DNA of 64,000 nt, from assembly GCF_900188485.1 (NCBI RefSeq), contig NZ_FZPH01000017.1, positions 62,001 to 126,000 on the forward strand, written 5' to 3'. A model generated the notes under the pieces. That model ran no database searches and was not told the DNA's origin. It saw nothing but the letters and a program-made list of their open reading frames with translations. The position numbers and the translations under genes are program-made. Positions 1 through 64,000 of this stretch are shown here, one piece after another. Within the stretch, counting starts at the first letter, position 1. Every line of letters starts with the position of its first letter. This stretch comes from Asanoa hainanensis (GTDB taxonomy: Bacteria; Actinomycetota; Actinomycetes; Mycobacteriales; Micromonosporaceae).

Positions 1-1
1 G

Positions 2-1654
2 TCACTCCACGGGGGACGGTGTGCCCCGCGGCAGGCGGCGGGTGGCGAGGAAGCCGGCCGCGGCGAACACGGCGGCGGCCAGCAGCGCCGCCCGCAGGCT
101 GCGTAGCTGCGCCTCGGCGTACCCGTCGACGATCGCGTCCACCTCGGCCGGCGGCACGGCCGTGCGGTCCAGCGCGGCCCGCAGGTCGCTCGTGGACACG
201 AACGTGATGCCCGCGCTGATCCGCACGGTGGCCTGCTGCTCGACCGCGTCCGAGATCCGCGGGTCGGCCGTGATCCGGTCGGTGAAGGTGCCGCTGAGCG
301 CGGCGATCAGCACCGCGCCGACCAGCGCGGTGCCGAGCGAGGAGCCGAGGTTCTGCGCGGTGTACTGCAGGCCGCCGACCTCGCTGCGCTCCTGCTCGCG
401 CACGCTGCCCTGCACCACGTAGCCGAGCTGCGAGGCCAGCAGGCCCATGCCGATCCCGAAGAGCGCCATGGCCAGGCTGAACGAGACCTCGTCGAGGCTG
501 GGCCGCACCGTGCTCACCAGCCAGAGCACCGCCGCCACGACCGTCGCGACGGCGAGTTGCACGATCCGGCGTGGGCCGGCCAGCCGGCCGAGGACCGACC
601 CGGCCGCCGCGGCCACCACCATCCCGACCGACGCGGGCAGCAGCCGCAACCCGGTCTCGAAGGCGTCGAGCCCGAGTACGACCTGCACGTACAACGGGAT
701 CGCGAAGAAGACGCCGAGCAGCACGAGGTTCTGCACGAACAGCATCGACAGGCCCGCCCGCAGCGGTGGTGCCGCGAGCAGCACCGGCTCGACCAACGGC
801 TGGCGGCCCGCCGCCTCCCGGTGCCGGATCCACGCCAGGAAACAGGCGAGCAGGGCGGCGCCGCCCGCGACGACGAACAGGGTCGGCGCGAAGCCGAAGA
901 TCTCGACGGGCGTGTCGCGCGGCCGGAGCCAGCCCCAGGTGCTGCTCTGGAGGACGCCGAGCACGACGAGCGCCATGCCGGCCGCGGACAAGGCGGCGCC
1001 GACGCCGTCGAGCCGGGTCCGCCGCGCCGGCACGTCCCGGATCCACGACGTGAGCAGCAGGATGACGACGACCAGCACGGCTTCGCCGGCGAACACCAAC
1101 CGCCAGGTGAGGTACGTGGTGACCCACCCGCCCAGCAACGGTCCGACCGCGATGCCGGCTCCGGCCACGCCGCCGATCACGCCGTACGCGGTCGCCCTGG
1201 CCTTTCCGGTGTAGTTCGCACCGACCAGCGCGGCCAGCGACGGCAGCACCAGCACGGCGCCGAGCCCTTCGATGACCGACCAACCGAGCACCAACGCCCA
1301 CAGCGTGGGCGCGACGGCCGTGAGGGACGTGCCGACGCCGTACACGGCCATGCCGACGACGAAGGCCCGCCGGCGTCCCCATAGGTCACCCAGCTTGCCG
1401 CCGGTGATCATGAAGGCTGCCATCACCAGCGTGTAGAGGGTGATGACGGACTGGATCGCGGTCACGTCCGTGTCGAAGTCGTCGACGAGCTGGCTGATCG
1501 ACACGTTCATGACGGACGTGTCGAGGACCATCAGAAACTGGGCCAGCCCCAACACGGCCAGCGGCCGCCACGAGAAGGTCGCTATGGTGAGCCAGTTTAT
1601 CGGGGTACGTGGTGAAATGCGGGGACCTCGGCAATGGCGCCGTCCTGCGATCAT
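2..1654 (-). CDS. DHA2-family MFS multidrug exporter
   Basis: Integral-membrane drug:proton antiporter of the EmrB/QacA type, about 550 residues, with roughly 14 predicted hydrophobic segments. The first segment carries the DHA2 signature LDTSVMNVS, and the loop after the second carries motif A (GKLGDLWGRRR). A hydrophilic C-terminal end with a last hydrophobic helix closes the protein at the window edge, stop included. The start is uncertain: ATG at 1654 or 1663 are the only ATG codons near the first helix, and 1663 overlaps the start codon of the divergent lipoprotein gene. No regulator sits next to it inside the window. The substrate cannot be told from sequence. Confidence 0.88.
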   Translation of the reverse strand: MIAGRRHCRGPRISPRTPINWLTIATFSWRPLAVLGLAQFLMVLDTSVMNVSISQLVDDFDTDVTAIQSVITLYTLVMAAFMITGGKLGDLWGRRRAFVVGMAVYGVGTSLTAVAPTLWALVLGWSVIEGLGAVLVLPSLAALVGANYTGKARATAYGVIGGVAGAGIAVGPLLGGWVTTYLTWRLVFAGEAVLVVVILLLTSWIRDVPARRTRLDGVGAALSAAGMALVVLGVLQSSTWGWLRPRDTPVEIFGFAPTLFVVAGGAALLACFLAWIRHREAAGRQPLVEPVLLAAPPLRAGLSMLFVQNLVLLGVFFAIPLYVQVVLGLDAFETGLRLLPASVGMVVAAAAGSVLGRLAGPRRIVQLAVATVVAAVLWLVSTVRPSLDEVSFSLAMALFGIGMGLLASQLGYVVQGSVREQERSEVGGLQYTAQNLGSSLGTALVGAVLIAALSGTFTDRITADPRISDAVEQQATVRISAGITFVSTSDLRAALDRTAVPPAEVDAIVDGYAEAQLRSLRAALLAAAVFAAAGFLATRRLPRGTPSPVE

Positions 1655-1661
1655 CAGCGAC

Positions 1662-2864
1662 ATGCGGAAGATCGCCGTGGGGTTGGCCGCCGTTCTGCTG
1701 GTCTCCGGGTGCACGGGCACGGGGACTCCACCACCGAAGCGCGCGCCGACGAGGCCGGCCGTCACCCAAGCGCCGCCGGCACCCACGTGGCGGCTGGCGA
1801 CGCTGCCCGAGCTGGTCGGGCCGACGAGCGCGCTGTGGGACGTCGTCTCGGTGGACGCCACGCACGCGTGGGCCGTCGGCGCCGAATCGTACTCGCCCGA
1901 GAAGCCGGACGACACCGGAAAGCCGCTGATCCTCCAGCGGGACGGGACAGGTTGGACCCGCGCCGCGCTCCCACCGCTGGCCTGGCACGGCGGGTTCAAC
2001 CTGGTCGCGGCCGAGTCACCCACGAACGTCTGGGCCGTCGGCAACCAGGCCGCCCCCAGCCCCGAGGACCAGGTCGCGCACGTCCTGCGCTACGACGGGA
2101 CCGCCTGGCGGGAGGTGCCGTTCCCGCAGGGCACCAAGGGCTTCTCGCTCTGGACCGGGCTCACCGTCGTGGGTGGACACGCCTGGCTGGTGGGCAACAA
2201 CGGCAGCGAGGTGCTGATCGAGCAGTGGGACGGCCGGTCCTGGCGCTCGCACCGCTCCCCCGCCGAATGTCGCACCGGCGGCACGTCCTTCGGCGGCATG
2301 CCGAACTTCTGCACGTTCACCGCCGTCAAGGCGTTCGCCCCGAACGACATCTGGGCCGCCGGCAACGGCGCCTGGAAGGGCTTCAAGGGCCCGTTGCTGT
2401 TCCATTTCGACGGCTCCGGCTGGCGCAGCGTCCGGGTGGGCATCGACAACCAGGAGACCGCGTTCAACGCGCTCGCGGGTCGCTCGTCCGCCGAGCTGTG
2501 GGCGGTCGGCGAGCACGGGTTGGCCGTACGCGGTGGCGGCACGTCCTTCGAGGTGGTGCCCGACGCGCCGGACGGCCCGCAGCCGGACGTGGCCATGGAC
2601 CCGGCCGGTCAGCCGTGGGTGACCAAGACTTCGACGGCGCCGAGCGCGGAGCTCTTCACGCGCGGCGCCGGCGGTTGGGTCGGCACGCCCGCGCCGCAGC
2701 CGCCCGACGCGATCGGCATGAGCCTGAACGCGATCGCCGCGACCGAGGGCAGCCCGCTGATGTTCGCGGTAGGTTCGGCCGACCTCCCCACCACGCCGCG
2801 CTACGTGCGTGCGGTCCTGCTCGAATACGCACCGCTCCGGTTGCCCGACCCGAGCCGCCTCTAG
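1662..2864 (+). CDS. Secreted lipoprotein with WAVG beta-propeller-like repeats
   Basis: A 400-residue exported protein. The N-terminus is a lipoprotein signal peptide (MRKIAVGLAAVLLVSGC, lipid-anchored Cys17), followed by a Pro/Thr-rich linker. The rest holds at least five spaced copies of a W-A-V-G type motif (HAWAVG, NVWAVG, HAWLVG, DIWAAG, ELWAVG), as in beta-propeller blades of exported actinobacterial proteins. No catalytic motif is visible, so a binding or scaffold role outside the membrane is likely (inference). The ATG at 1662 is fixed by the signal peptide. It is transcribed divergently from the MFS gene with essentially no gap. Confidence 0.8.
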   Translation: MRKIAVGLAAVLLVSGCTGTGTPPPKRAPTRPAVTQAPPAPTWRLATLPELVGPTSALWDVVSVDATHAWAVGAESYSPEKPDDTGKPLILQRDGTGWTRAALPPLAWHGGFNLVAAESPTNVWAVGNQAAPSPEDQVAHVLRYDGTAWREVPFPQGTKGFSLWTGLTVVGGHAWLVGNNGSEVLIEQWDGRSWRSHRSPAECRTGGTSFGGMPNFCTFTAVKAFAPNDIWAAGNGAWKGFKGPLLFHFDGSGWRSVRVGIDNQETAFNALAGRSSAELWAVGEHGLAVRGGGTSFEVVPDAPDGPQPDVAMDPAGQPWVTKTSTAPSAELFTRGAGGWVGTPAPQPPDAIGMSLNAIAATEGSPLMFAVGSADLPTTPRYVRAVLLEYAPLRLPDPSRL

Positions 2865-2874
2865 GAGTTTGTCC

Positions 2875-3378
2875 GTGACCGACCTTCATACGGCGCGACT
2901 GCGCCTGCACGCCATCGACGCGGCGGAGGGTAAGCGCATCGCCGCCAGGCGCGCCGAGGCGGAGGACGCCTGGGCCGACGACTTCCCGTTCGACGGTGAC
3001 GTCATCGGTGTCACGGCCTTCCTGCGCACCAGCGCTACCCATGGCGAGCAGCGCCCGTTCGGGCACTACCGGATCACCCGGGCCGCCGACGGGAAGGCGA
3101 TCGGCGGGATCGGCTTCAAGGGGCAGCCCCGTGACGGCTGCGTCGAGGTCGGCTACGGCCTGGCTCCGTCGGCCCGCGGCCACGGCTACGCGGCGGAGGC
3201 GCTGGGCGCTCTCCTCGATGTCGCGGCCGACCACGGCCTGTCCCGGGTCGTCGCCGACACGACCGGCGACAACGTCGCGTCCCGCCGAACCCTCGAACGC
3301 GCCGGCTTCCGCCACATCGACACCAACGGCGAGCTCTACCTGTACGAGGCGGTCCTCATCCCGCAAGCCTTGCGCTGA
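2875..3378 (+). CDS. GNAT-family N-acetyltransferase (RimJ/RimL type)
   Basis: A 167-residue acyl-CoA-dependent N-acyltransferase. The acetyl-CoA pyrophosphate-binding loop is seen as ARGHGYA within GYGLAPSARGHGYAAEAL, followed by the usual N-x-x-S/A-x-R-x-x-x-x-x-G-F ending (NVASRRTLERAGF). The GTG start at 2875 is chosen because an AGGAG ribosome binding site (2863-2867), overlapping the preceding stop codon, lies seven bases upstream. It probably follows the lipoprotein gene on one transcript. Its 3' end overlaps the convergent 2H gene by 23 bases. The acceptor substrate is not predictable. Confidence 0.88.
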   Translation: MTDLHTARLRLHAIDAAEGKRIAARRAEAEDAWADDFPFDGDVIGVTAFLRTSATHGEQRPFGHYRITRAADGKAIGGIGFKGQPRDGCVEVGYGLAPSARGHGYAAEALGALLDVAADHGLSRVVADTTGDNVASRRTLERAGFRHIDTNGELYLYEAVLIPQALR

Positions 3379-3985
3379 CGATCGGGTTGGCGTGCTGCTG
3401 TCGGCCGGTGGCCGTCCAGCGGTTCAGGTCCGCGAAATCGCACCGCGCGGTGCCGAACGGCTGGTTCAGTCGGGCCGTGGCCCACTCCACCAGGCCACGC
3501 GGGTCGGCGACCGGGCCGGTGAACCCGACCAGCGTGGTGTGCCAGATGTCCCGCCGGAGGTCGCGTTCCAAGCCGTCGGCTCCACTGGCCGCCAGTGCTT
3601 CGGCCAGCCTGGACCGCAACCGCGGTGCCGTTTCGTCGACCGGGTAGCCGCACGCCAGCACGTTGGTCGTGGTCACGACGACGCCGGCGAAACGCAAGCG
3701 CACCGGTCCGAGGCCGGCGGTCGCCTCGGCCAACGCGCTCTCGTAGACCGCAGGCGGACCGTCGTCGACGGCGCGTACGGTCACATGGTGGTCGAAGAGG
3801 TAGGCGTCGCCGACGAACGCGGCGGCCTCCGCGGCCAGGTCGGCGAACCGGCCGCGGGTGGCCACGTCCAGCCGCAGCGCGACGGACAGCGGCCAGCACC
3901 CGGTGCCGAACGGCTGGACGGTCACCTCGCCACGCAACACAGCGCGGCGGCCCTGCTGCCACAGCTCCTGATACCGATCGCTCAA
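3356..3985 (-). CDS. 2H phosphoesterase / 2'-5' RNA ligase-like protein
   Basis: A 209-residue protein with the two H-x-T motifs that define the 2H phosphoesterase superfamily: HVT at about residues 67-69 and HTT at about 149-151, about 80 residues apart, each in a hydrophobic strand context (HVTVRA, HTTLVGF). Superfamily members cleave or make 2',5'- or cyclic phosphodiester bonds in RNA; the substrate here is unknown. No ATG or GTG fits the N-terminus. TTG at 3985, giving (M)SDRYQELWQ, matches how such proteins usually begin, with a weak GGACGG upstream. The gene faces a truncated serine hydrolase head to head. Confidence 0.65.
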   Translation of the reverse strand: MSDRYQELWQQGRRAVLRGEVTVQPFGTGCWPLSVALRLDVATRGRFADLAAEAAAFVGDAYLFDHHVTVRAVDDGPPAVYESALAEATAGLGPVRLRFAGVVVTTTNVLACGYPVDETAPRLRSRLAEALAASGADGLERDLRRDIWHTTLVGFTGPVADPRGLVEWATARLNQPFGTARCDFADLNRWTATGRQQHANPIVSARLAG

Positions 3986-4041
3986 AGTTTGCCGTCCGGG
4001 CGCAGCACCAGCAGGTCCAGCACGTGCCCGCGACCACGGAC

Positions 4042-4947
4042 ATGCGCTTCCGCATCGGGTCGGTCGGCATCGCGTACCTGAACACGGTGTTGCTCCAGCT
4101 CGTCGACCAGGGCGTCGTCTCGCTCGACGACCCGGTCGCACGGTGGTTTCCCGCTCTGCGCCAGGCCGACCAGGTCACGCTGCGCATGCTGGGCAGCACC
4201 ACGTCCGGCTACCCGGACTTCGAGAGCTACCCACCGTTCGTCAAGCGCCTCTACGAGGACCCGTTCCAGCACTGGACGCAGCAGGAGCTGCTCGACCTCG
4301 CCCTGGCCCGGCCGTCGTGGTACGAGCCCGGCACGAACTGGAGCTACTCCCACGCCAACTTCGTCATCCTGGGCCAGATCCTCGAACGCGTCACGCGTAC
4401 GCCGGTCAAAGAGCTGTTGCGCCAACGGGTTCTCAACCCGCTCGGCCTGTCCGCGACGACCAGCGAGACCAGCGCGGTCATCCCGGGTCCGGTCCTGCAC
4501 AGCTACACCATCGAGCGCGGGTTCTTCGAGGACGCGACCTACTGGAACCCGTCCTGGACCACGGCGGACGGCGCGATCCTCACCTCGAACATCTGCGACC
4601 TGGCGGTCTCGGCGCGGGCGGTGGGCACCGGTCGGCTGATCTCGCGCGCGGCGTTCCGCGAGATGCTCGACCCGGGCACGGTCGGCCTGGGCGGGCCAAC
4701 GAAGGACTGCCCGGCGACGCTGTGCGTGCCGCAGACGGCGCAGCACCACTTCGGACTCGGCGTCATCGTCCAGAACGGCTGGATCCTGCAGAAGCCCTCG
4801 TTCGCCGGGTACTCGGCGGTGCAGAGCTACCTGCCCAGCAAGGACATCGCCATCGCCGTGGCCACCACCCGCGGCCGGACGACCACCGAGGTGAACTCAG
4901 CCGAGACGGTCGCGAGCCAGATCGGCGCCCTGCTGACAGGCCGCTAG
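4042..4947 (+). pseudogene. Serine hydrolase (beta-lactamase class C family), N-terminally truncated, catalytic Lys missing
   Basis: About 300 residues of a penicillin-binding/class C beta-lactamase fold. The segment RFRIGSVGIAYL aligns with the family's RFRIGSVTKTF, so the S-x-x-K motif reads S-V-G-I and the catalytic lysine is replaced by Ile. The second motif reads Y-S-H at about residues 102-104. The C-terminal GYSAVQSYLP block is well kept. The signal peptide and first strand expected upstream of S-x-x-K are absent in all three frames, since the 2H gene starts there. Either this is a 5'-deleted relic or a pseudo-enzyme starting at ATG 4042 (GTG 4024 is also in frame). Its stop overlaps the convergent DUF427 gene by four bases. 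Confidence 0.55.
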
Positions 4948-5711
4948 CGGACGAAGTGCGTCGTCGGACGTTCCAGGAGCGTGCCGTCCAGGTGGATGTC
5001 GACCTTCTCGTTGTAGAAGGCGACCAGGTCCGCGATCGGCGACAGCGCGCGGGTCGGGAACGTGTAGGACCAGGCGATGTCCGTACCGGCCTCGCCGCCG
5101 CCGGCCAGCGACCAGTAGTCGCTCGTCGTGCCCTTGTAGGCGCAGGCCGTCTCCGTCTCGGTCCGGACCAGGTGCGCGAACCGCACCGACGCGCGGTCGA
5201 TGTAGTAGCGCGTCGGCAGGCCCGTCTCGAACACCATCACCGGCGTGGTGGTGTCGGCGAGCGCGACGCCGTTCAGCGACACCCGCACGTGCCGATGCGA
5301 GCGCAGCGCGTCGACCCGGACGTACGGGTTGCGGGCGTGCACGAAGATCCGCTCGTCCTCCTCGTACCAGGCGTCCAGCGCCGCCCAGTCGAAGCGCACG
5401 TAGCCGGACAGGCCCGGCAGCGCGTCCGCGCCGAAGACCCGCACGGTGCCCGGGCGTTCCTGGCCGCCGGCCGCCAGCCCGAAGCGCCGCGCGGTGCCCC
5501 GCTTCAGCTGCTGCTCGTGCTGCTCGTCGACGAGGAACCGGGAGGTGACGTCGGCGAGCGGCACGTAGTACTGCGGGTAGTACGGCACCTCCCACACGTA
5601 CAGGGCCGCCGTGGTGTCGAAGATCTGCTCGCCGCCGAGGACGGCCCGCAACCGGCGTGGTGCCGGCTCGATCCGGTCGGTTTCGGCGGCCATCCGCGGA
5701 AAGTCGGCCAT
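4944..5711 (-). CDS. DUF427-domain protein
   Basis: A 255-residue cytosolic protein with two DUF427-like repeats. The second carries the strongest signature (YYIDRASVR, then TETACAYKGTTSDYWS, then AWSYTFP and FYNEKVDIHLDG). DUF427 is widespread in actinobacteria, often near redox or stress genes, and its biochemical role is not established. The start ATG at 5711 gives MADFPRM with the first domain directly after. It is divergent from the flavin-dependent oxidoreductase gene across about 60 bases. Confidence 0.85.
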   Translation of the reverse strand: MADFPRMAAETDRIEPAPRRLRAVLGGEQIFDTTAALYVWEVPYYPQYYVPLADVTSRFLVDEQHEQQLKRGTARRFGLAAGGQERPGTVRVFGADALPGLSGYVRFDWAALDAWYEEDERIFVHARNPYVRVDALRSHRHVRVSLNGVALADTTTPVMVFETGLPTRYYIDRASVRFAHLVRTETETACAYKGTTSDYWSLAGGGEAGTDIAWSYTFPTRALSPIADLVAFYNEKVDIHLDGTLLERPTTHFVR

Positions 5712-5772
5712 CGGACCATCGTAGGAACCTCGCCGTGACCAGCGGGCCGTTTCCCGCGACTAGGGTCGGTCC

Positions 5773-6519
5773 ATGGACCTGAAGTACGCCGTCGGGCTGC
5801 CGACGGTCGGCGCGTTCGGCGACGTCCGCACCCTGACCGACCTCGCGGTCAGCGCCGAGCGCCACGGCTGGCACGGCGTGCAGCTCTGGGACCACCTGCT
5901 CGCCGACGAGCCCGGCTGGCCGGTCGCGAGCTCCACCGTCGCGGCGGCGGCCATCGCGGCCCGCACCTCCCGCATCCGGATCATCCTCACCGTCGTGCTC
6001 CCCCGCCGGCAGGTCCAGGAGGTCGCCCAGGACACGGCGGCCATCCACGCGCTCTCCGCGGGTCGGCTGACCGTGCTCGCGACGATCGGGGCGGTCGACC
6101 GGGAATACACCGAGCTCGGGCTCGACCCCGACCTGCGTACGCGCGGGAAGGCCCTGGACGACCGCCTCGACACGCTGCGCGGGCTGTGGGGTGCCGACGA
6201 CATCCCGATCTGGTGCGGCGGTCGGTGGCCGCGGCGGGTCGGGTTGCGCAGGGCCGCGCGGTTCGACGGCGTGCTGGCGACCTTCGAGGGCCACCACACC
6301 CGCAACTCGCCCGTGAGCGAGGTCGCCGAGGCCACCGCGTTCGTGCGCGGGCTGGCCGGCGACCGGTTCGACGTCGCGGTGGAGGGTGCGTCCGAGGCCG
6401 CGTCGGCGCGGGAGCACATCCTGCCGTACGCGAACGCCGGCCTGACCTGGTGGGTGGAAGCGCTCGGCTGGTGGCGTGCGGACTCGGCCGCCCGCATCAC
6501 GGAAGGACCACCGACGTGA
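5773..6519 (+). CDS. LLM-class flavin-dependent oxidoreductase (luciferase-like)
   Basis: A 248-residue TIM-barrel protein of the bacterial luciferase/F420 family: an N-terminal DLAVSAERHGWHGVQLWDHLL segment, then a strand series ending in the typical PIWCGGRWPRRVGLRRAARFDG block. It would use FMN or F420 as cofactor; the substrate is unknown. It is shorter than most family members (about 300 residues) but has no visible break. TAGGGT at 5761-5766 lies six bases before ATG, so the transcript is probably leaderless. The stop overlaps the GTG of the endonuclease gene (GTGA), which suggests translational coupling. Confidence 0.85.
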   Translation: MDLKYAVGLPTVGAFGDVRTLTDLAVSAERHGWHGVQLWDHLLADEPGWPVASSTVAAAAIAARTSRIRIILTVVLPRRQVQEVAQDTAAIHALSAGRLTVLATIGAVDREYTELGLDPDLRTRGKALDDRLDTLRGLWGADDIPIWCGGRWPRRVGLRRAARFDGVLATFEGHHTRNSPVSEVAEATAFVRGLAGDRFDVAVEGASEAASAREHILPYANAGLTWWVEALGWWRADSAARITEGPPT

Positions 6520-7400
6520 AGAGGATGACGAGGCCGGGTGCGGCACTCGGACCGGTCGCGGTCGAGCCGCGCCGGCTGCGGATCGACCCCGACTACGCGT
6601 CGAGGCCCGGGTTCGACGGCGACTTCCTTGGCCTGCCGCTGCCGCTGCCCACGGTCAAGACCGACGCCGCCCTGCTCAATTACCACCATTTCTCGGTGGT
6701 CATGCACGACTCCCGCCGCCTGGCCCATTTCGCTGCCGCCAATGTCGACGGCAGCCGCAGGTTCGAGCGGATCGCGTCCAGCGACCGGTGGAGCCTCGAC
6801 CCGCGCCTGCCGGCCTCCGCACAGGCCGGCGCCGCCCTCTACGCCGGCAACGACCTCGACCGCGGCCACCTCAACCGCCGCGCGGACATGCTCTGGGGCG
6901 ACACCCGCGCGGAGGCGACCGCGGCGGTCGCCGACACCTACCACTACACCAACTGCGCGCCGCAGCACCGCGACTTCAACCAGAACAACGCCACGTGGCA
7001 GGGGCTCGAGGACTACATTCTCGCCGCGGTCGCCGACCACCGCCTGCGCGCCAATGTCTACACCGGACCGATCTTCCGCCCCGACGACCCGAGCTACCGA
7101 GGGGTACGCATCCCGCGCGCGTACTGGAAGGTCGTCGCGGTCGCGACGACGGAGGCGGTGCACGCCACCGCGTACCTGATCGAACAGACGGAGCTGCTCG
7201 ACGCGCTCGGGCGCGACGCGGAGCAACCGCCGCTGGGTCCGTACCGCACGTACCAGATCCAGGTCAGTGACGCGTCAGCCCGCACGGGCATCGACTTCGG
7301 GCCGCTGCCGGCCTTCGACCCGCTGCGGCCGCCGGACCGGGACGCCTCGGCGGCGGCTCCGGTCGAGCTGCGAAACCTGAGCGACGTACGTCTTTCGTAG
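6516..7400 (+). CDS. DNA/RNA non-specific endonuclease (beta-beta-alpha metal, NucA type)
   Basis: A 294-residue nuclease-fold protein. The active-site block DRGH (about residues 115-118, catalytic His118) lies in NDLDRGHLNRR, and the metal-ligand region NQNNATWQGLE follows about 40 residues later, the expected order for Serratia/NucA nucleases. No signal peptide is seen, unusual for a family that is often exported; it may act inside the cell or be a toxin-like effector (inference). The GTG at 6516 overlaps the preceding stop, with GGAAGGA at 6501-6507 as RBS. A later ATG at 6525 is possible. Confidence 0.85.
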   Translation: MKRMTRPGAALGPVAVEPRRLRIDPDYASRPGFDGDFLGLPLPLPTVKTDAALLNYHHFSVVMHDSRRLAHFAAANVDGSRRFERIASSDRWSLDPRLPASAQAGAALYAGNDLDRGHLNRRADMLWGDTRAEATAAVADTYHYTNCAPQHRDFNQNNATWQGLEDYILAAVADHRLRANVYTGPIFRPDDPSYRGVRIPRAYWKVVAVATTEAVHATAYLIEQTELLDALGRDAEQPPLGPYRTYQIQVSDASARTGIDFGPLPAFDPLRPPDRDASAAAPVELRNLSDVRLS

Positions 7401-7427
7401 CCTCGCGGCTGTCTCCATACTGGACCG

Positions 7428-8336
7428 ATGTATGGAGTGATCGTCACGGCACCCGGCGGACCCGAGGTGCTGCAGGTGGCCGAGCTACCCGATCCGGTAG
7501 CGGCGCCCGGGCAGGTCGTGGTGCGGGTGCGGGCCGTCTGCGTGCAGCCCGCCGACATCGCGGCCCGCGTCGGCATGATCCCCGGCGGCCCGGTGCCGCC
7601 GCCCTTCCTGCCCGGCTGGGACATCGCCGGGGAGGTGGACTCGGTGGGTGCGGAGGTCACCGAGTTCCAGCCCGGCGACCGCGTCGTCGGGATGATCCCG
7701 TGGTACCTGACCCGCGGCACGCCCGGCGGATACGCGGAGCTGGTCGCGGCCGACGCCGGCTGGCTCGTCCGGGTGCCGGACGGCCTCGACCTCGCGTCGG
7801 CAGCCACGGCGCCGCTCAACGCGGTCACCGCACACCAGGCCCTGGCGATGCTGTCGCTGGCGGACGCCTCGACGGTGCTGGTCACCGGTGCCAGCGGCGG
7901 GGTGGGCGGGTTCGCCGTGCAGCTCGCCGCGCAGCGGGGTCACCGGGTGCTCGCGGGAGCCACCCACGACGACGAGGAATGGGTCGCCGCCCTCGGCGCG
8001 GCCGAGGTGATCGCGCGCTCGACCGACCTGGCCACGGTCGGCCCGGTCGGCGCGGTGCTGGACGCGATCCCGCTCGGCGACGCGGCGCTGCCGGCCGTCG
8101 CGGACGACGGCATCGTGGTGACGACCCGCCCGACGCCACCGACCGACCGCAAGGTGCGCCAACAGCTCCAGCTCATCCACCTGGACCGCGACGTGCTGGC
8201 CGAGCTCGTGGCGGCCATGGGCGCCGGCACGCTGCGCACGCGGGTCGCGACCACGATCCCCCTGCGCGAAGCCGCGGAGGCCCACCGCCTGGTCGAGGCC
8301 GGCGGCCTGCGCGGAAAGGTCGTGCTGACGGCGTAA
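7428..8336 (+). CDS. NADPH:quinone oxidoreductase-like MDR protein
   Basis: A 302-residue zinc-free medium-chain dehydrogenase/reductase. The N-terminal catalytic domain begins MYGVIVTAPGGPEVLQ, and the Rossmann motif is VLVTGASGGVGGFAVQLAA. The cysteine ligands of zinc enzymes are missing, so it belongs with quinone oxidoreductases (QOR/zeta-crystallin type) that reduce quinones or enones with NADPH. CATACT at 7416-7421, six bases before the ATG, suggests a leaderless transcript. It is followed by a hairpin at 8342-8375. Confidence 0.88.
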   Translation: MYGVIVTAPGGPEVLQVAELPDPVAAPGQVVVRVRAVCVQPADIAARVGMIPGGPVPPPFLPGWDIAGEVDSVGAEVTEFQPGDRVVGMIPWYLTRGTPGGYAELVAADAGWLVRVPDGLDLASAATAPLNAVTAHQALAMLSLADASTVLVTGASGGVGGFAVQLAAQRGHRVLAGATHDDEEWVAALGAAEVIARSTDLATVGPVGAVLDAIPLGDAALPAVADDGIVVTTRPTPPTDRKVRQQLQLIHLDRDVLAELVAAMGAGTLRTRVATTIPLREAAEAHRLVEAGGLRGKVVLTA

Positions 8337-8341
8337 CCGGT

Positions 8342-8375
8342 CGGCCCGGTCCGCTACTCGAAGCGGGCCGGGTCG
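8342..8375. terminator. Hairpin between convergent genes
   Basis: Imperfect inverted repeat: CGGCCCGGTCCGCT (8342-8355) pairs with AGCGGGCCGGGTCG (8362-8375) around a six-base loop, two positions mismatched or wobble. It lies between the convergent quinone oxidoreductase and YrdC genes, overlapping the 3' end of the latter. No T-run follows. Confidence 0.5.
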
Positions 8376-8974
8376 CCCGCGCCGCGGCGGAGGATGACCG
8401 GCTCGTCGTCGCTCCAGTCGATCACCGTGGTCGGGACCGTGCCGCAGTCGCCCGAGTCGACCACCGCGTCCACCGCGTGGTCGAGGCGTTCCTTGATCTC
8501 CCAGCCCTGGGTCATCGGCTCCTCGTCGCCCGGCAGGAGCAGCGAGCTCGACACCAGCGGCTCCCCGAGGGCTTCGAGCAGCGCCTGCGCGACGACGTGG
8601 TCCGGGATGCGGACGCCGACGGTGCGTTTGCGCGGGTGCTGCAAGCGGCGCGGTACTTCTTTCGTCGCCGGCAGGATGAACGTGTAGCTGCCCGGCGTCG
8701 CGGCCCGCACGGCCCGGAAGCGGGCGTTGTTGATCTGCACGAACTGGCCCAGCTGGCTGAAGTCGCGGCAGACCAGCGTGAAGTGGTGGCCGTTGTCGAG
8801 GTGACGGATGCGGCGGATCCGGTCGACGCCGTCGACGTTGCCGAGCCGGCAGCCGAACGCGTACAGCGAGTCCGTGGGATAGGCCACCAGCCCGCCGCCG
8901 TCGATCAGGTCGACCACCTGGCCGACCGTCCGGGGCGCGGGGTTGTCCGGATGCAGGTCGAAGTACCTCGCCAC
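8354..8974 (-). CDS. YrdC/Sua5/YciO-family L-threonylcarbamoyladenylate synthase-like protein
   Basis: A 206-residue single-domain YrdC-fold protein. The N-terminal GGLVAYPTDSLYAFGC block, the LDNGHHFTLVCRDFSQL region, the ATPGSYTFILPATKEVPRRLQHPRKRTVGVRIP segment and VSSSLLLPGDEEP match the YciO/Sua5 family that binds ATP and threonine to make TC-AMP for the t6A37 tRNA modification. It lacks the C-terminal Sua5 domain and is closer to YciO than to TsaC (inference), so its exact role is less certain. GTG at 8974 (VARYFDLHPDN) is preferred because longer starts run into the divergent MocR gene. Confidence 0.85.
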   Translation of the reverse strand: MARYFDLHPDNPAPRTVGQVVDLIDGGGLVAYPTDSLYAFGCRLGNVDGVDRIRRIRHLDNGHHFTLVCRDFSQLGQFVQINNARFRAVRAATPGSYTFILPATKEVPRRLQHPRKRTVGVRIPDHVVAQALLEALGEPLVSSSLLLPGDEEPMTQGWEIKERLDHAVDAVVDSGDCGTVPTTVIDWSDDEPVILRRGAGDPARFE

Positions 8975-9017
8975 GGCCGGGAGCCTAGCCCCTCTCGCGG
9001 TGCTATCGTGATCAGTG

Positions 9018-10436
9018 ATGAAAGACAGTAGCAGTGCTGGCACGGTCGCCGGCACCCTGCGCGCTGAGCTCGAGCGCTACGCGCCCGGCGAGAAGCTGCC
9101 GTCCAGCCGCGCCCTGGTCGACCGCTTCGGCGTCAGCCCCGTCACCGTCGCCCGCGCGCTGGCCCAGCTCACCGCCGAAGGCCTGGTGGTCACCCGGCCC
9201 GGCGCCGGTGCGTTCCGGGCGCAGCACCGCGCCGCGACCCGGGTCGTCGACACGTCCTGGCAACAGATCGCGCTGACCGCCGAGGGACACCGGAGCGTCG
9301 ACGCGTCCGTCGTCTTCGCCAGCCTGCAGGTCCCGCCGCCAGGTGTGATCGCGTTCAACGGCGGCTACCTACACCCCGCGCTCCAGCCCCAGCAGGCGCT
9401 CGGCGCCGCGTTCGCCCGCGCCGCCCGCCGGCAAGGCGCCTGGGAACAGCCTCCGCTGGAGGGGCTCACCGAGCTGCGGGCCTGGTTCGCCCGCGACATC
9501 GGCGGGCCCGGCGGCGACCTCGCCCCCGCGAACGTGCTGGTCGCCACCGGCGGGCAGGCCGCGCTGACCACGGCGCTGCAGGCGCTCGCCCCGGCCGGGT
9601 CCGCGCTGCTCGTGGAGTCGCCGACCTATCCGGGCGTGCTGACCGCCGCCCGGGCCGCCGGGCTGCGCCCCGTGCCCGTGCCCATGGACGCCGAGGGTGT
9701 CCGCACCGATCTGCTGGAGCGGGCCTTCGCCAGCACCCGGGCCCGGGTCTTCTACTGCCAGCCGCTGTTCCACAACCCGACCGGCACGATCCTGTCGGCC
9801 GAGCGCCGCGGCCAGGTCAGGGAGATCGCGCACGCCGCCGGCGCCTTCGTCGTCGAGGACGACTACGCCCGGCGCCTCGGCCACGGCGGACCGCTGCCCC
9901 GGCCCCTGGTGGCCGACGACCCGTACGGCACCGTCGTGCACGTCGGCTCGCTGACCAAGCCCACGTCGCCGAACCTGCGCGTCGGCGCCCTCGTCGCCCG
10001 CGGGCCCGTGATGGAGCGGCTGCGCGCCATCCAGGTCGTCGACAGCTTCTTCGTGCCGCGGCCCCTCCAGGAGGCCACGCTGGAGCTGGTCGGCACCCCG
10101 GCCTGGCCGCGCCACCTGCGCTCGATCGCCACCGGCCTGCGCGAGCGCCGGGACGCCACACTCTCGGCGCTCCACCGCGAGCTGCCCGCTCTCGCCGCAA
10201 CAGTGCGGCCGCCCGCCGGCGGCTACCACCTCTGGATCCGGCTGCCCGACGGCACCGACGAGGCCGCGCTGGTCGCCGCCTGCCTACGCGCCGGCGTCGC
10301 CGTCTCGCCGGGCCGGCCCTACTTCGCCGCGGAGGCGGCGGCCCCCCACCTCCGGATCAGCTTCGCCAACACGGCCGGCACCGACGAGATCGTCCAGGGC
10401 GTCCGCCGTTTGGCGGACTGCTACTCTCGAACATGA
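9018..10436 (+). CDS. MocR-type transcriptional regulator (GntR HTH + aminotransferase domain)
   Basis: A 472-residue fusion. Residues about 10-75 form a GntR winged helix (EKLPSSRALVDRFGVSPVTVARALAQLTAEGLV). The rest is a class I/II aminotransferase-fold domain with the PLP-lysine region HVGSLTKPTSPNLRVGALV and the FYCQPLFHNPTG cofactor motif. MocR proteins sense PLP-linked amines or vitamin B6 and control neighbouring genes. The start may be ATG 9018 or the adjacent GTG 9015; TATCGT lies at 9004-9009. It overlaps the patatin gene by ATGA and is divergent from the YrdC gene, so either could be a target. Confidence 0.88.
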   Translation: MKDSSSAGTVAGTLRAELERYAPGEKLPSSRALVDRFGVSPVTVARALAQLTAEGLVVTRPGAGAFRAQHRAATRVVDTSWQQIALTAEGHRSVDASVVFASLQVPPPGVIAFNGGYLHPALQPQQALGAAFARAARRQGAWEQPPLEGLTELRAWFARDIGGPGGDLAPANVLVATGGQAALTTALQALAPAGSALLVESPTYPGVLTAARAAGLRPVPVPMDAEGVRTDLLERAFASTRARVFYCQPLFHNPTGTILSAERRGQVREIAHAAGAFVVEDDYARRLGHGGPLPRPLVADDPYGTVVHVGSLTKPTSPNLRVGALVARGPVMERLRAIQVVDSFFVPRPLQEATLELVGTPAWPRHLRSIATGLRERRDATLSALHRELPALAATVRPPAGGYHLWIRLPDGTDEAALVAACLRAGVAVSPGRPYFAAEAAAPHLRISFANTAGTDEIVQGVRRLADCYSRT

Positions 10437-11392
10437 GGGACATGGATAGCACTACTGAGCAAAGCCCGGTAGCGATACTTCAGTTGCTGCGCGACCGCCT
10501 GCGGCAAGGGCATCGGGACGACGGCGCCCGGCTCGTGCTGCTCATCGAAGGCGGCAGCTCCCGCGGCGCGTACTCCAGCGGCATGGCGATCGCCGTCGAA
10601 CAGCTCGGGCTCCTGCCGATGTTCGACGCCGTGTACGGAAGCTCGGCGGGCGCACTGAACGGGGCCTGGCTGCTGTGCGGCCGCGCCGAGCGCACGATGC
10701 ACGCCTGGTGGGATCCGCTGATCATGCGAGCGACCATCGACCCGAGCCGCCTCCTTCGTGGGCGGCCCGTGGTGGACACGCGTTTCCTTGTCCACACCGT
10801 GTACACCGAGATCATGCCGATGGGCTTCCAGGAAATCCTCGACAGCCCTGTGACCTTTCACCCGATCGCCACGGACGCGCACTCGGGTGCGGCCGTCGAC
10901 CTGCACGACCAGATCCACGACCAGCCGAGCCTGCAGACCGCGCTGCGCGCCTCGACCGCGATGCCGCTGCTCGCCGGCGAACCGGTCGAGCTCGGCGGCC
11001 GGTCGTACGTCGACGCCGGGGTCAGTGAGGCCGTCCCCGTGCGAACGGCACTCGCGCAACGGGCCACACACGTCCTCGCGCTGCGCACCAAGCGCACGGA
11101 CGAGCTCGTGTCGGCCCCGTCCCGCGGTGAACGCCTGATGCTGTCGCGCTGGTTCGCCCGGCGGGCCCCCGGAGCGGCCGAGGCGTGGTTGGGTCGGGTC
11201 GCCAGCCGCGCCGAGGAGGAGCGCCTCCTCGCCACCCACCCGGCGGCGCTCCAGATCCGCCCACCGCTCGGCAGCGCCCGGATCGGTCGCACCGAACGCC
11301 GCCCACACCTCCTGCGAGCGGCCGTCGAGACCGGGCGGCAGGCGGCCTTGAAGGAGCTCGCGGGGCTGGTCGGCGAGGTTCCGCCGCGCTGA
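10433..11392 (+). CDS. Patatin-like phospholipase / acyl hydrolase
   Basis: A 319-residue cytosolic lipid acyl hydrolase. All patatin marks are visible: the oxyanion loop EGGSSRGAYSSG (about residues 39-50), the nucleophile elbow GSSAG with Ser71, and the catalytic Asp in DAG (Asp194). No signal peptide or membrane segment. Its ATG overlaps the stop of the MocR gene, so the two are probably translationally coupled. A TACTCT box five bases upstream might also give an internal leaderless start. The lipid substrate is not predictable. Confidence 0.9.
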   Translation: MRDMDSTTEQSPVAILQLLRDRLRQGHRDDGARLVLLIEGGSSRGAYSSGMAIAVEQLGLLPMFDAVYGSSAGALNGAWLLCGRAERTMHAWWDPLIMRATIDPSRLLRGRPVVDTRFLVHTVYTEIMPMGFQEILDSPVTFHPIATDAHSGAAVDLHDQIHDQPSLQTALRASTAMPLLAGEPVELGGRSYVDAGVSEAVPVRTALAQRATHVLALRTKRTDELVSAPSRGERLMLSRWFARRAPGAAEAWLGRVASRAEEERLLATHPAALQIRPPLGSARIGRTERRPHLLRAAVETGRQAALKELAGLVGEVPPR

Positions 11393-11431
11393 GGCCGAAC
11401 TCACCGCATGATGGAGGTCGGGGGGTCACTC

Positions 11432-12445
11432 ATGCTCGTCGCCGTTGCCGCGCGCGCCAACGAATCGCTCGCGTTCGTCGAGCGTGAGGTGCCCGAACCG
11501 GGCCTGGGCGAGGTCCTGGTCAAGATCACCGCGTGTGGGGTCTGCTATACGGACCTCGACGTGCTGCGCGGCCACTGGCCCAACGCCCGCTTCCCGCTGG
11601 TGCCGGGCCACGAGATCACCGGCGTCGTGGCCGCCACCGGCCCGGGCGTGACGTGGCCCGAGGTCGGTGCGTCCGTCGGCGCCCAGATCCTCGGCGACTC
11701 GTGCCGGCACTGCGACTACTGCGTGCGCGGCGACCAGATCCTCTGCCCCTGGAAGCGGTTCACGGGCATCGACTTCGACGGCGGGTACGCCGAGTACGCG
11801 GTCCTGAAGGCCGACTTCGTGTCGCCGCTGCCGGACGCGCTCGACCCGGTGGCGGCGGCACCGCTGATGTGCGCCGGGCTGACCGCCTTCAACGGCCTCC
11901 GGCAGGCCGGCACCACACCGACGTCGCGGGTCGCGGTGATCGGGGCCAGCGGCACGCTCGGCCAGCTGGCGGTCCGCTACGCCGTCGCCATGGGAGCCCG
12001 GGTGGCCGCCGTCGGCCGGTCGGCCCGGGGAGCGGACGCGGCCCGCGAGCTGGGCGCCGAGCGCTTCGTCGCCACCCAGGACACGGACCCGGCCCAAGCG
12101 CTCAAGGCCTGGGACGGCGGCGCCACCGTCATCCTCAACGCCGCGCCCTCGACGCCGGCGGCCGCGGCCGCGTTCACCGGCCTCGCCCCCGACGGCACCC
12201 TCGTCCTGTGTGGCTACGGGCCGGATCCGCCGACCCTGCCCATCGACGCGCTGGTGCTCAACCGGCTGCACGCGATGGGCAACCCGTCCGGCTCCCCGCA
12301 CGACGCCCGGGACACCCTGGCTTTCTCGGCGGCGCACGGCATCCTCCCCGACTTCACCCCGATCGGCCTGCGCGACGCCAACCGGGCGCTCGAAGCGATG
12401 GCCCAGGGTCAGTCGGGTCGCCGTTCGATCATCACGTTCGACTGA
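11432..12445 (+). CDS. Zinc-dependent alcohol dehydrogenase (MDR superfamily)
   Basis: A 337-residue zinc MDR enzyme. Catalytic zinc ligands are seen in ACGVC (Cys35/Cys38) and GHE (His60-Glu61). The structural zinc cysteines are 91, 94, 97 and 105 (SCRHCDYCVRGDQILC). The nucleotide-binding domain follows with VAVIGASGTLGQLAVRYA. It would oxidise or reduce an alcohol/aldehyde with NAD(P). Starts at 11408 and 11411 are in frame, but ATG 11432 has a GGGGGG-type RBS seven bases upstream and places the first strand normally. The 3' end overlaps the convergent GH42 gene by 37 bases. Confidence 0.88.
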   Translation: MLVAVAARANESLAFVEREVPEPGLGEVLVKITACGVCYTDLDVLRGHWPNARFPLVPGHEITGVVAATGPGVTWPEVGASVGAQILGDSCRHCDYCVRGDQILCPWKRFTGIDFDGGYAEYAVLKADFVSPLPDALDPVAAAPLMCAGLTAFNGLRQAGTTPTSRVAVIGASGTLGQLAVRYAVAMGARVAAVGRSARGADAARELGAERFVATQDTDPAQALKAWDGGATVILNAAPSTPAAAAAFTGLAPDGTLVLCGYGPDPPTLPIDALVLNRLHAMGNPSGSPHDARDTLAFSAAHGILPDFTPIGLRDANRALEAMAQGQSGRRSIITFD

Positions 12446-14349
12446 ACCGCGCGTACGACCATCGCCGCACCGGGCGGCAGCACGCTGGACGGGGTGACGG
12501 GGTCGCCAGTGAGCAGGTCGACGCCTTCGGCGCCCAGCTCGTACGGCGTCTCCCCGTGGTTGATCGCGAACAGCCAGCTCCGGTCGCCCGCGACGCGCCG
12601 GACGAGCTCCACCCCGGCCGGTGGGCGCGGCCGGACGGGCTCGGCACCGGCCTCTGCCGCGATCGCGCCGAGCAGGTCGGTGTACGCGTCGTCGGCCAAC
12701 CGGGTGGAGACGTACCAGGCGGAGCCGGCCCCGACGCCGTGCCGGGTGACCGCCGGGCGGCCGTCGTCGTAGCAGGCGGTGGCGACCGCGCCGGCCAGGT
12801 GGACGGTCTCGCTCCACCCGGCGGATTCGAGGGGGTGGAACTCCTCGACCCGCACCCCCAGCAGCTCCCGGAGCGCCCCGGGGTATCCGCCGAGCCGCAC
12901 GCGCGCCTGCCCGTCGGCGACACCCGACAGGTAGGTCGCGACGAGCCGACCTCCGCCACCGACCCAGGCGGTCAAGGCGGCGGCCTGTGCGTCCGTGAGC
13001 AGGTACCAGCACGGCAGCACGACGACGGCATAACGGGACAGGTCGTCGAGGGAGCCGATCACGTCGCAGGTGAAGCCCGCCCGCGACAGGGCACGGTGCG
13101 CGTGCCGGGCCTCGGCCCGGTGGTCCACGGTGGACGACGGCAGCACGGTCGCGGTCAGCGCCCACGCGGACGGCTCGTGAAAGCCGACGGCGACTCGCGC
13201 CTCGACCGGCGCGCCGTCCACCTCCGCGGTCCGGGCCAACGCCGGCCCGAGCGCGAGGGCCTCGCGGAAGACCCGGCTGTCGGTGCCGGCGTGCGGCACC
13301 AGCGCCGAGTGGAACAGCTCGGCGCCACCCCGCGAGGCGCGCCACTGGAAGAACATCGCGCCGCGCGAGCCCCGCGCCACCGCCGCGAGCGCTTGACGGG
13401 CCATCCGACCGGGCTCCTTGGTGTGCATCCGGCCAGGCGTGTAGATGAGATTGGGCGCGCTCTCCATCAACAGCCAGCCCGCGTCACCGGACCAACCGCG
13501 GGCGAGATCAGCGAGGAACGCGGCCTCCTCCTCGGCGGCCGGCCCGGACGACGACGGGTAGTGGTCGACGGCGACCAGGTCGACCTCCGACGCCCAACGG
13601 GCATGGTCCACCGGCACCCAGTCGCCGAGCACGAAGTTCGTGGTCACCGGGATGCCCGGAGCCGCCGCCCGGAGCACGTCGCGCTGCTCCCGATAGGCGT
13701 CCAGCAGCTCGTCGGAGGTGAACCGGCGGAAGTCGAGGACCTGCGCGGGATTGGCCAGGTACTGCGTCCTCCGCGGCGGCAGGACCTCCGACCAGTCGCC
13801 GTACCGCTGGCTCCAGAAGGCCGTCGTCCACGCCTCGTTCAGCGCCGCGAGGCTGCCGTAGCGCCGCTGCAGCCAAGAGCGGAAGGCCGAGGCGGTCAGG
13901 TCGCAGTAGCAGGTCGTGCCGTACTCGTTGTGCACCCGCCACATCGCCAGCGCGGGATGGCCGCCGTAGCGCGAACCCAGCGCGAGGGCGATCCGCCGGG
14001 CGGCGCCGCGATACGGGGGCGCGCTGACGCAGTAGGTGTCCCGGCTCCCCGGGCTGAGCCGCACCCCGTCCGGCCCGACCGGCAGCGTCGACGGAAAGCG
14101 CCGGCTGAACCAGGGCGGCGGCGCGGCGGTGGGGGTCGCCAACGCGACCCGGATGCCGGCGTCAGAAAGTCCATCGAGGACAGTGTCGAGCCACGCGAAG
14201 TCGTACCGGCCGGAAATGGGCTCCAGCGCCGACCAGGCGAAGACGCCGACGGTGACCAGGTTGACCCCGGCGGCCCGCATGAGCGCGACGTCCTCCCGCC
14301 ACACGGCCGACATCCACTGCTCGGGGTTGTAGTCGCCGCCGTAGAACAC
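12409..14349 (-). CDS. GH42 beta-galactosidase
   Basis: A 646-residue intracellular glycosidase. The N-terminal YGGDYNPEQW opening is typical of GH42. The acid/base Glu142 is in HNEYG and the nucleophile Glu296 in LLMESAPN. After the TIM barrel come a trimerisation-like domain (VVVLPCWYLLTD, then VGGGGRLVATYLSG) and a C-terminal beta domain. With no signal peptide it should cleave short beta-galactosides after uptake. GTG 14349 begins six bases after the permease stop, so it is the last gene of the sugar ABC operon. Whether the substrate is galactan, arabinogalactan or lactose-like sugar is open. Confidence 0.92.
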   Translation of the reverse strand: MFYGGDYNPEQWMSAVWREDVALMRAAGVNLVTVGVFAWSALEPISGRYDFAWLDTVLDGLSDAGIRVALATPTAAPPPWFSRRFPSTLPVGPDGVRLSPGSRDTYCVSAPPYRGAARRIALALGSRYGGHPALAMWRVHNEYGTTCYCDLTASAFRSWLQRRYGSLAALNEAWTTAFWSQRYGDWSEVLPPRRTQYLANPAQVLDFRRFTSDELLDAYREQRDVLRAAAPGIPVTTNFVLGDWVPVDHARWASEVDLVAVDHYPSSSGPAAEEEAAFLADLARGWSGDAGWLLMESAPNLIYTPGRMHTKEPGRMARQALAAVARGSRGAMFFQWRASRGGAELFHSALVPHAGTDSRVFREALALGPALARTAEVDGAPVEARVAVGFHEPSAWALTATVLPSSTVDHRAEARHAHRALSRAGFTCDVIGSLDDLSRYAVVVLPCWYLLTDAQAAALTAWVGGGGRLVATYLSGVADGQARVRLGGYPGALRELLGVRVEEFHPLESAGWSETVHLAGAVATACYDDGRPAVTRHGVGAGSAWYVSTRLADDAYTDLLGAIAAEAGAEPVRPRPPAGVELVRRVAGDRSWLFAINHGETPYELGAEGVDLLTGDPVTPSSVLPPGAAMVVRAVQSNVMIERRPD

Positions 14350-14355
14350 GAGCCG

Positions 14356-15237
14356 TCAGCCCTTGACGGCGCCGAGGATCACGCCGCGGGTGAAGTGCCG
14401 TTGCACGAAGGGATAGACGGCCGCGATCGGGGCGACCGTCACGACGACCACCGCCATCTTGATGGCCAGCGTCGGTGGCAGCGCCGTGCCGACCGCGGTG
14501 CCGGACGTCTGCGGTGTCTGCCCCGCCAGGATGAACGTCTGGAGCACGCGCTGAATCGGGAACTTCTCGTTGTCGTCGATGTAGAGCAGCGCCGAGAACC
14601 AGACGTTCCAGTAGCCGACGGCGTAGAAGAGCCCGACCACCGCGACGACCGCCTTCGACAGCGGCAGCACGATCCGCCACAGGATCCGGAACTCCCCCGC
14701 GCCGTCTACCCGCGCGCTGTCGAGCAACTCGCTGGGCAACCCTTGGAAGAACGCCCGTACGACGACGAAGTTGAAGACGTTGATCGCGCTCGGCAGGATC
14801 AGCGCCCAGAGGCTGTCCTTGAGGCCGACGCCGGTCACCACGAGGTAGCTCGGCACGAGCCCCGGATAGACCAGGAAGGTCAGCAGGAAGAAGAAGAGCA
14901 GCCCGCGATGACCGACCGAGCCGGGGCGGGACAGCCCGTACGCGGCCGGGATCGTCACCAGCAGGCTCACCAGTGTGCCGACCACGGTCACCAGCGTGCT
15001 GATCCACAGCGCCTGGCTGATCTGGCCACCGGAGAAGATGATCCGGTATGCGGAGACGTCGATACCGCGCGGCACGACCACCAGGCCGCCGGCGGCGTTG
15101 ATGGTCGCCCGCGACGACAGGCTGGTGACCAGCGCGACCCACAGCGGCACCACCACGACCAGCACGACGGCGGTCAGCACGGTCCCCTTGGCCACCTGGC
15201 CGGCGACGCCGGGCTTCTCCTCCCAGACAGGTCTCAT
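14356..15237 (-). CDS. Carbohydrate ABC transporter permease (MalG/LplC type)
   Basis: A 293-residue inner-membrane permease with about six transmembrane helices. The EAA-type coupling motif is seen as ELLDSARVDGAGEFRILWRIVLPLSK, which docks on the ATPase. ATG 15237 overlaps the upstream permease stop (ATGA). With the second permease and the lipoprotein binder it makes a CUT1 importer. No ATPase is encoded here; in actinobacteria a shared MsiK-type ATPase commonly serves such systems (family knowledge, inferred here). Confidence 0.92.
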   Translation of the reverse strand: MRPVWEEKPGVAGQVAKGTVLTAVVLVVVVPLWVALVTSLSSRATINAAGGLVVVPRGIDVSAYRIIFSGGQISQALWISTLVTVVGTLVSLLVTIPAAYGLSRPGSVGHRGLLFFFLLTFLVYPGLVPSYLVVTGVGLKDSLWALILPSAINVFNFVVVRAFFQGLPSELLDSARVDGAGEFRILWRIVLPLSKAVVAVVGLFYAVGYWNVWFSALLYIDDNEKFPIQRVLQTFILAGQTPQTSGTAVGTALPPTLAIKMAVVVVTVAPIAAVYPFVQRHFTRGVILGAVKG

Positions 15238-16193
15238 GAGCGCGCGTAGACCCCTCGTTCGCCGAACAGGTGGGCGACCTTGTTGGCGAGCAGGATCAGC
15301 ACCAGCCCGACGGCCGCCTTGAAGAGCCCCGCCGCCGCGCCGAACCCGTAGTCGCCCGTGGTGATGGCGTGGTAGTAGACGAACGTGTCGAGCACCTCGG
15401 CGGCCTGGCGGCCCACCGCCTCGCGTTGCAGCAGGAACTGCTCGAAGCCGACCGACAGCGCGTCGCCGAGCCGCAGGATCAGCAGCAGGACGATGACCGG
15501 GCGCAGCCCGGGCAGGGTGACGTGCCAGAGCCGCCGCCACCGCCCGGCCCCGTCGGCCGCGGCGGCCTCGTAGAGGTGCCGGTCGATAGTGGACAGTGCG
15601 GCCAGGAAGACGATCGTGCCCCAGCCGACGTCCTTCCAGACCACCTCGGCGGTGACCAGCAGCAGGAAGGTGTCGGGGTTGGTCATGATCTCCGGCGGGT
15701 TCACGCCGGCCTGGCGCAGTTCCTGGGCGAGCAGGCCGGCCCCGCCCAGCATCTGCACGAAGAACGTGACGACCAGCACCCAGCTGAAGAAGTGTGGCAG
15801 GTAGACGATCGTCTGGACGACCGTGCGCACCCGCCGGGACAGGACGCTGTCGAGCAGCAGCGCCAACGCGATCGGCAACGGGAAGAAGAACACGAGCTGG
15901 AACGCGGTGATGGACAGCGTGTTCCAGAGCGCGTCCCAGAAGGCGGGCGTCGCGAACAGGGCACGGAAGTTGTCCAGGCCGATGAAGGGACTGTTGACCA
16001 GGGCCTGCAGGGCGCTGTCGCCGAGGTACGGGTTGTAGTCCTGGAACGCGACGATGTTGCCGAGGGTCGGCACGTAGTGGAAGACGAGCAGCAGCAACGC
16101 GCCGGGCAGGACCATGACCAGCAGCGGCCAGTCCCGCCGCAACCGGGCCCGCAACGGGGCGCGCCGCCGCCGCTCGACAGCGACGCGGGTCAT
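15234..16193 (-). CDS. Carbohydrate ABC transporter permease (MalF/LplB type)
   Basis: A 319-residue permease with a basic cytosolic N-terminus and about six hydrophobic helices. The coupling loop reads HLYEAAAADGAGRWRRLWHVTLPGLRP. The FGERGVYARS ending is common in LplB-type permeases of oligosaccharide importers. ATG 16193 overlaps the stop of the substrate-binding protein gene and its own stop overlaps the next permease start, so three genes are tightly coupled. Confidence 0.92.
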   Translation of the reverse strand: MTRVAVERRRRAPLRARLRRDWPLLVMVLPGALLLLVFHYVPTLGNIVAFQDYNPYLGDSALQALVNSPFIGLDNFRALFATPAFWDALWNTLSITAFQLVFFFPLPIALALLLDSVLSRRVRTVVQTIVYLPHFFSWVLVVTFFVQMLGGAGLLAQELRQAGVNPPEIMTNPDTFLLLVTAEVVWKDVGWGTIVFLAALSTIDRHLYEAAAADGAGRWRRLWHVTLPGLRPVIVLLLILRLGDALSVGFEQFLLQREAVGRQAAEVLDTFVYYHAITTGDYGFGAAAGLFKAAVGLVLILLANKVAHLFGERGVYARS

Positions 16194-17848
16194 TTCCCGT
16201 TGTCGGCCAACGCTTTGCCGAGCATCTCGCGGGCCTCGTCGCCGCCGTTCGACCGCCATTCCTTGATGACCGCGTCGAGGTCGGCCAACGGCCGGCGGCC
16301 GCGCAGGATGTCGTTGATCTGGTCGTCCGAGGGCACCAGCCCCGCCTTGTACTTCGCCGGCATCTCGAACTTGAGACCGTCCCACGGGTCCTTCTCGAGG
16401 TTCGTGACCGAGGCATTCGCGTACGCCAGCATGTCGGGCACGTACTTCGGGGTCTGCGGGGTCGGCTGCACGACGGGGCTCCGGCCGCTGACGAAGAAGT
16501 ACTGGTTCTGGATCTCCTTGAAGCCGAGGTCCGTCTTGACCGGCCCGTCGGGTCCGCGGGTGTGCTGCTTGCCCTCGACACCGAACTCGCGCAGGTTGTA
16601 CTCGTTGGTGCCGAACGGCGCCGAACACCAGTTGACGAGACGCAGGAGCTCCTCGACCCGCTCCTTGCCGAGACCCTTCTTGACGAACGTGTACGAGATC
16701 GGCTCGTCGTCACCCCACGCGAGCGGGGTGCCACCACCGACGGCGAACAGCGGCACCGGTGCCACCTCGAAGCCGGGCGTCACGTTCTGCTGCTCGGCCT
16801 GCATCGGCTGCCACATGCCCATGCCGTCCTGCTTGAACAGGATCTTCCCGCTCTGCAGCAGCTGTTTGGCGTCGGCACCCCGGCTCGCGACGACGTCCGG
16901 GTGCACCAGCCCGTCGGCGTAGAGCTTGGCCATGAACTCGGCCGCCTGCTTGAACTCGGGCGTCTCGTACTTGAATTCGGGCGTCCCGTCGGAGCGCAGC
17001 CGCCAGCCGTCCTTGCTGCCGGGCGCCTTGTGGAACATCTGCACCATCGCGAAGATGTTGTCGAACGCCCAGACGCCCTTGCGCTCGTCGGTGACGGCCT
17101 TGCCGGTCGCGTAGAGCTCCTCGATCGAGGTCGGCGCGGGCTGCTTGAGCAGGTCCTTGCGATAGAACAGGACGAACGGGAACGGGTTGTCGGTCGGGTT
17201 GGGCACCGCCATCAGCCGACCGTTCCAGCACGCGTTGCGCCAGGCGCCGGTCGGCAGGGTGGCGAGCATCGGATAGCCCTTGACCGCGGCGCCCGACAGG
17301 AACGGGGTCAGGTCCTCGAACAGCGCCTGCACCGCGTCCGAGAAGCGGGCCAGCTTCGCGACCTCCCAACCCGGCACGCAGAGCAGGTCCGGCACGTCCC
17401 GAGCGCCGAGGACCGCGCCGAGCTTCTCCGCGTACGTGTTGCCGTCCTGGACGCTGAACTCGATCGGCGTGCCGAGCTTCGCGTTGATCGCGGTCAGGTA
17501 GCTGTTGTTCGCGCCGCTGGGTGGTGCCGGACCCCAGGCCGGCGTCATCGCGGTGACGGGTTTGCCGCCGGCGCCGGGCTGTTGCGAGATCGCGTCGACC
17601 AGCGAGCTCGGGAACCGGGTGTAGCCGTCGGCGACCGGGCGGGTGCTGATGACGTCGGGTTGGGGAATGCCGGCCGGCAGCGCGCCCTGCTCGGGCAGGA
17701 CGCCGGCGAGGGCGTCGAGCTTCTGGGTCACGCCGCCTTCGACGGCCTTGTCGCCACAGCCGGCCAGGAGGCCCGCGGTGGCGCTTATCCCGACGAGGCT
17801 CAGGAAGCCCCGCCGGCTGGTGGTGGCGGCGCCCGTGTCGACCTTCAC
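16190..17848 (-). CDS. Sugar ABC transporter substrate-binding lipoprotein
   Basis: A 552-residue extracytoplasmic solute-binding protein. The N-terminus has a twin-arginine-like SRRGFLSLVG motif followed by a lipobox LLAGC (Cys31), so it may be exported folded and then lipidated. The mature part is the long LplA-like type found with LplB/LplC permeases and binds oligosaccharides. GTG 17848 is preferred: AGGAG lies seven bases upstream and the signal peptide then starts directly. It is the first gene of the ABC/GH42 operon, and a 19-base palindrome at 17871-17889 lies in its promoter region. Confidence 0.92.
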   Translation of the reverse strand: MKVDTGAATTSRRGFLSLVGISATAGLLAGCGDKAVEGGVTQKLDALAGVLPEQGALPAGIPQPDVISTRPVADGYTRFPSSLVDAISQQPGAGGKPVTAMTPAWGPAPPSGANNSYLTAINAKLGTPIEFSVQDGNTYAEKLGAVLGARDVPDLLCVPGWEVAKLARFSDAVQALFEDLTPFLSGAAVKGYPMLATLPTGAWRNACWNGRLMAVPNPTDNPFPFVLFYRKDLLKQPAPTSIEELYATGKAVTDERKGVWAFDNIFAMVQMFHKAPGSKDGWRLRSDGTPEFKYETPEFKQAAEFMAKLYADGLVHPDVVASRGADAKQLLQSGKILFKQDGMGMWQPMQAEQQNVTPGFEVAPVPLFAVGGGTPLAWGDDEPISYTFVKKGLGKERVEELLRLVNWCSAPFGTNEYNLREFGVEGKQHTRGPDGPVKTDLGFKEIQNQYFFVSGRSPVVQPTPQTPKYVPDMLAYANASVTNLEKDPWDGLKFEMPAKYKAGLVPSDDQINDILRGRRPLADLDAVIKEWRSNGGDEAREMLGKALADNGK

Positions 17849-17870
17849 GGCGCGCTCCTCTCCGGATTTA

Positions 17871-17889
17871 GTTTGGCTTGTAGCCAAAC
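17871..17889. promoter_or_regulatory. Palindromic operator, probably for the ROK repressor
   Basis: Perfect inverted repeat GTTTGGCT-TGT-AGCCAAAC, unusually AT-rich for this DNA, between the divergent sugar-binding protein gene and the ROK regulator gene. Its shape resembles XylR/NagC-type ROK operators (AGTTTG...CAAACT). Binding by the adjacent ROK protein is an inference from position and shape. Confidence 0.75.
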
Positions 17890-17961
17890 AAAATAGACGA
17901 CGGTCAGAACCGCCACAAGAGACGATGACGGTACGGCCGTCGGGTGCGGCATAGTGGCACG

Positions 17962-19065
17962 GTGACCGCCACCCGGCCCGCCGACCTGATGGACGTGCGG
18001 GCGACCAACCTGGCCCTCGTGCTCCGGCACGTCCGCCTGCACGCCCCCTGCTCCCGTGCCGACATCGCCACCGCGACGGGCCTCAACAAGGCGACCGTGT
18101 CCAGCCTGGTCACCGACCTGATCGAGCGCCGGCTGCTCCGCGAGTCCGGCCTGGTCGGCAGCCGGATCGGCCGCCCCGCGACGATGTTGACGCTGGAGGG
18201 CCGGCCGTACGCGGCGATCGGCATCGAGGTCGGGGCCGACCACCTCAACGCGGTCGCGGTCGACTTCACCGGCAGCCGCCTGCTGACCTGGCGCCGGGCG
18301 GCGCCCGGGCCGGACGCGCCGCCCGGCCGCACCGTGGCCGCGGTCGCGGCGCTGGCCGCCCGCGTGGTCGGCAAGGTCACCGGTCAGGGCCGCACCGTGC
18401 TCGGCCTCACCCTCGGCGCGCCCGACGGCCTCGTGGACGGCCTGGCCGCACAGCTCGAACGCAGCCTGCACGAGCCGGCGTTCGAGGTCGTCGTCGAGCC
18501 CGCGGCCACTCTGGCCGCGCTCGCCGACCTACGCGCCCGCGTGGGCTGCACCGACCTGGTGCACCTGCACGGCGGGATCGGCGTCACCGCCGGGATGATC
18601 GCCGACGGCCGGCCGCTGCGGGGCGCGCGCGGGCTCGCCGGCGCCGTCGGCCATCTCATCGTGGACCCGGGCGGCGCCGAGTGTGCCTGCGGCCGGCGGG
18701 GCTGCCTCGACCTCGACCTGGGGTTGCCGGGCCTGGTCCGGCGCGCGCTCGGCGAGGTCGACGTGCCCGACTGGGGTGCGGCCGTCGAGCGGATCGTCGC
18801 CCTGGCGCAGGCCGGTGACGCGACCGCTGTCGGAGCGTTGACCACGGCCGGTGCCCGGCTCGGCGTCGCCGTGCGGATGCTGACGGACGTGCTCGACCCC
18901 TCGATCGTCCTGCTCGGCGGCGTCCTCGCCCCGCTCGCGCCATGGCTCGTGCCGGCCGCGGCCCACCCTCTCGTGGAGCCGTCCACCGTGGAGCCGAACG
19001 CGGTCGCCCTGGGCGGCGCCGCCCTCGCCTTCGCCCGGCTCGAAGCGGGCGCGCTCCCCTCTTGA
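17962..19065 (+). CDS. ROK-family transcriptional repressor
   Basis: A 367-residue regulator. An N-terminal winged helix (CSRADIATATGLNKATVSSLVTDLIERRLL) is followed by a ROK sugar-sensing domain with an ATPase-like fold and a zinc-binding motif CACGRRGC; the usual final Glu after GCL is Asp here. It most likely controls the divergent ABC/GH42 operon through the palindrome at 17871-17889 and senses a sugar or sugar phosphate. CATAGT at 17950-17955 lies six bases before GTG 17962, so the mRNA is probably leaderless. GTG 17944 is an alternative in-frame start. Confidence 0.9.
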   Translation: MTATRPADLMDVRATNLALVLRHVRLHAPCSRADIATATGLNKATVSSLVTDLIERRLLRESGLVGSRIGRPATMLTLEGRPYAAIGIEVGADHLNAVAVDFTGSRLLTWRRAAPGPDAPPGRTVAAVAALAARVVGKVTGQGRTVLGLTLGAPDGLVDGLAAQLERSLHEPAFEVVVEPAATLAALADLRARVGCTDLVHLHGGIGVTAGMIADGRPLRGARGLAGAVGHLIVDPGGAECACGRRGCLDLDLGLPGLVRRALGEVDVPDWGAAVERIVALAQAGDATAVGALTTAGARLGVAVRMLTDVLDPSIVLLGGVLAPLAPWLVPAAAHPLVEPSTVEPNAVALGGAALAFARLEAGALPS

Positions 19066-19097
19066 CTCCGGGTGGCCGCGCTGTCAGCCTCGGTGTG

Positions 19098-19140
19098 ACT
19101 CCGTCGAGACATTCACGTGTCCGGGCCGACGGAGTTCTTT
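19098..19140 (+). terminator. Terminator after the ROK gene
   Basis: Nine-base perfect arms ACTCCGTCG (19098-19106) and CGACGGAGT (19127-19135), with an inner GACA/TGTC pairing, followed by TTCTTT. It lies between the ROK stop and the GH3 promoter region and would separate the two transcripts. Confidence 0.6.
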
Positions 19141-19150
19141 AAGCACCACT

Positions 19151-19166
19151 GTCGAAGCGCTTCGAC
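19151..19166. promoter_or_regulatory. LacI-type operator upstream of the GH3 gene
   Basis: A 16-base perfect palindrome GTCGAAGCGCTTCGAC, with the central CG step and AGCGCT core usual for LacI-family operators, 46 bases before the GH3 start codon. The LacI gene of the same operon (22053-23075) is the obvious candidate to bind it. Confidence 0.75.
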
Positions 19167-19212
19167 CACCCGCGATGACGCCTGCCCGCAGGCCCTCGGG
19201 AGGAAAGCACTT

Positions 19213-22056
19213 ATGGATGACATATTTCGCGACCCGGACGCGTCGGCGGCCGCGCGGCTGGCCGACCTCGTCGGCCGGCTCACCACGGCCGAGAAGGTGG
19301 CGTTGCTGCACCAGCACCAGGCGGCGATCCCCCGGCTGGACATCGCCGCGTTCCGGACCGGCACGGAGGCCCTGCACGGGGTGGCCTGGCTCGGCACCGC
19401 GACGGTGTTCCCGCAGGCCGTCGGGTTGGGAGCGACCTGGGACCCGGACCTCGTGCGCCGCGTCGGTGCGGCGGTCGGCGACGAGGTGCGCGGCATGCAC
19501 CGCAAGGACCCCGGCATCGGGCTCAACGTCTGGGCGCCGGTGGTCAACCCGCTGCGCGACCCGCGCTGGGGGCGCAACGAAGAGGGCTATTCCGAGGACT
19601 CCTGGCTGACCGGGGTGCTCGGCACCGCGTACGCCGCGGGCCTGCGCGGTGATCACCCCACGTACCTGCGTACCGTCGCGACCCTCAAGCACTTCCTCGG
19701 CTACAACAACGAGACCGACCGGCACCTGACCTCGAGCGACCTGCCACCTCGGGTGCTGCACGAGTACGAGCTTCCCGCGTTCCGGGCTCCGATCGAGGCG
19801 GGTGCCGCCGGGGCGGTGATGGCCTCGTACAACCTGGTCAACGGTCGTCCCGCGCATGTCAGCCCGCTGCTGGGGACGCTGCGCTCGTGGACCGGCGACG
19901 ACCTGCTCGTCGTCGGCGACGCCGGGGCGGCCAGCAACCTCGCCGGCGAGCAGGGCACCCACCCGGACCATGTCGCCGGCTTCGCCGCCGCGCTGCGGGC
20001 CGGCGTCGACTGCTTCACCGAGGACGGCGCCGATCCCGTGCCGACGATCCGCCGGCTCACCGAGGCGCTGGAGCGCGGCCTGTTGTCGCCGGCCGACCTA
20101 GACCTGGCGGTCACCCGCGTCCTGGGCGTCCGGCTTCGGCTCGGCGAGTTCGACCCGCCGGAGCGCAACCCGTACGCGGCCGTCACCACCGACGTGGTCA
20201 ACTGTCCCGAACACCAGCGGCTGGCCCGGGAGGCCGCCCGGCGCGCGATCGTCCTGCTGCGCAACGACGGGGTGCTGCCGATCCGGGCCGGGCAGAGCGT
20301 CGCCGTCGTCGGCCCGCTCGGCGACACGGTGCTGCTCGACTGGTACAGCGGCTCGCTGCCGTACGCGGTCACCGCCGTCGCCGGGCTGGCCGACCGGCTC
20401 GGTCCGGTCGTTTACGCCGAAGGCGCCGACCGCGTCGCGCTGGTGACCGCGCACGGCGGCGTCCGCACCGACGGTGGGCCGCTGCGGGTCGCGGCCGAGG
20501 GCAAGCCGGCGCTGTTCGACGTGCTCGACTGGGGCAGCGACGCGATCACCCTGCGGGCGGTCAGCGACGGCCGCTACGTCCGGGCGGACGAGCACGGTGT
20601 GCTGGTCAACGACCGCCCGGGGCCGGGCGAGTGGGTGGTCCGCGAGACGTTCGAGGCGAGCAGCCGGCCGGAGGGCACCCTGCTGCGCTCGCTCGCGGCC
20701 GACCGCTGGGTGACCGTCGGCGCCGACGGGGTCCTGCGCGCCGACGCCGCGACCCCCGACCTGGCGACGCCGTTCCAGGTCGACCTAATCAGCGACGGCA
20801 TCGAGGCGGCGGTGGCGGCCGTGCGCGGCGTCGACGTGGTCGTCGTGGCGCTCGGGAGCCATCCGATGGTCGGCGGCCGGGAGACCCAGGACCGCGCCGA
20901 CCTGGCGCTGCCACCGGCGCAGGCGGCGCTGCTGCGGGCGGTCCAGGCCGTCCACCCGCGCACCGTGCTGCTGCTGGTCAGTGGGTATCCGTACGCGACG
21001 GACCCGGCGCCGGCGGTGCTCTGGTCGGCGCACGGCGGGCAGGAGTTCGGTGCGGCGCTGGCCGACGTGCTGCTGGGCGCGACCGCCGACGGGTCGCCGG
21101 TCGAGCCCGTCGGCCGGCTGCCGCAGACGTGGTACACCGATGCGAGCGAGCTGCCGGACCTGCTCGACTACGACATCGTCTCGGCCGACGCGACGTACCA
21201 GTATTTCCGTGGTGTGCCGCGCTATCCCTTCGGCCACGGCCTCGGCTACACGCGATTCGTCCACAGTGGTCTCCGGTGCGGTTCGGACACCGTCGACGCG
21301 GACGGGCAGGTTTCGGTCAGCGTCGACGTGCGCAACGTCGGTGACCGGCCCGGCGAAGAGGTGGTGCAGCTCTACACGCAGCAGCGCACCTCGCGGGTGA
21401 AGCAGCCGCTGCGCCGGCTGCGCGGGTTCCGGCGGGTACGGCTCGCGCCGGGCGCGTCCGAGACGGTGACGCTGACGCTGCGCGCCGCGGACCTCGCGAT
21501 CTGGGACACCGGGCCGGTCGTCGAGGACGCCGAGCACACCGTCTGGGTCGGTCGCTCCTGTCTGGACGTCACGGCGGTCACCACCCTGCGGGTACGTGGT
21601 GAGGGGCGGGACCGGTCGCGCACGCCGTCGCGGGCCGTCGACCGGGACGCCGAGTCGGGGACCGTGCTCACCGCGGAGACGCCCGAGCGCGGCGACGCGG
21701 TCCTGGCGGTGCGGGACGGTGCGTGGCTGGCCTTCCACGACGTCGACCTGGCGTCGCCGGCCGGGCTGGTGGTCGTCCGCGCCGCCGCGCCGCCCGGGGG
21801 ATCCCGGCTGACCATCCGCCTCGACGACCCGATCTCGGGGCCGGTGGCCGCCGACCTGGGCCTGCCGGCCTGCGTGAGTGCCGACCTCGACGTGCCGTCG
21901 GGCGGGACCCACGTGGGTGCCGACCTCGACTCGCCGTCGGGCTGGGCCGACGTGACCGGGGAGCTCGACCATCCCGGCGGGGTGCACGACCTCTACCTCG
22001 TCCTGGGCGCGGCCGGCACCCGGGTCGCCGAGCTCGGGTTGGGGTTCCGCGGGTGA
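19213..22056 (+). CDS. GH3 beta-glycosidase with fascin-like insert and CBM6-like C-terminus
   Basis: A 947-residue enzyme. The GH3 N-domain has the substrate-binding KH block (TLKHFLGYNNE) and nucleophile Asp236 in VVGDAGA. The alpha/beta C-domain is split by an insert at about residues 410-525 rich in beta-trefoil/fascin-like strands. A fibronectin III-like domain lies at about 695-775, and a CBM6-like domain ends in GVHDLYLVLG. No signal peptide is seen, so it probably cleaves imported oligosaccharides (glucosidase or xylosidase, not decided). ATG 19213 has a GGGAGGAAAG RBS. The LacI gene overlaps its stop. A 13-residue tandem repeat lies near the C-terminus. Confidence 0.9.
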   Translation: MDDIFRDPDASAAARLADLVGRLTTAEKVALLHQHQAAIPRLDIAAFRTGTEALHGVAWLGTATVFPQAVGLGATWDPDLVRRVGAAVGDEVRGMHRKDPGIGLNVWAPVVNPLRDPRWGRNEEGYSEDSWLTGVLGTAYAAGLRGDHPTYLRTVATLKHFLGYNNETDRHLTSSDLPPRVLHEYELPAFRAPIEAGAAGAVMASYNLVNGRPAHVSPLLGTLRSWTGDDLLVVGDAGAASNLAGEQGTHPDHVAGFAAALRAGVDCFTEDGADPVPTIRRLTEALERGLLSPADLDLAVTRVLGVRLRLGEFDPPERNPYAAVTTDVVNCPEHQRLAREAARRAIVLLRNDGVLPIRAGQSVAVVGPLGDTVLLDWYSGSLPYAVTAVAGLADRLGPVVYAEGADRVALVTAHGGVRTDGGPLRVAAEGKPALFDVLDWGSDAITLRAVSDGRYVRADEHGVLVNDRPGPGEWVVRETFEASSRPEGTLLRSLAADRWVTVGADGVLRADAATPDLATPFQVDLISDGIEAAVAAVRGVDVVVVALGSHPMVGGRETQDRADLALPPAQAALLRAVQAVHPRTVLLLVSGYPYATDPAPAVLWSAHGGQEFGAALADVLLGATADGSPVEPVGRLPQTWYTDASELPDLLDYDIVSADATYQYFRGVPRYPFGHGLGYTRFVHSGLRCGSDTVDADGQVSVSVDVRNVGDRPGEEVVQLYTQQRTSRVKQPLRRLRGFRRVRLAPGASETVTLTLRAADLAIWDTGPVVEDAEHTVWVGRSCLDVTAVTTLRVRGEGRDRSRTPSRAVDRDAESGTVLTAETPERGDAVLAVRDGAWLAFHDVDLASPAGLVVVRAAAPPGGSRLTIRLDDPISGPVAADLGLPACVSADLDVPSGGTHVGADLDSPSGWADVTGELDHPGGVHDLYLVLGAAGTRVAELGLGFRG
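21878..21955 (+). repeat. 39-base tandem repeat in the GH3 gene
   Basis: Two adjacent 39-base units, starting at 21878 and 21917, encode ADLDVPSGGTHVG and ADLDSPSGWADVT; a degenerate third (GELDHPGG) follows. The period is 13 codons, so the reading frame is kept. It sits in a surface strand region of the CBM6-like domain and looks like a recent in-frame duplication. Confidence 0.75.
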
Positions 22057-23075
22057 CGGCCAAACGACCCGACCTCGTGACGATCGCCGACGTGGCGCGC
22101 CATGCCGGCGTGGCCGTCAGCACCGTGTCCTATGTGCTGTCGGCCAAGCGGGCGATCTCGGCCGCCACCCGTGAACGGGTCCTGGCCAGCATCGCGACGC
22201 TGGGTTTCCAGCCCAACGCCGGTGCGCGGGCGCTGGCCAGCCGGCGGGCCAACGTGATCGCGCTGGTGCTGCCCCTGCGCAGCGGCATGCACCTGCCGAT
22301 CCTCATGCAGCTGATGACCGCCGTGGTGACCGGCGCCCGCCGGCACGACCACGACGTGCTGATCATGACGGCCGACGAAGGCCCGGACGGCCTGCGCCGG
22401 GTCGCCGACAGCTCCATGGTGGACGGCGTGGTGGTGATGGACGTCGAGCTCGCCGACCCGCGCGTGCCGGTCCTGCGCGAACTGCGGCGGCCGAGCGTGC
22501 TGATCGGGTTCCCGGCCGACCCGACCGGGCTCACCTGTGTCGACCTCGACTTCCACCGCGCCGGCGCGCGCTGCGTCGAGGAGCTGGTCGCGCTCGGCCA
22601 CCGCACGCTCGCCCTGCTGGGCGCGCCGGGCGTCGTCTACACCCGAGGGACCGGTTTCGCCCAGCGCACCCGGGCCGGCTTCCTGGCGGCGGTCGAGCAG
22701 GCGGGGGTGTCCGGTGTCGCGTGGCCGTGCGAGGAGGACCAGGCCGCGGTCGGCGCCACCCTGCGCGACCTGTTCCGGCGCCACCCGCAGACGACCGGCA
22801 TCGTGGTGCACAACGAGGCCGCGGCGGACCACGTCATCCGGCTGCTGCCGTCGTTGCGCCGGCAGGTGCCCCGGGACGTCTCGGTCATCGCGATCTGCCC
22901 CGACGAGGTCGCCGAACGTACCCGGCCGGCCCTTTCCTCGGTGTCGATTCCGGCGGACGAGATCGGAAAGCAGGCGGTGTCCCTGCTGATGGCGAAGCTC
23001 GCGGGCCCTCCGCCGCCCGCCGCGACCCTGTTGACCCCGGTGCTGACGGTCCGATCGAGCACGGGCCGGCGCTAG
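22053..23075 (+). CDS. LacI-family transcriptional repressor
   Basis: A 340-residue regulator. The N-terminal LacI helix-turn-helix and hinge are clear (TIADVARHAGVAVSTVSYVLSAKRAISAATRERV, then ALASRRANVIALVLP), followed by a periplasmic-binding-protein-like sensor domain. GTG 22053 overlaps the GH3 stop (GTGA), so it is co-translated with the enzyme it probably controls, through the palindrome at 19151-19166. The effector would be a product sugar. Its 3' end overlaps the convergent EAL gene by four bases. Confidence 0.92.
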   Translation: MTAKRPDLVTIADVARHAGVAVSTVSYVLSAKRAISAATRERVLASIATLGFQPNAGARALASRRANVIALVLPLRSGMHLPILMQLMTAVVTGARRHDHDVLIMTADEGPDGLRRVADSSMVDGVVVMDVELADPRVPVLRELRRPSVLIGFPADPTGLTCVDLDFHRAGARCVEELVALGHRTLALLGAPGVVYTRGTGFAQRTRAGFLAAVEQAGVSGVAWPCEEDQAAVGATLRDLFRRHPQTTGIVVHNEAAADHVIRLLPSLRRQVPRDVSVIAICPDEVAERTRPALSSVSIPADEIGKQAVSLLMAKLAGPPPPAATLLTPVLTVRSSTGRR

Positions 23076-23821
23076 AGCTCGGCCAGCGCGAGCGGGCCGG
23101 CCAGGTGAAAGCCCTGCGCGTAGGTCACCCCGACCCCGGCGAGGGCGGCCAGTTGCTTGGCGGTCTCGACGCCCTCGGCGGTGACGTGCAGGCCCAGGCG
23201 GTGGGCCAGCTCGGTGAGCAGGGTGACGATCGCGTGGTCGCGCGGGTTGTCCAGCATGCCGGCGACGAACTGCTTGTCGATCTTGATGCCGTGCAGCGCC
23301 ACCTTGGACAGGTAGCGCAGGTCGGTCGCCCCGGCACCCATGTCGTCGAGGGCGACCCCGACGCCACGCTCGATCAGGGACCGCAGCCGCGGGCCGGCCT
23401 GGGTGAGGGTGTCCAGGTCGGCGCCCTCGGAGATCTCCAGCCGGAGCCGCCGAGCCGACAGCCCGGCCCGGCGCAGCGCGGTGCCGACGAGCTCGGTGAA
23501 GTCGGTCTTCAGCGTGGGTGCGGAGAGGTTGACGTTGACGTGCTCAGGCGCGGCGTCGCCGAGGGATGCGAGGTCGCGGCACGCGCGGTAGAGCACCCAC
23601 CGGTCGAGCAGCGGCATATGGCCGTCCCGGTGCGCCGCGGGCAGGAACCGGTCCGGGTTGATCAGCCCGTGCTCCGGGTGCTCCCAGCGCACCAGCGCCT
23701 CCACCGCCACGACGGCCCGGTCCGCGATCCGCACGATGGGCTGGTAGCGCAGCCGCAACTCCTCGTTGGCGACGGCCTGGACGACGCTGCGATCACTGGT
23801 CGGAAGGATGGGGGTTGTCAT
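23072..23821 (-). CDS. Stand-alone EAL-domain cyclic-di-GMP phosphodiesterase
   Basis: A 249-residue single EAL domain with no GGDEF or sensor domain. Catalytic marks seen: EAL at about residues 41-43, NLS, LEI, DD in LDDMGAGATDL (usually DDFGTG), KID and AEGVE, then QGFHLAGPL. All metal and c-di-GMP ligands appear present, so activity is plausible. The loop 6 change DDFGTG to DDMGAG could weaken dimer-linked activation (inference). The gene lies just downstream of the LuxR-family regulator on the same strand, 122 bases away. Confidence 0.9.
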   Translation of the reverse strand: MTTPILPTSDRSVVQAVANEELRLRYQPIVRIADRAVVAVEALVRWEHPEHGLINPDRFLPAAHRDGHMPLLDRWVLYRACRDLASLGDAAPEHVNVNLSAPTLKTDFTELVGTALRRAGLSARRLRLEISEGADLDTLTQAGPRLRSLIERGVGVALDDMGAGATDLRYLSKVALHGIKIDKQFVAGMLDNPRDHAIVTLLTELAHRLGLHVTAEGVETAKQLAALAGVGVTYAQGFHLAGPLALAEL

Positions 23822-23943
23822 GCACCCACGGTCGCGGCGCGCCAGGTGCGTCGGCCCTGTCGTCAACGCGGGCGCGGCGGCCGCACGTGGGCACGGGGAT
23901 CGGACCGGGCCCGACCTGATGTCCGATTCCGGGGTACGGGGGG

Positions 23944-25068
23944 CTACGTGTACGCGGCGGTGGCGCCCGCGTCGAGCGGGGTGTCGCGTAGTTCCCGGCG
24001 CGAGCCGATGGCGAGCTTCGCGAAGACCTTCCGCAAATGCCACTCGACGGTTCGCGGGCTGATGAACAGCTCGGCGCCGATCTCCTGGTTGGTCTTGCCG
24101 TCCCGGGCGAGCGAGGCGATCAGCGACTCCTGCGGTGTCAGGTCCAGGGCGGTGTCGGGGGTACGTTTGCGGACCGTCTCGCCGGTCGCCAGCAGCTCGT
24201 TGCGGGCGCGTTCCGCGAACGCCGCCGCTCCCATGTGGACGAACAGGTCGTGGGCGCGCCGGAGCTGGTCGCGGGCGTCCACGCGGCGGTTCTCGCGGCG
24301 GAGCCACTCCCCGTACACCAGGTGGGCCCGGGCCAGGTGGGCGTTCATCCGGCATTCGGAGAGCTGTTCGACGGCGGTCCGGTAGAGCCGGTCGGCCTCC
24401 GGACCCTGGCTCAACAGCGCCCGGGCGCGGGCCTCGGTGCCCAGCGCCCAGGACGTGCCGCTCGCCTGGGTCCGCTCGGTGAGCTGCCGCAGGGCCTCGG
24501 CGCCGACGTCCCACTCCTCCAGCCGCGCCGCCGACTCGACGAGCTCGGCCAACGCCCACGACCTGGCCACGAGCTTGTCGCCGTTGCTGGCCCGCCGCGC
24601 GGCCGCGAGGGCGATCGCCCAGCGGCCGAGGCCGTTGTTCAGCACCGCCGACGAATATTCGGTCAGCACCAGCGCGCTGCCCTCACCGCGCGGGAACGCG
24701 TCCTGGACGCCCACCTCGGTCAGCTTCGCGGTCTCGGGCTGGTCGCCCCGCCAGGCCGCCGACATGGTCGGCGTGTACGGCGGCGGCACGACCCGGATGG
24801 CGGCATTGAGCGCGGCCGCCTCGTCGGTCAGCGCGGTCGCGGTGACGAAGTCGCCGGCCTGCAGGTGGAAGCTGGCGAGGTAGTCCAGGGCCATCGGAAG
24901 CAGGCTCAGCGTGCCGGCGTCGCGGGCGGCGCGCACGTGCCGGCCCAGCAGGTCGCGCCAGGCGGGCCCCTCCCACAGCTCCATCGCGACCAACGAACAC
25001 GTCAGGCAGACCAACGTGCCCTTGGGATGCTCCCGGACCGCGTCCACGGCCTGCCGCAGCGTCGGCGC
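23944..25068 (-). pseudogene. LuxR-family ATPase regulator, C-terminal part after frameshift
   Basis: Second half of a large LuxR/LAL regulator, read in a frame shifted by one base relative to the first half. It holds TPR-like helical repeats and a C-terminal LuxR helix-turn-helix (LTPQESLIASLARDGKTNQEIGAELFISPRTVEWHLRKV). The first residues that fit the family are APTLRQAVDAVREHPKG, beginning where the first half stops fitting. Without frame correction this part has no sensible start. With correction the full protein would be about 910 residues, normal for the family. Confidence 0.75.
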
Positions 25069-25069
25069 C

Positions 25070-26686
25070 GCCCACGGCATACCCTTCGGTGAACTGCACC
25101 GCCAGCCCGTCGAGCAGCAGGTCCACGGGATCCTGCGAGCCGGGGTCGGCGGGCACCGATCGGGCCGCATTGGCCACCTCGCGCATGCCGTGTTCGGGTT
25201 CGAGCCGACCCGCGCCCGCGAACATCGCCGCCAGCAACGCTTCCAGGAAGGTCTCGCGCGCCATCGGCACGTCGAGCGGGGTCAGCCGGCGCGCGGCTTC
25301 GAGCAGCAGCTCCGGTGCATCCGTCCCGCGGCTACGGGCGAACACCAACTCCGCGCGCAGCCGTTCCACCCGGGCCAACTCCAGGCCGTCCAGGTCGGCC
25401 ATCTCCGCGATGCCGATCAGCTCGTCCGCCGCGTCCGGCACACCGGCGGCCAGCGCGGCCTGCGCCGCGGCGACCGCCCGCCGGCCACGCCGGCCCAGGT
25501 TCGGCGTCAGCTCGGTCGCCCGTTGCAGGAACGCGGCCGCGGCGGCGGCACCGCCGCGCGCCCGCGCCCGTTTGGCGGATCGTTCCAGCTCACCGGCCAG
25601 CGACTCGTCCGGTGCCGCGGCGGCGGCCGCGAGGTGCCAGGCGCGGCGGTCGGGGTCGGTCCGCTTGTCGGTCACCTCGGCCAGTGCGCGGTGCGCCTGG
25701 CGTAGCTGGGCCCGACCGGCCGCGCGGTGCACGGCCGAACGCACCAGCGGGTGGGCGAAGCTGACCCGGGTGCCCAGCGTGATCAGGCCGGCGCCTTCCG
25801 CGGCCACGGCGGCGTCTTCGCCGAGGCCGAGCCGGGCCGCCGCACTCCACAGCACGGTCGGGTCGCCGACGGGCTCGACGGCGGCCAGCAGCAGGAACTG
25901 CTGGGTCTGCACCGGCAGGGCGCGTACCCGACGGATGTAGGTCTGCTCGACCCGACCGGACCGGCTCTCCGCCGGCCGCTCGGGCTCCGTCGAGGTCAGC
26001 TCGGCCGGCAGCTCGAGCAGGGCCAGGGGGTTGCCCCGCGCCTCGGCGAGGATCCGCTCCCGCACCCGCTCGTCGCGCAGGGTCGGCACCGCCGACGCCA
26101 GCAACGCCCGCGCGGCGCGGTCGTCGAGGCCTTTCACCAACAGCTCCGGCAGCCCGAGCAGCTCGTCGTCGGCGCTGGGCTCGAGCTGGGCGAAGACCAG
26201 GGCGATCGGGTCGGCGACGAGCCGGCGGGCCACGAAGGCCAATGCCTGGGCCGAGGCGCGGTCCAGCCACTGCACGTCGTCGACGAGGCAGACGAGCGGC
26301 CGGCCGCGCGCCGCCTCCGAGAGCAGGGTCAGCACCGCCAGCCCGACCAGGAACCGATCGGGCGCCGTCCCCTCGACGAGCCCGAACGCGACCCGCAACG
26401 CGTCCCGCTGCGGTGCCGGGAGGCTGTCGGTCTGGTCGAGCATCGAGACACAGAACTGGTGCAGGCCGGCGTACGGCAGCTCCATCTCGGACTCCACGCC
26501 GGTGACCCGGATGAGCCGCGCGTCGGTCGCCTGGCCGGCCAGGTAGTCGAGGAGCGCGCTCTTGCCCTCGCCGGCCTCGCCGCGCAACACCAGCACCACG
26601 GGTTTGCCGGCCGACAGGTCAGCGACGACCTGGTCGAGCACCTCACACTCGGCCCGCCGACCATGGAGCCCACGTCCGGGATACAT
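25070..26686 (-). pseudogene. LuxR-family ATPase regulator, N-terminal part before frameshift
   Basis: First half of a LAL-type regulator, about 539 residues. Walker A is GEAGEGKS, Walker B is LVCLVDDVQWLD, then a winged-helix and TPR-like region. The frame stays open by chance down to 24683, but the sequence turns Arg/Gly-rich after LLLDGLAVQFTEGYAVG, a sign of reading the wrong frame. The break is one extra base near 25069-25073 in a GGGCGGCG run. ATG 26686 (MYPGRGLHGR) is chosen because family members start with such a short lead before the ATPase. A sequencing error is as likely as a real mutation. Confidence 0.75.
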
Positions 26687-26796
26687 CAACGTCCACGCTA
26701 GTCCGGGCTGGCGTCCCTGGCTGGCCAGTGGCGGATGCGGGCCGCACACGCCACGGCGGAGGCTTTGTCCATTAGCCGACGTGGGGGTGAGAAGGG

Positions 26797-27492
26797 ATGT
26801 CCGAGACTGATGTCCGGGTCGTGCTGGCGCACGGCGCCTGGGCCGACGGGTCGAGCTGGAACAAGGTGATCGCGGGCCTGCGGGCCGCGGGCGCGGCGGC
26901 GGTCGCGGCGCCGCTGCCGCTGACGTCCCTGGCCGACGACGTCGCCGCGCTCGACCGGGCGCTCGAGGTGGTGGACGGTCCGGTGGTGCTGGTGGGACAC
27001 GCGTACGCGGGAGCGGTCATCTCGTCGGCGACGGAGGGCAACGTCGCGGCCCTGGTGTACGTGGCGGCGCTGGCGCCGGACGAGGGCGAGACCGTGGCGG
27101 ACGTGTTCTACCGGTCGGAACCGCACCCGAAGGCGCCTCAGTTGGGTCCGGACCGCCACGGCCTGATCTGGCTGCCGTCCGACGCGTTCGCGTCGGCCTT
27201 CGCACAACAGGCGACGGAGGAGGAGCAGGCGTTGCTGGCCGCCACCCAACGACCGATCGCGGCGGCCGCCATCGGGGTCCAGGTGGGTCGTCCGTCCTGG
27301 AAGGACAAGCAGAGCTGGTACCTGGTCGCCGACGAGGACCGGATGATCCCACCGGAGACGCAGCGCTTCATGGCCGAGCGGATGGGCGCACACGTGCACA
27401 CCGCACCCGTCGACCACGTGCCCATGCTCACGTCACCGGCGACGGTCGTCGACATCGTGCTGGAAGCTGTCCGCCAGGTCGAGCGCGGCTGA
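26797..27492 (+). CDS. Alpha/beta hydrolase-fold protein with Ser-to-Ala nucleophile site
   Basis: A 231-residue small alpha/beta hydrolase. The HG oxyanion motif (LAHGAWADGSSW) and the C-terminal Asp/His region (DEDRMIPP, PVDHVPML) are present. The nucleophile elbow reads GHAYAG where close relatives have GHSYGG: Ala69 sits at the serine position. It is therefore probably not a classical serine esterase; it could bind a ligand, use another chemistry, or be inactive. A GAGAAGGG RBS precedes ATG 26797. Its 3' end overlaps the convergent small gene by 60 bases. Confidence 0.85.
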   Translation: MSETDVRVVLAHGAWADGSSWNKVIAGLRAAGAAAVAAPLPLTSLADDVAALDRALEVVDGPVVLVGHAYAGAVISSATEGNVAALVYVAALAPDEGETVADVFYRSEPHPKAPQLGPDRHGLIWLPSDAFASAFAQQATEEEQALLAATQRPIAAAAIGVQVGRPSWKDKQSWYLVADEDRMIPPETQRFMAERMGAHVHTAPVDHVPMLTSPATVVDIVLEAVRQVERG

Positions 27493-27702
27493 GGTCAGCG
27501 CCCGGCGCACCGCCCGGACCAGCTGGGCGTCCTCGACCCGGACCGAGTTGGCCTGGCCACCGGAGACCACCACGGTGAAGATCTGGGTGGTGTTGGTCCG
27601 CTCGCCGTCGACCTTGATGAGCATCGTGGAGCCGGTCGCCGCGACCGCGCGCAACAAGGGCTCCACCTGTTCCAACGCCGGCCGTACCCGGTCTAGATCC
27701 AT
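27433..27702 (-). CDS. Small conserved actinobacterial protein, unknown function
   Basis: An 89-residue protein with no known motif: two helices (VRPALEQVEPLLRAVA) and beta strands (TMLIKVDGERTN, FTVVVSGG). The pattern resembles small hypothetical proteins common in actinobacteria. It starts three bases after the RidA stop, so it is likely the second gene of that operon. The 60-base overlap with the convergent hydrolase gene lowers confidence slightly. No membrane segment or signal. Confidence 0.6.
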   Translation of the reverse strand: MDLDRVRPALEQVEPLLRAVAATGSTMLIKVDGERTNTTQIFTVVVSGGQANSVRVEDAQLVRAVRRALTSAALDLADSFQHDVDDRRR

Positions 27703-27705
27703 GGC

Positions 27706-28092
27706 TCAGACGACCGCGACGGCGTCGATCTCGACCAGGACGCCCGGTGCCAGACCGGCGACGACGTGGACGGTGATCGCCGGGGGCGGGTCCGCCCGGT
27801 TCCAGACCTGCTGGAACGCGGCGACGCCCTCGTCGAACGACTCGCCGGCCACGGTGGCGATGCGCCAGTGCACGATGTTGGCGAGGCTGGCGCCCTCGCT
27901 CTCCAGGATCGTCGCGAGGTTGCGGAACGCCTGCAGGGACTGCTCCCCCACCGTGGGACCGACCACCTTGCCGTCGGCGTCGACACCGTTCTGCCCACCG
28001 ATGTAGATCGTCTTGGTCGGCTGCTCGACCACGACAGCCTGGCTGAAAGCGGGGCTGCGGTGCATCCCGTCGGGGTTGATGTGTCGAATCAT
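27706..28092 (-). CDS. RidA/YjgF/Rid-family protein lacking the catalytic arginine
   Basis: A 128-residue Rid-fold protein (trimeric, cytosolic). The family blocks YIGGQNGVDADGKVVG, QAFRNLATILESEGASLANIVHWRIATV and LVEIDAVAVV are present. In imine-deaminating RidA an arginine follows PxR near residue 105; here the segment is DPPPAITVHVV with no arginine, so it probably belongs to a Rid subgroup with another role. ATG 28092 forms one arm of the palindrome shared with the CGNR gene, with TATAAC seven bases upstream, so the mRNA should be leaderless. Confidence 0.88.
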   Translation of the reverse strand: MIRHINPDGMHRSPAFSQAVVVEQPTKTIYIGGQNGVDADGKVVGPTVGEQSLQAFRNLATILESEGASLANIVHWRIATVAGESFDEGVAAFQQVWNRADPPPAITVHVVAGLAPGVLVEIDAVAVV

Positions 28093-28116
28093 GACACCAG
28101 TTATAGTGGTGTCATG
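28090..28116. promoter_or_regulatory. Shared palindromic operator and divergent leaderless promoters
   Basis: Ten-base perfect arms CATGACACCA (28090-28099) and TGGTGTCATG (28107-28116) flank the spacer GTTATAG. The arms contain both divergent start codons. TATAGT (28102-28107) is a -10 for the CGNR gene six bases before its ATG; TATAAC on the other strand (28105-28100) is a -10 for the rid gene seven bases before its ATG. One bound dimer would cover both promoters and both starts. The CGNR protein is the likely binder (inference). Confidence 0.8.
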
Positions 28117-28707
28117 CGAGTGAGCGCAACCGGACGGCGACTGAACGACCCCAAGGGAGGGTCGTTCTGGTTCGACGCGGGAGCCGTCTGCCTGGACTTC
28201 GCCCACACGGGTGGCGAGGGCCCGTACGCGGTGTTCGAGTCCCTGCACGAACCGGCCGACCTCGCGGCCTGGCTGGCCACACCGCCGCTGTCGGTGGTCG
28301 TCACGGTCCCGGCGTCGGCCCGCGACCTGACTCTCGCCAAGACCCTGCGCCAGGCGATCTGGGTGACCGCCCACGCTCGGGCCGACGGCCAGCCCTTGCC
28401 TCCGGATGCGGTCACGACGATCAACCAGGCCGCGGCCGAGGCACCGCTGCAGCCAGCGCTGTCGGCCGACGGGGCAGCCGCGCTCTGGGCCCCGCCGGTG
28501 CGCACGACGCAGGCGTTGTCGAGCCTGGCACGGGAGATGATCGACCTGCTGTCGGGGCCGCTCGCCGACCGGATCCGCGAGTGCGCGAGCGACAACTGCC
28601 CACTGGTGTTCGTCGACTCGTCGCGCCCGAACGCCCGCCGCTGGTGCGCGATGGAACGCTGCGGCAACCGCCACAAACTCCGCGCGCTACGCGCCCGCCG
28701 AGCCTAG
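28114..28707 (+). CDS. CGNR zinc-finger / ABATE-domain regulator
   Basis: A 197-residue protein with an N-terminal ABATE domain (GAVCLDFAHT, then ESLHEPADLAAWL) and a C-terminal CGNR zinc finger whose cysteines are seen in CASDNC and WCAMERCGNRHK. Such proteins are stress-linked DNA-binding regulators in actinobacteria. The start codon lies inside the palindrome shared with the rid gene, which points to autoregulation. The mRNA is probably leaderless. Its stop overlaps the convergent VOC gene by four bases. Confidence 0.9.
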   Translation: MRVSATGRRLNDPKGGSFWFDAGAVCLDFAHTGGEGPYAVFESLHEPADLAAWLATPPLSVVVTVPASARDLTLAKTLRQAIWVTAHARADGQPLPPDAVTTINQAAAEAPLQPALSADGAAALWAPPVRTTQALSSLAREMIDLLSGPLADRIRECASDNCPLVFVDSSRPNARRWCAMERCGNRHKLRALRARRA

Positions 28708-29045
28708 TCGGCTCGGGATGCGCCGCCGAAGCCGAATTCGTTGCCTTCCGGGTCTCGGTAGGTGACCTTGCGTACGCCGTTGTCGTAGGTTTCGTCGTTG
28801 GTCGGCGTGAGGCCGCGCGCGGCGATGTCGGCCACCCGGGCCGCGATGTCGTCGACGAAGACCGTCTGCAGCGCGTGGCCCGCGTGGTCGGGTCGCTGTT
28901 CGATGTAGACATAACGGTGCTCGGCCAGCTCCCACACCGCTTCGACGTCGTTCGGCTTGAACGACGGTGGGGCGCCCAGCAGCCGCTCGTACCAGGTCAG
29001 CGCCTCCGGGAAGTCCCGGACCGAAATCCCCGCGAACAGGTCCAT
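28704..29045 (-). CDS. VOC-family (glyoxalase/bleomycin resistance) protein
   Basis: A 113-residue vicinal-oxygen-chelate fold with paired beta-alpha-beta modules: MDLFAGISVRDFPEALTWYERLLG at the start and VTYRDPEGNEFGFGG at the end, the latter with the usual DPEGN turn. Possible metal ligands include His and Glu in AEHRYVYIEQ and the last Glu. Function could be a dioxygenase, a glyoxalase or drug binding, and is not decided. ATG 29045 is divergent from the methyltransferase gene with 26 bases between. Confidence 0.88.
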   Translation of the reverse strand: MDLFAGISVRDFPEALTWYERLLGAPPSFKPNDVEAVWELAEHRYVYIEQRPDHAGHALQTVFVDDIAARVADIAARGLTPTNDETYDNGVRKVTYRDPEGNEFGFGGASRAD

Positions 29046-29071
29046 GCCGCCATGCTAGCTACGCTCGCCGC

Positions 29072-29689
29072 ATGATCAACGAGACCCGGGAGACGTACGA
29101 CCTGATCGCGGCCGAGTACGTCCGGCGCAAGAGAGCGGTCGACGGGCGCCTCCAGAACGACCTCGACGCGCTGTGCGCGGCGATTCCGCCCAGCGGGGTG
29201 GTCGTCGACGCCGGCTGCGGACCTGGCCGGGAGCTGGAGTTGCTGCGCGACCGCGGCTTCGCGGCCGTGGGTGTCGATCTGTCGCTCGGCCAACTGCGCG
29301 CCGGAGGCCAACGAGGCGTTGCCCAGGCCGACATGCGCCACCTTCCGCTGCGGACCGGGTCCGCGGACGCGGTCTGGTGCCAGGCCGCCCTGCTGCACGT
29401 CCCCCATGCCGCGGTGCCGGGGGTGCTCGCGGAGTTCGCCCGGGTCGTGCGGCACGGCGGCGCGCTCTACCTGAACGTGGCCGAGGGCGACGGCGAGGGC
29501 TGGGAGGTGGCGAGCAACTACGGCTCGGAGCGCCGGCGCTGGTTCACCTACCACCGCGAGGCTGACCTGACCGCGCTGCTGGCCTCCGCCGGGTTCGGGG
29601 TCGGCCGCGTCGGGCGCAACCGGGCGCACCGGGACTGGCTGGCGGTGCACGCCTTCCGGATGTTTCCGAAACTTTCCGGAAGTCGTTGA
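29072..29689 (+). CDS. Class I SAM-dependent methyltransferase
   Basis: A 205-residue Rossmann-fold methyltransferase. Motif I is VVDAGCGPGRELELL, motif II has GVDLS, and the post-II block reads DAVWCQAALLHVP. The substrate is unknown. TACGCT at 29060-29065 lies six bases before ATG 29072, so the transcript is probably leaderless. The last codons overlap a GAAACTTTC motif that may belong to the downstream deacetylase promoter. Confidence 0.9.
   Translation: MINETRETYDLIAAEYVRRKRAVDGRLQNDLDALCAAIPPSGVVVDAGCGPGRELELLRDRGFAAVGVDLSLGQLRAGGQRGVAQADMRHLPLRTGSADAVWCQAALLHVPHAAVPGVLAEFARVVRHGGALYLNVAEGDGEGWEVASNYGSERRRWFTYHREADLTALLASAGFGVGRVGRNRAHRDWLAVHAFRMFPKLSGSR
29668..29676. promoter_or_regulatory. 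GAAACTTTC-type inverted repeat upstream of the deacetylase gene
   Basis: GAAACTTTC at 29668-29676, directly followed by TTCCGGAA (29674-29681), about 120 bases before the CE4 start. GAAAnTTTC-like repeats are known upstream of secreted xylanase-type genes in Streptomyces, so this may be a sugar-response site. It overlaps the end of the methyltransferase gene, and chance cannot be excluded. Confidence 0.35.
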
Positions 29690-29794
29690 CCGTCCCGAAA
29701 CACCGTGGCAATACTCCATCCATTCGGGTCGATGAAGGCGTCGACCGCACCACGACCGCGGGCCGAGCGGCAGTGACCGGAGGAGGACCTCGGT

Positions 29795-30769
29795 ATGTTC
29801 GGTATCCGCACCGCCTCGTTGGCTGTGATCGCCACCGCGATAGCGATCGGGGGTGTCACCATCGCCGCGACACCGGCCGGCGCCGCGACGTGCAACGGCT
29901 ACGTCGGGCTGACTTTCGACGACGGGCCCACGGGCAGCACCGGGACACTGCTGAACGTGCTGCGCGCCAACGGCGTACGCGCGACGATGTTCAACACCGG
30001 CCAGAACGCGCAGAACAACCGGTCGGCGGCGCAGGCGCAGGTCTCGGCCGGCATGTGGGTCGGCAACCACAGCTGGAACCACGCCCACATGACCACGATG
30101 AGCCAGAGCCAGATGCAGTCCGACCTGTCCCAGGCGAGCTCCGCGATCCAGTCGGCCACCGGCGTGCGACCGCAACTGTTCCGGCCCCCGTACGGCGAGA
30201 CCAACGGCACCCTCCAGTCGGTGGCGTCGTCGCTCGGCATGCGGCAGATCATCTGGGACGTCGACTCGCAGGACTGGAACGGCGCCAGCGTCGCGCAGAT
30301 CGTCTCCAACGCCAGCCGCCTGCAGGCCGGCCAGGTCATCCTGATGCACGACGGCATCCAGAACACCCGTGACGCGATCCCGCAGATCATGGCCAACCTG
30401 ACGAGCCGCAACCTGTGCCCGGGCATGATCTCGGCGTCGACGGGCCGCGCGGTCGCACCCGACGGCGGCACCACCCCGCCGCCCGGCGGTGGCGGCTCGT
30501 GCAGCACGTCGCTGTCGTACCCGAACGTCTGGGGCGACCGCTACAACACCTCCGTCACGGTCAACGGCGCCAGCTCGTGGACGGTCGTCGTGGCCGTCAA
30601 CTCCCCGCAGCGCATCACCACGACCTGGAACGGCACGGCGAGCATCGACGGCAGCGGCACGGTGCTGACGATGCGCTCCAACGGCAGCGGCAACACGTTC
30701 GGCTTCACCACGATGTTCAACGGCAACAGCGGCGGCCGGGCGCAGGTCCGCTCCTGCACCGCCGGCTAA
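29795..30769 (+). CDS. Secreted polysaccharide deacetylase (CE4) with CBM2-like domain
   Basis: A 324-residue exported enzyme. Signal peptide at about 1-31 ends ATPAGAA. The CE4 motifs are all seen: TFDDGP (Asp42/43), the metal ligands His92 and His96 in HSWNH, RPPYG, WDVDSQDW and LMHDG (His185). A Pro/Gly linker (TTPPPGGGGS) leads to a compact, two-cysteine, Trp-containing domain like CBM2. It should remove acetyl groups from xylan, chitin oligomers or similar polymers; substrate not decided. A GGAGGAGG RBS precedes ATG 29795. Confidence 0.92.
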   Translation: MFGIRTASLAVIATAIAIGGVTIAATPAGAATCNGYVGLTFDDGPTGSTGTLLNVLRANGVRATMFNTGQNAQNNRSAAQAQVSAGMWVGNHSWNHAHMTTMSQSQMQSDLSQASSAIQSATGVRPQLFRPPYGETNGTLQSVASSLGMRQIIWDVDSQDWNGASVAQIVSNASRLQAGQVILMHDGIQNTRDAIPQIMANLTSRNLCPGMISASTGRAVAPDGGTTPPPGGGGSCSTSLSYPNVWGDRYNTSVTVNGASSWTVVVAVNSPQRITTTWNGTASIDGSGTVLTMRSNGSGNTFGFTTMFNGNSGGRAQVRSCTAG

Positions 30770-30776
30770 TGGGTTT

Positions 30777-30808
30777 CGCGTAGGCGGGTCGGCCGGCCCG
30801 CCTACGCG
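30777..30808. terminator. Bidirectional terminator between deacetylase and kinase-like genes
   Basis: Perfect 12-base arms CGCGTAGGCGGG (30777-30788) and CCCGCCTACGCG (30797-30808) with an eight-base loop, between two convergent genes. There is no T-run on either side, common for high-GC actinobacterial terminators. Confidence 0.75.
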
Positions 30809-31344
30809 TCCACCAGGTCCGCGATCGCGGCGGCGATCTCTGCGGCGGCCAGGTCCTCTGAGTCGAATCGGACGTGCTGCGGGATCAGCGGTAACAGGTC
30901 CCGGAAACGGGCGTGTGCGGCGTGATGAAAAACCGGGTCGCGCGAAAGACCTCGGGTCGGGTCGGCCTCGGCGCGCGCGAACGTCACCGCCACCGGGGCG
31001 TCGATGACGAACCACGACACCAGCACCCCATCCCGAAGCGTACGGGTGAGCGCGTCCTGCTCCTCGGCCGAGTAGATCGGCCCGACCACCACGACGTAGT
31101 CGACGCTCGAGCGCATCCACTGCCCGACCAGTGCCCCGTGCGCCTCGTGCGCCGCGAACCACAGTCCGGCCGCGGCCGCACCGGGTGGGCCGACCATCGC
31201 GGCCACGTCGTCGACGTCGGCGACCACCACCGTGCGACCGCGCCCGGTCAGGTGCTCGGTGAGCAGGTCGGCGACGGTGTTCTTCCCTGCCGCGATCGGG
31301 CCGGTGAGGATGACAAGCTGGGGCACCGGTGCTATCCGGCCCAT
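30802..31344 (-). CDS. P-loop NTPase, small-molecule kinase-like (AAA_33 type)
   Basis: A 180-residue P-loop protein. Walker A is GPIAAGKNT, placed right after the first strand (LVILTGP) as in zeta-toxin/gluconate-kinase-like families. A second acidic strand is VVVADVDDV, and an Arg-rich lid-like segment precedes the C-terminal helices. Likely a nucleotide-dependent phosphotransferase for a small molecule; substrate unknown. ATG 31344 overlaps the upstream gene by 13 bases; GTG 31326 is an alternative start. Confidence 0.75.
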
Positions 31345-32312
31345 TTCGCGACGGCGCGGAAACCCTCGGCCTGACGCATCCAGAAGTAGCCGTACGCCGC
31401 GGTGTTTCCGAGGTACGGGCCGATCTGCTCGACCAGTGCCTTGGTCCCTGCCCGGTCATGCTGGGCGAGGAAGTTGGCCAGGGCCAGCCAGTGCCGCAGG
31501 GTGATCCCGCGACCGATCAGCCGCGGCTCCCCGGCCCCACGCCATTTGGCCGCGCACGCCTGGATCTCACCGATCACCTCGGGCCGGCGGAAGTAGTCGG
31601 CCTTCGCGCTCAACGACTCCGCGCGCGTGTCGAAGCCGTACTCGCGAAGCGCGTACTCGAAGTGGGCCAGCAGCGGCAGCATCGCCACCGACGAGCCGAC
31701 GGGTGCGCTGGTCGCCGGCCCGCGGGCGGCCGCGAACATCTGCTCGTGCGACCCGTACCACTTCTGGCAGAAGAAGGTGACGGCCATGATGTGGGTGTCG
31801 AAGTTGTACGGATCGCGCTTGACCGCCTCGCCCATCGCCTCGTGGAACTCGTCGTGCTGCCGGTGGCCGTCGGCGAGCATCGAGGTCAGGCGCGTCACCC
31901 AGGGGTGCGGGTCGTCCGGGTTGAGCTCCATCGCACGCGCACTGGCCTGGGCCGCCAGGGTGGACAGCCGGTCGAACTCCCGAAACTGCTCCCGCGTCGT
32001 GTTGCGCGCGGACGCGTAGCCGCGGGCCTCACCAGCCTGGTCCATCAGCGCGTCCGCCCGCAGGACGGCGACGTTCGGGTCGTCCGGCAGGGTGGCTTCC
32101 CACTGGTCCAGCCATCGCGGCGAGTGACCGGCGGCGATGCCCAGCACCGCGATCCGGCGACCGCGCAGCTCCCAGTCCCGGCCGGTGGCCCCGAGCAGGT
32201 TCCCGGCCGCCACCCAGTCACCCGCCAGCGCCCGATCACGCGCGGCGCGCAGTTCCAGGTCGGCCTGGCTGTAGTCCGCGTCCACCCGGAGCCTGCGAAA
32301 GAGTCCGAACAT
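31332..32312 (-). CDS. TPR-like helical protein, unknown function
   Basis: A 326-residue, mostly helical cytosolic protein. Repeats resembling TPR or DUF4034 units are seen ([40 protein letters not shown]). No catalytic motif. It starts [33 protein letters not shown]. On the coding strand TAGGAT lies seven bases before ATG 32312, so the message is probably leaderless. It overlaps the kinase-like gene downstream, suggesting a two-gene operon. Confidence 0.75.
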
Positions 32313-32396
32313 GCGGGCGATCCTAGAGATCGACGGTGCCGCCTGTCCGCCCCTACGGCTCCCCCGTGGGTGGGAGGTGTTTCGGCCGGGGTGCTG

Positions 32397-33119
32397 ATGG
32401 CCACCCCGCAGGCCAGGTACGACGCGGTGCAGTTGGCGGTCTGGATGGGAAACCTGGCGGTGACGGCAGCGGTAGCCCTGTCCCGTTACCGGCCGGGGTT
32501 GGCCGGCTGGCTGGTGGCCGTTCCCTGGTTGCTCGCACCAGTGCCGGGGACGATGACCTGGGGCTGGTGGCTCGCCGGCCTGGCCGTGCTGGGTGTCGCG
32601 GTCTTCGACGGTGCGCGCTGGCCGGCCGCATGGCTCGCGGCCCTGGTGACGGCCGTGACGGTGCTGTACTGCACGACCGGCGTGGACTGGAACGTGCCGT
32701 TCGTCGAACCGGTCAACCTGGAGTCCCACGACCCGAACCGGTGGCTCGACAGCACCAGGAAGCTGTACCTGGCGTTGTACCTGGGCGCGATAGCCGCAGT
32801 GGTGCTCACCGCGACGTTCCTGCGGTTCGTGCTCCGCCGCCGGCCGACCAAACCCGCCGCGGCCCCGACCGAGACCGCGATCACCGCCGTCGAGCCGTCC
32901 GGGCCGTGGGCGGACCGGGTCGCGGCGTTGACCCCGCGCGAGCTCGACGTCCTTCGTGCGGCCGCCAAGGGCATGTCCAACGCGGAGATCGCCACCGAGC
33001 TGCTCGTCGGCGAGGAGACGGTCAAGACCCACATGTCCGAGGTCCTCCGCAAGCTCCGCTGCCGCAACCGCGTGCAGGCGGTCATCGCGGCGTACGAGGC
33101 CGGTGTGGTGGCCCGTTAG
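32397..33119 (+). CDS. Membrane-anchored LuxR-type transcriptional regulator
   Basis: A 240-residue protein with about four hydrophobic helices in residues 10-150, a short Pro/Ala linker and a C-terminal LuxR/GerE helix-turn-helix ([43 protein letters not shown]). There is no receiver domain, so sensing would occur in the membrane or through it (inference). Start is ATG 32397 (in-frame GTG at 32391), with GGGG eight bases upstream. Nine bases separate it from the serine hydrolase gene. Confidence 0.8.
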
Positions 33120-33122
33120 CAT
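33117..33122 (+). promoter_or_regulatory. Probable -10 box of a leaderless serine hydrolase mRNA
   Basis: TAGCAT ends six bases before ATG 33129 and overlaps the stop of the LuxR gene. That spacing puts the transcription start on the A of the ATG. Confidence 0.5.
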
Positions 33123-33128
33123 CGGCGG

Positions 33129-34040
33129 ATGCTGGAGATCGAGAATTTCTCGGGTGTCATCGTGGTCGCGCGGGACGGGCAACCGCCGGCGATCAGGACG
33201 ACCGGGCCCTGGACGCCGGACACGCCGTTCCAGATCGCGTCGGTGAGCAAGAACTTCGCGGCCACGCTCGCGCTGATGCTCGTCGAGGACGGCCTGCTCG
33301 ACCTGCACGAGCCGGTCACCCGCTGGCTCCCCGAGGCGCAGGAGGGCATCTCCCTCCACCATCTCCTCAGCAACACGTCCGGCATCGGTCACTGGCAGGA
33401 CGTGCCCGGCATGGATCCGGAAACCCCGGCCACCCGGGACGAGCGGCTGGCGCTCGTCGTCCGCGCGCCGTTGCTGTCCGAGCCCGGCACGGAGTTCCGC
33501 TACTCGAGCCCGGCCTTCCTGCTCGCCAGCGTCGTCGCCGAGCGGGCCGCCGGGCGTCCGTACACCGAGCTGCTGTCCGAGAAGGTCATCGAGCCGCTCG
33601 GCCTCACCGCGACCGGCAGCGGCGTCGCCCCCGTCGGAGTGGCGCCGGGTCACCATGCCGGCACCCCCGTCGAGCCGTGGGACCTGCGGTCGATGATCGG
33701 CTCGGGTGACCTGTTCTCGACGGCCACGGACCTCGTCGCGTACGCGCACGCGCTGCACGACGGCAACCTGGTCTCGCCGGCCTCGCTGGCGCTGATGCGC
33801 ACCCGCCACATCGCCTTCCCGGAGCCCGAGCGCACCCCCGACGGCCGGCATTCGATAGCGGGCTACGGCTACGGGCACTACGTCGGCACCTTCGACGGGC
33901 GGCCCGCCGTCCTGCACACCGGCGACAACCCCGGCTACAAGTCGCTGCTGGGCTGGTTCCCCGACGGCGTCGTCGTCGTCGCACTGTCCAATGACGACGC
34001 CGTCCAGTGGGAGGACGTGCTGCCGCACCTGCTCAGCTGA
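33129..34040 (+). CDS. Serine hydrolase, beta-lactamase class C / PBP4-like
   Basis: A 303-residue enzyme with all three motifs of the family: S-x-x-K as ASVSK (Ser38, Lys41), Y-S-S at about residues 125-127 and H-T-G in LHTGDNPGY. No signal peptide is seen, so it is probably a cytosolic esterase or amidase and not a cell-wall enzyme. It contrasts with the truncated relative at 4042-4947. It may be co-transcribed with the LuxR gene or use its own leaderless promoter. Confidence 0.9.
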   Translation: MLEIENFSGVIVVARDGQPPAIRTTGPWTPDTPFQIASVSKNFAATLALMLVEDGLLDLHEPVTRWLPEAQEGISLHHLLSNTSGIGHWQDVPGMDPETPATRDERLALVVRAPLLSEPGTEFRYSSPAFLLASVVAERAAGRPYTELLSEKVIEPLGLTATGSGVAPVGVAPGHHAGTPVEPWDLRSMIGSGDLFSTATDLVAYAHALHDGNLVSPASLALMRTRHIAFPEPERTPDGRHSIAGYGYGHYVGTFDGRPAVLHTGDNPGYKSLLGWFPDGVVVVALSNDDAVQWEDVLPHLLS

Positions 34041-34398
34041 CCGCGAACAGCAGCCCGGCGCTCACCAGGACCAGCACCGCGGTGGCGAAGTGGATGCCGA
34101 AGGCGACCGCCCTCGTGCCCCCGTTGCGCAGCACGATCAGGGTGTCGCCGAGCGGGTTCAGCGCCACGACGAGCATGAACCAGGCCGCCGCCAGCGGCCC
34201 CACGAAGGCGATCAGGGCCAACCCGAGGATGCCGTAGCTGAGGTCGCGCAGGCCCTTGATCGTCAGATAGGCGCCGGGCTTGGCGGGGACGCCGTAGCCG
34301 GTGGCAGCGGCTTCGGGCTGCAGCAGGAACCGGGCGCCGATCAGCACGACCAGCAGGTCGAGAACGATGGCCAGGCCGTACGCGATGGGGCTGAGCAT
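34033..34398 (-). CDS. DUF4267-type small membrane protein
   Basis: A 121-residue protein with four hydrophobic helices and the GxxAKPG...KGLRDLSYG pattern (YGVPAKPGAYLTIKGLRDLSYGILG) of DUF4267. Function unknown; such genes often sit beside TetR repressors, as here. ATG 34398 is chosen because GGAG lies six bases upstream; a TTG 12 bases further up is less likely. The divergent TetR gene probably represses it through the repeats at 34415-34477. Confidence 0.85.
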   Translation of the reverse strand: MLSPIAYGLAIVLDLLVVLIGARFLLQPEAAATGYGVPAKPGAYLTIKGLRDLSYGILGLALIAFVGPLAAAWFMLVVALNPLGDTLIVLRNGGTRAVAFGIHFATAVLVLVSAGLLFAVS

Positions 34399-34414
34399 GA
34401 CTGACTCCAAATAT

Positions 34415-34477
34415 CTAGCGCTGCTAGGAACACGAACGACGCTAACATAGCGTCGAGACCAGCGCTAGCGGTGCTAG
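34415..34477. promoter_or_regulatory. Three evenly spaced palindromes between DUF4267 and TetR genes
   Basis: CTAGC-GCT-GCTAG (34415-34427) and CTAGC-GGT-GCTAG (34465-34477) are two copies of one 13-base palindrome. Midway lies a different palindrome, GACGCTA-ACA-TAGCGTC (34438-34454). The centres are at 34421, 34446 and 34471, exactly 25 bases apart. TAGGAT at 34475-34480 is a -10 for the TetR gene seven bases before its ATG. The adjacent TetR protein is the expected binder. Confidence 0.8.
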
Positions 34478-34487
34478 GATCGCTGTC

Positions 34488-35060
34488 ATGTCCATCCAAG
34501 CGCGCCGGGAGCGGGAGCGGGCCGACCGGGAACGGTTGATCGTCAGCGTGGCCCGGGAGCTGGCCGAGGCCGAGGGCTGGGAAGCGGTGACGACCCGGCG
34601 GCTCGCCGAGCGGGTCGAATACAGCCAGCCGGTGCTCTACAGCCACTTCAAGGGCAAGGACGCGATCGTGGCGGCCGTGGCGGTCGAAGGGTTCGCCGAC
34701 CTCGCCGCCAAGATGCGGGCCGCCCGCGGCTCGACCCGCAGCCCGCAGCGGGCGCTCGCTGCCGTCGCGGCCGCCTACATCGCGTTCGCCGAGGAGCATC
34801 CCGCGCTCTACGACGCGATGTTCAACCAGCTCGTCAGCCTGCCGTTCGCCACCCCCGAGGCCCCGGCGGCCCTGCACGCGGGGTTCGACGAGCTTCGCCA
34901 GGTGGTGCGGCCCATCGCCGCGGACGACGACGTCGACCTGCTCGCCGAGGTGCTCTGGAGCGGCCTGCACGGGCTCGTCTCGTTGACCCGCGGCGGCCGG
35001 CTCCCCCGCCCGGACCACGAGCGCAGGCTTGCCCTGCTGCTGAGCCGACTGTCCGGATAG
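34488..35060 (+). CDS. TetR/AcrR-family transcriptional regulator
   Basis: A 190-residue repressor. The N-terminal helix-turn-helix reads LAEAEGWEAVTTRRLAERVEYSQPVLYSHFKGKDAIVAAV. The C-terminal ligand-binding domain matches the TetR_C_33/WHG type (AAAYIAFAEEHPALYDAMF). It is divergent from the DUF4267 gene and probably regulates both through the CTAGC-N3-GCTAG sites. The message looks leaderless. No hint of the ligand. Confidence 0.92.
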   Translation: MSIQARRERERADRERLIVSVARELAEAEGWEAVTTRRLAERVEYSQPVLYSHFKGKDAIVAAVAVEGFADLAAKMRAARGSTRSPQRALAAVAAAYIAFAEEHPALYDAMFNQLVSLPFATPEAPAALHAGFDELRQVVRPIAADDDVDLLAEVLWSGLHGLVSLTRGGRLPRPDHERRLALLLSRLSG

Positions 35061-35098
35061 GACCCCCACCATCCGGAACGGTTGTTCCGATCTTCGGG

Positions 35099-35419
35099 AT
35101 GGCATGTCACCATCCAGTCGGGGTCAGGCGATCGATCGGGGGATTGTTGCGTCGCGGGGAGGTCGGCCAGCCGGAGTTCCGGCTCCTCGGGCCCATGGAA
35201 GCGTTCTGCGGCGACGTCCGGCTCGACCTGGGGCAGCGGCGCGCCCGCGGCTTGCTGGCCGCCCTGGTCGTCGACGCGGGTCGTCTGGTCTCCCACGAGG
35301 TGCTGATCGACCGGATCTGGGGTGACGCTCCACCGGCCCGGGCCCGCGAGACGCTCTACGCGCACGTCTCCCGGCTCAGGACGACGCTCGGGCCGGCGTG
35401 TCGGGTCGAGCGGCCGCCC
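35099..35419 (+). pseudogene. SARP/AfsR-type regulator, N-terminal part before frameshift
   Basis: The OmpR-like DNA-binding domain of a SARP regulator: FRLLGPMEAFCGDVRLDLGQRRARGLLAALVVDAGRLVSHEVLIDRIWGDAPPARARETLYAHVSRLRTTLG. The frame then runs into Arg-rich nonsense and no BTAD follows. A run of four C at 35417-35420 holds one base too many (or two too few); removing one C joins it to the rest. ATG 35099 is a weak start choice, as an in-frame TTG near 35143 lies closer to the first strand. Confidence 0.7.
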
Positions 35420-35420
35420 C

Positions 35421-37838
35421 GGCGGCTACGTGATCGACGTCGAGCCCGATCGCGTAGACCTGCACCGGTTCGAACGGCTGCTGCGCGACGGCCGCCGCCT
35501 CGACCCGCTCCCCCGGCTCGGGCTGCTGCGGGAGGCGGTGACGCTCTGGCGTGGCGAACCGTTGACGGACCTGACCGGCGAGTGGGTGGAACAGGTCCGG
35601 GTGCGGGCCCGCCACCAGCGGATCGAGGCCGTCGTGTCGTGGGCCGAGGCGGAGATCGCCGTCGGCGAGCCGGGCCGCGCGATCGACGGCCTCACCGGCC
35701 TGTTGCACGACGACCCGCTGGTCGAGCCGGTGGCGGCGGTGCTGGTGCGCGCGCTGCACGCGGTGGGTCGCGCCGCCGACGCGCGCGCCTGCTACGAGCA
35801 GGTCCGGGCGCGGCTGCACGAGGAGCTCGGCGTGACTCCCGGCCCGGCGTTGACCGCCGCGATAAAAGGGGAGGCCGAGCCCCGGCGGTCCGGTCGCGTG
35901 CTGAGCCGGCTCGTGCCGGACCTGCCCTCCTTCGCCGGCCGGAGCGCCGAGCTCGACCGCCTCGACGCGCTGGCGGCACCGGTCGCGGTCGTCTCCGGCA
36001 CGGCCGGCGTCGGGAAGACCACGACCGCGATCCACTGGGCGCACCGCGTACGCGATCGGTTCCCCGGCGGGCAGCTCTACGTCAACCTGCGCGGTTTCGA
36101 CCCGACGGGCTCCCCGATGCCGCCGGAGCAGGCGATCGGCGTGCTGCTGGCCGCCTGGCAGCTCTCCCCCGACCAGCTTCCAACCGACCTGGCGGGCCGG
36201 ACCGCCCTCTACCGCGAGCTGCTCGCCGACCAGCGGGTGCTGGTCGTGCTGGACAACGCGCACGACGCCGAGCAGGTCCGCCCGCTGCTCCCGGCGACGC
36301 CGGGCTGCCTGGCCGTCGTCACGAGCCGCAACGCCCTCGACGGGCTGGTCGCCCGGGACGGCGCGGTCCCGGTGACGCTGGACCTGCTCGACGTCGACGC
36401 GGGCCTGGAACTGCTCGGCGGCCGGCTCGGCGCACAACGGGTCGCCGCCGAGGGTGCGGCGGCCCGCGAGATCGTCAGGCGCTGCGCCGGGCTACCGCTC
36501 GCGCTGGCCATCGTGGCCGCCCGCGCCGCAGCCCGACCGGCGTTCTCCCTGGCCGACCTGGCGGCCGAGCTGGCCGACACCGACACCAGGCTGGCGGCCC
36601 TGGCCGGCGACGACCCCGGCACCAACCTGCGGACCGTCTTCGCGTGGTCGCACCGCACGCTCACCCCCCGCGCGGCGGAGCTGTTCCGGGTCGTCGGCGC
36701 CACGACCGCGTCCGACGTCGGCGTCTGGGCCGCGGCCAGCCTGCTCGCGGTGCCGCCCGCCGACGCTCGCGGCCTGCTGGGCGAGCTCGCCGGGAAGAGC
36801 CTGGTCGTCGAGCGTGCCTCCGGCCGCTACGCGATGCACGACCTGCTGCGCGGGTACGCGCGGACGCTCGCCATCGACGCGGACGGCGCGGCCCGGCGGC
36901 GGTTCACCGCCCACCTGGCCGCCACCGCCCTGGCGGCCGACCGGCTCCTCGAGGCGGACGGAGAGGACGACCTCGAACCACTCCCGCCGGGGGTGACCGT
37001 CCGGCCGCTCGCGGACCGGGCGCGGGCGCTGCGCTGGTTCGACGCCGAGCGCCGCAGCCTGCTTGATGCGGTGGCCTCGGCAACGGACGACCGGCAGCTC
37101 TGCCGCCTCGCCCAGGGCCTTCGCCACTACCTGGAACAGCGGGGGCACTGGGCCGACTGGATCGCCGTCGAGCACGCCGCCCGCGACGCCGCCCACCGGC
37201 TGGGCGACCGGCTGGCCGAGGGAGACGCCTGCACCGAGCTCGGCCGGGCCGCCACCCGGCTGGGCGACCGCGCCGCCCGCGACCACTTCGCGCGGGCGCT
37301 CACCTGCTACGAAGCGACCGGAGACGCGGTGCGGCAGGCGCACGTCCATAGAGGACTGGGCGGCCTGTGCTTCGCGGCCGGCGACGCCGACGCCGCCCGT
37401 GACCACGTCGACCGGGCGCTGCACCTCTACGGCCGGGCCGGGCACCGGGCCGGTCAGGCGATGGCGCTGAACAACCTGGCGATGCTCCGCAGCCGCTCCG
37501 GCGACTACGACGAGGCCCTGGCTGACGGCGCCCGGGCCCTCGCGCTGGTGCCCGTAGTGGGCTGGGACGACGTGCAGGGCGCGATCTGGTCCACGTTCGG
37601 CTCCGTCTTCGCGCGGTTGGACGACGCCCGTACCTCCGTGCGCTGTTATCGGCGCGCCCGCGCGCTGTCGCGGCGCGCGGGCGACCGGGTGAAGGAGGCC
37701 GACGCGTGCGAGCGGCTGGCCGAGGCGCAGCTCTCGGCCGGCGACCCCGACGCGGCCCGCCGGTCGTGGCAGGCGGCCTACGACATCCTGCACCCGCTCG
37801 GCCTCCCGAGAGCGCGGGCGATCGCCGCGCGGCTCTAA
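35421..37838 (+). pseudogene. SARP/AfsR-type regulator, C-terminal part (BTAD, NB-ARC, TPR) after frameshift
   Basis: About 805 residues that continue the SARP in another frame: GGYVIDVEPDRVDLHRFERLL opens the bacterial transcriptional activation domain. Then an NB-ARC ATPase with Walker A GTAGVGKTT, Walker B RVLVVLDNAHD and MHDLLRGYAR, and C-terminal TPR repeats (GHRAGQAMALNNLAMLRSRSGDYDEALADGARAL). Rejoined with the first part the protein would be about 912 residues, typical for AfsR-like regulators of secondary metabolism or sporulation. Its last bases overlap the convergent CrtC-like gene by four. Confidence 0.75.
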
Positions 37839-38908
37839 CGGGCGTGCCCGAAGTACATCAGCTCCCAGATCGCTTCCTCGGTGTGCCGTTCCAGCGTCTC
37901 ACCACTCCGCCGGCGCTCGATCGTGAGGTCCCCGGCGAAGCGCAGGTAGGCGCCGTCGAACCGGACCAGCCGGGCCGCGGCGCGTTTGAGCCAGGGCAGG
38001 TCCTTGGTCAGTGGGTTGCGCACGAGGTCCCGCCGGCGGTCGAACGTCACCACGTAGCTGTCTTCACCATCCACATAGGTGTATCGGACGACCCCGGCGA
38101 CCGGCTTTCCGGTCTTCGGATCGGTATAGACGTCCGAACGCTCGAATGACATCTTCGCCGGGTCGTCGCCGACGATGCGGCCGTCCCGGGCGAGCAGGAA
38201 GATGGGAATCTCGGCGAAGTCGTACTTCTCGACGCTGGTGATGAAAGACGCGATGACCGTGTACGGCCCGGCCTGCCCGCGTCCCCAGTACCAGTCATGG
38301 ATGATCTTCTGCAGCCCGACGGTGCCCCAGTTGTGGTCGTGATAGCCGACACCGGCGGTCTCGTGCCGCACCCCGTCGACCGTGTACGAGCCGCGCACGG
38401 CCCCCTGCGGCACGGCGGGCAACCAGTTGAACTGCAGCTCGTCCGGGCCGAAGAGCATGTGCCCGGTGGCCGGGCGCCAGGGCGGAAGCTGCGCGGTCAG
38501 CGTGAGGTCGACCCGGACGTCGCCTGCGGTCGCCTCGATGCGGTACTCACGCAGGCCCTCGCCCGTGAACCGGTTGCCCGGCCCCATCCGCACGTCCGTG
38601 CGGCCGGCCGCCGCCGACCACTGTGCCGCCGGGATCGCGATCGCGTGGTCGTACGCCGTGCCGTCGGGCAGTTCCAGGTTGACCCGCAGTTGCGGTGACA
38701 GCGGCGCGGTGGCCGCTCCGAGGTCCTTGTTCATGAACACCACGACGACCTTGGCGCCGTCGTCGAGGTGGGCGTCGAAGTACCACCACTCGTACGACCC
38801 GGCGCTGCCGTCGGTGCGTGCGCCGTCCTCCCACTCCGCCACCTCGTCGGGGCGGATACCGAAACGGGCGTAGTCGTCGCTCATCCCGGCCAGTCGTCGC
38901 TCTGTCAT
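37835..38908 (-). CDS. CrtC/AttH-like lipocalin-fold protein (carotenoid 1,2-hydratase related)
   Basis: A 357-residue protein of the hydroxyneurosporene synthase (CrtC)/AttH superfamily. Hallmarks are YEWWYFDAHLDDG near the N-terminus and GYHDHNWGTVGL with HDWYWGRG in the centre. Family members hydrate or cyclise isoprenoid double bonds, but many have unknown substrates, and no carotenoid genes lie nearby. It starts at ATG 38908 with an AGGAGGAG RBS and follows the epimerase gene by 12 bases, making it the third gene of an ECF sigma operon. Confidence 0.82.
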   Translation of the reverse strand: MTERRLAGMSDDYARFGIRPDEVAEWEDGARTDGSAGSYEWWYFDAHLDDGAKVVVVFMNKDLGAATAPLSPQLRVNLELPDGTAYDHAIAIPAAQWSAAAGRTDVRMGPGNRFTGEGLREYRIEATAGDVRVDLTLTAQLPPWRPATGHMLFGPDELQFNWLPAVPQGAVRGSYTVDGVRHETAGVGYHDHNWGTVGLQKIIHDWYWGRGQAGPYTVIASFITSVEKYDFAEIPIFLLARDGRIVGDDPAKMSFERSDVYTDPKTGKPVAGVVRYTYVDGEDSYVVTFDRRRDLVRNPLTKDLPWLKRAAARLVRFDGAYLRFAGDLTIERRRSGETLERHTEEAIWELMYFGHAR

Positions 38909-38920
38909 GACTCCTCCTCG

Positions 38921-39739
38921 CTACAGGGTGGCGAAACCGTCGCGCCAGGACGGATAGGACGGGAACCAGCCGAGCGTTTCGCGGGCGTACCGGTTGCTCG
39001 CCCCACGGGCCCAACCGTTCCGCTCGCCGCTGTCCTTGGCTGGCGGCGGCGCCCCGACCGCGGCGCAGAACGCGGGAACCCACCGCGCGGCCGCGGCCGG
39101 CTCGTCGTCGCAGACGTTGACCACGCCGGTAGGCCAGCTCAGCGCGACGGCCGCGGCCACGACCGCGTCGTCGACATGCACCAGGCTGCCCACGTTCGCG
39201 TCCGCGGGGAGCTTGCCGGCGGCGGCCACCTCGGCCATCCGGCCGTCGCGGGCGTACCAGGTCCGCGGACCGTAGAGGACGCCGTAGCGCAGCACCACCC
39301 ACTCGGGCGCCTCCCGGACGGCCGCTTCGAGCGCGGTGACGCCGCCGACGCTGGTGTGCCGCGGCTCGGGGGCGTCGACGTCGAGCGGTGTCTCCTCGGT
39401 CGCGGGCTCGGCGCCGGCCGCGTACCCCCAGGCGATGCTCTGCGCCACGATCCGGCGCACGCCGGCGGCGAGCGCGGCGTCGACCAGGTTGCGGGTGCCG
39501 ATCCGGCGCAGCCGCGCGTTGGCCGCGAGGTCGCCCGTGCTCAGGCTGGTGAGCTGGTGCATCACCACGTCGGGCCGGACGGCCCGCACCGCGGCGACCA
39601 CCGCGTCCCGGTCGAGCACGTCGACGGGGACGCGGTGGTCGCCGCGGGCCAGTCCGACGACCTCGTGCCCCTGGCGGGTCAGCAGCGGCCCGAGCCGGCG
39701 GCCGATGACGCCGGTCGAACCGGCGAGCAGAATGCGCAT
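38921..39739 (-). CDS. NAD-dependent epimerase/dehydratase (extended SDR), ECF-linked
   Basis: A 272-residue SDR protein. The glycine motif is GSTGVIGRRLGPLL, an Rxx-type binding loop follows, and VLRYGVLYGPRTWYARDG matches the atypical SDR epimerases. The catalytic Y-x-x-x-K is not obvious, so it may be a non-canonical member. ATG 39739 is preceded by AGGAG and lies two bases from the sigma factor stop. Epimerases of this kind are one of the 'COE' partner classes typical of ECF41 sigma factors. Confidence 0.88.
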   Translation of the reverse strand: MRILLAGSTGVIGRRLGPLLTRQGHEVVGLARGDHRVPVDVLDRDAVVAAVRAVRPDVVMHQLTSLSTGDLAANARLRRIGTRNLVDAALAAGVRRIVAQSIAWGYAAGAEPATEETPLDVDAPEPRHTSVGGVTALEAAVREAPEWVVLRYGVLYGPRTWYARDGRMAEVAAAGKLPADANVGSLVHVDDAVVAAAVALSWPTGVVNVCDDEPAAAARWVPAFCAAVGAPPPAKDSGERNGWARGASNRYARETLGWFPSYPSWRDGFATL

Positions 39740-39741
39740 TC

Positions 39742-40632
39742 TCAGGCTCCTGGTGTGAACTGGCCGAGCTTGTCGGGGTTGAGGACGATCTGGATCTGCT
39801 CGATACCGGCGGCCGAGGCGTCGAGCGTGAACAGCGCGACCGCCGCGCCGTCGCGGGAGGCGAGGATGGCGGGCCCGCCGTTGGCCTCGACGATCTCCAG
39901 CTCGAGGTCACGTCCGAACTTGGCCATCAGCCCCACGATGTACCGCGTGACGTTCTCCCGTCCGACGATCGGCTGGAGAGCCGCCCGGACGGTGCCACCA
40001 CCGTCGGCGTAGGACACCGCCGTGTCGGCGAGCAGGCTCTCCAACTGAGGGAGGTCACCGGCCCGCGCGGCGGCGAGGAACGAGCGCAGGAGCCGCACGT
40101 GCTCCGCGCGCGGCACCGGGTCGTGCCGCTCCTGGTCGAGGTGGGTGCGGGCGCGCCGGGCGAGCTGCCGGGCGTTGGCCTCGCTGGTGTCCAGCACCTC
40201 GCCGATGCGCCGGAAGGGGTAGTCGAACGCCTCGCGCAACACGTAGACCGCGCGCTCGGCCGGATTCAGGCGCTCCAGCAGGAGCAGCACCGCGAGCTCG
40301 ACCGACTCGTCACGCTCGGCCCGCGCGACCGGGTCCGTGGCGGTGTCGACGGGCTCGGGCAGCCACGGCCCGGAGTAGACCTCCCGCCGGGCGCGGGCCG
40401 AGGTCGCCGCGTTGACCGCCAGCCGGGCGGTGGTCGTGATCAGGAAGCCGTCCGGATCCCGTACCGCCGCCCGGTCGGTCAGTTGCCACCGCAGCCAGGC
40501 GTCGTGCACGACGTCCTCCGCGTCGGCGACGGTGCCCAGCATCCGGTAGGCGATGCCGAGCAACCGCGGCCGGACCGCGTCGAACACCGCCAACGCGTCG
40601 CCGAGACCCGACTCCCGCACCAGCCCCATCAT
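39742..40632 (-). CDS. ECF41-type RNA polymerase sigma factor with SnoaL-like C-terminal domain
   Basis: A 296-residue SigJ/ECF41-like factor. Sigma region 2 is AVRPRLLGIAYRMLGTVADAEDVVHDAWLRW. Region 4 is LNPAERAVYVLREAFDYPFRRIGEVLDTSEANARQLARRARTHL. About 100 further residues form a SnoaL-like domain that in ECF41 proteins replaces the anti-sigma factor (family knowledge). Region 4 is followed by RSFLAAARAGDLPQLESLLADTAVSYADGGG. It heads a three-gene operon with an epimerase and a CrtC-like protein. Two ATG codons (MM) begin the gene, with a GGAGG RBS. Confidence 0.9.
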   Translation of the reverse strand: MMGLVRESGLGDALAVFDAVRPRLLGIAYRMLGTVADAEDVVHDAWLRWQLTDRAAVRDPDGFLITTTARLAVNAATSARARREVYSGPWLPEPVDTATDPVARAERDESVELAVLLLLERLNPAERAVYVLREAFDYPFRRIGEVLDTSEANARQLARRARTHLDQERHDPVPRAEHVRLLRSFLAAARAGDLPQLESLLADTAVSYADGGGTVRAALQPIVGRENVTRYIVGLMAKFGRDLELEIVEANGGPAILASRDGAAVALFTLDASAAGIEQIQIVLNPDKLGQFTPGA

Positions 40633-40684
40633 GAATCGCTCGCCTCCGTGGTCTGGATGACCAAGTCCCCATCAAGAGGGACCA

Positions 40685-40706
40685 GACGGCGAGCCGATTC
40701 GTGACA
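40685..40706 (-). promoter_or_regulatory. Possible ECF41-type promoter of the sigma operon
   Basis: Reading toward the sigma gene, TGTCAC (40706-40701) is followed 12 bases later by CGTC (40688-40685). ECF41 promoters are described with a TGTCACA-like -35 and a CGTC -10. The spacing here looks short and the seventh base differs, so this is a tentative autoregulatory promoter. Confidence 0.4.
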
Positions 40707-40714
40707 GCCGGTAT

Positions 40715-42673
40715 TTAGTCCGCCTTTGTCCGGTTAGCGGCGGCTTCCGTGGCGAGCCTCCTGCGTTGCCAGGCGAAGAAGGCCACTGCGGCCGCCCAGG
40801 TTCCGGCCAGGGGGAACAACAGGAGCCAGCCGTACGTCCACGCTGTCGTGCGCACCTGGCTCTTCGCCCACCGCATGCCCTGCGTGCGGCAGCCCGCGGT
40901 GGTGGTGTCGAGCAGATCGCACTGCGGCACCGCCTGCACGGCCGCCGGCGCCGCCCGCCCGCTGTCGTAGCGGCCCACCGCGGTCGTGCGGATCAGCATC
41001 GTGTCGAGGGCGGGCAGCCAGGTCTGGAAGGTCCGCAGCATCGCGGCGTGGCCGCGCTCGTTCGGGTGCAGGCTGCTGTGTGACCAGTTCTTCGGGTTGA
41101 AGCGCTGCTCGGCGACGCCCGCGACGGAGCGCACCCCGATGAAGTGCAGCCCGGGCCGCCCGCCGTTGAGCTCGTCACACAGTTGCAGATGGGCCGTCGC
41201 CAGGGCCGACTCCATCTCCGCGAGGTAGTAGAAGCCGAACTCGCGTGCCGTCTCCCGGAGGACCCGGTTGAGGCCGTTGGTCACGTAGTCGTGCAGGAAG
41301 CGGCGCTCGCCGATGCTCAGCGCGACGTCGTCGCACGTGCCGGTCAGGTGGATCGGGTCAGGATATGGCACCACCACGACCGGCGTACGGGGAAAGACGT
41401 CGCTGATGTGCTGGTACGTGTCCCGCAGCGCGAGCTTGACCTGCGGCAGCGAGTCGGTCCACAGGTGCGCCTGGTCGCCGCAGTTCCCCGGGGCCAGGCA
41501 CATCAGCCCGATCGTCGAGAAGCCCGCGTCGTTGCCGCCGAGGCTCACAACCACCATCGCCGGCGCGAAGGCCGCGTCGGCGTAGTTGCGCGTGTGCAGG
41601 TCGAGCTGGGTGGCCTCCTCACCGTCGGGTGCGCTGGGCACGGGCGCCTCGGGTCGCACCGGCCGCGCCGCGGACTGGACGTTCCACGTGCGCGCCCCGG
41701 AGCACGCGAGGAACTCCAGCCGGCCGAACGGTGGCTGCTGACCGGCCATCGCCGCCCAGGCGCTCGGCGAGCGCCGGCACTGGTTGTCGCCGCCGACGTC
41801 GGTGCCCGCGTAGTACCGCGAGGCGCCCTCCCCCGACATGTACGAGTCGCCGATGGCCACGAGCAACGACGACGCCGTCCGATCGGTTCGCAGCGCGGGC
41901 GGCAGGTCCTCGGGCGTCGGCGTCACGCCGAGCAGCGCGATGACGCCCAGCACGAACGCGACGTCCGCCTGCGTGGTCGACACGAGCGCGACCATCATCA
42001 GGCCGGCCACGACGATCGCTCCGAGCAACCAGGGCGATCGGGTGTACGCGAACAGCAGGGCGGCCGAGACCAGCAGGAGCGCGAGTCCACTCAGGCCGGT
42101 CCCCAGCCTGAGCTTTCGGCCTGACCCGCACAGCCGGCGGATGACCACTTCGGACAGCAACGCCACACCCACGGGCAGCAGCGCGAAGAAGGCCAGGCCC
42201 AGGAAGGCGAGCTCCGCGTACACGGCGCGACCGCTGGATCGACCGAGCAGGGCCAGGCCGGCGATCGCGAGCACGACACCCGCTCCCGTGAACGTCACGC
42301 CGAGGGTCAGGCGCCGGCGGTCCGACCGCATGCCCTGCCGGAGCCAGGTGATCGCGGATCCGGCCACGAAGTAGGCGACGATGGCGCCGGCCAGGGCGAC
42401 GCCGCGCATCGGCCAGAACGCGTAGGACACCACCATGGCGGCGCCGACCAGCGCCAACGCGAGCCCGACCCGCCAACTGACCAGCCACTGGCGGTCGTCG
42501 AGGCTGTCGAGGTACTGGCCGCGTACCCAGATCGTCGCCGCGATGACGAAGATGGTGAACAGCACCTGGATGGTCAGCGTCGACGACCCGGAGCCCGCCA
42601 ACGCGAGGAACGCGGCCAGGGCGGCGGCGAAGACCAGCAGGCGCCGCAGCGCGGAGCCGTCGACAGCGTCCAC
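40715..42673 (-). CDS. Membrane-anchored SGNH/GDSL hydrolase
   Basis: A 652-residue protein. Roughly the first 280 residues hold about nine hydrophobic helices. The middle is an SGNH hydrolase: block I AIGDSYMSGEGAS, block III SLGGNDAGFS and block V SLHPNERGHA with the catalytic His. A further hydrophobic helix is near the C-terminus (AWTYGWLLLFPLAGTWAAAVAFFAW). The catalytic domain probably faces outward and acts on a lipid or glycan ester; the number of helices suggests a transport-coupled acyl reaction (inference). GTG 42673 is chosen for its GAGGAG RBS. Confidence 0.85.
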   Translation of the reverse strand: MDAVDGSALRRLLVFAAALAAFLALAGSGSSTLTIQVLFTIFVIAATIWVRGQYLDSLDDRQWLVSWRVGLALALVGAAMVVSYAFWPMRGVALAGAIVAYFVAGSAITWLRQGMRSDRRRLTLGVTFTGAGVVLAIAGLALLGRSSGRAVYAELAFLGLAFFALLPVGVALLSEVVIRRLCGSGRKLRLGTGLSGLALLLVSAALLFAYTRSPWLLGAIVVAGLMMVALVSTTQADVAFVLGVIALLGVTPTPEDLPPALRTDRTASSLLVAIGDSYMSGEGASRYYAGTDVGGDNQCRRSPSAWAAMAGQQPPFGRLEFLACSGARTWNVQSAARPVRPEAPVPSAPDGEEATQLDLHTRNYADAAFAPAMVVVSLGGNDAGFSTIGLMCLAPGNCGDQAHLWTDSLPQVKLALRDTYQHISDVFPRTPVVVVPYPDPIHLTGTCDDVALSIGERRFLHDYVTNGLNRVLRETAREFGFYYLAEMESALATAHLQLCDELNGGRPGLHFIGVRSVAGVAEQRFNPKNWSHSSLHPNERGHAAMLRTFQTWLPALDTMLIRTTAVGRYDSGRAAPAAVQAVPQCDLLDTTTAGCRTQGMRWAKSQVRTTAWTYGWLLLFPLAGTWAAAVAFFAWQRRRLATEAAANRTKAD

Positions 42674-42791
42674 TTCTCTCGCTCCTCGAGCTCTTCCTCT
42701 GGACCTGGAAAGATCGGTCACAAAGCAAGAGACGGGAACGGGGCGGCCTGATACCGCGGCGCGGTGCCAAGTCCGCTGTTCGGGTGACCGG

Positions 42792-43409
42792 TTACACGAG
42801 CTCGGGCACCCGCAGGTGGGCCAGCGCCAGCTCGAACTCGGCCACCTCGACGATCTCGGCGTCCATCGTGCGGGCCGCCTTGTCGCGCAGCTGCGTGGAG
42901 CGCCGGCCGGCCTTGGCCAGCGCGTCGGCACTGTCGAAGATCACGTTCGAGACGATCCGACCGTCGTCGTGGTTCAGCAGCAGGCTGGCGCTGCAGAACC
43001 CGGAGAACCCTTCGAAGATCGGCAGGTTGGACGTGAAGATCTGCGTGGGCTGGTCGGACCGCGGAGTGCCGCGGAGATAGCTGACCCGCACGTGCGCACC
43101 GGTGGGCGCGCGGTGCAGGCGGTGCATCACGGCGACGTCCCACTCGTCGTTGGTCAGGTCCGGCGCACCGAACGCGTCCGTCATCCGCTTCCGCAGCGGC
43201 GGCACCCGCCCCTCACTGGCGCGCATGGCCTGCTGGCTCTCCCACGACGAGGTGGCCACGCAGCGACCGGTGTCCCGGTCGACCAGCAACGAGAGTCCGA
43301 CACAGCCGTCGATGTCGAGCAGGTCGGTCATCAGATCGCCGTCGAGGAGCGCGATGCCGCGGTCGATCGACGACGGTTGGGCGATCATGGTGGAAGAACG
43401 GGCGAACAT
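42792..43409 (-). CDS. Conserved protein with ferredoxin-like dimeric (ABM-type) folds, unknown function
   Basis: A 205-residue cytosolic protein. Two alpha-beta barrel-like halves can be seen: MTDLLDIDGCVGLSLLVDRDTGRCVATSSWESQQAM and, later, GFCSASLLLNHDDGRIVSNVIFDSADALAKAG, each with the strand-turn-strand-helix pattern of monooxygenase-like (ABM) proteins. No active-site residues are recognisable. ATG 43409 has an AGGAGG RBS. It lies alone between a membrane hydrolase and a lipoprotein gene on the same strand. Confidence 0.7.
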   Translation of the reverse strand: MFARSSTMIAQPSSIDRGIALLDGDLMTDLLDIDGCVGLSLLVDRDTGRCVATSSWESQQAMRASEGRVPPLRKRMTDAFGAPDLTNDEWDVAVMHRLHRAPTGAHVRVSYLRGTPRSDQPTQIFTSNLPIFEGFSGFCSASLLLNHDDGRIVSNVIFDSADALAKAGRRSTQLRDKAARTMDAEIVEVAEFELALAHLRVPELV

Positions 43410-43501
43410 GGCTGCCTCCTTCGATCTCCAGCTTCCTCCGAGGCCTGGTCGCGCGGACCCGAACGGCCCGACCACACCGGGCTCAGGAACTGACAGCCAC
43501 C

Positions 43502-44728
43502 TCAGTCGGCAGCAGCGAACGCCAGGACCTGCGGCCAGCTGTCGATGCGCGCCGCGGCGTCGGCCTCGCGGGTGCCGCCCAACTCCCACGGGTCGGCGAA
43601 GGTGCCGCCGGCGAGATACGGAAAGCTGCCAACGGCGTGGCCCGCGTCCGGATAGATCAGGCTCTGGTACGCGGCGGTGCCGTCGAGGCGGTCCATGATG
43701 CGTCGCGCCTGTTCGGCGGCCGGCCAGAGCCGGTCGTCGCCACCGGCGATGGTGAGCACCGGACCGGTCACGCGGTCGACCGGTATGGCGCTCCGTGGCA
43801 CCGGGACGCCACCGATGGTCCACGCGTCGCCGCCGCTGGGAAAGCCCTGCGAGACGGTGTCGTTCGGCGAGTACAGGATGGTGCCGCGGACGAGGTCGGG
43901 GAAATGCTGCGCCAGCAGCAGCGCGGCCTCGGCGCCGCGGGAAGCGCCGTTGACCACCACCGCGTCGCGGTCGGCGCCGGGCTGCTGGCGCAGGAGCCGC
44001 GCCGCCGTGGCGAAGTACTCCAGCGGTATGTCGCGCAGCGTGTCGGGCAGACCGGGTGCGCTGAAGTAGCCCAACGCCAGCGCCGGGTGGCCGTGCGACG
44101 CGAACAGCGCCGCGTCGTACCTGCCACTGATGCCGCCTTCGGAACCGCCGAACACCAGCACCCCGGGCCGACGCTCGGCACCGGGCGGCGGCAGGAACAG
44201 CACTCCCGCGACGCCGTCGGCGGCGGCCGTCAGGGCGCGGTGGGTCACACCGGGCGCGATCCACTGCCGGGTCACGGTGCGTGCCGCGATCTCCCGGCCC
44301 GCCGCGGTCACGGTCAGGCGCACGTCGTACGCCGCCTTCGTTTCGGGGTGTCCGGGGCTGAACCAGGACCGTTCCGGATCGCCGGTCACCGGCCGCATCG
44401 ACCAGAACAGGCCCATGCCGTCGACGCCGGTGTACGTGCCCGACGCGGGCGCGGATCGGGCGAGGTCGACGACGCCGCCGCCATCCGCTTCGAAGGTGGC
44501 CTCGGCGTGCCACGGCTGTCCAGTGCGGTCGGTGGCCCGCGCCGCGACCGTGACGGCCTCCCGGGCCAGCAGACCCGTCACCCGCGCCTCGATCGGGTGA
44601 TCGGCCAGGGCGACAGCGGCGTCCACGTCGATCGTGGCAGCCGTCGAGCTCCGCGCCGAGCACCCCACGGCACCGGCACCCACGACGAGGACAACGGCCA
44701 GCCCGGCGAGCCAACGGCGGATCTCCAC
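43502..44728 (-). CDS. Lipoprotein of the BAAT / acyl-CoA thioesterase family
   Basis: A 408-residue exported protein. The signal peptide ends in GAGAVGC, a lipobox. Residues about 40-160 resemble the N-terminal acyltransferase domain of bile acid-CoA:amino acid N-acyltransferases (IEARVTGLLAREAVTVAARATDRTG). The alpha/beta hydrolase C-domain has the nucleophile elbow GASRG, an Asp in GGDDRLWP and a His in DAGHAVGSFPY. Known relatives act on intracellular acyl-CoA, so an extracytoplasmic member is unusual. GTG 44728 has TACCGT seven bases upstream and gives a clean signal peptide; GTG 44737 and TTG 44755 are alternatives. Confidence 0.8.
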   Translation of the reverse strand: MEIRRWLAGLAVVLVVGAGAVGCSARSSTAATIDVDAAVALADHPIEARVTGLLAREAVTVAARATDRTGQPWHAEATFEADGGGVVDLARSAPASGTYTGVDGMGLFWSMRPVTGDPERSWFSPGHPETKAAYDVRLTVTAAGREIAARTVTRQWIAPGVTHRALTAAADGVAGVLFLPPPGAERRPGVLVFGGSEGGISGRYDAALFASHGHPALALGYFSAPGLPDTLRDIPLEYFATAARLLRQQPGADRDAVVVNGASRGAEAALLLAQHFPDLVRGTILYSPNDTVSQGFPSGGDAWTIGGVPVPRSAIPVDRVTGPVLTIAGGDDRLWPAAEQARRIMDRLDGTAAYQSLIYPDAGHAVGSFPYLAGGTFADPWELGGTREADAAARIDSWPQVLAFAAAD

Positions 44729-44770
44729 GCGGTACACGGTAGTGACGGGGTTCAATCACCGGTGAAGGCG

Positions 44771-44776
44771 TAGCGT
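44771..44776 (+). promoter_or_regulatory. Probable -10 box of a leaderless HTH-gene mRNA
   Basis: TAGCGT ends seven bases before ATG 44784, the same spacing as at other leaderless starts in this window. Confidence 0.45.
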
Positions 44777-44783
44777 CGACGGC

Positions 44784-45306
44784 ATGTCGTTGGAGGCCAT
44801 CGGGGCGCTACGGGAGCCCGTCCGCCGGGCCGTGTATGAACTGGTCGTGTCCCGGGCCGAGCCCGTGAGCCGCAACGACGTGGCCGAGGCCGTGGGGATC
44901 GGCCGCACGCTCGCCGCGTTCCATCTCGACAAGCTCGCCGAGGCCGGGCTGCTCGACACCGCCAACGCGCCGCGCACCGGTGGGCCCGGGGCCGGCCGCC
45001 CGGCCAAGCTCTACCGCCGGTCGACCGCCGAGCACGCGGTGACGTTGCCGCCGCGCGACTACCGGCTGCTGGCCGACGTGCTGGCCAGCGCCGTCGATCG
45101 GGCCGGCGTCGAGCCCGCGGCCTACGCGGCGGCCCGCGAGCAGGGCGCGAAGCTCGCCGGGCGCGAGGTCATGGAGAGCCTGGCGGCGCTCGGCTACGAG
45201 CCGTTCGAAGACGCCGACCGCACGATCCGGCTACGCAACTGCCCGTTCCACGCCATCGCGGTGTCGCACCCCGGTCTCGTCTGCGGGATGAACCTGGCGC
45301 TCCGCT
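44784..45306 (+). pseudogene. ArsR-like winged-helix regulator, 3' end lost
   Basis: About 174 residues of an HTH regulator: LREPVRRAVYELVVSRAEPVSRNDVAEAVGIGRTLAAFHLDKLAEAGLL, then a domain with Cys in NCPFH and LVCGMNLAL. Family members run on for about 40 residues and end in a Cys-pair tail (CCV-like). Here the match stops after MNLAL, and the next bases already encode the first residues of a DUF3291 protein in another frame. The frame stays open as nonsense to 46013. The gene thus appears truncated by a deletion that also removed the start of its neighbour. Confidence 0.65.
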
Positions 45307-45741
45307 GTTCAACACCTCGCGGAACTGAACATCGCCCGGCTGCGCTCCCCCATCGACAGTCCCGAGCTCGCCGATTTCGTCGCCCTGCTGCCCGAGGTCA
45401 ACGGCTTGGCCGAGCGCTCACCCGGCTACGTCTGGCGCCTCCAGGACGAGTCCGGCGACGCGACGGCGCTGCGGCCCTTCGAGCCCGACGTCATGGTGAA
45501 CCTGACCGTGTGGGAGTCGCTCGAGTCGCTGCGCGCCTTCCTCTACAAGACCGCCCACCTGGAGCCGATGCGCCGGCGCCGCGACTGGTTCGTCCCGCTC
45601 GGCGACCATCACCTCGTGCTGTGGTGGATCCCGGCCGGCACCCTGCCGACCATCGAGGAGGCCGCGGAACGGCTGGACCTGCTGCGCCGCGACGGCCCGT
45701 CGGCGAAGGCGTTCACCCTCCGCGAGCCGCACCCGGTCTAA
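45307..45741 (+). pseudogene. DUF3291 protein without a start codon
   Basis: About 144 residues of a DUF3291 protein: (V)QHLAELNIARL near the start, then GLAERSPGYVWRLQDESGDA, TVWESLESLRAFLYKTAHLEPMRRRRDWF and HLVLWWIPAGTLPTIEEAAERLDLL. The body is intact, but there is no ATG, GTG or TTG between the in-frame TGA upstream and the first conserved residues. TTG at 45406 would remove about 33 conserved residues. It abuts the truncated HTH gene, as expected from one deletion joining two genes. Function of DUF3291 is unknown. Confidence 0.65.
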
Positions 45742-46409
45742 AGAAGCTCGGCGTCGTGCACCAGCAGGGCCACCTGGACCCGGTTGTTCAGGTCGAGCTT
45801 GGCGAGCAGGCGCGAGACGTGTCCCTTCACCGTGGGCACGCTCATCGACAGCTCCGTCGCGATCTCGGCGTTGGACCAGCCTCGGCCCAGCCCCACCGCC
45901 ACCTCGCGCTCCCGGTCGGTGAGGGTGGCCAGCCGGGTCCGGGCGACGTCGCGGCGTGGGCCGGCGCTCGGGTCGGCGACGTGGTCGATGAGCTGGCGGA
46001 TCACGGCGGGTGACAGCGTCGCCGAGCCGGCCGCCACCGTCCGGACGGCGGCGATGATCTCCATGGGTGGCGTGTCCTTGAGCAGGAACCCGCTCGCTCC
46101 GGCCCGCAGCGCGTCCAGCACGTGCTCGTCGGCGTTGAACGTGGTCAGCACGATCACGTGCGGCGGCGAGGGCCGGGACCGCAGCCGCCGCGTGGCGACC
46201 AGTCCGTCCACTTTGGGCATGCGGAGGTCCATCAGCACGACGTCGGGCCAGTGCGCGTCGGCCAGCGCGTCGACCTCGGTGCCGTCCTTGGCCTCACCCA
46301 CCAGCTCGATGTCCGGTGAGCCGCCCATCAGGATCCGCAGTCCGGTCCGCACGAGCGGGTCGTCGTCGACGATCGCCAGCCGGATCGGGCCCGGCCGCCG
46401 CGGCCTCAC
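45738..46409 (-). CDS. NarL/FixJ-type response regulator
   Basis: A 223-residue two-domain regulator. The receiver has DDD near residues 15-17, phospho-acceptor Asp61 (VVLMDLRMP), Thr in VLTTFN and Lys in FLLKDTPP. The C-terminal LuxR-type helix-turn-helix reads [46 protein letters not shown] 46409 overlaps the kinase stop (GTGA), so the pair is translationally coupled. Its 3' end overlaps the DUF3291 remnant by four bases. Confidence 0.93.
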   Translation of the reverse strand: MRPRRPGPIRLAIVDDDPLVRTGLRILMGGSPDIELVGEAKDGTEVDALADAHWPDVVLMDLRMPKVDGLVATRRLRSRPSPPHVIVLTTFNADEHVLDALRAGASGFLLKDTPPMEIIAAVRTVAAGSATLSPAVIRQLIDHVADPSAGPRRDVARTRLATLTDREREVAVGLGRGWSNAEIATELSMSVPTVKGHVSRLLAKLDLNNRVQVALLVHDAELL

Positions 46410-47578
46410 GTCCACGGCAGCCACGCCTCGAGCCGGAAACCGGAGCCGGTGCTTGAGCCGGAGCTGGAGCCGCACGGGCCGTGCTCGACCCGGCCACCGA
46501 CCAGCGCGACCCGCTCGCCGACGCCGATCAGTCCCATGCCCGACCCACCCGGCGCCGCCGCGGGACGGGCACCGACCGGGTTCGTGATCCTCACTCGCAG
46601 CTCCGCGCCGTCACCGCCGTCGAGCAGCACCTCGACCGGCGCGCCGGGCGCGTGCTTGCGCGCGTTGGTGAGCCCCTCCTGGACGACCCGGTAGACGGTG
46701 CGGCCGAGCACCACCGACGGCCCGCCCTCCGGGACCTGGCACGTGTAGTCGATCGTCACGCCGCTCGCGCGGAGTCCGTCGACCAGCTCCGCGAGGTCGG
46801 CGAAGCCCGGCTGCGGCGGCTCCGGCCGGCCCGCCGCGCCCTCGCGCAGGACACCGATGACCGTACGCAGCTCCTGCAGGGCGTCGTGCACGCTGCCGCG
46901 GATCGCCCCGGCCGCGACCGCGATCTCGTCCGGTCGGGCGTCGGTGCGCACCTCGAGCGCGCCGGCGTGCAGGCTCACCAGCGACAGCCGATGCGCCAGC
47001 ACGTCGTGCATCTCCCGCGCGATGCGGGCCCGTTCGGTCAGCCGCGCCTGCTCGACCCGCAGGTGCTGGTCGGCCTCGATGCGCGCGGCCCGGTCCCGCA
47101 GCGACCCGACGAACAGCCCCCACCCGATGGCCGCCGACGCCGGTCCGGCGCGGGCGACGAGGTCCACCCACAGCGGAAAGGTCGGCCGGTCGTGGAGGAC
47201 GAAGTACACGGGGACGACGGCGACGTAGCCGGCACCGAGCAGGAACGCGACCCTGGCCCGGCGGCGAACGGCGACCGTGAACAGCGCGACGACGGCGGCC
47301 CCGGTGGCCAGGACCGACACCGCCGTCAACGGAAGCAGCGCGGCGGCGACAGCGACCGGTCGGGGTCGCCGGGCCAGCAGCGCGGCCGCGGCGACGACCC
47401 CGATCGCGACGTCGACCGGCAACGGCACCGGCGCGCCCGGCCGGGTGGCGTCGCCGATCGCGACCATCAGGCCGCCGTACCCCAGCGCGCAGCAGATCGC
47501 GATCCCGTCGGCCAGGCGGTTCCGGCTCGCCGACCCAGGGCTGCCCGGCACGAGCAACTCGAAGAGCAGACCGGACAT
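46406..47578 (-). CDS. Sensor histidine kinase (HisKA_3, DesK/NarX-like)
   Basis: A 390-residue membrane kinase. About five hydrophobic helices lie in residues 25-160. The dimerisation motif with phospho-acceptor His191 is ARIAREMHDVLAHRLSLVSLHAGAL. The ATPase has an N-box (VQEGLTNARKHA) and G-box (GGSGMGLIGVGERV). A Ser/Gly-rich insert (GSSSGSSTGSG) sits before the last strand. There is no large extracytoplasmic domain, so the signal is probably sensed in the membrane. TACGCT six bases before ATG suggests a leaderless mRNA. Confidence 0.93.
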   Translation of the reverse strand: MSGLLFELLVPGSPGSASRNRLADGIAICCALGYGGLMVAIGDATRPGAPVPLPVDVAIGVVAAAALLARRPRPVAVAAALLPLTAVSVLATGAAVVALFTVAVRRRARVAFLLGAGYVAVVPVYFVLHDRPTFPLWVDLVARAGPASAAIGWGLFVGSLRDRAARIEADQHLRVEQARLTERARIAREMHDVLAHRLSLVSLHAGALEVRTDARPDEIAVAAGAIRGSVHDALQELRTVIGVLREGAAGRPEPPQPGFADLAELVDGLRASGVTIDYTCQVPEGGPSVVLGRTVYRVVQEGLTNARKHAPGAPVEVLLDGGDGAELRVRITNPVGARPAAAPGGSGMGLIGVGERVALVGGRVEHGPCGSSSGSSTGSGFRLEAWLPWT

Positions 47579-47688
47579 GCGCCGAGCGTACGGGTCGGGA
47601 GTCGGACCGTCCCCCTACCAAAGTCGGGGGTGCGACCGGATCCGTCGTCCGATGTGCCCTGACCGCGGCCCGCCCATGCTCGGAACCC

Positions 47689-49041
47689 ATGAGACGCCTG
47701 AGCCCCTGGATCGTCCTCGCGGTGCCCGCCGTCTGGGGTGTCAGCGCCGCGTGGTGGACGCCGCGCGGGCCGCTGACGCCGACGCAGGCGCTGTGGTCTG
47801 TCGCACTGAGCGCCCTCGTGGGCGGCGTCGTGGGCCGGGTGAGTCGCTGGGCGATGCTCTTCGCGCCGGTCGCCTTCGTGGTCGCGCTCGAGCTGAGCCG
47901 TGTACGGGTGAGCGGGCCCTCCGTCGACGCTCCCCACCTCAGCGCGTTCGGCCTGGTCGCCCTGGTCGCCGGCCGGGGCCTTCACGGCCTGCTCACGGTG
48001 TTGCCGATGATCGTCGGAGCGGCGCTCACCCGGGTCCGCGGCAGCGGGCGGCTGCGCCGGGCCGGCGTCGCGCTCCTGGCGGCCGTCGTCGTGCTGGTCG
48101 CGGTGGCGGTCGCGATTCCCGCCCGCACCCCGCCGATCCTCGGGCCCGACGGCCGCCCGCTGCCCGGCAGCGTCGCCGAGCTGGCCTCCGTCGACGCCGG
48201 CGACTACCGGCTGAGCGTGCTGATCCGTGGCCAGGACACGGCCGCGCCCGTGCTGCTGTTTGTGCCGGGTGCGCCGGGCGGCATGGAGATGGGCTCCGTG
48301 CGCCACCAGCTCGGCGCCCTCGAGCGGCAGTTCGTGGTGGCCACCCTCGACCGGCGTGGTGGCGGCGGTTCCTATGCCGCCCTCGACGCGGACCCGCCGG
48401 TCAGCCTGGCCACCGGCGTGGCCGACACGGTCGCGGTCACGAACTACCTGCGCACCAGGTTCCACCAGGACCGGATCTTCCTGCTGGCACACTCGGGCGG
48501 CTCGCTGCTCGGCGCCCTGGCCGCGGCCCAGCACCCGGAGCTGTACCGGGCGTACATCGGAACGGGTCAAGCGGTCAACCTGCCGGAGACGGACCGCATC
48601 TTCTACGCCGAGCTCGTGGAGCGAGACCTGGTCGACCGGGGCCCACCGCCCTACGGCGATTTCTACTCGTACGAACCGATCGTGGCCAACTCGGGCGGCT
48701 CGATCGGCACCGTCAACACCTCCGAGTACCCGTTGCTGGCCCGCGTCCACCTGCTCAACTCCATGATGGACACCTGGCACACGCAGTACCCATCCATGCA
48801 GAGCATCGATCTGCGGCGCGATGTGCCACGGTTGGCCGTACCCGCGTATTTCGTCCAGGGCGCCGATGAGCTGCGCGGCCTCGCCGAGCCTTTCGCCGAG
48901 TGGTACGCGCTGCTCGACGCCCCGCGCAAACGGCTCTTCGTCCTCGACGGCTCGGCGCACCGGCCCATGTTCGAGCAACCGGACCGGTTCGTCGACGCGA
49001 TGGCGCAGATCCTCGCCGACGGCGTCATTACCGGTTCGTGA
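47689..49041 (+). CDS. Alpha/beta hydrolase with N-terminal membrane domain
   Basis: A 450-residue protein. Roughly residues 5-150 hold about four hydrophobic helices; the rest is an alpha/beta hydrolase with an oxyanion-type strand (VLLFVPGAPGGMEMG), nucleophile elbow AHSGGS and C-terminal Asp/His region (VQGADE, DGSAHRPMFEQP). The catalytic domain probably lies outside the membrane. Substrate unknown. It is divergent from the two-component operon across 110 bases and could be one of its targets (inference). Confidence 0.85.
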   Translation: MRRLSPWIVLAVPAVWGVSAAWWTPRGPLTPTQALWSVALSALVGGVVGRVSRWAMLFAPVAFVVALELSRVRVSGPSVDAPHLSAFGLVALVAGRGLHGLLTVLPMIVGAALTRVRGSGRLRRAGVALLAAVVVLVAVAVAIPARTPPILGPDGRPLPGSVAELASVDAGDYRLSVLIRGQDTAAPVLLFVPGAPGGMEMGSVRHQLGALERQFVVATLDRRGGGGSYAALDADPPVSLATGVADTVAVTNYLRTRFHQDRIFLLAHSGGSLLGALAAAQHPELYRAYIGTGQAVNLPETDRIFYAELVERDLVDRGPPPYGDFYSYEPIVANSGGSIGTVNTSEYPLLARVHLLNSMMDTWHTQYPSMQSIDLRRDVPRLAVPAYFVQGADELRGLAEPFAEWYALLDAPRKRLFVLDGSAHRPMFEQPDRFVDAMAQILADGVITGS

Positions 49042-49153
49042 CGTTCCAGGGATCGCCCCAGGACACGGCGCTGGCAGCATCTGGCCGTCCGGATCACGCG
49101 GCCTTGCCTGATCCTGCTACCGTGCCGCCGTTCGTCCGGGGAGGGAAAAGGCG

Positions 49154-50467
49154 ATGGATCGTTCGACCGAGGCGCAGACCGTTGTCTTCAGCCGGATCCC
49201 ACCGACCCCACCCGCCACGCCAAGCCCGCCGGTGAAGCGGCGGCGCCGCACCGGGTTGCTGGTCAGCCTCATCGTGACGCTCGCACTCGTGCTCGCCGCT
49301 GGGCTCTACGCCGTCGCGCCGCTGCGGCACCCATTGCCGGGCCCGACCATCGAGCTGGCTCTGCCCGCGACGCTGACGATCCCCGGCAAGACGCCGAAGC
49401 TGCCCTGGCCGAAGTCGGGCCAGGGGGTGATCGCGGTCAGCGGGCTCGGCACCCTCGGCGCGTTCGGCGGCGAGAAGCCGGTCCCGATCGCCAGTGTGAC
49501 GAAGGTGATGACCGCCTACGTCATCCTCGCGGAGCATCCGATCGGCGCGGGTGAGCAGGGTGAGACGCTGACCGTCAGCGCCGAGCAGGCCGCCAGGTAC
49601 CCGGCGGAACGGGCCCGTGGCGAGTCGCTGGTCGAGGTGGAGGCCGGCGAGGAGATCACGGTGCGGCAGGCCCTGCAGGCGGTCCTGCTGCCGTCGGCGA
49701 ACAACATGGCCCGGATCCTCGCCGCCTGGGACGCCGGCTCGGTCGACGCGTTCGTCGACAAGATGAACGCGACCGCCGAAGAGCTCGGCATGGCCGACAC
49801 CCACTACACCGACCCGTCCGGCCTCGACCCGGACACCGTCAGCACCGCCAAGGACCAGGTCATCCTGGCCACCAAGGCGATGGCACTGCCGGCCTTCGCG
49901 GAGATCGTCAAGCAGAAGACGGCGACCATCCCGGTCGCGGGTGAGGTCAAGAACTACAACGAGCTGGTCGGCCACAACGGCGTCGTCGGCATCAAGACCG
50001 GGTCCACGGACGAGGCGCTGGGCTGCCTGGTCTTCGCGGCGGTGGTCACGGTCGCCGGCCGCAAGCTCACGGTCGTCGGCGCGGTGCTCGGCCAGCCCGG
50101 CGCCCAGACCCCCGAACAGCTCGACCGGGTGTTCTCCGTGACCCGCACGGTGTTGAAGTCGACCACGAAAACCCTGGCGCCGCACACCCTGGTCGAGGCC
50201 GGCCGCGACGTCGCCACCGTGCACGGCCCGCTCGGCACCGGGACCACCCTGCGTACCGCCGAGAAGCTCGAAGTGATCGGTTGGCCCGGCCTGAAGGTCA
50301 AGGTCGAGGCGCAGCTGCCGGTTGTGCCCAGCCAGATCGCCGCTGGCACCGAACACGGTCAGCTCAGCATCCAGGCCGGCACGGGCAAGGCGACCAAGAC
50401 CGCGCTACGCACCAGCACCGACCTGGTGCCGCCGAGCATCTGGCAGCGCATCCGCCACCACCAGTGA
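49154..50467 (+). CDS. D-alanyl-D-alanine carboxypeptidase (PBP5/DacA-like, peptidase S11)
   Basis: A 437-residue cell-wall enzyme. A basic cytosolic N-terminus and one membrane helix (residues about 34-55) anchor it outside the cell. The motifs are S-x-x-K in ASVTK (Ser114, Lys117), S-x-N as SANN (Ser181, Asn183) and KTG (Lys281-Gly283). It trims the terminal D-Ala of peptidoglycan stem peptides. The membrane anchor is N-terminal, not the C-terminal amphipathic helix of classical PBP5. A GGGGAGGG RBS lies before ATG 49154. Confidence 0.92.
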   Translation: MDRSTEAQTVVFSRIPPTPPATPSPPVKRRRRTGLLVSLIVTLALVLAAGLYAVAPLRHPLPGPTIELALPATLTIPGKTPKLPWPKSGQGVIAVSGLGTLGAFGGEKPVPIASVTKVMTAYVILAEHPIGAGEQGETLTVSAEQAARYPAERARGESLVEVEAGEEITVRQALQAVLLPSANNMARILAAWDAGSVDAFVDKMNATAEELGMADTHYTDPSGLDPDTVSTAKDQVILATKAMALPAFAEIVKQKTATIPVAGEVKNYNELVGHNGVVGIKTGSTDEALGCLVFAAVVTVAGRKLTVVGAVLGQPGAQTPEQLDRVFSVTRTVLKSTTKTLAPHTLVEAGRDVATVHGPLGTGTTLRTAEKLEVIGWPGLKVKVEAQLPVVPSQIAAGTEHGQLSIQAGTGKATKTALRTSTDLVPPSIWQRIRHHQ

Positions 50468-50470
50468 GGC

Positions 50471-50884
50471 TCAGGCGAGCTCGTTGCCCGGGATCAGGCC
50501 GTAGCCGGCGGGCACGTCGGCCGGGTCGCCGCCGGTGGTGACGATGGTGTTGGTGTCGTCGACGAAGACCACCCGGGGCGTGAGCTCGCGCGCCTCGGCG
50601 TCCGGCACCCACGCGTACGCGACCAGGATGACCTTGTCGCCGGGGCTGATCAGGCGGGCCGCCGCGCCGTTGATGCCGATGATGCCCGAGTCGCGCGGGC
50701 CCTCGATCACGTACGTGGTCAACCGCGACCCGTTGTCGATGTCGAGCACGTCGACCCGCTCGCCCGGCAGGAGGTCCGCGGCTTCCATCAGATCGGCGCT
50801 GATCGTGACCGAGCCCACATAGTGCAGGTCGGCCTGGGTCACCGTCGCACGATGGATCTTGGACTTCATCATCGACCTGAACAC
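50471..50884 (-). CDS. panD: Aspartate 1-decarboxylase (PanD)
   Basis: A 137-residue pyruvoyl-dependent enzyme that makes beta-alanine for pantothenate and CoA. The proenzyme self-cleaves between Gly24 and Ser25, seen as YVGSVTIS, and Ser25 becomes the pyruvoyl group. The family blocks [45 protein letters not shown] and GDKVILVAY are all present. GTG 50884 (MFRSMMKSK) places the cleavage site at the canonical position. It stands alone; other pan genes are not in the window. Confidence 0.96.
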
Positions 50885-51083
50885 CGCGACAGACCTCTTC
50901 CTTGATCACTTACAAGGTACGAACGCTGAATGGTCCGGCATGATTTCCGGCCGCCGGCGACGGCCCGCGAACGCAGTGACCTAGGCCACGTACGTCGATC
51001 GAGCGACGATCCGTATCAATCGATCGCACCACCTCCTCCGCAGGGCGGGGCCCATCGGGGATCCCGACGAGGAGGGGGAAAAC

Positions 51084-52682
51084 GTGCGACGACGCATCAT
51101 GACCCTGCTGACGGTGCTGGCCGTCGTGACCGGGCTGTTCGTGGTGGTGAGCCCGCCCGCCAGCGCCGCACCGCTGGTCAACGCGAAGGTCACGGTCAAC
51201 CGGATCAGGGCGATATCGAGTGACGACGAGGGCCTCTGCGGCCGCGTGGACTGGTACGTCAAGGTCTGGATCAACGGGGTGGCGTTCGACAACGAGGACA
51301 CGGAGGACCAGGACGACCGCGAGGGAATCCCGGACATCTCACCCGACTGGGAGTTCTCCGTGCCGAACCTCGACGTGGCCACGCTCCCCCAGCGGGACGG
51401 CTCGGCGTTCCTGCCCGTCACCGTCGAGGCCTGGGACGAGGACGGCGGCTTCTGCCTCGACGACAACCAGTACGACGTGTCGCCGACCGGCACCACCGCC
51501 CTGCTGGCCGACGTGCGGGTGGCGCCCTGCGAGGCGTCCGTGGAGGGCGGGGCTCCGATCGCCTGCGGCACGCCGATCGTGCGCTCCGGCGACGGCGACG
51601 ACCGGGCGGAGCTCACCGTCACGATCGCCGTCGACCCGCCGGCCAGCGCGCCGGGGCTGCGGATCAGCTGCACCCACGGCCCCTCGTGGCCGCAACCCGG
51701 GCAGCCGGTGACGATCACCGCGACGGCGCTCGACGGCGCGCTCATGCCGACGGTCGTGCCGACCTCGCTGGAGATCTGGCTGAGCCCGACCGACCGGCAG
51801 ACGCGATCGGGCGTGGGCAGCTTCACCCGGACCCTCACGGCGGCGGCACCGAGCTTCACGTACGGCTGCCTGCTCACCGTCGGCGCCACGACCATCTTCT
51901 CCGGCTGGCGGCGAACAGCGGTCGGTGACCCGACACCCAACTTCACGTTCCCGAAGCCCGCGGTGCCGATCCTCTACACCGGCGGGCAGGGCAGCCGGAT
52001 CGACGTCGTGCTGATCGCCGACCGCGACACGTACACCGGTCCGGGTCCGATCGGCCTCAACCCCATGTTCCAGGCCGACGTCGCGACGGTGATCAACACC
52101 GGGATCTACGGCTTCGACCCGTTCCTAACCAACCAGGACCTGTTCAACTTCTGGGTGCTGCCGGACAACAGCGGCAAGGCGGTCGACTTCGGCAGTGACG
52201 ACGACCACGACCTGCCAGTGCTGTGGGACGAGATCTTCGCCTTCGCCGACGTGGGCGTGATCCTCCACCGGAAGGCCGCCCAGCGCGACTTCGGGATGCC
52301 CGACGACCACATCGCCTCCGTCAACCTCGTGCGGTCGGACGCGATGGGCGGTGTCCGGCACGAGGTCGGGCACGTGCCGTTCGGCCTCGCCGACGAGTAC
52401 TGCTGCGACGCGGCCTACTTCTACAACGAGGTCGCGCCGAACGTCTACGAGGACCTGGCCGGCGACGAAGGCTGCGACAAGGACGCACCCAACCTGAACC
52501 GCGTGCGCGACGCGTGCCGCGCGCTCGAGGAGGACGGCGACGTCTGGTACACCTCCGAGCCCGGCGACCTGACCACCGGGCTCATGAACGACGACGTCAT
52601 GAACGACAACGGCCCGGCGAACGCGGCCGACGTCCGGCGCTTCAACCTGATCTTCGGCGACTGCCGCATCGCGAAATGCTGA
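51084..52682 (+). CDS. Secreted zinc metallopeptidase, M64 (IgA peptidase)-like
   Basis: A 532-residue exported protein. Signal peptide at about 1-32 ends PPASAA. Two beta-rich domains (residues about 35-300) precede a metallopeptidase domain with VRHEVGHVPFGLADEY: zinc ligands His426 and His430, catalytic Glu427, and the extended GLADEY tail that marks family M64. Several cysteines after it may form disulfides. Targets are unknown. A GAGGAGGGGG RBS precedes ATG 51084 (the upstream frame lacks a start). It is followed 14 bases later by another secreted protein gene. Confidence 0.85.
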   Translation: MRRRIMTLLTVLAVVTGLFVVVSPPASAAPLVNAKVTVNRIRAISSDDEGLCGRVDWYVKVWINGVAFDNEDTEDQDDREGIPDISPDWEFSVPNLDVATLPQRDGSAFLPVTVEAWDEDGGFCLDDNQYDVSPTGTTALLADVRVAPCEASVEGGAPIACGTPIVRSGDGDDRAELTVTIAVDPPASAPGLRISCTHGPSWPQPGQPVTITATALDGALMPTVVPTSLEIWLSPTDRQTRSGVGSFTRTLTAAAPSFTYGCLLTVGATTIFSGWRRTAVGDPTPNFTFPKPAVPILYTGGQGSRIDVVLIADRDTYTGPGPIGLNPMFQADVATVINTGIYGFDPFLTNQDLFNFWVLPDNSGKAVDFGSDDDHDLPVLWDEIFAFADVGVILHRKAAQRDFGMPDDHIASVNLVRSDAMGGVRHEVGHVPFGLADEYCCDAAYFYNEVAPNVYEDLAGDEGCDKDAPNLNRVRDACRALEEDGDVWYTSEPGDLTTGLMNDDVMNDNGPANAADVRRFNLIFGDCRIAKC

Positions 52683-52696
52683 GAGGAGAGACAGCG

Positions 52697-53986
52697 ATGA
52701 TACGCAAAATCGTGCTGGCGGCGGCCGCCGGAATCCTGCTGGTCGGCGTGGCCGGCGGAGCGCTCGCCGAGCCGACACCGCCACCGGACCCGGCGACGAT
52801 CGCCCCGCCGGTCTTCGACTACGACACCGACCCGGCCAAGGCGCTCGTCGCCCGTGTGCGGTTCGACAGCCGCACCCAGGCCCACGTCCTGTCGACCACG
52901 GTCAGCACAGCGCGGGCGCGCGGCCACTCAGGCGAGCCACCGATCCTGCGCCTGCGGCTGACCGATGTGGACGGTGCCGAGCTCGATCGGATCAACGCGT
53001 GGAGTCCACTGTGGCGGCTGGACGGCGGACCGGGCGGCAGCAAGGGCGTCCGGCCCAGCGGCACCGGCAACTTCATCGTGCCGTTCAGCCCGTCCCTGGC
53101 CACGATGACCGTCACCGACGTAGGCCTCAACCAACAGGTGGCGACCGTCGACCTGGCGGCGCCGATCCGGTTGTTCTGCAGGGACAACCCGGCCGATCCC
53201 GACTGCCGCGAGAGCGACCTGTCGGTGACCGCGGTCGAGCCGTCGGCCCCGCTGTTCGGCGTTCTCGGGCAGCCCATCACGGTGACGGTGGCCAGCACCG
53301 TGGCCAACGGCGGCCCGGACGGGCCCAGCGACGCCCGCGTGCGCCGCGAGGTGTCGGCGGGCGCCGGCCTCACCATCGCCGACGCGGCGCCGGTCACGAC
53401 GGACGTGCCGGTCGCAGTCGGCACACCGCAGCGGCTGACCCGGACGTACACGGTCACCTGCACCCAGCCCGGCTCGGCCACCCTGACGGCGACCACCCGG
53501 GTGGCGCCGAAGCTGCCCACGGTCGTCGACGCCGCTCCCGGCAACGACGTGCGGTCGGCGACGCTCCCGGTGACCTGCGCGGTGCCGGCGACGGTCAACA
53601 TCAAGCCGGGCAGCGCCGACAACGTGGTCAACCTCAACCCCGGGGTGCTGCCGGTCGGGGTCCTGACCACGACGGCCGGCGAGTACGGCAACCCGGTCGC
53701 GATCGACGCGACTACCATCGACTGGTCGACGCTGCGGCTCGGCTCACCGTCCCGGATCCTGGCCGGGCTCGGGGCGCGCGAGAAGCACGGCCGCATCCAC
53801 GCCGAGAACGTGGAGGAGCCGGACGACCGCACCCGCGACGGGGACACCGACGCGATGCTGCACTTCGACCCGAAGAGCGACGCCTTCCAGGTGGGCGACA
53901 CGTCGGGCTGCGTCTACGGCCGCGTGCGGGTCGCCGGCGCGATGGTGGCCTTCTACGGCTGCGACCGGGTCGTGGTCCGGCCCTGA
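52697..53986 (+). CDS. Secreted protein of unknown function, partner of the M64-like peptidase
   Basis: A 429-residue exported protein with signal peptide (about 1-25, ending GGALAEP). The middle resembles an Ig-like/CARDB-type beta domain (VEPSAPLFGVLGQPITVTVASTVANGGPDG). The C-terminal 130 residues read TVNIKPGSADNVVNLNPGVLPVGVLTT followed by DDRTRDGDTDAMLHFD, a domain seen at the ends of secreted bacterial proteins. No catalytic residues recognised. ATG 52697 has GAGAGGAGAG upstream and follows the peptidase stop by 14 bases. It could be a substrate, chaperone or surface anchor of the peptidase (inference). Confidence 0.8.
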   Translation: MIRKIVLAAAAGILLVGVAGGALAEPTPPPDPATIAPPVFDYDTDPAKALVARVRFDSRTQAHVLSTTVSTARARGHSGEPPILRLRLTDVDGAELDRINAWSPLWRLDGGPGGSKGVRPSGTGNFIVPFSPSLATMTVTDVGLNQQVATVDLAAPIRLFCRDNPADPDCRESDLSVTAVEPSAPLFGVLGQPITVTVASTVANGGPDGPSDARVRREVSAGAGLTIADAAPVTTDVPVAVGTPQRLTRTYTVTCTQPGSATLTATTRVAPKLPTVVDAAPGNDVRSATLPVTCAVPATVNIKPGSADNVVNLNPGVLPVGVLTTTAGEYGNPVAIDATTIDWSTLRLGSPSRILAGLGAREKHGRIHAENVEEPDDRTRDGDTDAMLHFDPKSDAFQVGDTSGCVYGRVRVAGAMVAFYGCDRVVVRP

Positions 53987-53991
53987 TCGCA

Positions 53992-54032
53992 ACGGCCGCG
54001 GCGCGCCGTCGAGGGCGGTGCGCCGCGGCCGT
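53992..54032. terminator. Strong bidirectional terminator
   Basis: Arms ACGGCCGCGGCGCGCC (53992-54007) and GGTGCGCCGCGGCCGT (54017-54032) pair over 16 positions with one mismatch around a nine-base loop, between the convergent secreted-protein operons. Confidence 0.75.
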
Positions 54033-54205
54033 CAGCGCTTGACCGTGTAGGCGACCGCGCCGACCAGGAGGCCGGCCAGGGCTCCCAGGAACGCGGTGCC
54101 CACGGCCGAGTCGATCGCCTCGTAGTCGCTGGCGTACCAGCCCCACAGCCAGCCGCCGGCCGCGCCGACGGCCAGGCCGATCAGTGGCCAGGTGCCGCGT
54201 CTCAT
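54032..54205 (-). CDS. 57-residue membrane protein with glycine-rich helices
   Basis: A small protein with two hydrophobic segments: WPLIGLAVGAAGGWLWGWYA and, after an acidic turn (SDYEAIDSA), VGTAFLGALAGLLVGAVAYTVKR. The spaced Gly/Ala residues resemble glycine-zipper membrane helices. No named family recognised. ATG 54205 lies four bases after the preceding stop, so it is the last gene of a four-gene operon of exported proteins. Confidence 0.65.
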   Translation of the reverse strand: MRRGTWPLIGLAVGAAGGWLWGWYASDYEAIDSAVGTAFLGALAGLLVGAVAYTVKR

Positions 54206-54209
54206 GGGC

Positions 54210-55172
54210 TCACGTCCTTGGTCTGTCGAGGCGGCGCCGGCCGCTCGTGAACAGGATGACCGCCGCACCGACGAGCAGCAGCGCGCCGACCAGCGCCGCC
54301 ACGCCGGGGCCGCGGCGGCTCGCGGGCTCGACCTCGACGACCACCGTGCCGGCCGCCGGGTTGTAGCCGCCGTTCGCCGAGACGCGCAGCTCGTAGCGCC
54401 CGGGTTCGGCGGCGACGCCGGTGAACCGGCCGGCCTGCCTGGTGCCGGTCGTCGGGAACTCGTCGAGCTCGCGGGTGAACCGCAGCGGCCCGCCGGCCTT
54501 CTCGACCAGCACGCTCAACGCCCGGTCGGCGCGCTCGGCGCGGCTGGACACCTCGTACGGCACCGTGAACTCCGCACCGACCTCCGCGCGCAGCTCCCTG
54601 GGCAGGGCGATCGAGAGCTGCTCCGGTGCGATGGCCGTCGCCTCGAACCCGCTCGCGGGATCGATCTCCACCCGTTCCACCAGCCCGTCGGTGTCCTGGA
54701 GCGCGACCCGGAACGTGTTGACTCCGGCGGTCACGGATCCGTCCCGTGGATAGTTCGCGTAGTCGACCGCGATCGAGTCGTCCTCGGTGACGGTGGTGAC
54801 CGGGCCGGACAGGTATCCATCGTAGAAGACGCGCGTGCCGTCGGGCTGGGCCCGCAGCGTGATCAGGGCCGCCGGGTTGTCGTTGATGGCGGCGATCACC
54901 CGGGCGTTGCGGCCGTCGGGCGCACCCGGGGCGATGGTGATCCGCATCTTCAGCCGCGTGGTGAACCACGGCGTGAGGTCCGCCTGGGTCACCGTGCCGC
55001 GCATGGTGAACTGGGGTCGCCGCGCGGTCAGGGTGCGCTCCTGGGCCGCCGTGCCGCCCGCCGTCCACTGTGTGGAGTCGGCGGCTGCCGGCCCTCCGGC
55101 GACCACGCCGGAGGGCACGACGAGCAGGGCGACGAGGGCGACCCGGACCAGCCGGAGTCCGCTCCACGTCAT
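54210..55172 (-). CDS. Exported surface protein with C-terminal membrane anchor, unknown function
   Basis: A 320-residue protein: signal peptide at about 1-32 (VVAGGPAAADS), then an all-beta body with Ig-like features (GVNTFRVALQDTDGLVERVEI, RFTGVAAEPGRYELRVSANGG), then a C-terminal hydrophobic helix (GVAALVGALLLVGAAVILFTSG) and basic tail. There is no LPxTG motif. It would sit on the outer face of the membrane. It begins seven bases after the 228-residue gene of the same operon. Confidence 0.75.
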   Translation of the reverse strand: MTWSGLRLVRVALVALLVVPSGVVAGGPAAADSTQWTAGGTAAQERTLTARRPQFTMRGTVTQADLTPWFTTRLKMRITIAPGAPDGRNARVIAAINDNPAALITLRAQPDGTRVFYDGYLSGPVTTVTEDDSIAVDYANYPRDGSVTAGVNTFRVALQDTDGLVERVEIDPASGFEATAIAPEQLSIALPRELRAEVGAEFTVPYEVSSRAERADRALSVLVEKAGGPLRFTRELDEFPTTGTRQAGRFTGVAAEPGRYELRVSANGGYNPAAGTVVVEVEPASRRGPGVAALVGALLLVGAAVILFTSGRRRLDRPRT

Positions 55173-55179
55173 GGCCGCC

Positions 55180-55866
55180 TCACCCCGGGTAGGGCGTGGC
55201 GATGTAGGTGGCGTAGCCGCTGTTCTCCCACGTGTGGTCACCCTCCACGCGGTACGGCTCCCAGTTGTCGTAGTCCGCCCACTCGCGCGAGACGAAGTAG
55301 CCGCCGTTGGCCATCCGGTTGGCGATGGTCTGCTCGGCCTCCTCGCTGCCGTAGTGGTGCTTGCCGATCGGCGGGCACTCGTTGGCGTCCCAGTGGGTCG
55401 AGCCGACGACGAAGAACCCGAGGTTCGGGTGGTACATGTAGTCGGTCGACGGTGGAGCGTAGATGCGGTAGTGCCGGGTCTCCAGGCCGACCGCCGGGCA
55501 GGCGATCTCCTTCTTGCCGCCGTCGTCGTCCCACACGGCGCCCCCGTTGGCGGTGCGGACCGACATGTACATGTCCTGCCAGCTCGAGTCCTCGAAGCCG
55601 AAGTTGTCCAGTGTGCTCTTGACGAAGTCGATGTCGGCCCAGTCGTAGAACATGACGCTGGTGGCCCAGTCGACCGCTTTGCAGTTGTCGACCTTCCCGA
55701 GGTAGTCGTAGTTGTGGAAACGTACGCCGTCGAAGTCGAAGTAGTAGCACTGGATGCGCGAGGTCGCCGCGGTCGCGGGACCACTGCCGGGCACGCCGAC
55801 CAGCACCGCGGTCGCGGCGGTGAAGACGACGGCGAGCACGGCCAGGCGCTGACGGAGTCCACTCAT
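55180..55866 (-). CDS. Secreted aromatic-rich four-cysteine protein, unknown function
   Basis: A 228-residue exported protein. Signal peptide at about 1-35 (GSGPATAATS). The mature part is rich in Tyr, Trp and Asp and has four cysteines (IQCYYF, DNCKAV, IACPAV, NECPPI), which could form two disulfides. No enzyme motif recognised. Its ATG overlaps the previous gene's stop (ATGA), so the two are co-translated. Confidence 0.72.
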   Translation of the reverse strand: MSGLRQRLAVLAVVFTAATAVLVGVPGSGPATAATSRIQCYYFDFDGVRFHNYDYLGKVDNCKAVDWATSVMFYDWADIDFVKSTLDNFGFEDSSWQDMYMSVRTANGGAVWDDDGGKKEIACPAVGLETRHYRIYAPPSTDYMYHPNLGFFVVGSTHWDANECPPIGKHHYGSEEAEQTIANRMANGGYFVSREWADYDNWEPYRVEGDHTWENSGYATYIATPYPG

Positions 55867-56465
55867 TTCGGCGTCCCCTTCGGCAGCGTGGCGATCCATT
55901 CGTTGCCCGGACCCTGCGTCAGCACGGCGTTCTCGTCGGGGGTGAGCCCGACGACGCCGGCGGTGTCGTCGACGAAGACCGTCACCCGGCTGACGTTCGC
56001 CCAGGCGGCGTTGTACGAGAACCGCTGGTACGTGTCGCGGGCGTCGTCCCAGTACATGACCGGCCAGCCCCGCATGGCCATGTCGACCGGCTTGGCGAGC
56101 TGGATCTCCCGCACCACCCCGATCCGCTCGGTGCTGACCGCGCGGCTCCAGGTGCCTTCCTTCACCACCTTGTACGAGGTGCCCCCGAGCAGCGCCTTCA
56201 GCGCCGGGTCGGCCGACATGTGCCGGTCGGTGGTGGCCTTGAGGCCGGCGGAGACCCCGACCGACATGGGCCGCGCCGCGGGCCGGCGGGCGGCCGCCTC
56301 CGCGGCGGACTTCGGCGGTGTCACCCGGTCGAGCGCGCCCTGCGACACCGACTTCGCGAGCTGCGGTGTCGGGGGCGCCTTGCCGGACACGGCGCTGACC
56401 GGCAGCACGAGAAGCGCGGCACCGACCAGGGCCGCCACCCCCGCGACTGTTCTGGCTCTTGTCAC
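55863..56465 (-). CDS. Secreted protein of unknown function, first gene of the operon
   Basis: A 200-residue exported protein. Signal peptide at about 1-29 (PVSAVSGKA), a Pro/Ala-rich stretch, then a folded region with VGVVREIQLAKPVDMAMRGWPVMYWDDARDTYQRFSY and VTVFVDDTAGVVGLTPDENAVLT. No family recognised. GTG 56465 is fixed by an AGGAG RBS that is paired inside a small hairpin (56469-56485). It heads the four-gene operon and lies 51 bases downstream of the SARP gene on the same strand. Confidence 0.72.
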   Translation of the reverse strand: MTRARTVAGVAALVGAALLVLPVSAVSGKAPPTPQLAKSVSQGALDRVTPPKSAAEAAARRPAARPMSVGVSAGLKATTDRHMSADPALKALLGGTSYKVVKEGTWSRAVSTERIGVVREIQLAKPVDMAMRGWPVMYWDDARDTYQRFSYNAAWANVSRVTVFVDDTAGVVGLTPDENAVLTQGPGNEWIATLPKGTPK

Positions 56466-56468
56466 GCT

Positions 56469-56485
56469 GACTCCTTTCGGGAGTC
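56469..56485 (-). promoter_or_regulatory. Hairpin that pairs the RBS of the secreted-protein operon
   Basis: On the coding strand GACTCC (56485-56480) pairs with GGAGTC (56474-56469) around CGAAA. The second arm is the ribosome binding site of the gene starting at 56465. This could restrain translation initiation or act as the SARP terminator; both readings are inference. Confidence 0.5.
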
Positions 56486-56516
56486 GGGCTCGCCTTCCGT
56501 TGACGAGCGTCGATGC

Positions 56517-59500
56517 TCAGCGTCGAGAAGAGCCCTTGTGCGGAGCTTGTGCGACCCTTGAATCGCCTGGTGTCGGGCCGTTGCCGGCCAGCAATCCGGC
56601 CGCCCGTTCCGCGGCCGACCCGTTGCCGAGCCGCACGTAGAGGCCGTGCGCCGTGGTCCACGCCGTCGCGGCGGCGGCGTCGTCACCACAGCCGGCGTAC
56701 GCGCGGCCGAGGTTCACCAGGTACTGCGCGCGGGCGAACGGGAACCGTCCGTCCCCGAGCATCTGGATCGCCCGGCGCAGCTGGCTGACGGCGCGGTCCG
56801 GCCGGCCCTCGTTGAGCTCCAGCTCGCCGAACCCGGACAGCGCGAGGGCCTCGCCGAACGCGACACCGTCGGCCTGGCTGCGGGCCAGGGCCAGCTCGAG
56901 GGTCGGCCGGGCGGCCGGGTGCCGGTCGGTGGCGTACTGGCGGCCGAGCCGCGCCAGCGTGTAGGTCTCCTGGGTCCGGTCACCGAGATCCCTGGCGACG
57001 GCGAGCCCTTCGCGCAGGTACGCCTCGCCGGTCTCCGGCTGGCCCAGCGCGCAGCAGCACGCGCCCAGGATCGTCAGCGCGACACCCTCGTCGCGCCGGA
57101 CGCCCTCCTTGCGGGCCAACTGCACACAGCGCTCCGCCAGCTCCCGGGCGACCTGGTCCCTGCCCTGCTCCCGGTTGATGGTGGCCCGTCCCACCAGCGC
57201 GCGGCACTCGCCCACCCGGTGACCCGCGGCGGCGGCGACCTCCGACGCCTCGGCCAGCAGTTCGGAGGCCTCCCGCAGGCGGCCGCTGACCCGATGGACG
57301 TCCGCGGACAGCAGCAGGGCGTCGGTCACCCCACGCGGTTCGCCGACCTGCCGGAAGATCTCCAGCGCCGCCCGCGCCGCGTCGAGCTTGTCCGCCACCG
57401 ACGCGTCCAGGCGCGAGGTCCACAGGTCGGCCAGGTTGCGCAGCATGACCGCCTCGCCCAACCGGTCGCCTGCCCGCACGCACGCCCGCAGCGCGTCCTG
57501 GTGCATCGGCCGCGCCTCGGCCTGCGTACCACGAACGTCGTGGAAGGGGTGCGCTCTGGCCGCCAACTGCCAGGCCACGTCCGCGAAGCCCAACGCCGCC
57601 GCCTGCCGGGTGGCCGCCGCCAGCGCCGCCCGCTCGTCGTCGAACCACGCGGCCGCGTCGCCGACGGCCGCGAACGGCTCCGCCGGACGCCAGCGTGGAC
57701 CCGGGCCATGGATCGCGGCGAGGGTACGCGTCGGCAGCCGGGCATCGGCGTCCTCGGCGAAGGCCAGCCAGGCGCCGAACGCCCGCCGCAACGCCGCACG
57801 GCACAGGTCCGCGGGCTCCTCCCGCACGGCCCGCTCCCGCGCGAAGAGGCGCACGAGGTCGTGCATCCGGTAGCGCGCCGCGCCCTCCGGCCGGTCGACC
57901 ACCGTCAGCAGGCAGGCGTCGACCAGCGCCTCCAGCTGCCGCTCGGCCCGCGCGACCGGCTCGTCGAGCAGCGCGGCACCGGCCCAGGCCGGCAGGTCGG
58001 GCGCGTCCAGCAGGCCGCACAGCCGCAGCATGCGCCGGCCCGGCTCGGCCAGGCTGCGGTAGCCGAGGCCGAGGCTCGCCCGCACCTCGAGGTCGTCGGT
58101 GGCGAGCTCGTCGAGGCGACCGGCCTCGTCCCGGAGCCGCTCGGCGAGCTGAGCCAACCGCCAACCGGGCCGCGCCGCCAGCCGGGCCGCCGCGATCCGC
58201 ACCGCCAGCGGGAGGTATCCGCAGCGTCGAGCGATCTCGGCGACCGCGGCCGGCTCGGCGGCGACCCGGTCCGCGCCGACGACCCGTTCGAGGAGCGACC
58301 TCGCCTCCTCCGGCTCGAACGTCTCCAGCACCAGGTGGTCGGCGCCGGCCAGACCGGTCAGCCGTTGCCGGCCGGTGACGATGACGGCGCACGAGGCGCT
58401 GCCGGGCAGCAGTGGGCGCACCTGGGCCGCGGACCGGGCGTCGTCGAGCACCACCAGGATGCGGCGGTCGGCGACCGCGGCCCGGAACTGGACGCCGCGC
58501 TCCTCGGCGGTCGCGCTCTGCGCCGCGTCCGGCACACCGACCGAACGCAGGAACCGCGCGAGGACGTCGCCCGGCTCGATGCTCTCCGGCCAGATGCCGC
58601 GCAGGTCGGCGTAGAGCTGCCCGTCCGGGAAGGCCCGGCGCAGCCGGTGCGCGACGTGCCAGGCGAAGCTCGACTTGCCCACCCCGGCCGCTCCGGACAC
58701 CGCCACGACCCGCAGCCCTTCGGCCGGCCCGGTCAGCACCGACTCGGCCCAGGTGACGGCCGCCCGCCGCCCGGTGAAGTCGGCGACCGCTCCCGGCAGC
58801 TGGCTGGGCCGCGGCCGGGCCCGGCGCACCGGTCCCGCATCGCCGGCCAGGCCCGGGTCGGTGTTAAGGATCCGCAGGTGCAGCCGCCTCAGCTCGGGAG
58901 CCGGGTCGACGCCCAGCGCGTCGGCCAGCCGGCGCCGCACCTGTCCATAGTGGTCGAGGGCGTCCGCGGGCCGGCCGGAGCGGTAGAGCGCGAGCATGAG
59001 CTGGGCACCCAGGCGCTCGTCGAGCGAGTGCTCGTCCATCCTGCGGACCAACGCCGGCACCAGCGCCGCGTGCCGGCCCGCGCGGATCGCGAGGTCGGCA
59101 TGGTCGAGCTCGGCGGCGAACCGCTCACGGCCGAGCGAGGCGCGCAGCAGGTCGAGCCACGGGGTCTCCAGGTCCGCGAAGGCGTCACCGTGCCACAGCC
59201 GCAGCGCCTCGTCGAACAACGGCAGCGCGCGGCCGTCGTCGTCGGTCTCGCGGGCCCGGCCGACGAGGTCGCGGAACCGGTGCAGGTCGATCGTGGCCGG
59301 GTCGACGGACAGGACGTACCCGCCCGACCGGCGCAGGAGCGTGACCTCGGACGCGGCGGACAGCGCCTGCCGGAGGCGGGACACATAGCTGTAGAGCGTC
59401 TCGCGCACGCGCTGTGGCCGTCGGTCACCCCACACCCGCTCGGTCAGCTGGTCGGGGGTGACGATCTCGTTGGCGTCGACCAGCAGGGCGACCAGCACAC

Positions 59501-59582
59501 ACCGCTGCCGCGCCGGGCCGACATCGATCCGCTGCCCCGCCACCCGCACGTCGACGTCGCCGAGCAGCCGAAAGCGCAGCAC
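56517..59582 (-). CDS. Large SARP/AfsR-type regulator (OmpR-HTH, BTAD, NB-ARC, TPR)
   Basis: A 1021-residue intact regulator. Residues about 1-95 form an OmpR-like DNA-binding domain (QRCVLVALLVDANEIVTPDQLTERVWGDRRPQRVRETLYSYVSRLR). Residues about 100-250 are the BTAD. An NB-ARC ATPase follows with Walker A GAAGVGKSS, Walker B ILVVLDDARS and MHDLVRLFARER, then about 380 residues of TPR repeats (LGEAVMLRNLADLW, YTLARLGRQYA). GTG 59582 has a GGAGG RBS. Such proteins activate secondary-metabolite or developmental genes. The secreted-protein operon just downstream is the nearest candidate target. Confidence 0.92.
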   Translation of the reverse strand: MLRFRLLGDVDVRVAGQRIDVGPARQRCVLVALLVDANEIVTPDQLTERVWGDRRPQRVRETLYSYVSRLRQALSAASEVTLLRRSGGYVLSVDPATIDLHRFRDLVGRARETDDDGRALPLFDEALRLWHGDAFADLETPWLDLLRASLGRERFAAELDHADLAIRAGRHAALVPALVRRMDEHSLDERLGAQLMLALYRSGRPADALDHYGQVRRRLADALGVDPAPELRRLHLRILNTDPGLAGDAGPVRRARPRPSQLPGAVADFTGRRAAVTWAESVLTGPAEGLRVVAVSGAAGVGKSSFAWHVAHRLRRAFPDGQLYADLRGIWPESIEPGDVLARFLRSVGVPDAAQSATAEERGVQFRAAVADRRILVVLDDARSAAQVRPLLPGSASCAVIVTGRQRLTGLAGADHLVLETFEPEEARSLLERVVGADRVAAEPAAVAEIARRCGYLPLAVRIAAARLAARPGWRLAQLAERLRDEAGRLDELATDDLEVRASLGLGYRSLAEPGRRMLRLCGLLDAPDLPAWAGAALLDEPVARAERQLEALVDACLLTVVDRPEGAARYRMHDLVRLFARERAVREEPADLCRAALRRAFGAWLAFAEDADARLPTRTLAAIHGPGPRWRPAEPFAAVGDAAAWFDDERAALAAATRQAAALGFADVAWQLAARAHPFHDVRGTQAEARPMHQDALRACVRAGDRLGEAVMLRNLADLWTSRLDASVADKLDAARAALEIFRQVGEPRGVTDALLLSADVHRVSGRLREASELLAEASEVAAAAGHRVGECRALVGRATINREQGRDQVARELAERCVQLARKEGVRRDEGVALTILGACCCALGQPETGEAYLREGLAVARDLGDRTQETYTLARLGRQYATDRHPAARPTLELALARSQADGVAFGEALALSGFGELELNEGRPDRAVSQLRRAIQMLGDGRFPFARAQYLVNLGRAYAGCGDDAAAATAWTTAHGLYVRLGNGSAAERAAGLLAGNGPTPGDSRVAQAPHKGSSRR

Positions 59583-59638
59583 GAGACCTCCGATCGGGAG
59601 CGCGCCGATCAGGCTCGCACAAGATCTCGACCAGGGCC

Positions 59639-59644
59639 TAGTGT
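59639..59644 (+). promoter_or_regulatory. Probable -10 box of the DUF2007-like gene
   Basis: TAGTGT ends seven bases before GTG 59652, fitting a leaderless transcript and helping decide the start. Confidence 0.5.
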
Positions 59645-59651
59645 TGAGGTC

Positions 59652-59867
59652 GTGGAGGGCGCACCGGTGACCGTGTCGATCGTCAGGAGCCGCGTCGAGG
59701 CGGAGCTGGCCGTGGGGCTGCTGCGCAGCCACGGCCTGCGGGCCACCTACGTGACGGACGATGCGGGTGGCCAGGAGCCGCAGCTGCAACAGGACGGCGT
59801 GCGGGTGCTGGTGGCCCCGGCCGACGCGGCCGAGGCCCGCAGCATCCTGGCGGACGTCGGCGACTAG
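59652..59867 (+). CDS. DUF2007-like small signal-transducing-type protein
   Basis: A 71-residue protein with a ferredoxin-like beta-alpha-beta pattern: [24 protein letters not shown], a variable hydrophilic loop ([12 protein letters not shown]), then [17 protein letters not shown]. This matches the DUF2007/putative prokaryotic signal transducing fold. Role unknown. GTG 59652 fits the leaderless promoter; GTG 59667 would shorten it by five residues. Its stop overlaps the convergent GH9 gene by four bases. Confidence 0.75.
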
Positions 59868-62113
59868 CCGTTGTCCTGGTCGGCTACGAACGCGGCTATC
59901 CAGGCCAGTGGGGCGTTCCAGTTGATGGTCAGCTCGTTGGTCGACCACGACTCGATGTCGTCGATGTAGCAGAACTGCGGCGCGCAGCCCTGCAGCTTCT
60001 GCTGTGCCACCGGGTCCTGGATCGACGAGTTCGGGCCGCCGGACAGCGTTCCCACGGGCGGGTTCGGCAGGTCCGGGTTGAGCTGGCGCGCGTACCACCG
60101 GCTGTGCTGGTTGCGGGACGCCACTTCGCCGTAACCGGTCACATAGGACTGGTTGAGCGCGTTGCGGCCCAGGATGTAGTCCATCGTCTCCAGCACACCG
60201 TCGCGATAGCGGTCCTTGCCGGTGAGGTCGAACGCCGCCGCGAGCACGACCGCGTTGTTGAGCACCAGGTTGTTCGAGCCCCAGTCGTACGTGTTCTCCG
60301 CCGGCGCGTACGGGATGCCGTACGGGTGCGCGCGCGCCGTCGCGAGGTAGCGGTCGGCGCCGGCGACCACGGAGGCCCGCACGGCGGCCCGGCCGGGCAG
60401 CCCGTTCGGCACCGTGGCGAGCTCCAGCCGGCCGAGCTGGGCGGTGTGGCCCCAGTCGAAGCCGCGGTCGCGCCAAATGTCGCCCGTGTGGTGCGGCGAG
60501 GCGAGGACGGCGTCCCGGAACTCCCGCGCGCCGGTGGTGATGTAGAGCTCGGCGGCCGCCCAGTAGAACTCGTCGGTCACGTCGTCGTCGTTGTACGCGC
60601 CGCCACCCACGCCGTCGGCCGGGTCCGCGTAGATCGCCGGGTTGGCCTTCGCCGCGGCCCACGCCGTCTTCGCCACGGCCAGGTTGCGCTGGGCGAACCG
60701 CCGGTCGAAGGGCTCGAAGACGCGGGCCGCCTGCGCCGCCGTCGCCGCCAGGTTGAGCGTCGCCGCGGTCGAGACCGGGTGCAGCTCGCGCCGCTGCGGA
60801 TCCAGGTGCGGCAGCAACGGCAGTCCGGTCCAGGCCGCGTCGTGGATCTTGTGATGCGCCATCCCCGCGTACGGCTGGCCGGCCGGCACCTGCATCTTCA
60901 GCAGGAACTCCTGTTCCCAGCGGGCCTCGTCGAGGATGTCCGGGACGCGGTTGCCACTTTCTGGCAACGCCAGCGTGCCGTCGCGCAGGGTCCGGATCTC
61001 GCCGGTACGCGAGTAGTAGGAGCGCTCGTACTCGCTCATCAGCTGGTGCACCGAGATGCCGCCGTTGACGACGTACTTGCCGTGGTCGCCGGCGTCGTAC
61101 CAGCCGCCCGAGACGTCCCTGGTGTAGTCGCAGACGCCGGGCTGGCACGGCACCGCGGTGTCACCCTGGTTGGGCGCGACGCCGACGTGGCCGGCCGGGC
61201 GCCCGTAGCCGGGCCGTAGCGCGTCGTCGATCGCGACCCCGCTGCGCTGGGTGTAGTAGAACTTCAGCGCGTCGATCCTGAGCCGCTCGTAGAAGTCCGT
61301 CCCGATGTCGAACGGCCGGCTCGTCTCACCGTCCGCGACGAGCGTGAAACCAGTGCCTTTCCGCGCGTACGACGTGAAGGAGATGCTCTGGACGTTCTGC
61401 CCCGAGGAGGCGTCGACGCCGCGGGGTGTCGAGGAGCCCGTGGCCACGACTTTTCCGGCAGCGTTGCGCAGCTGCCAGGGCACCGGCGTGGTCGCCTCGG
61501 TGACGAGCGTGGCGTTCTTCGGGCCCTTCAGCAGGTAGCCCACCTGGTTGACGCGGACCCGCGGCCCGGTGTCGGGCACGTACTCCTCCGGCTCGGCGCC
61601 GCCCTGCAGCGAGACGTTGTCGAGGCAGATGCGCCAGGCGGTCGCGCTGCCGCCGATCTGGAACGCCACCTGCGCGTTGGGCAGGTCGACCGGCGAGGTG
61701 AAGGTGTACGTGTAGTCGTTGCCCGAGACGCTGAGCTCCGGGGTCGCCGAGAGATACTGCGTGTACGGGTCGACCGGCAGCTGGATGAGCGCCTTGCCGA
61801 CCCGGGCCGGCGTGGCGGTGCCGAAGAACCGGAACTCGTAGGTCTCCCCCGCCACCAACGGGATGTTGTCCTGGCCGATGATGGCGTCCCAGGGGTTGAC
61901 CGTGCCGCCCGGCACGTCGGCGCAGAGCTGGCCGCTGGAGGAGTCCAGGGCGAGGTTGCCGGTCGCCCACCAGGGCGCGTGGCCACTGTCGAAGGTGCCG
62001 TTGACGATCTGTTCGGGGCCTTCGGCCGCGGCCGGCACGCCGGTGAACAAGGAGCCGCCCAACACGACCACGACGACAGCCGCCAGTAGCCGCCAACGCT
62101 TCGACAAAGACAC
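59864..62113 (-). CDS. Secreted GH9 cellulase with CBM4-like and Ig-like N-terminal domains
   Basis: A 749-residue exported endoglucanase/cellobiohydrolase-type enzyme. Signal peptide at about 1-32; a CBM4-like domain at about 36-170 ([14 protein letters not shown] to [13 protein letters not shown]); an Ig-like CelD_N domain at about 180-265 ([20 protein letters not shown]). The GH9 barrel follows with [17 protein letters not shown] (nucleophilic-water aspartates), the SRNQHSRW histidine and the catalytic Glu in [16 protein letters not shown] 62113 is chosen for its GGAAGGA RBS; ATG 62146 is in frame. An exact CebR-type operator overlaps its promoter, so cellobiose-type induction is expected. 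Confidence 0.92.
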
Positions 62114-62157
62114 GGTGATGTTCCTTCCGATGGGGGGACGGTGCATCGAAAGTCATG

Positions 62158-62178
62158 AGATTATTGGGAGCGCTCCCA
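62158..62178 (-). promoter_or_regulatory. CebR-type operator and -10 box of the GH9 gene
   Basis: TGGGAGCGCTCCCA at 62165-62178 is identical to the CebR consensus that controls cellulose and cello-oligosaccharide genes in Streptomyces and relatives. TAATCT (62163-62158 on the coding strand) is a likely -10 right beside it, so a bound repressor would block polymerase. No cebR gene is in the window. Confidence 0.85.
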
Positions 62179-62265
62179 CTCCCTCTGCGATGCTGGCACC
62201 CACCATCGCACATGTCAATGGCTCGATCAGCCAGGCAAGAAGGCGGCTACGCGCCAGGTGGCGCA

Positions 62266-62271
62266 CATAAT
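62266..62271 (+). promoter_or_regulatory. Probable -10 box of the P450 gene
   Basis: CATAAT lies six bases before ATG 62278, fitting a leaderless transcript. The AGGAC next to the ATG is too close to act as a normal RBS. Confidence 0.5.
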
Positions 62272-62277
62272 CAGGAC

Positions 62278-63627
62278 ATGGAGACGGGTCGATGGGTGCT
62301 GGTCAAGTCGGCGGTTCCGGTGATCGGTGGCTCGTTGGCCTACATGCACGACCCGCTCATCCTGATGCGTCAGCTGTACCAGCGCCATGGACCGGTCGCC
62401 CCGGTAGCGATGGCCGGTCCCGGGCCGGCCGCTTTCATTCTCGGCCCGGAGGCCTGTGGCGCCGCCCTGCAGAACGGCGACAAGGCCTTCGTCAACGGCT
62501 GGGAGGCGCTCGTCGGCCCGTTCTTCCACCGTGGACTGATGCTGCTCGACGGCCCGGAACACAAACAGCACCGGCGGATCCTGCAACAGGCGTTCACCCG
62601 CGAGCGGCTCGCCGGCTACACCGCCGCCCTCCATCCTGCGGTGATGTCGGAGCTGCGCGGCTGGCAGGCGGCCGAGCGCTTCCCGGCGTACACGTGGCTC
62701 AAGCGGCTGACCCTCAACCTCGCGACGCAGATCTTCATGGGCGGGCACCGGATAGCTGACCCGCTCGAGCTGGACCGCGTCAACCGGGCCTTCGTCGACT
62801 GCGTGCAGGCCGCCGGCGCCATCCTGCGTGTCGCCGTGGCGGGCAACAAGTGGCACCGGGCAACACGCGGGCGAGCGACCCTGGAGCGGTTCCTCGGCGC
62901 CCACCTGCCGGCGGCCCGAGCGGCCGGAGGTGACGACCTGTTCTCCGTGCTGACCCGGGTCGAGGACGAGGACGGCACCCGCTTCGGCGACGCGGACGTC
63001 GTCAACCACATGATCTTTCTGTTGATGGCGGCGCACGAGACCACGACCTCGACGGTGTCCACCGCCATGTACTACCTGGGGCGTCATCCGGACTGGCAGG
63101 ACCGGGTCCGGGCCGAGGCGGCGGCGCTCGGCCCGACCCCGACCGTGGAACAGCTGAGCGCGTTGCCCGACCTGGACATGGTGATCAAGGAGTGCCAGCG
63201 CCTGGTGGCGCCCGTTCCCGTGGTGGCGCGGCGGGTGGTCAAGGACACCGAGGTGGCCGGCCGGCACCTGCCGGCCGGCACCCGAGCGTTCGTCTGTCAG
63301 CAGCTTTCGCACTACCTACCGGAGCTCTGGACCAGCCCCGAGGCGTTCGATCCCGAGCGGTTCGCGCCGCAGCGATGCGAGGACCGGTCGCACCGGTTCG
63401 CGTGGGCGCCGTTCGGCGGGGGTGTGCACAAGTGCCTGGGGATGGCGTTCTCGAACATCGAGGCGCGGACGGTCCTGGCGCAGGTTCTCCGCCGGTTTCG
63501 GTGGTCGGTGCCGACGCACTACGCGCCGCCGATGAGCAACGTGTCGCTGCCGTACCCGCGCGACGGGTTGCCGGTCGCGCTCCGGCCCACGGCGCCGACC
63601 GGTGGCGGGCGACCCACCCCGGCGTGA
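62278..63627 (+). CDS. Cytochrome P450
   Basis: A 449-residue haem monooxygenase. The I-helix oxygen-activation motif is AAHETTT, the K-helix E-x-x-R is ECQR (Glu305, Arg308), and the haem-thiolate loop is FGGGVHKCLG with Cys386. The FDPERF meander is present (EAFDPERFAPQR). The layout resembles CYP51/CYP120-like bacterial P450s more than short CYP105 types (inference). No ferredoxin gene lies beside it. It is followed 85 bases later by a 45-codon acidic peptide gene, which raises the possibility that it modifies that peptide. Substrate otherwise unknown. Confidence 0.93.
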   Translation: METGRWVLVKSAVPVIGGSLAYMHDPLILMRQLYQRHGPVAPVAMAGPGPAAFILGPEACGAALQNGDKAFVNGWEALVGPFFHRGLMLLDGPEHKQHRRILQQAFTRERLAGYTAALHPAVMSELRGWQAAERFPAYTWLKRLTLNLATQIFMGGHRIADPLELDRVNRAFVDCVQAAGAILRVAVAGNKWHRATRGRATLERFLGAHLPAARAAGGDDLFSVLTRVEDEDGTRFGDADVVNHMIFLLMAAHETTTSTVSTAMYYLGRHPDWQDRVRAEAAALGPTPTVEQLSALPDLDMVIKECQRLVAPVPVVARRVVKDTEVAGRHLPAGTRAFVCQQLSHYLPELWTSPEAFDPERFAPQRCEDRSHRFAWAPFGGGVHKCLGMAFSNIEARTVLAQVLRRFRWSVPTHYAPPMSNVSLPYPRDGLPVALRPTAPTGGGRPTPA

Positions 63628-63669
63628 AACCCCACGGGCGACGGGCATACGAATCGAAGGATGTGCAGA

Positions 63670-63691
63670 TATGATTCCCGGTTAAACCGGG
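63670..63691 (+). promoter_or_regulatory. Promoter -10 and palindromic operator of the small-peptide gene
   Basis: TATGAT at 63670-63675 is a near-consensus -10. Two bases further lies the perfect palindrome CCCGGTT-A-AACCGGG (63677-63691), covering the expected transcription start. An RBS-like AGGGGAG lies between it and ATG 63713. The peptide gene therefore seems separately promoted and regulated. Confidence 0.65.
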
Positions 63692-63712
63692 GAGTCAACG
63701 AGGGGAGCTGCC

Positions 63713-63850
63713 ATGAGGGACAACGTGGACGCGGTCGAGCTGGCTGAGGTCTCGCCGGCCGAGCTGCAGGAGCTGCTGGAAGAGGAGCTTGGCCTCGCGG
63801 CCGGCGACACCGGGTGTGCCGCCTTCGCCGCGCCGATCAAGCAGGACTGA
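63713..63850 (+). CDS. 45-residue acidic peptide, candidate RiPP precursor
   Basis: A short gene with strong support: own -10, operator, AGGGGAG RBS seven bases before ATG, and a hairpin 11 bases after the stop. The peptide begins MRDNVDAVELAEVSPAEL, continues as an acidic amphipathic helix (QELLEEELGL) and ends AAGDTGCAAFAAPIKQD. Acidic leader-like helix, Gly-rich junction and short tail with one Cys (35), Thr (33), Phe (38) and Pro (41) resemble the leader/core layout of ribosomally made, modified peptides. I do not recognise the family. It could also be a small regulatory or structural peptide. Neighbours downstream are outside the window. Confidence 0.7.
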   Translation: MRDNVDAVELAEVSPAELQELLEEELGLAAGDTGCAAFAAPIKQD

Positions 63851-63861
63851 GACCACTGGGT

Positions 63862-63897
63862 GCCGCCGGTCGCGGGTGCGAACCCGCGGCCGGTGGC
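63862..63897 (+). terminator. Hairpin with GNRA loop after the small-peptide gene
   Basis: GCCGCCGGTCGCGGGT (63862-63877) and ACCCGCGGCCGGTGGC (63882-63897) form a 16-pair stem with two G-T type pairs and a GCGA tetraloop. No T-run follows, so it may be a full terminator or a partial one that favours the peptide mRNA over downstream genes. Confidence 0.65.
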
Positions 63898-64000
63898 GCG
63901 CCTCCGGTGCGTACCCCCTGGCTTAGATCATGATTCGAGATCAGGCTCCTAAACTGCGTGGTCGCGGCGCTCATCGCGAACGCAGCGCGGCCGACACCTT
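63898..64000. other. Edge region without a recognised gene
   Basis: About 100 bases to the window edge with no start codon and RBS combination I can support. It contains an AT-richer stretch (63922-63956) with TAAACT, possibly the promoter of a gene beginning beyond the edge. Confidence 0.4.

Follow-up and report, generated by a model that had tools for sequence, protein, structure and literature searches.

The 45-residue peptide encoded near the right edge of the window, a 64,000-nucleotide stretch of the Asanoa hainanensis genome, is highly probably the precursor from which a YcaO-TfuA pair makes a thioamidated, thiovarsolin-like RiPP, and the cytochrome P450 gene beside it is separately inherited and probably outside the pathway. 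The original prediction had described the P450 and the peptide as a possible new RiPP-type system. The adjacency of a P450 gene and a precursor gene in one genome does not make a P450-dependent RiPP, and a likely misreading of the region is thus corrected.

Genes of the cluster and their conservation

The P450 gene and the 45-codon peptide gene (63713–63850, plus strand) were found as originally described: both open reading frames were recovered, the first matched PF00067, and Cys35, Phe38 and Pro41 were present in the peptide. The third-position G+C of the peptide ORF was 0.89. A Pfam search with the 45 residues gave no match, and the matches to NCBIfam precursor models were below threshold. 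Copies with 84% and 91% identity were carried by two other Asanoa species, in each case before a YcaO gene. The peptide gene is real, and very probably encodes a RiPP precursor, with a predicted leader of about residues 1–30 and a core that would lie within residues 31–45. A tRNA search of 20 kb around the cluster found none.

The genes to the right, which the original prediction had proposed to read for modification enzymes, included a YcaO gene, one of the types that it had listed, together with a TfuA gene. The YcaO gene (440 aa; 63930–65252, plus strand, of which the first 71 bases, 63930–64000, lie in the window) begins 79 bp past the peptide stop and matched PF02624 at 2.7e-75. Its best NCBIfam match was TIGR03266, the model for the YcaO of McrA-glycine thioamidation, at 4.6e-80 and 269 bits against an equivalog cut-off of 365. 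The TfuA gene (65249–65938, outside the window) overlaps the YcaO end by 4 bp; it matched PF07812 at 2e-39 and NF033432 at 4.2e-59, with 199.5 of the 235.2 cut-off bits. A convergent MFS transporter gene follows (65929–67128, outside the window; PF07690, 7.9e-24), and to its right lies a SUKH-3 immunity-like gene (5.5e-6) at 67198–67692 in window numbering, or 12199–12693 of the stretch L004. In the accessible text of two publications, YcaO and TfuA form a pair credited with peptide thioamidation (PMC6511847; PMC8120280). Their position directly downstream of the peptide gene supports its reading as a RiPP precursor.

The DNA block of peptide, YcaO, TfuA and MFS genes was kept in A. ishikariensis (window 63690–67186, 86%) and in A. 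iriomotensis (window 63676–67127, 85%), and the YcaO of the window was 93% and 90% identical to the respective proteins. Three of the six Asanoa genomes carried the peptide, and these were the same three that carried TfuA. Upstream of the block, A. ishikariensis has a BTAD-domain (AfsR-type) regulator and A. iriomotensis a gene with a methyltransferase domain; neither has a P450 there. In the family as a whole, TfuA was found in 83 of 354 genomes, several of which had two TfuA matches.

This kind of cluster has already been described. Santos-Aberturas et al. 2019 present the thiovarsolin precursor family as Network 22, which ranges from a non-repeating member, that of A. ishikariensis, to precursors with five repeats (PMC6511847). 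The published A. ishikariensis precursor was equated with the present peptide because a single TfuA match was found in that genome. The system is therefore not new as a kind, and the A. hainanensis peptide is very probably an added member of the thiovarsolin family. Among the open-access titles and abstract openings listed, nothing more recent dealt with the Asanoa cluster; PMC13185837, as far as its accessible part goes, is on thioviridamide-type compounds.

Inheritance of the P450 gene

The P450 gene (62278–63627, plus strand) matched PF00067 at 8.8e-64 and encodes the motifs FGGGVHKCLG and ECQR; its ATG at 62278 agreed with the start positions of the orthologue ORFs aligned to it. The closest solved structure by sequence was CYP120 (5e-45). 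The best NCBIfam match was ApyO, a RiPP P450, with 146.8 of 525 cut-off bits, and the models of albaflavenone and pentalenene oxygenases scored about the same (146.0 and 144.9 bits, respectively). Because the ApyO match is far under the cut-off and level with those of two terpene oxygenases, it carries little information either way.

Orthologues of the P450 with 84–89% identity were found in three of the five other Asanoa genomes, namely A. ishikariensis (G001), G004 and G005; in A. iriomotensis (G002) and G003 the best match was just 30–32% identical. All three orthologues were at unrelated positions. In A. ishikariensis the orthologue and the peptide gene were on different contigs, and the genomes G004 and G005 gave no TfuA match. 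The DNA common to the 50-kb window region and the orthologue stretches was the gene itself (window 62261–63598). Among themselves, the three 20-kb orthologue stretches had the P450 gene in common, and two of them also shared 161 bases, far from the gene in one. No P450 was found next to the peptide gene in either of the two other peptide-bearing Asanoa genomes, and the adjacency was observed in A. hainanensis alone among the six Asanoa genomes examined. Since the orthologues lie elsewhere in three Asanoa genomes, two of them without TfuA, and no P450 stands beside the peptide in the two other peptide-bearing genomes, the peptide and the P450 are inherited separately. The original prediction had proposed the P450 as the modifying enzyme of the peptide and had looked to their co-occurrence in other genomes. 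No such co-occurrence was observed, the P450 not being co-inherited with the precursor as in a P450-dependent RiPP, and this assignment is not supported. The P450 is most likely a bystander without a role in the pathway, although it lies only 85 bp upstream of the peptide gene on the same strand.

The P450 gene of A. hainanensis is flanked by a GH9 cellulase gene. In A. ishikariensis, the alignment blocks leave 40 bp between the homologue of this cellulase gene and that of window-numbered 68411–68939, and the latter is inverted. The segment 62237–68410 (numbered past the window end), which contains the P450 gene, the RiPP block and the SUKH-3-like gene, is absent at the corresponding place in A. 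ishikariensis, with the inversion at its edge. Read most simply, this means that two separately inherited units were joined through rearrangement. Both being inside the missing segment, the P450 gene and the peptide block may also have shared one arrival. On G004:C1, a contig of an Asanoa genome that gave no TfuA match, the P450 gene (5481369–5482685) and the GH9 orthologue (5512465–5514746) were about 30 kb apart, whereas the two are neighbours in A. hainanensis.

It is unlikely that the P450 is a tailoring enzyme recruited in A. hainanensis, where it would oxidise the thioamidated peptide in place of VarO. The common strand, the 85 bp gap, the shared position in the segment missing at the matching place in A. 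ishikariensis and the lack of a VarO match at the Asanoa loci speak for such a recruitment, as do the best match to ApyO, though the terpene oxygenases score nearly equally, and P450s reported near some thioamidated RiPP clusters in the accessible part of PMC8120280. P450 genes were also found at 5 of 35 YcaO loci with a home-made profile, built partly from the Asanoa P450 and its orthologues and run against ORFs of at least 200 codons in stretches of 11–17 kb, which distant P450s could escape. However, none of these five was close to the Asanoa P450: they scored 108–129 bits, compared with 604–623 bits for the Asanoa P450 and its orthologues. The orthologues elsewhere in three genomes, two of which lack a TfuA match, and the two peptide-bearing genomes without a P450 beside the cluster argue against recruitment, and the peptide gene has a conserved promoter-like element of its own past the P450 stop. 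A slightly less probable form of the idea is that a free-standing P450 was captured in this genome beside a minimal peptide-YcaO-TfuA cassette and oxidises the thioamidated peptide, in a part comparable to the one played in S. varsoviensis by VarO, which is heme-oxygenase-like and unrelated. If this were true, the captured P450 would represent a RiPP pathway caught while acquiring a tailoring step.

Precursor family and relation to the thiovarsolins

The thiovarsolin cluster (varAYTO) of Streptomyces varsoviensis has the same gene order of precursor, YcaO and TfuA, a similar leader, a tail alignable as FxAPxxQ, albeit without significance when taken alone, and an MFS gene next to these. In contrast, VarA has five repeats whereas the Asanoa peptide has a single core; Arg follows Pro in VarA, compared with Ile or Leu in Asanoa; and the MFS gene is codirectional there and convergent in Asanoa. 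The Asanoa MFS protein resembled VarP only distantly (28% over 414 columns; blastp, 6e-21), a level of likeness common among MFS proteins, and tblastn with VarP at E 1e-3 gave a match in two of the three Asanoa copies. In S. varsoviensis, the gene assigned to VarO was heme-oxygenase-like (Haem_oxygenas_2, 5.7e-8), and further genes were assigned to VarL (ATP-grasp) and VarS (by position only; Pfam-negative). VarO gave no tblastn match in the window, L004, L005, L007, L008 and L120 (E 0.01; E 1e-3), and the Asanoa stretches searched with VarL and VarS at E 1e-3 were likewise negative.

As in Network 22, the Asanoa precursor gene stands directly before adjoining YcaO and TfuA genes, and its leader is VarA-like, the score being reached by 0 of 1000 shuffles. 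In pairwise alignment the peptide scored 52 against VarA (maximum of 1000 shuffles, 41) and 56 against the VarA leader with one repeat (maximum of 1000 shuffles, 38). Its tail, FAAPIKQ, could be aligned with the VarA repeat containing the thiovarsolin core FSAPRAQ, and the score of the core alone was equalled by 259 of 5000 shuffles. The peptide matched NF033878, the thiovarsolin model, at 0.0019 with 18.4 bits against a cut-off of 35, its core was not repeated, and no VarO gene was found nearby. Against the thiovarsolin-kind reading, both precursor models and the YcaO and TfuA equivalog models stayed below their cut-offs, and VarO, VarL and VarS were unmatched.

An HMM built from the three Asanoa peptides was run on 4038 short ORFs from 36 loci and recovered the three copies first. 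The next matches were 13 precursors ending in His-Cys, at 13 of 35 YcaO loci (E 1.6e-5 to 0.0016), which we read as thioamitide-like. The match to VarA of S. varsoviensis was weak (E 0.11), and three others were weaker (0.69 to 0.98). What the profile matches had in common was chiefly the leader, ELAxxSxxELQxxLEE. Peptides with the leader motif were also observed in two other settings. In L013 and L037 (Actinacidiphila) and in L014, L033 and L036 (Amycolatopsis) they had a tail ending in TIMTSIE and lay directly after TfuA, not before YcaO, and are possibly another family of thioamide precursors. A Plantactinospora peptide (L032, 7663–7896), with the tail LSQPFALLPAEIRN, lay shortly before YcaO.

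When 354 genomes of the family were searched with the peptide at E <= 0.1, eight genomes matched: three of Asanoa together with G182, G209, G267, G314 and G109. The last four were taken as chance, as these genomes were not among the 83 with TfuA; in 10 kb around the G267 match no YcaO or TfuA was found. G182, from another genus of the family, encodes the relative MNQDTELTAAELQSLLESRVTSAGGDTGLTTFIAATADTAE at 8328–8453 on the minus strand of L120 (G182:C1:2194000-2210000), directly before a YcaO (62%) and a TfuA (63%) gene, and no P450 was found near it in 16 kb. This peptide retains GDTG and F.A and has lost AP. G182 joined Asanoa in the YcaO tree with support of 99/97. Asanoa was a firm group in this tree and in that of TfuA, where G182 had no firm place. 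Neither tree gave S. varsoviensis a firm place, and in the YcaO tree VarY was not joined specifically to Asanoa.

The NCBIfam thiovarsolin model gave 11 matches at E <= 0.01 in 394 genomes of the class, none above the cut-off; its misses mean little, because the genome of the window itself had no match at E <= 0.01. One matched genome, G633, showed no YcaO or TfuA in 11 kb, and another, G665, showed a thioamitide-like leader with a partial YcaO at the edge.

Taken as the precursor of a thiovarsolin-kind product, the peptide would be bound by YcaO and TfuA through its acidic helical leader, around VSPAELQELLEEE, and a backbone amide oxygen in the tail would be swapped for sulfur. If the Pro-Arg bond of the thiovarsolins is a guide, the thioamide might be at Pro41-Ile42. 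This position is a guess, since 259 of 5000 shuffles align as well as the core does and the G182 relative without AP counts against a confident placement. Host peptidases would then free a small thioamidated peptide, which the convergent MFS protein may export; the P450 would be a stand-alone gene brought beside the cluster by rearrangement. The likely product is a short, linear, thioamide-bearing peptide. That such a gene set could suffice follows from the thiovarsolin work, where, in the accessible text, varAYT alone led to thiovarsolins B and D (PMC6511847); its main text makes no mention of a P450. A very small thioamide cluster of precursor, YcaO and TfuA genes with a single-core precursor suits asking which part of the leader is read by the YcaO-TfuA pair and which amide is converted.

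Thioamitides include thioviridamide, thiostreptamide S4 and thioholgamide, and share with the Asanoa cluster the YcaO-TfuA pair and the leader motif; they differ in the core and the remaining gene set. The best precursor match of the peptide was in fact NF033415, the thioviridamide family (1.6e-5), and its leader resembles such precursors. Nevertheless, a thioamitide cluster is very improbable: the match reached 25.4 bits against a cut-off of 40 and was limited to the leader (residues 5–32); a His-Cys end like that of the 13 precursors above is missing from the tail; and the conserved block holds only the peptide, YcaO, TfuA and MFS genes. Biarylitides, atropopeptides and cittilins are P450-modified RiPPs, and a short precursor near a P450 is what the Asanoa locus has in common with them. 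The original prediction had rightly noted that the tail without paired aromatics does not fit these families, and a P450-only RiPP of their type, suggested by the short peptide gene adjoining the P450, is the least probable reading, as the Asanoa P450 is not co-inherited, an aromatic crosslink motif is missing, and YcaO and TfuA follow in a context conserved without P450 in two relatives.

Signals around the peptide gene

The peptide gene had been predicted to have its own TATGAT -10 element, a perfect palindrome over the start site, a strong ribosome-binding site and a hairpin after the stop. TATGAT was present at 63670–63675, as its sole plus-strand copy in 64 kb, inside a promoter-like element (63652–63678, plus strand) that consists of AATCGAAGG at 63652–63660 and GATATGATTCC at 63668–63678. 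The two parts, 16 nt apart from start to start, kept one register throughout the three Asanoa copies and stood at -45, -146 and -122 relative to the ATG; the patterns were picked after the alignment of these copies had been viewed. In A. ishikariensis each part had two differences, and TATGAT was replaced by TATGCT. A consensus scan of 63500–64000 found no plus-strand sigma-70-type promoter and no terminator. The two-part element, with its register constant across three of three copies, lends the putative promoter some comparative support, and the earlier statement that the peptide is surely expressed exceeds this evidence.

The palindrome CCCGGTTAAACCGGG (63677–63691) was indeed perfect, with a one-base centre. 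As its sequence was unconserved in the alignment of the other two Asanoa copies, and inverted repeats with arms of 7 and a loop of 0–1 occurred at 26 places in the window, it is by itself weak evidence, and a special operator at the start site was set aside on these grounds. The ribosome-binding site GAGGGGAG (63700–63707, plus strand) was confirmed at 5 nt from the ATG, with GGAG retained in the relatives.

The 16-pair hairpin in the interval between the precursor and YcaO genes (63862–63897, plus strand) was likewise verified and was kept in all three Asanoa copies. A 58-base piece containing it folded at -44.4, against an average of -28.2 for shuffles (z -5.3), and none of 200 shuffles did as well. 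Two-sided change was observed in 1 of the 16 pairs, which was matched by 168 of 500 shuffles, three sequences being too few for covariation. With no T run behind it, the hairpin differs from a textbook terminator; it might instead have an attenuating or RNA-stabilising role between the precursor and enzyme genes.
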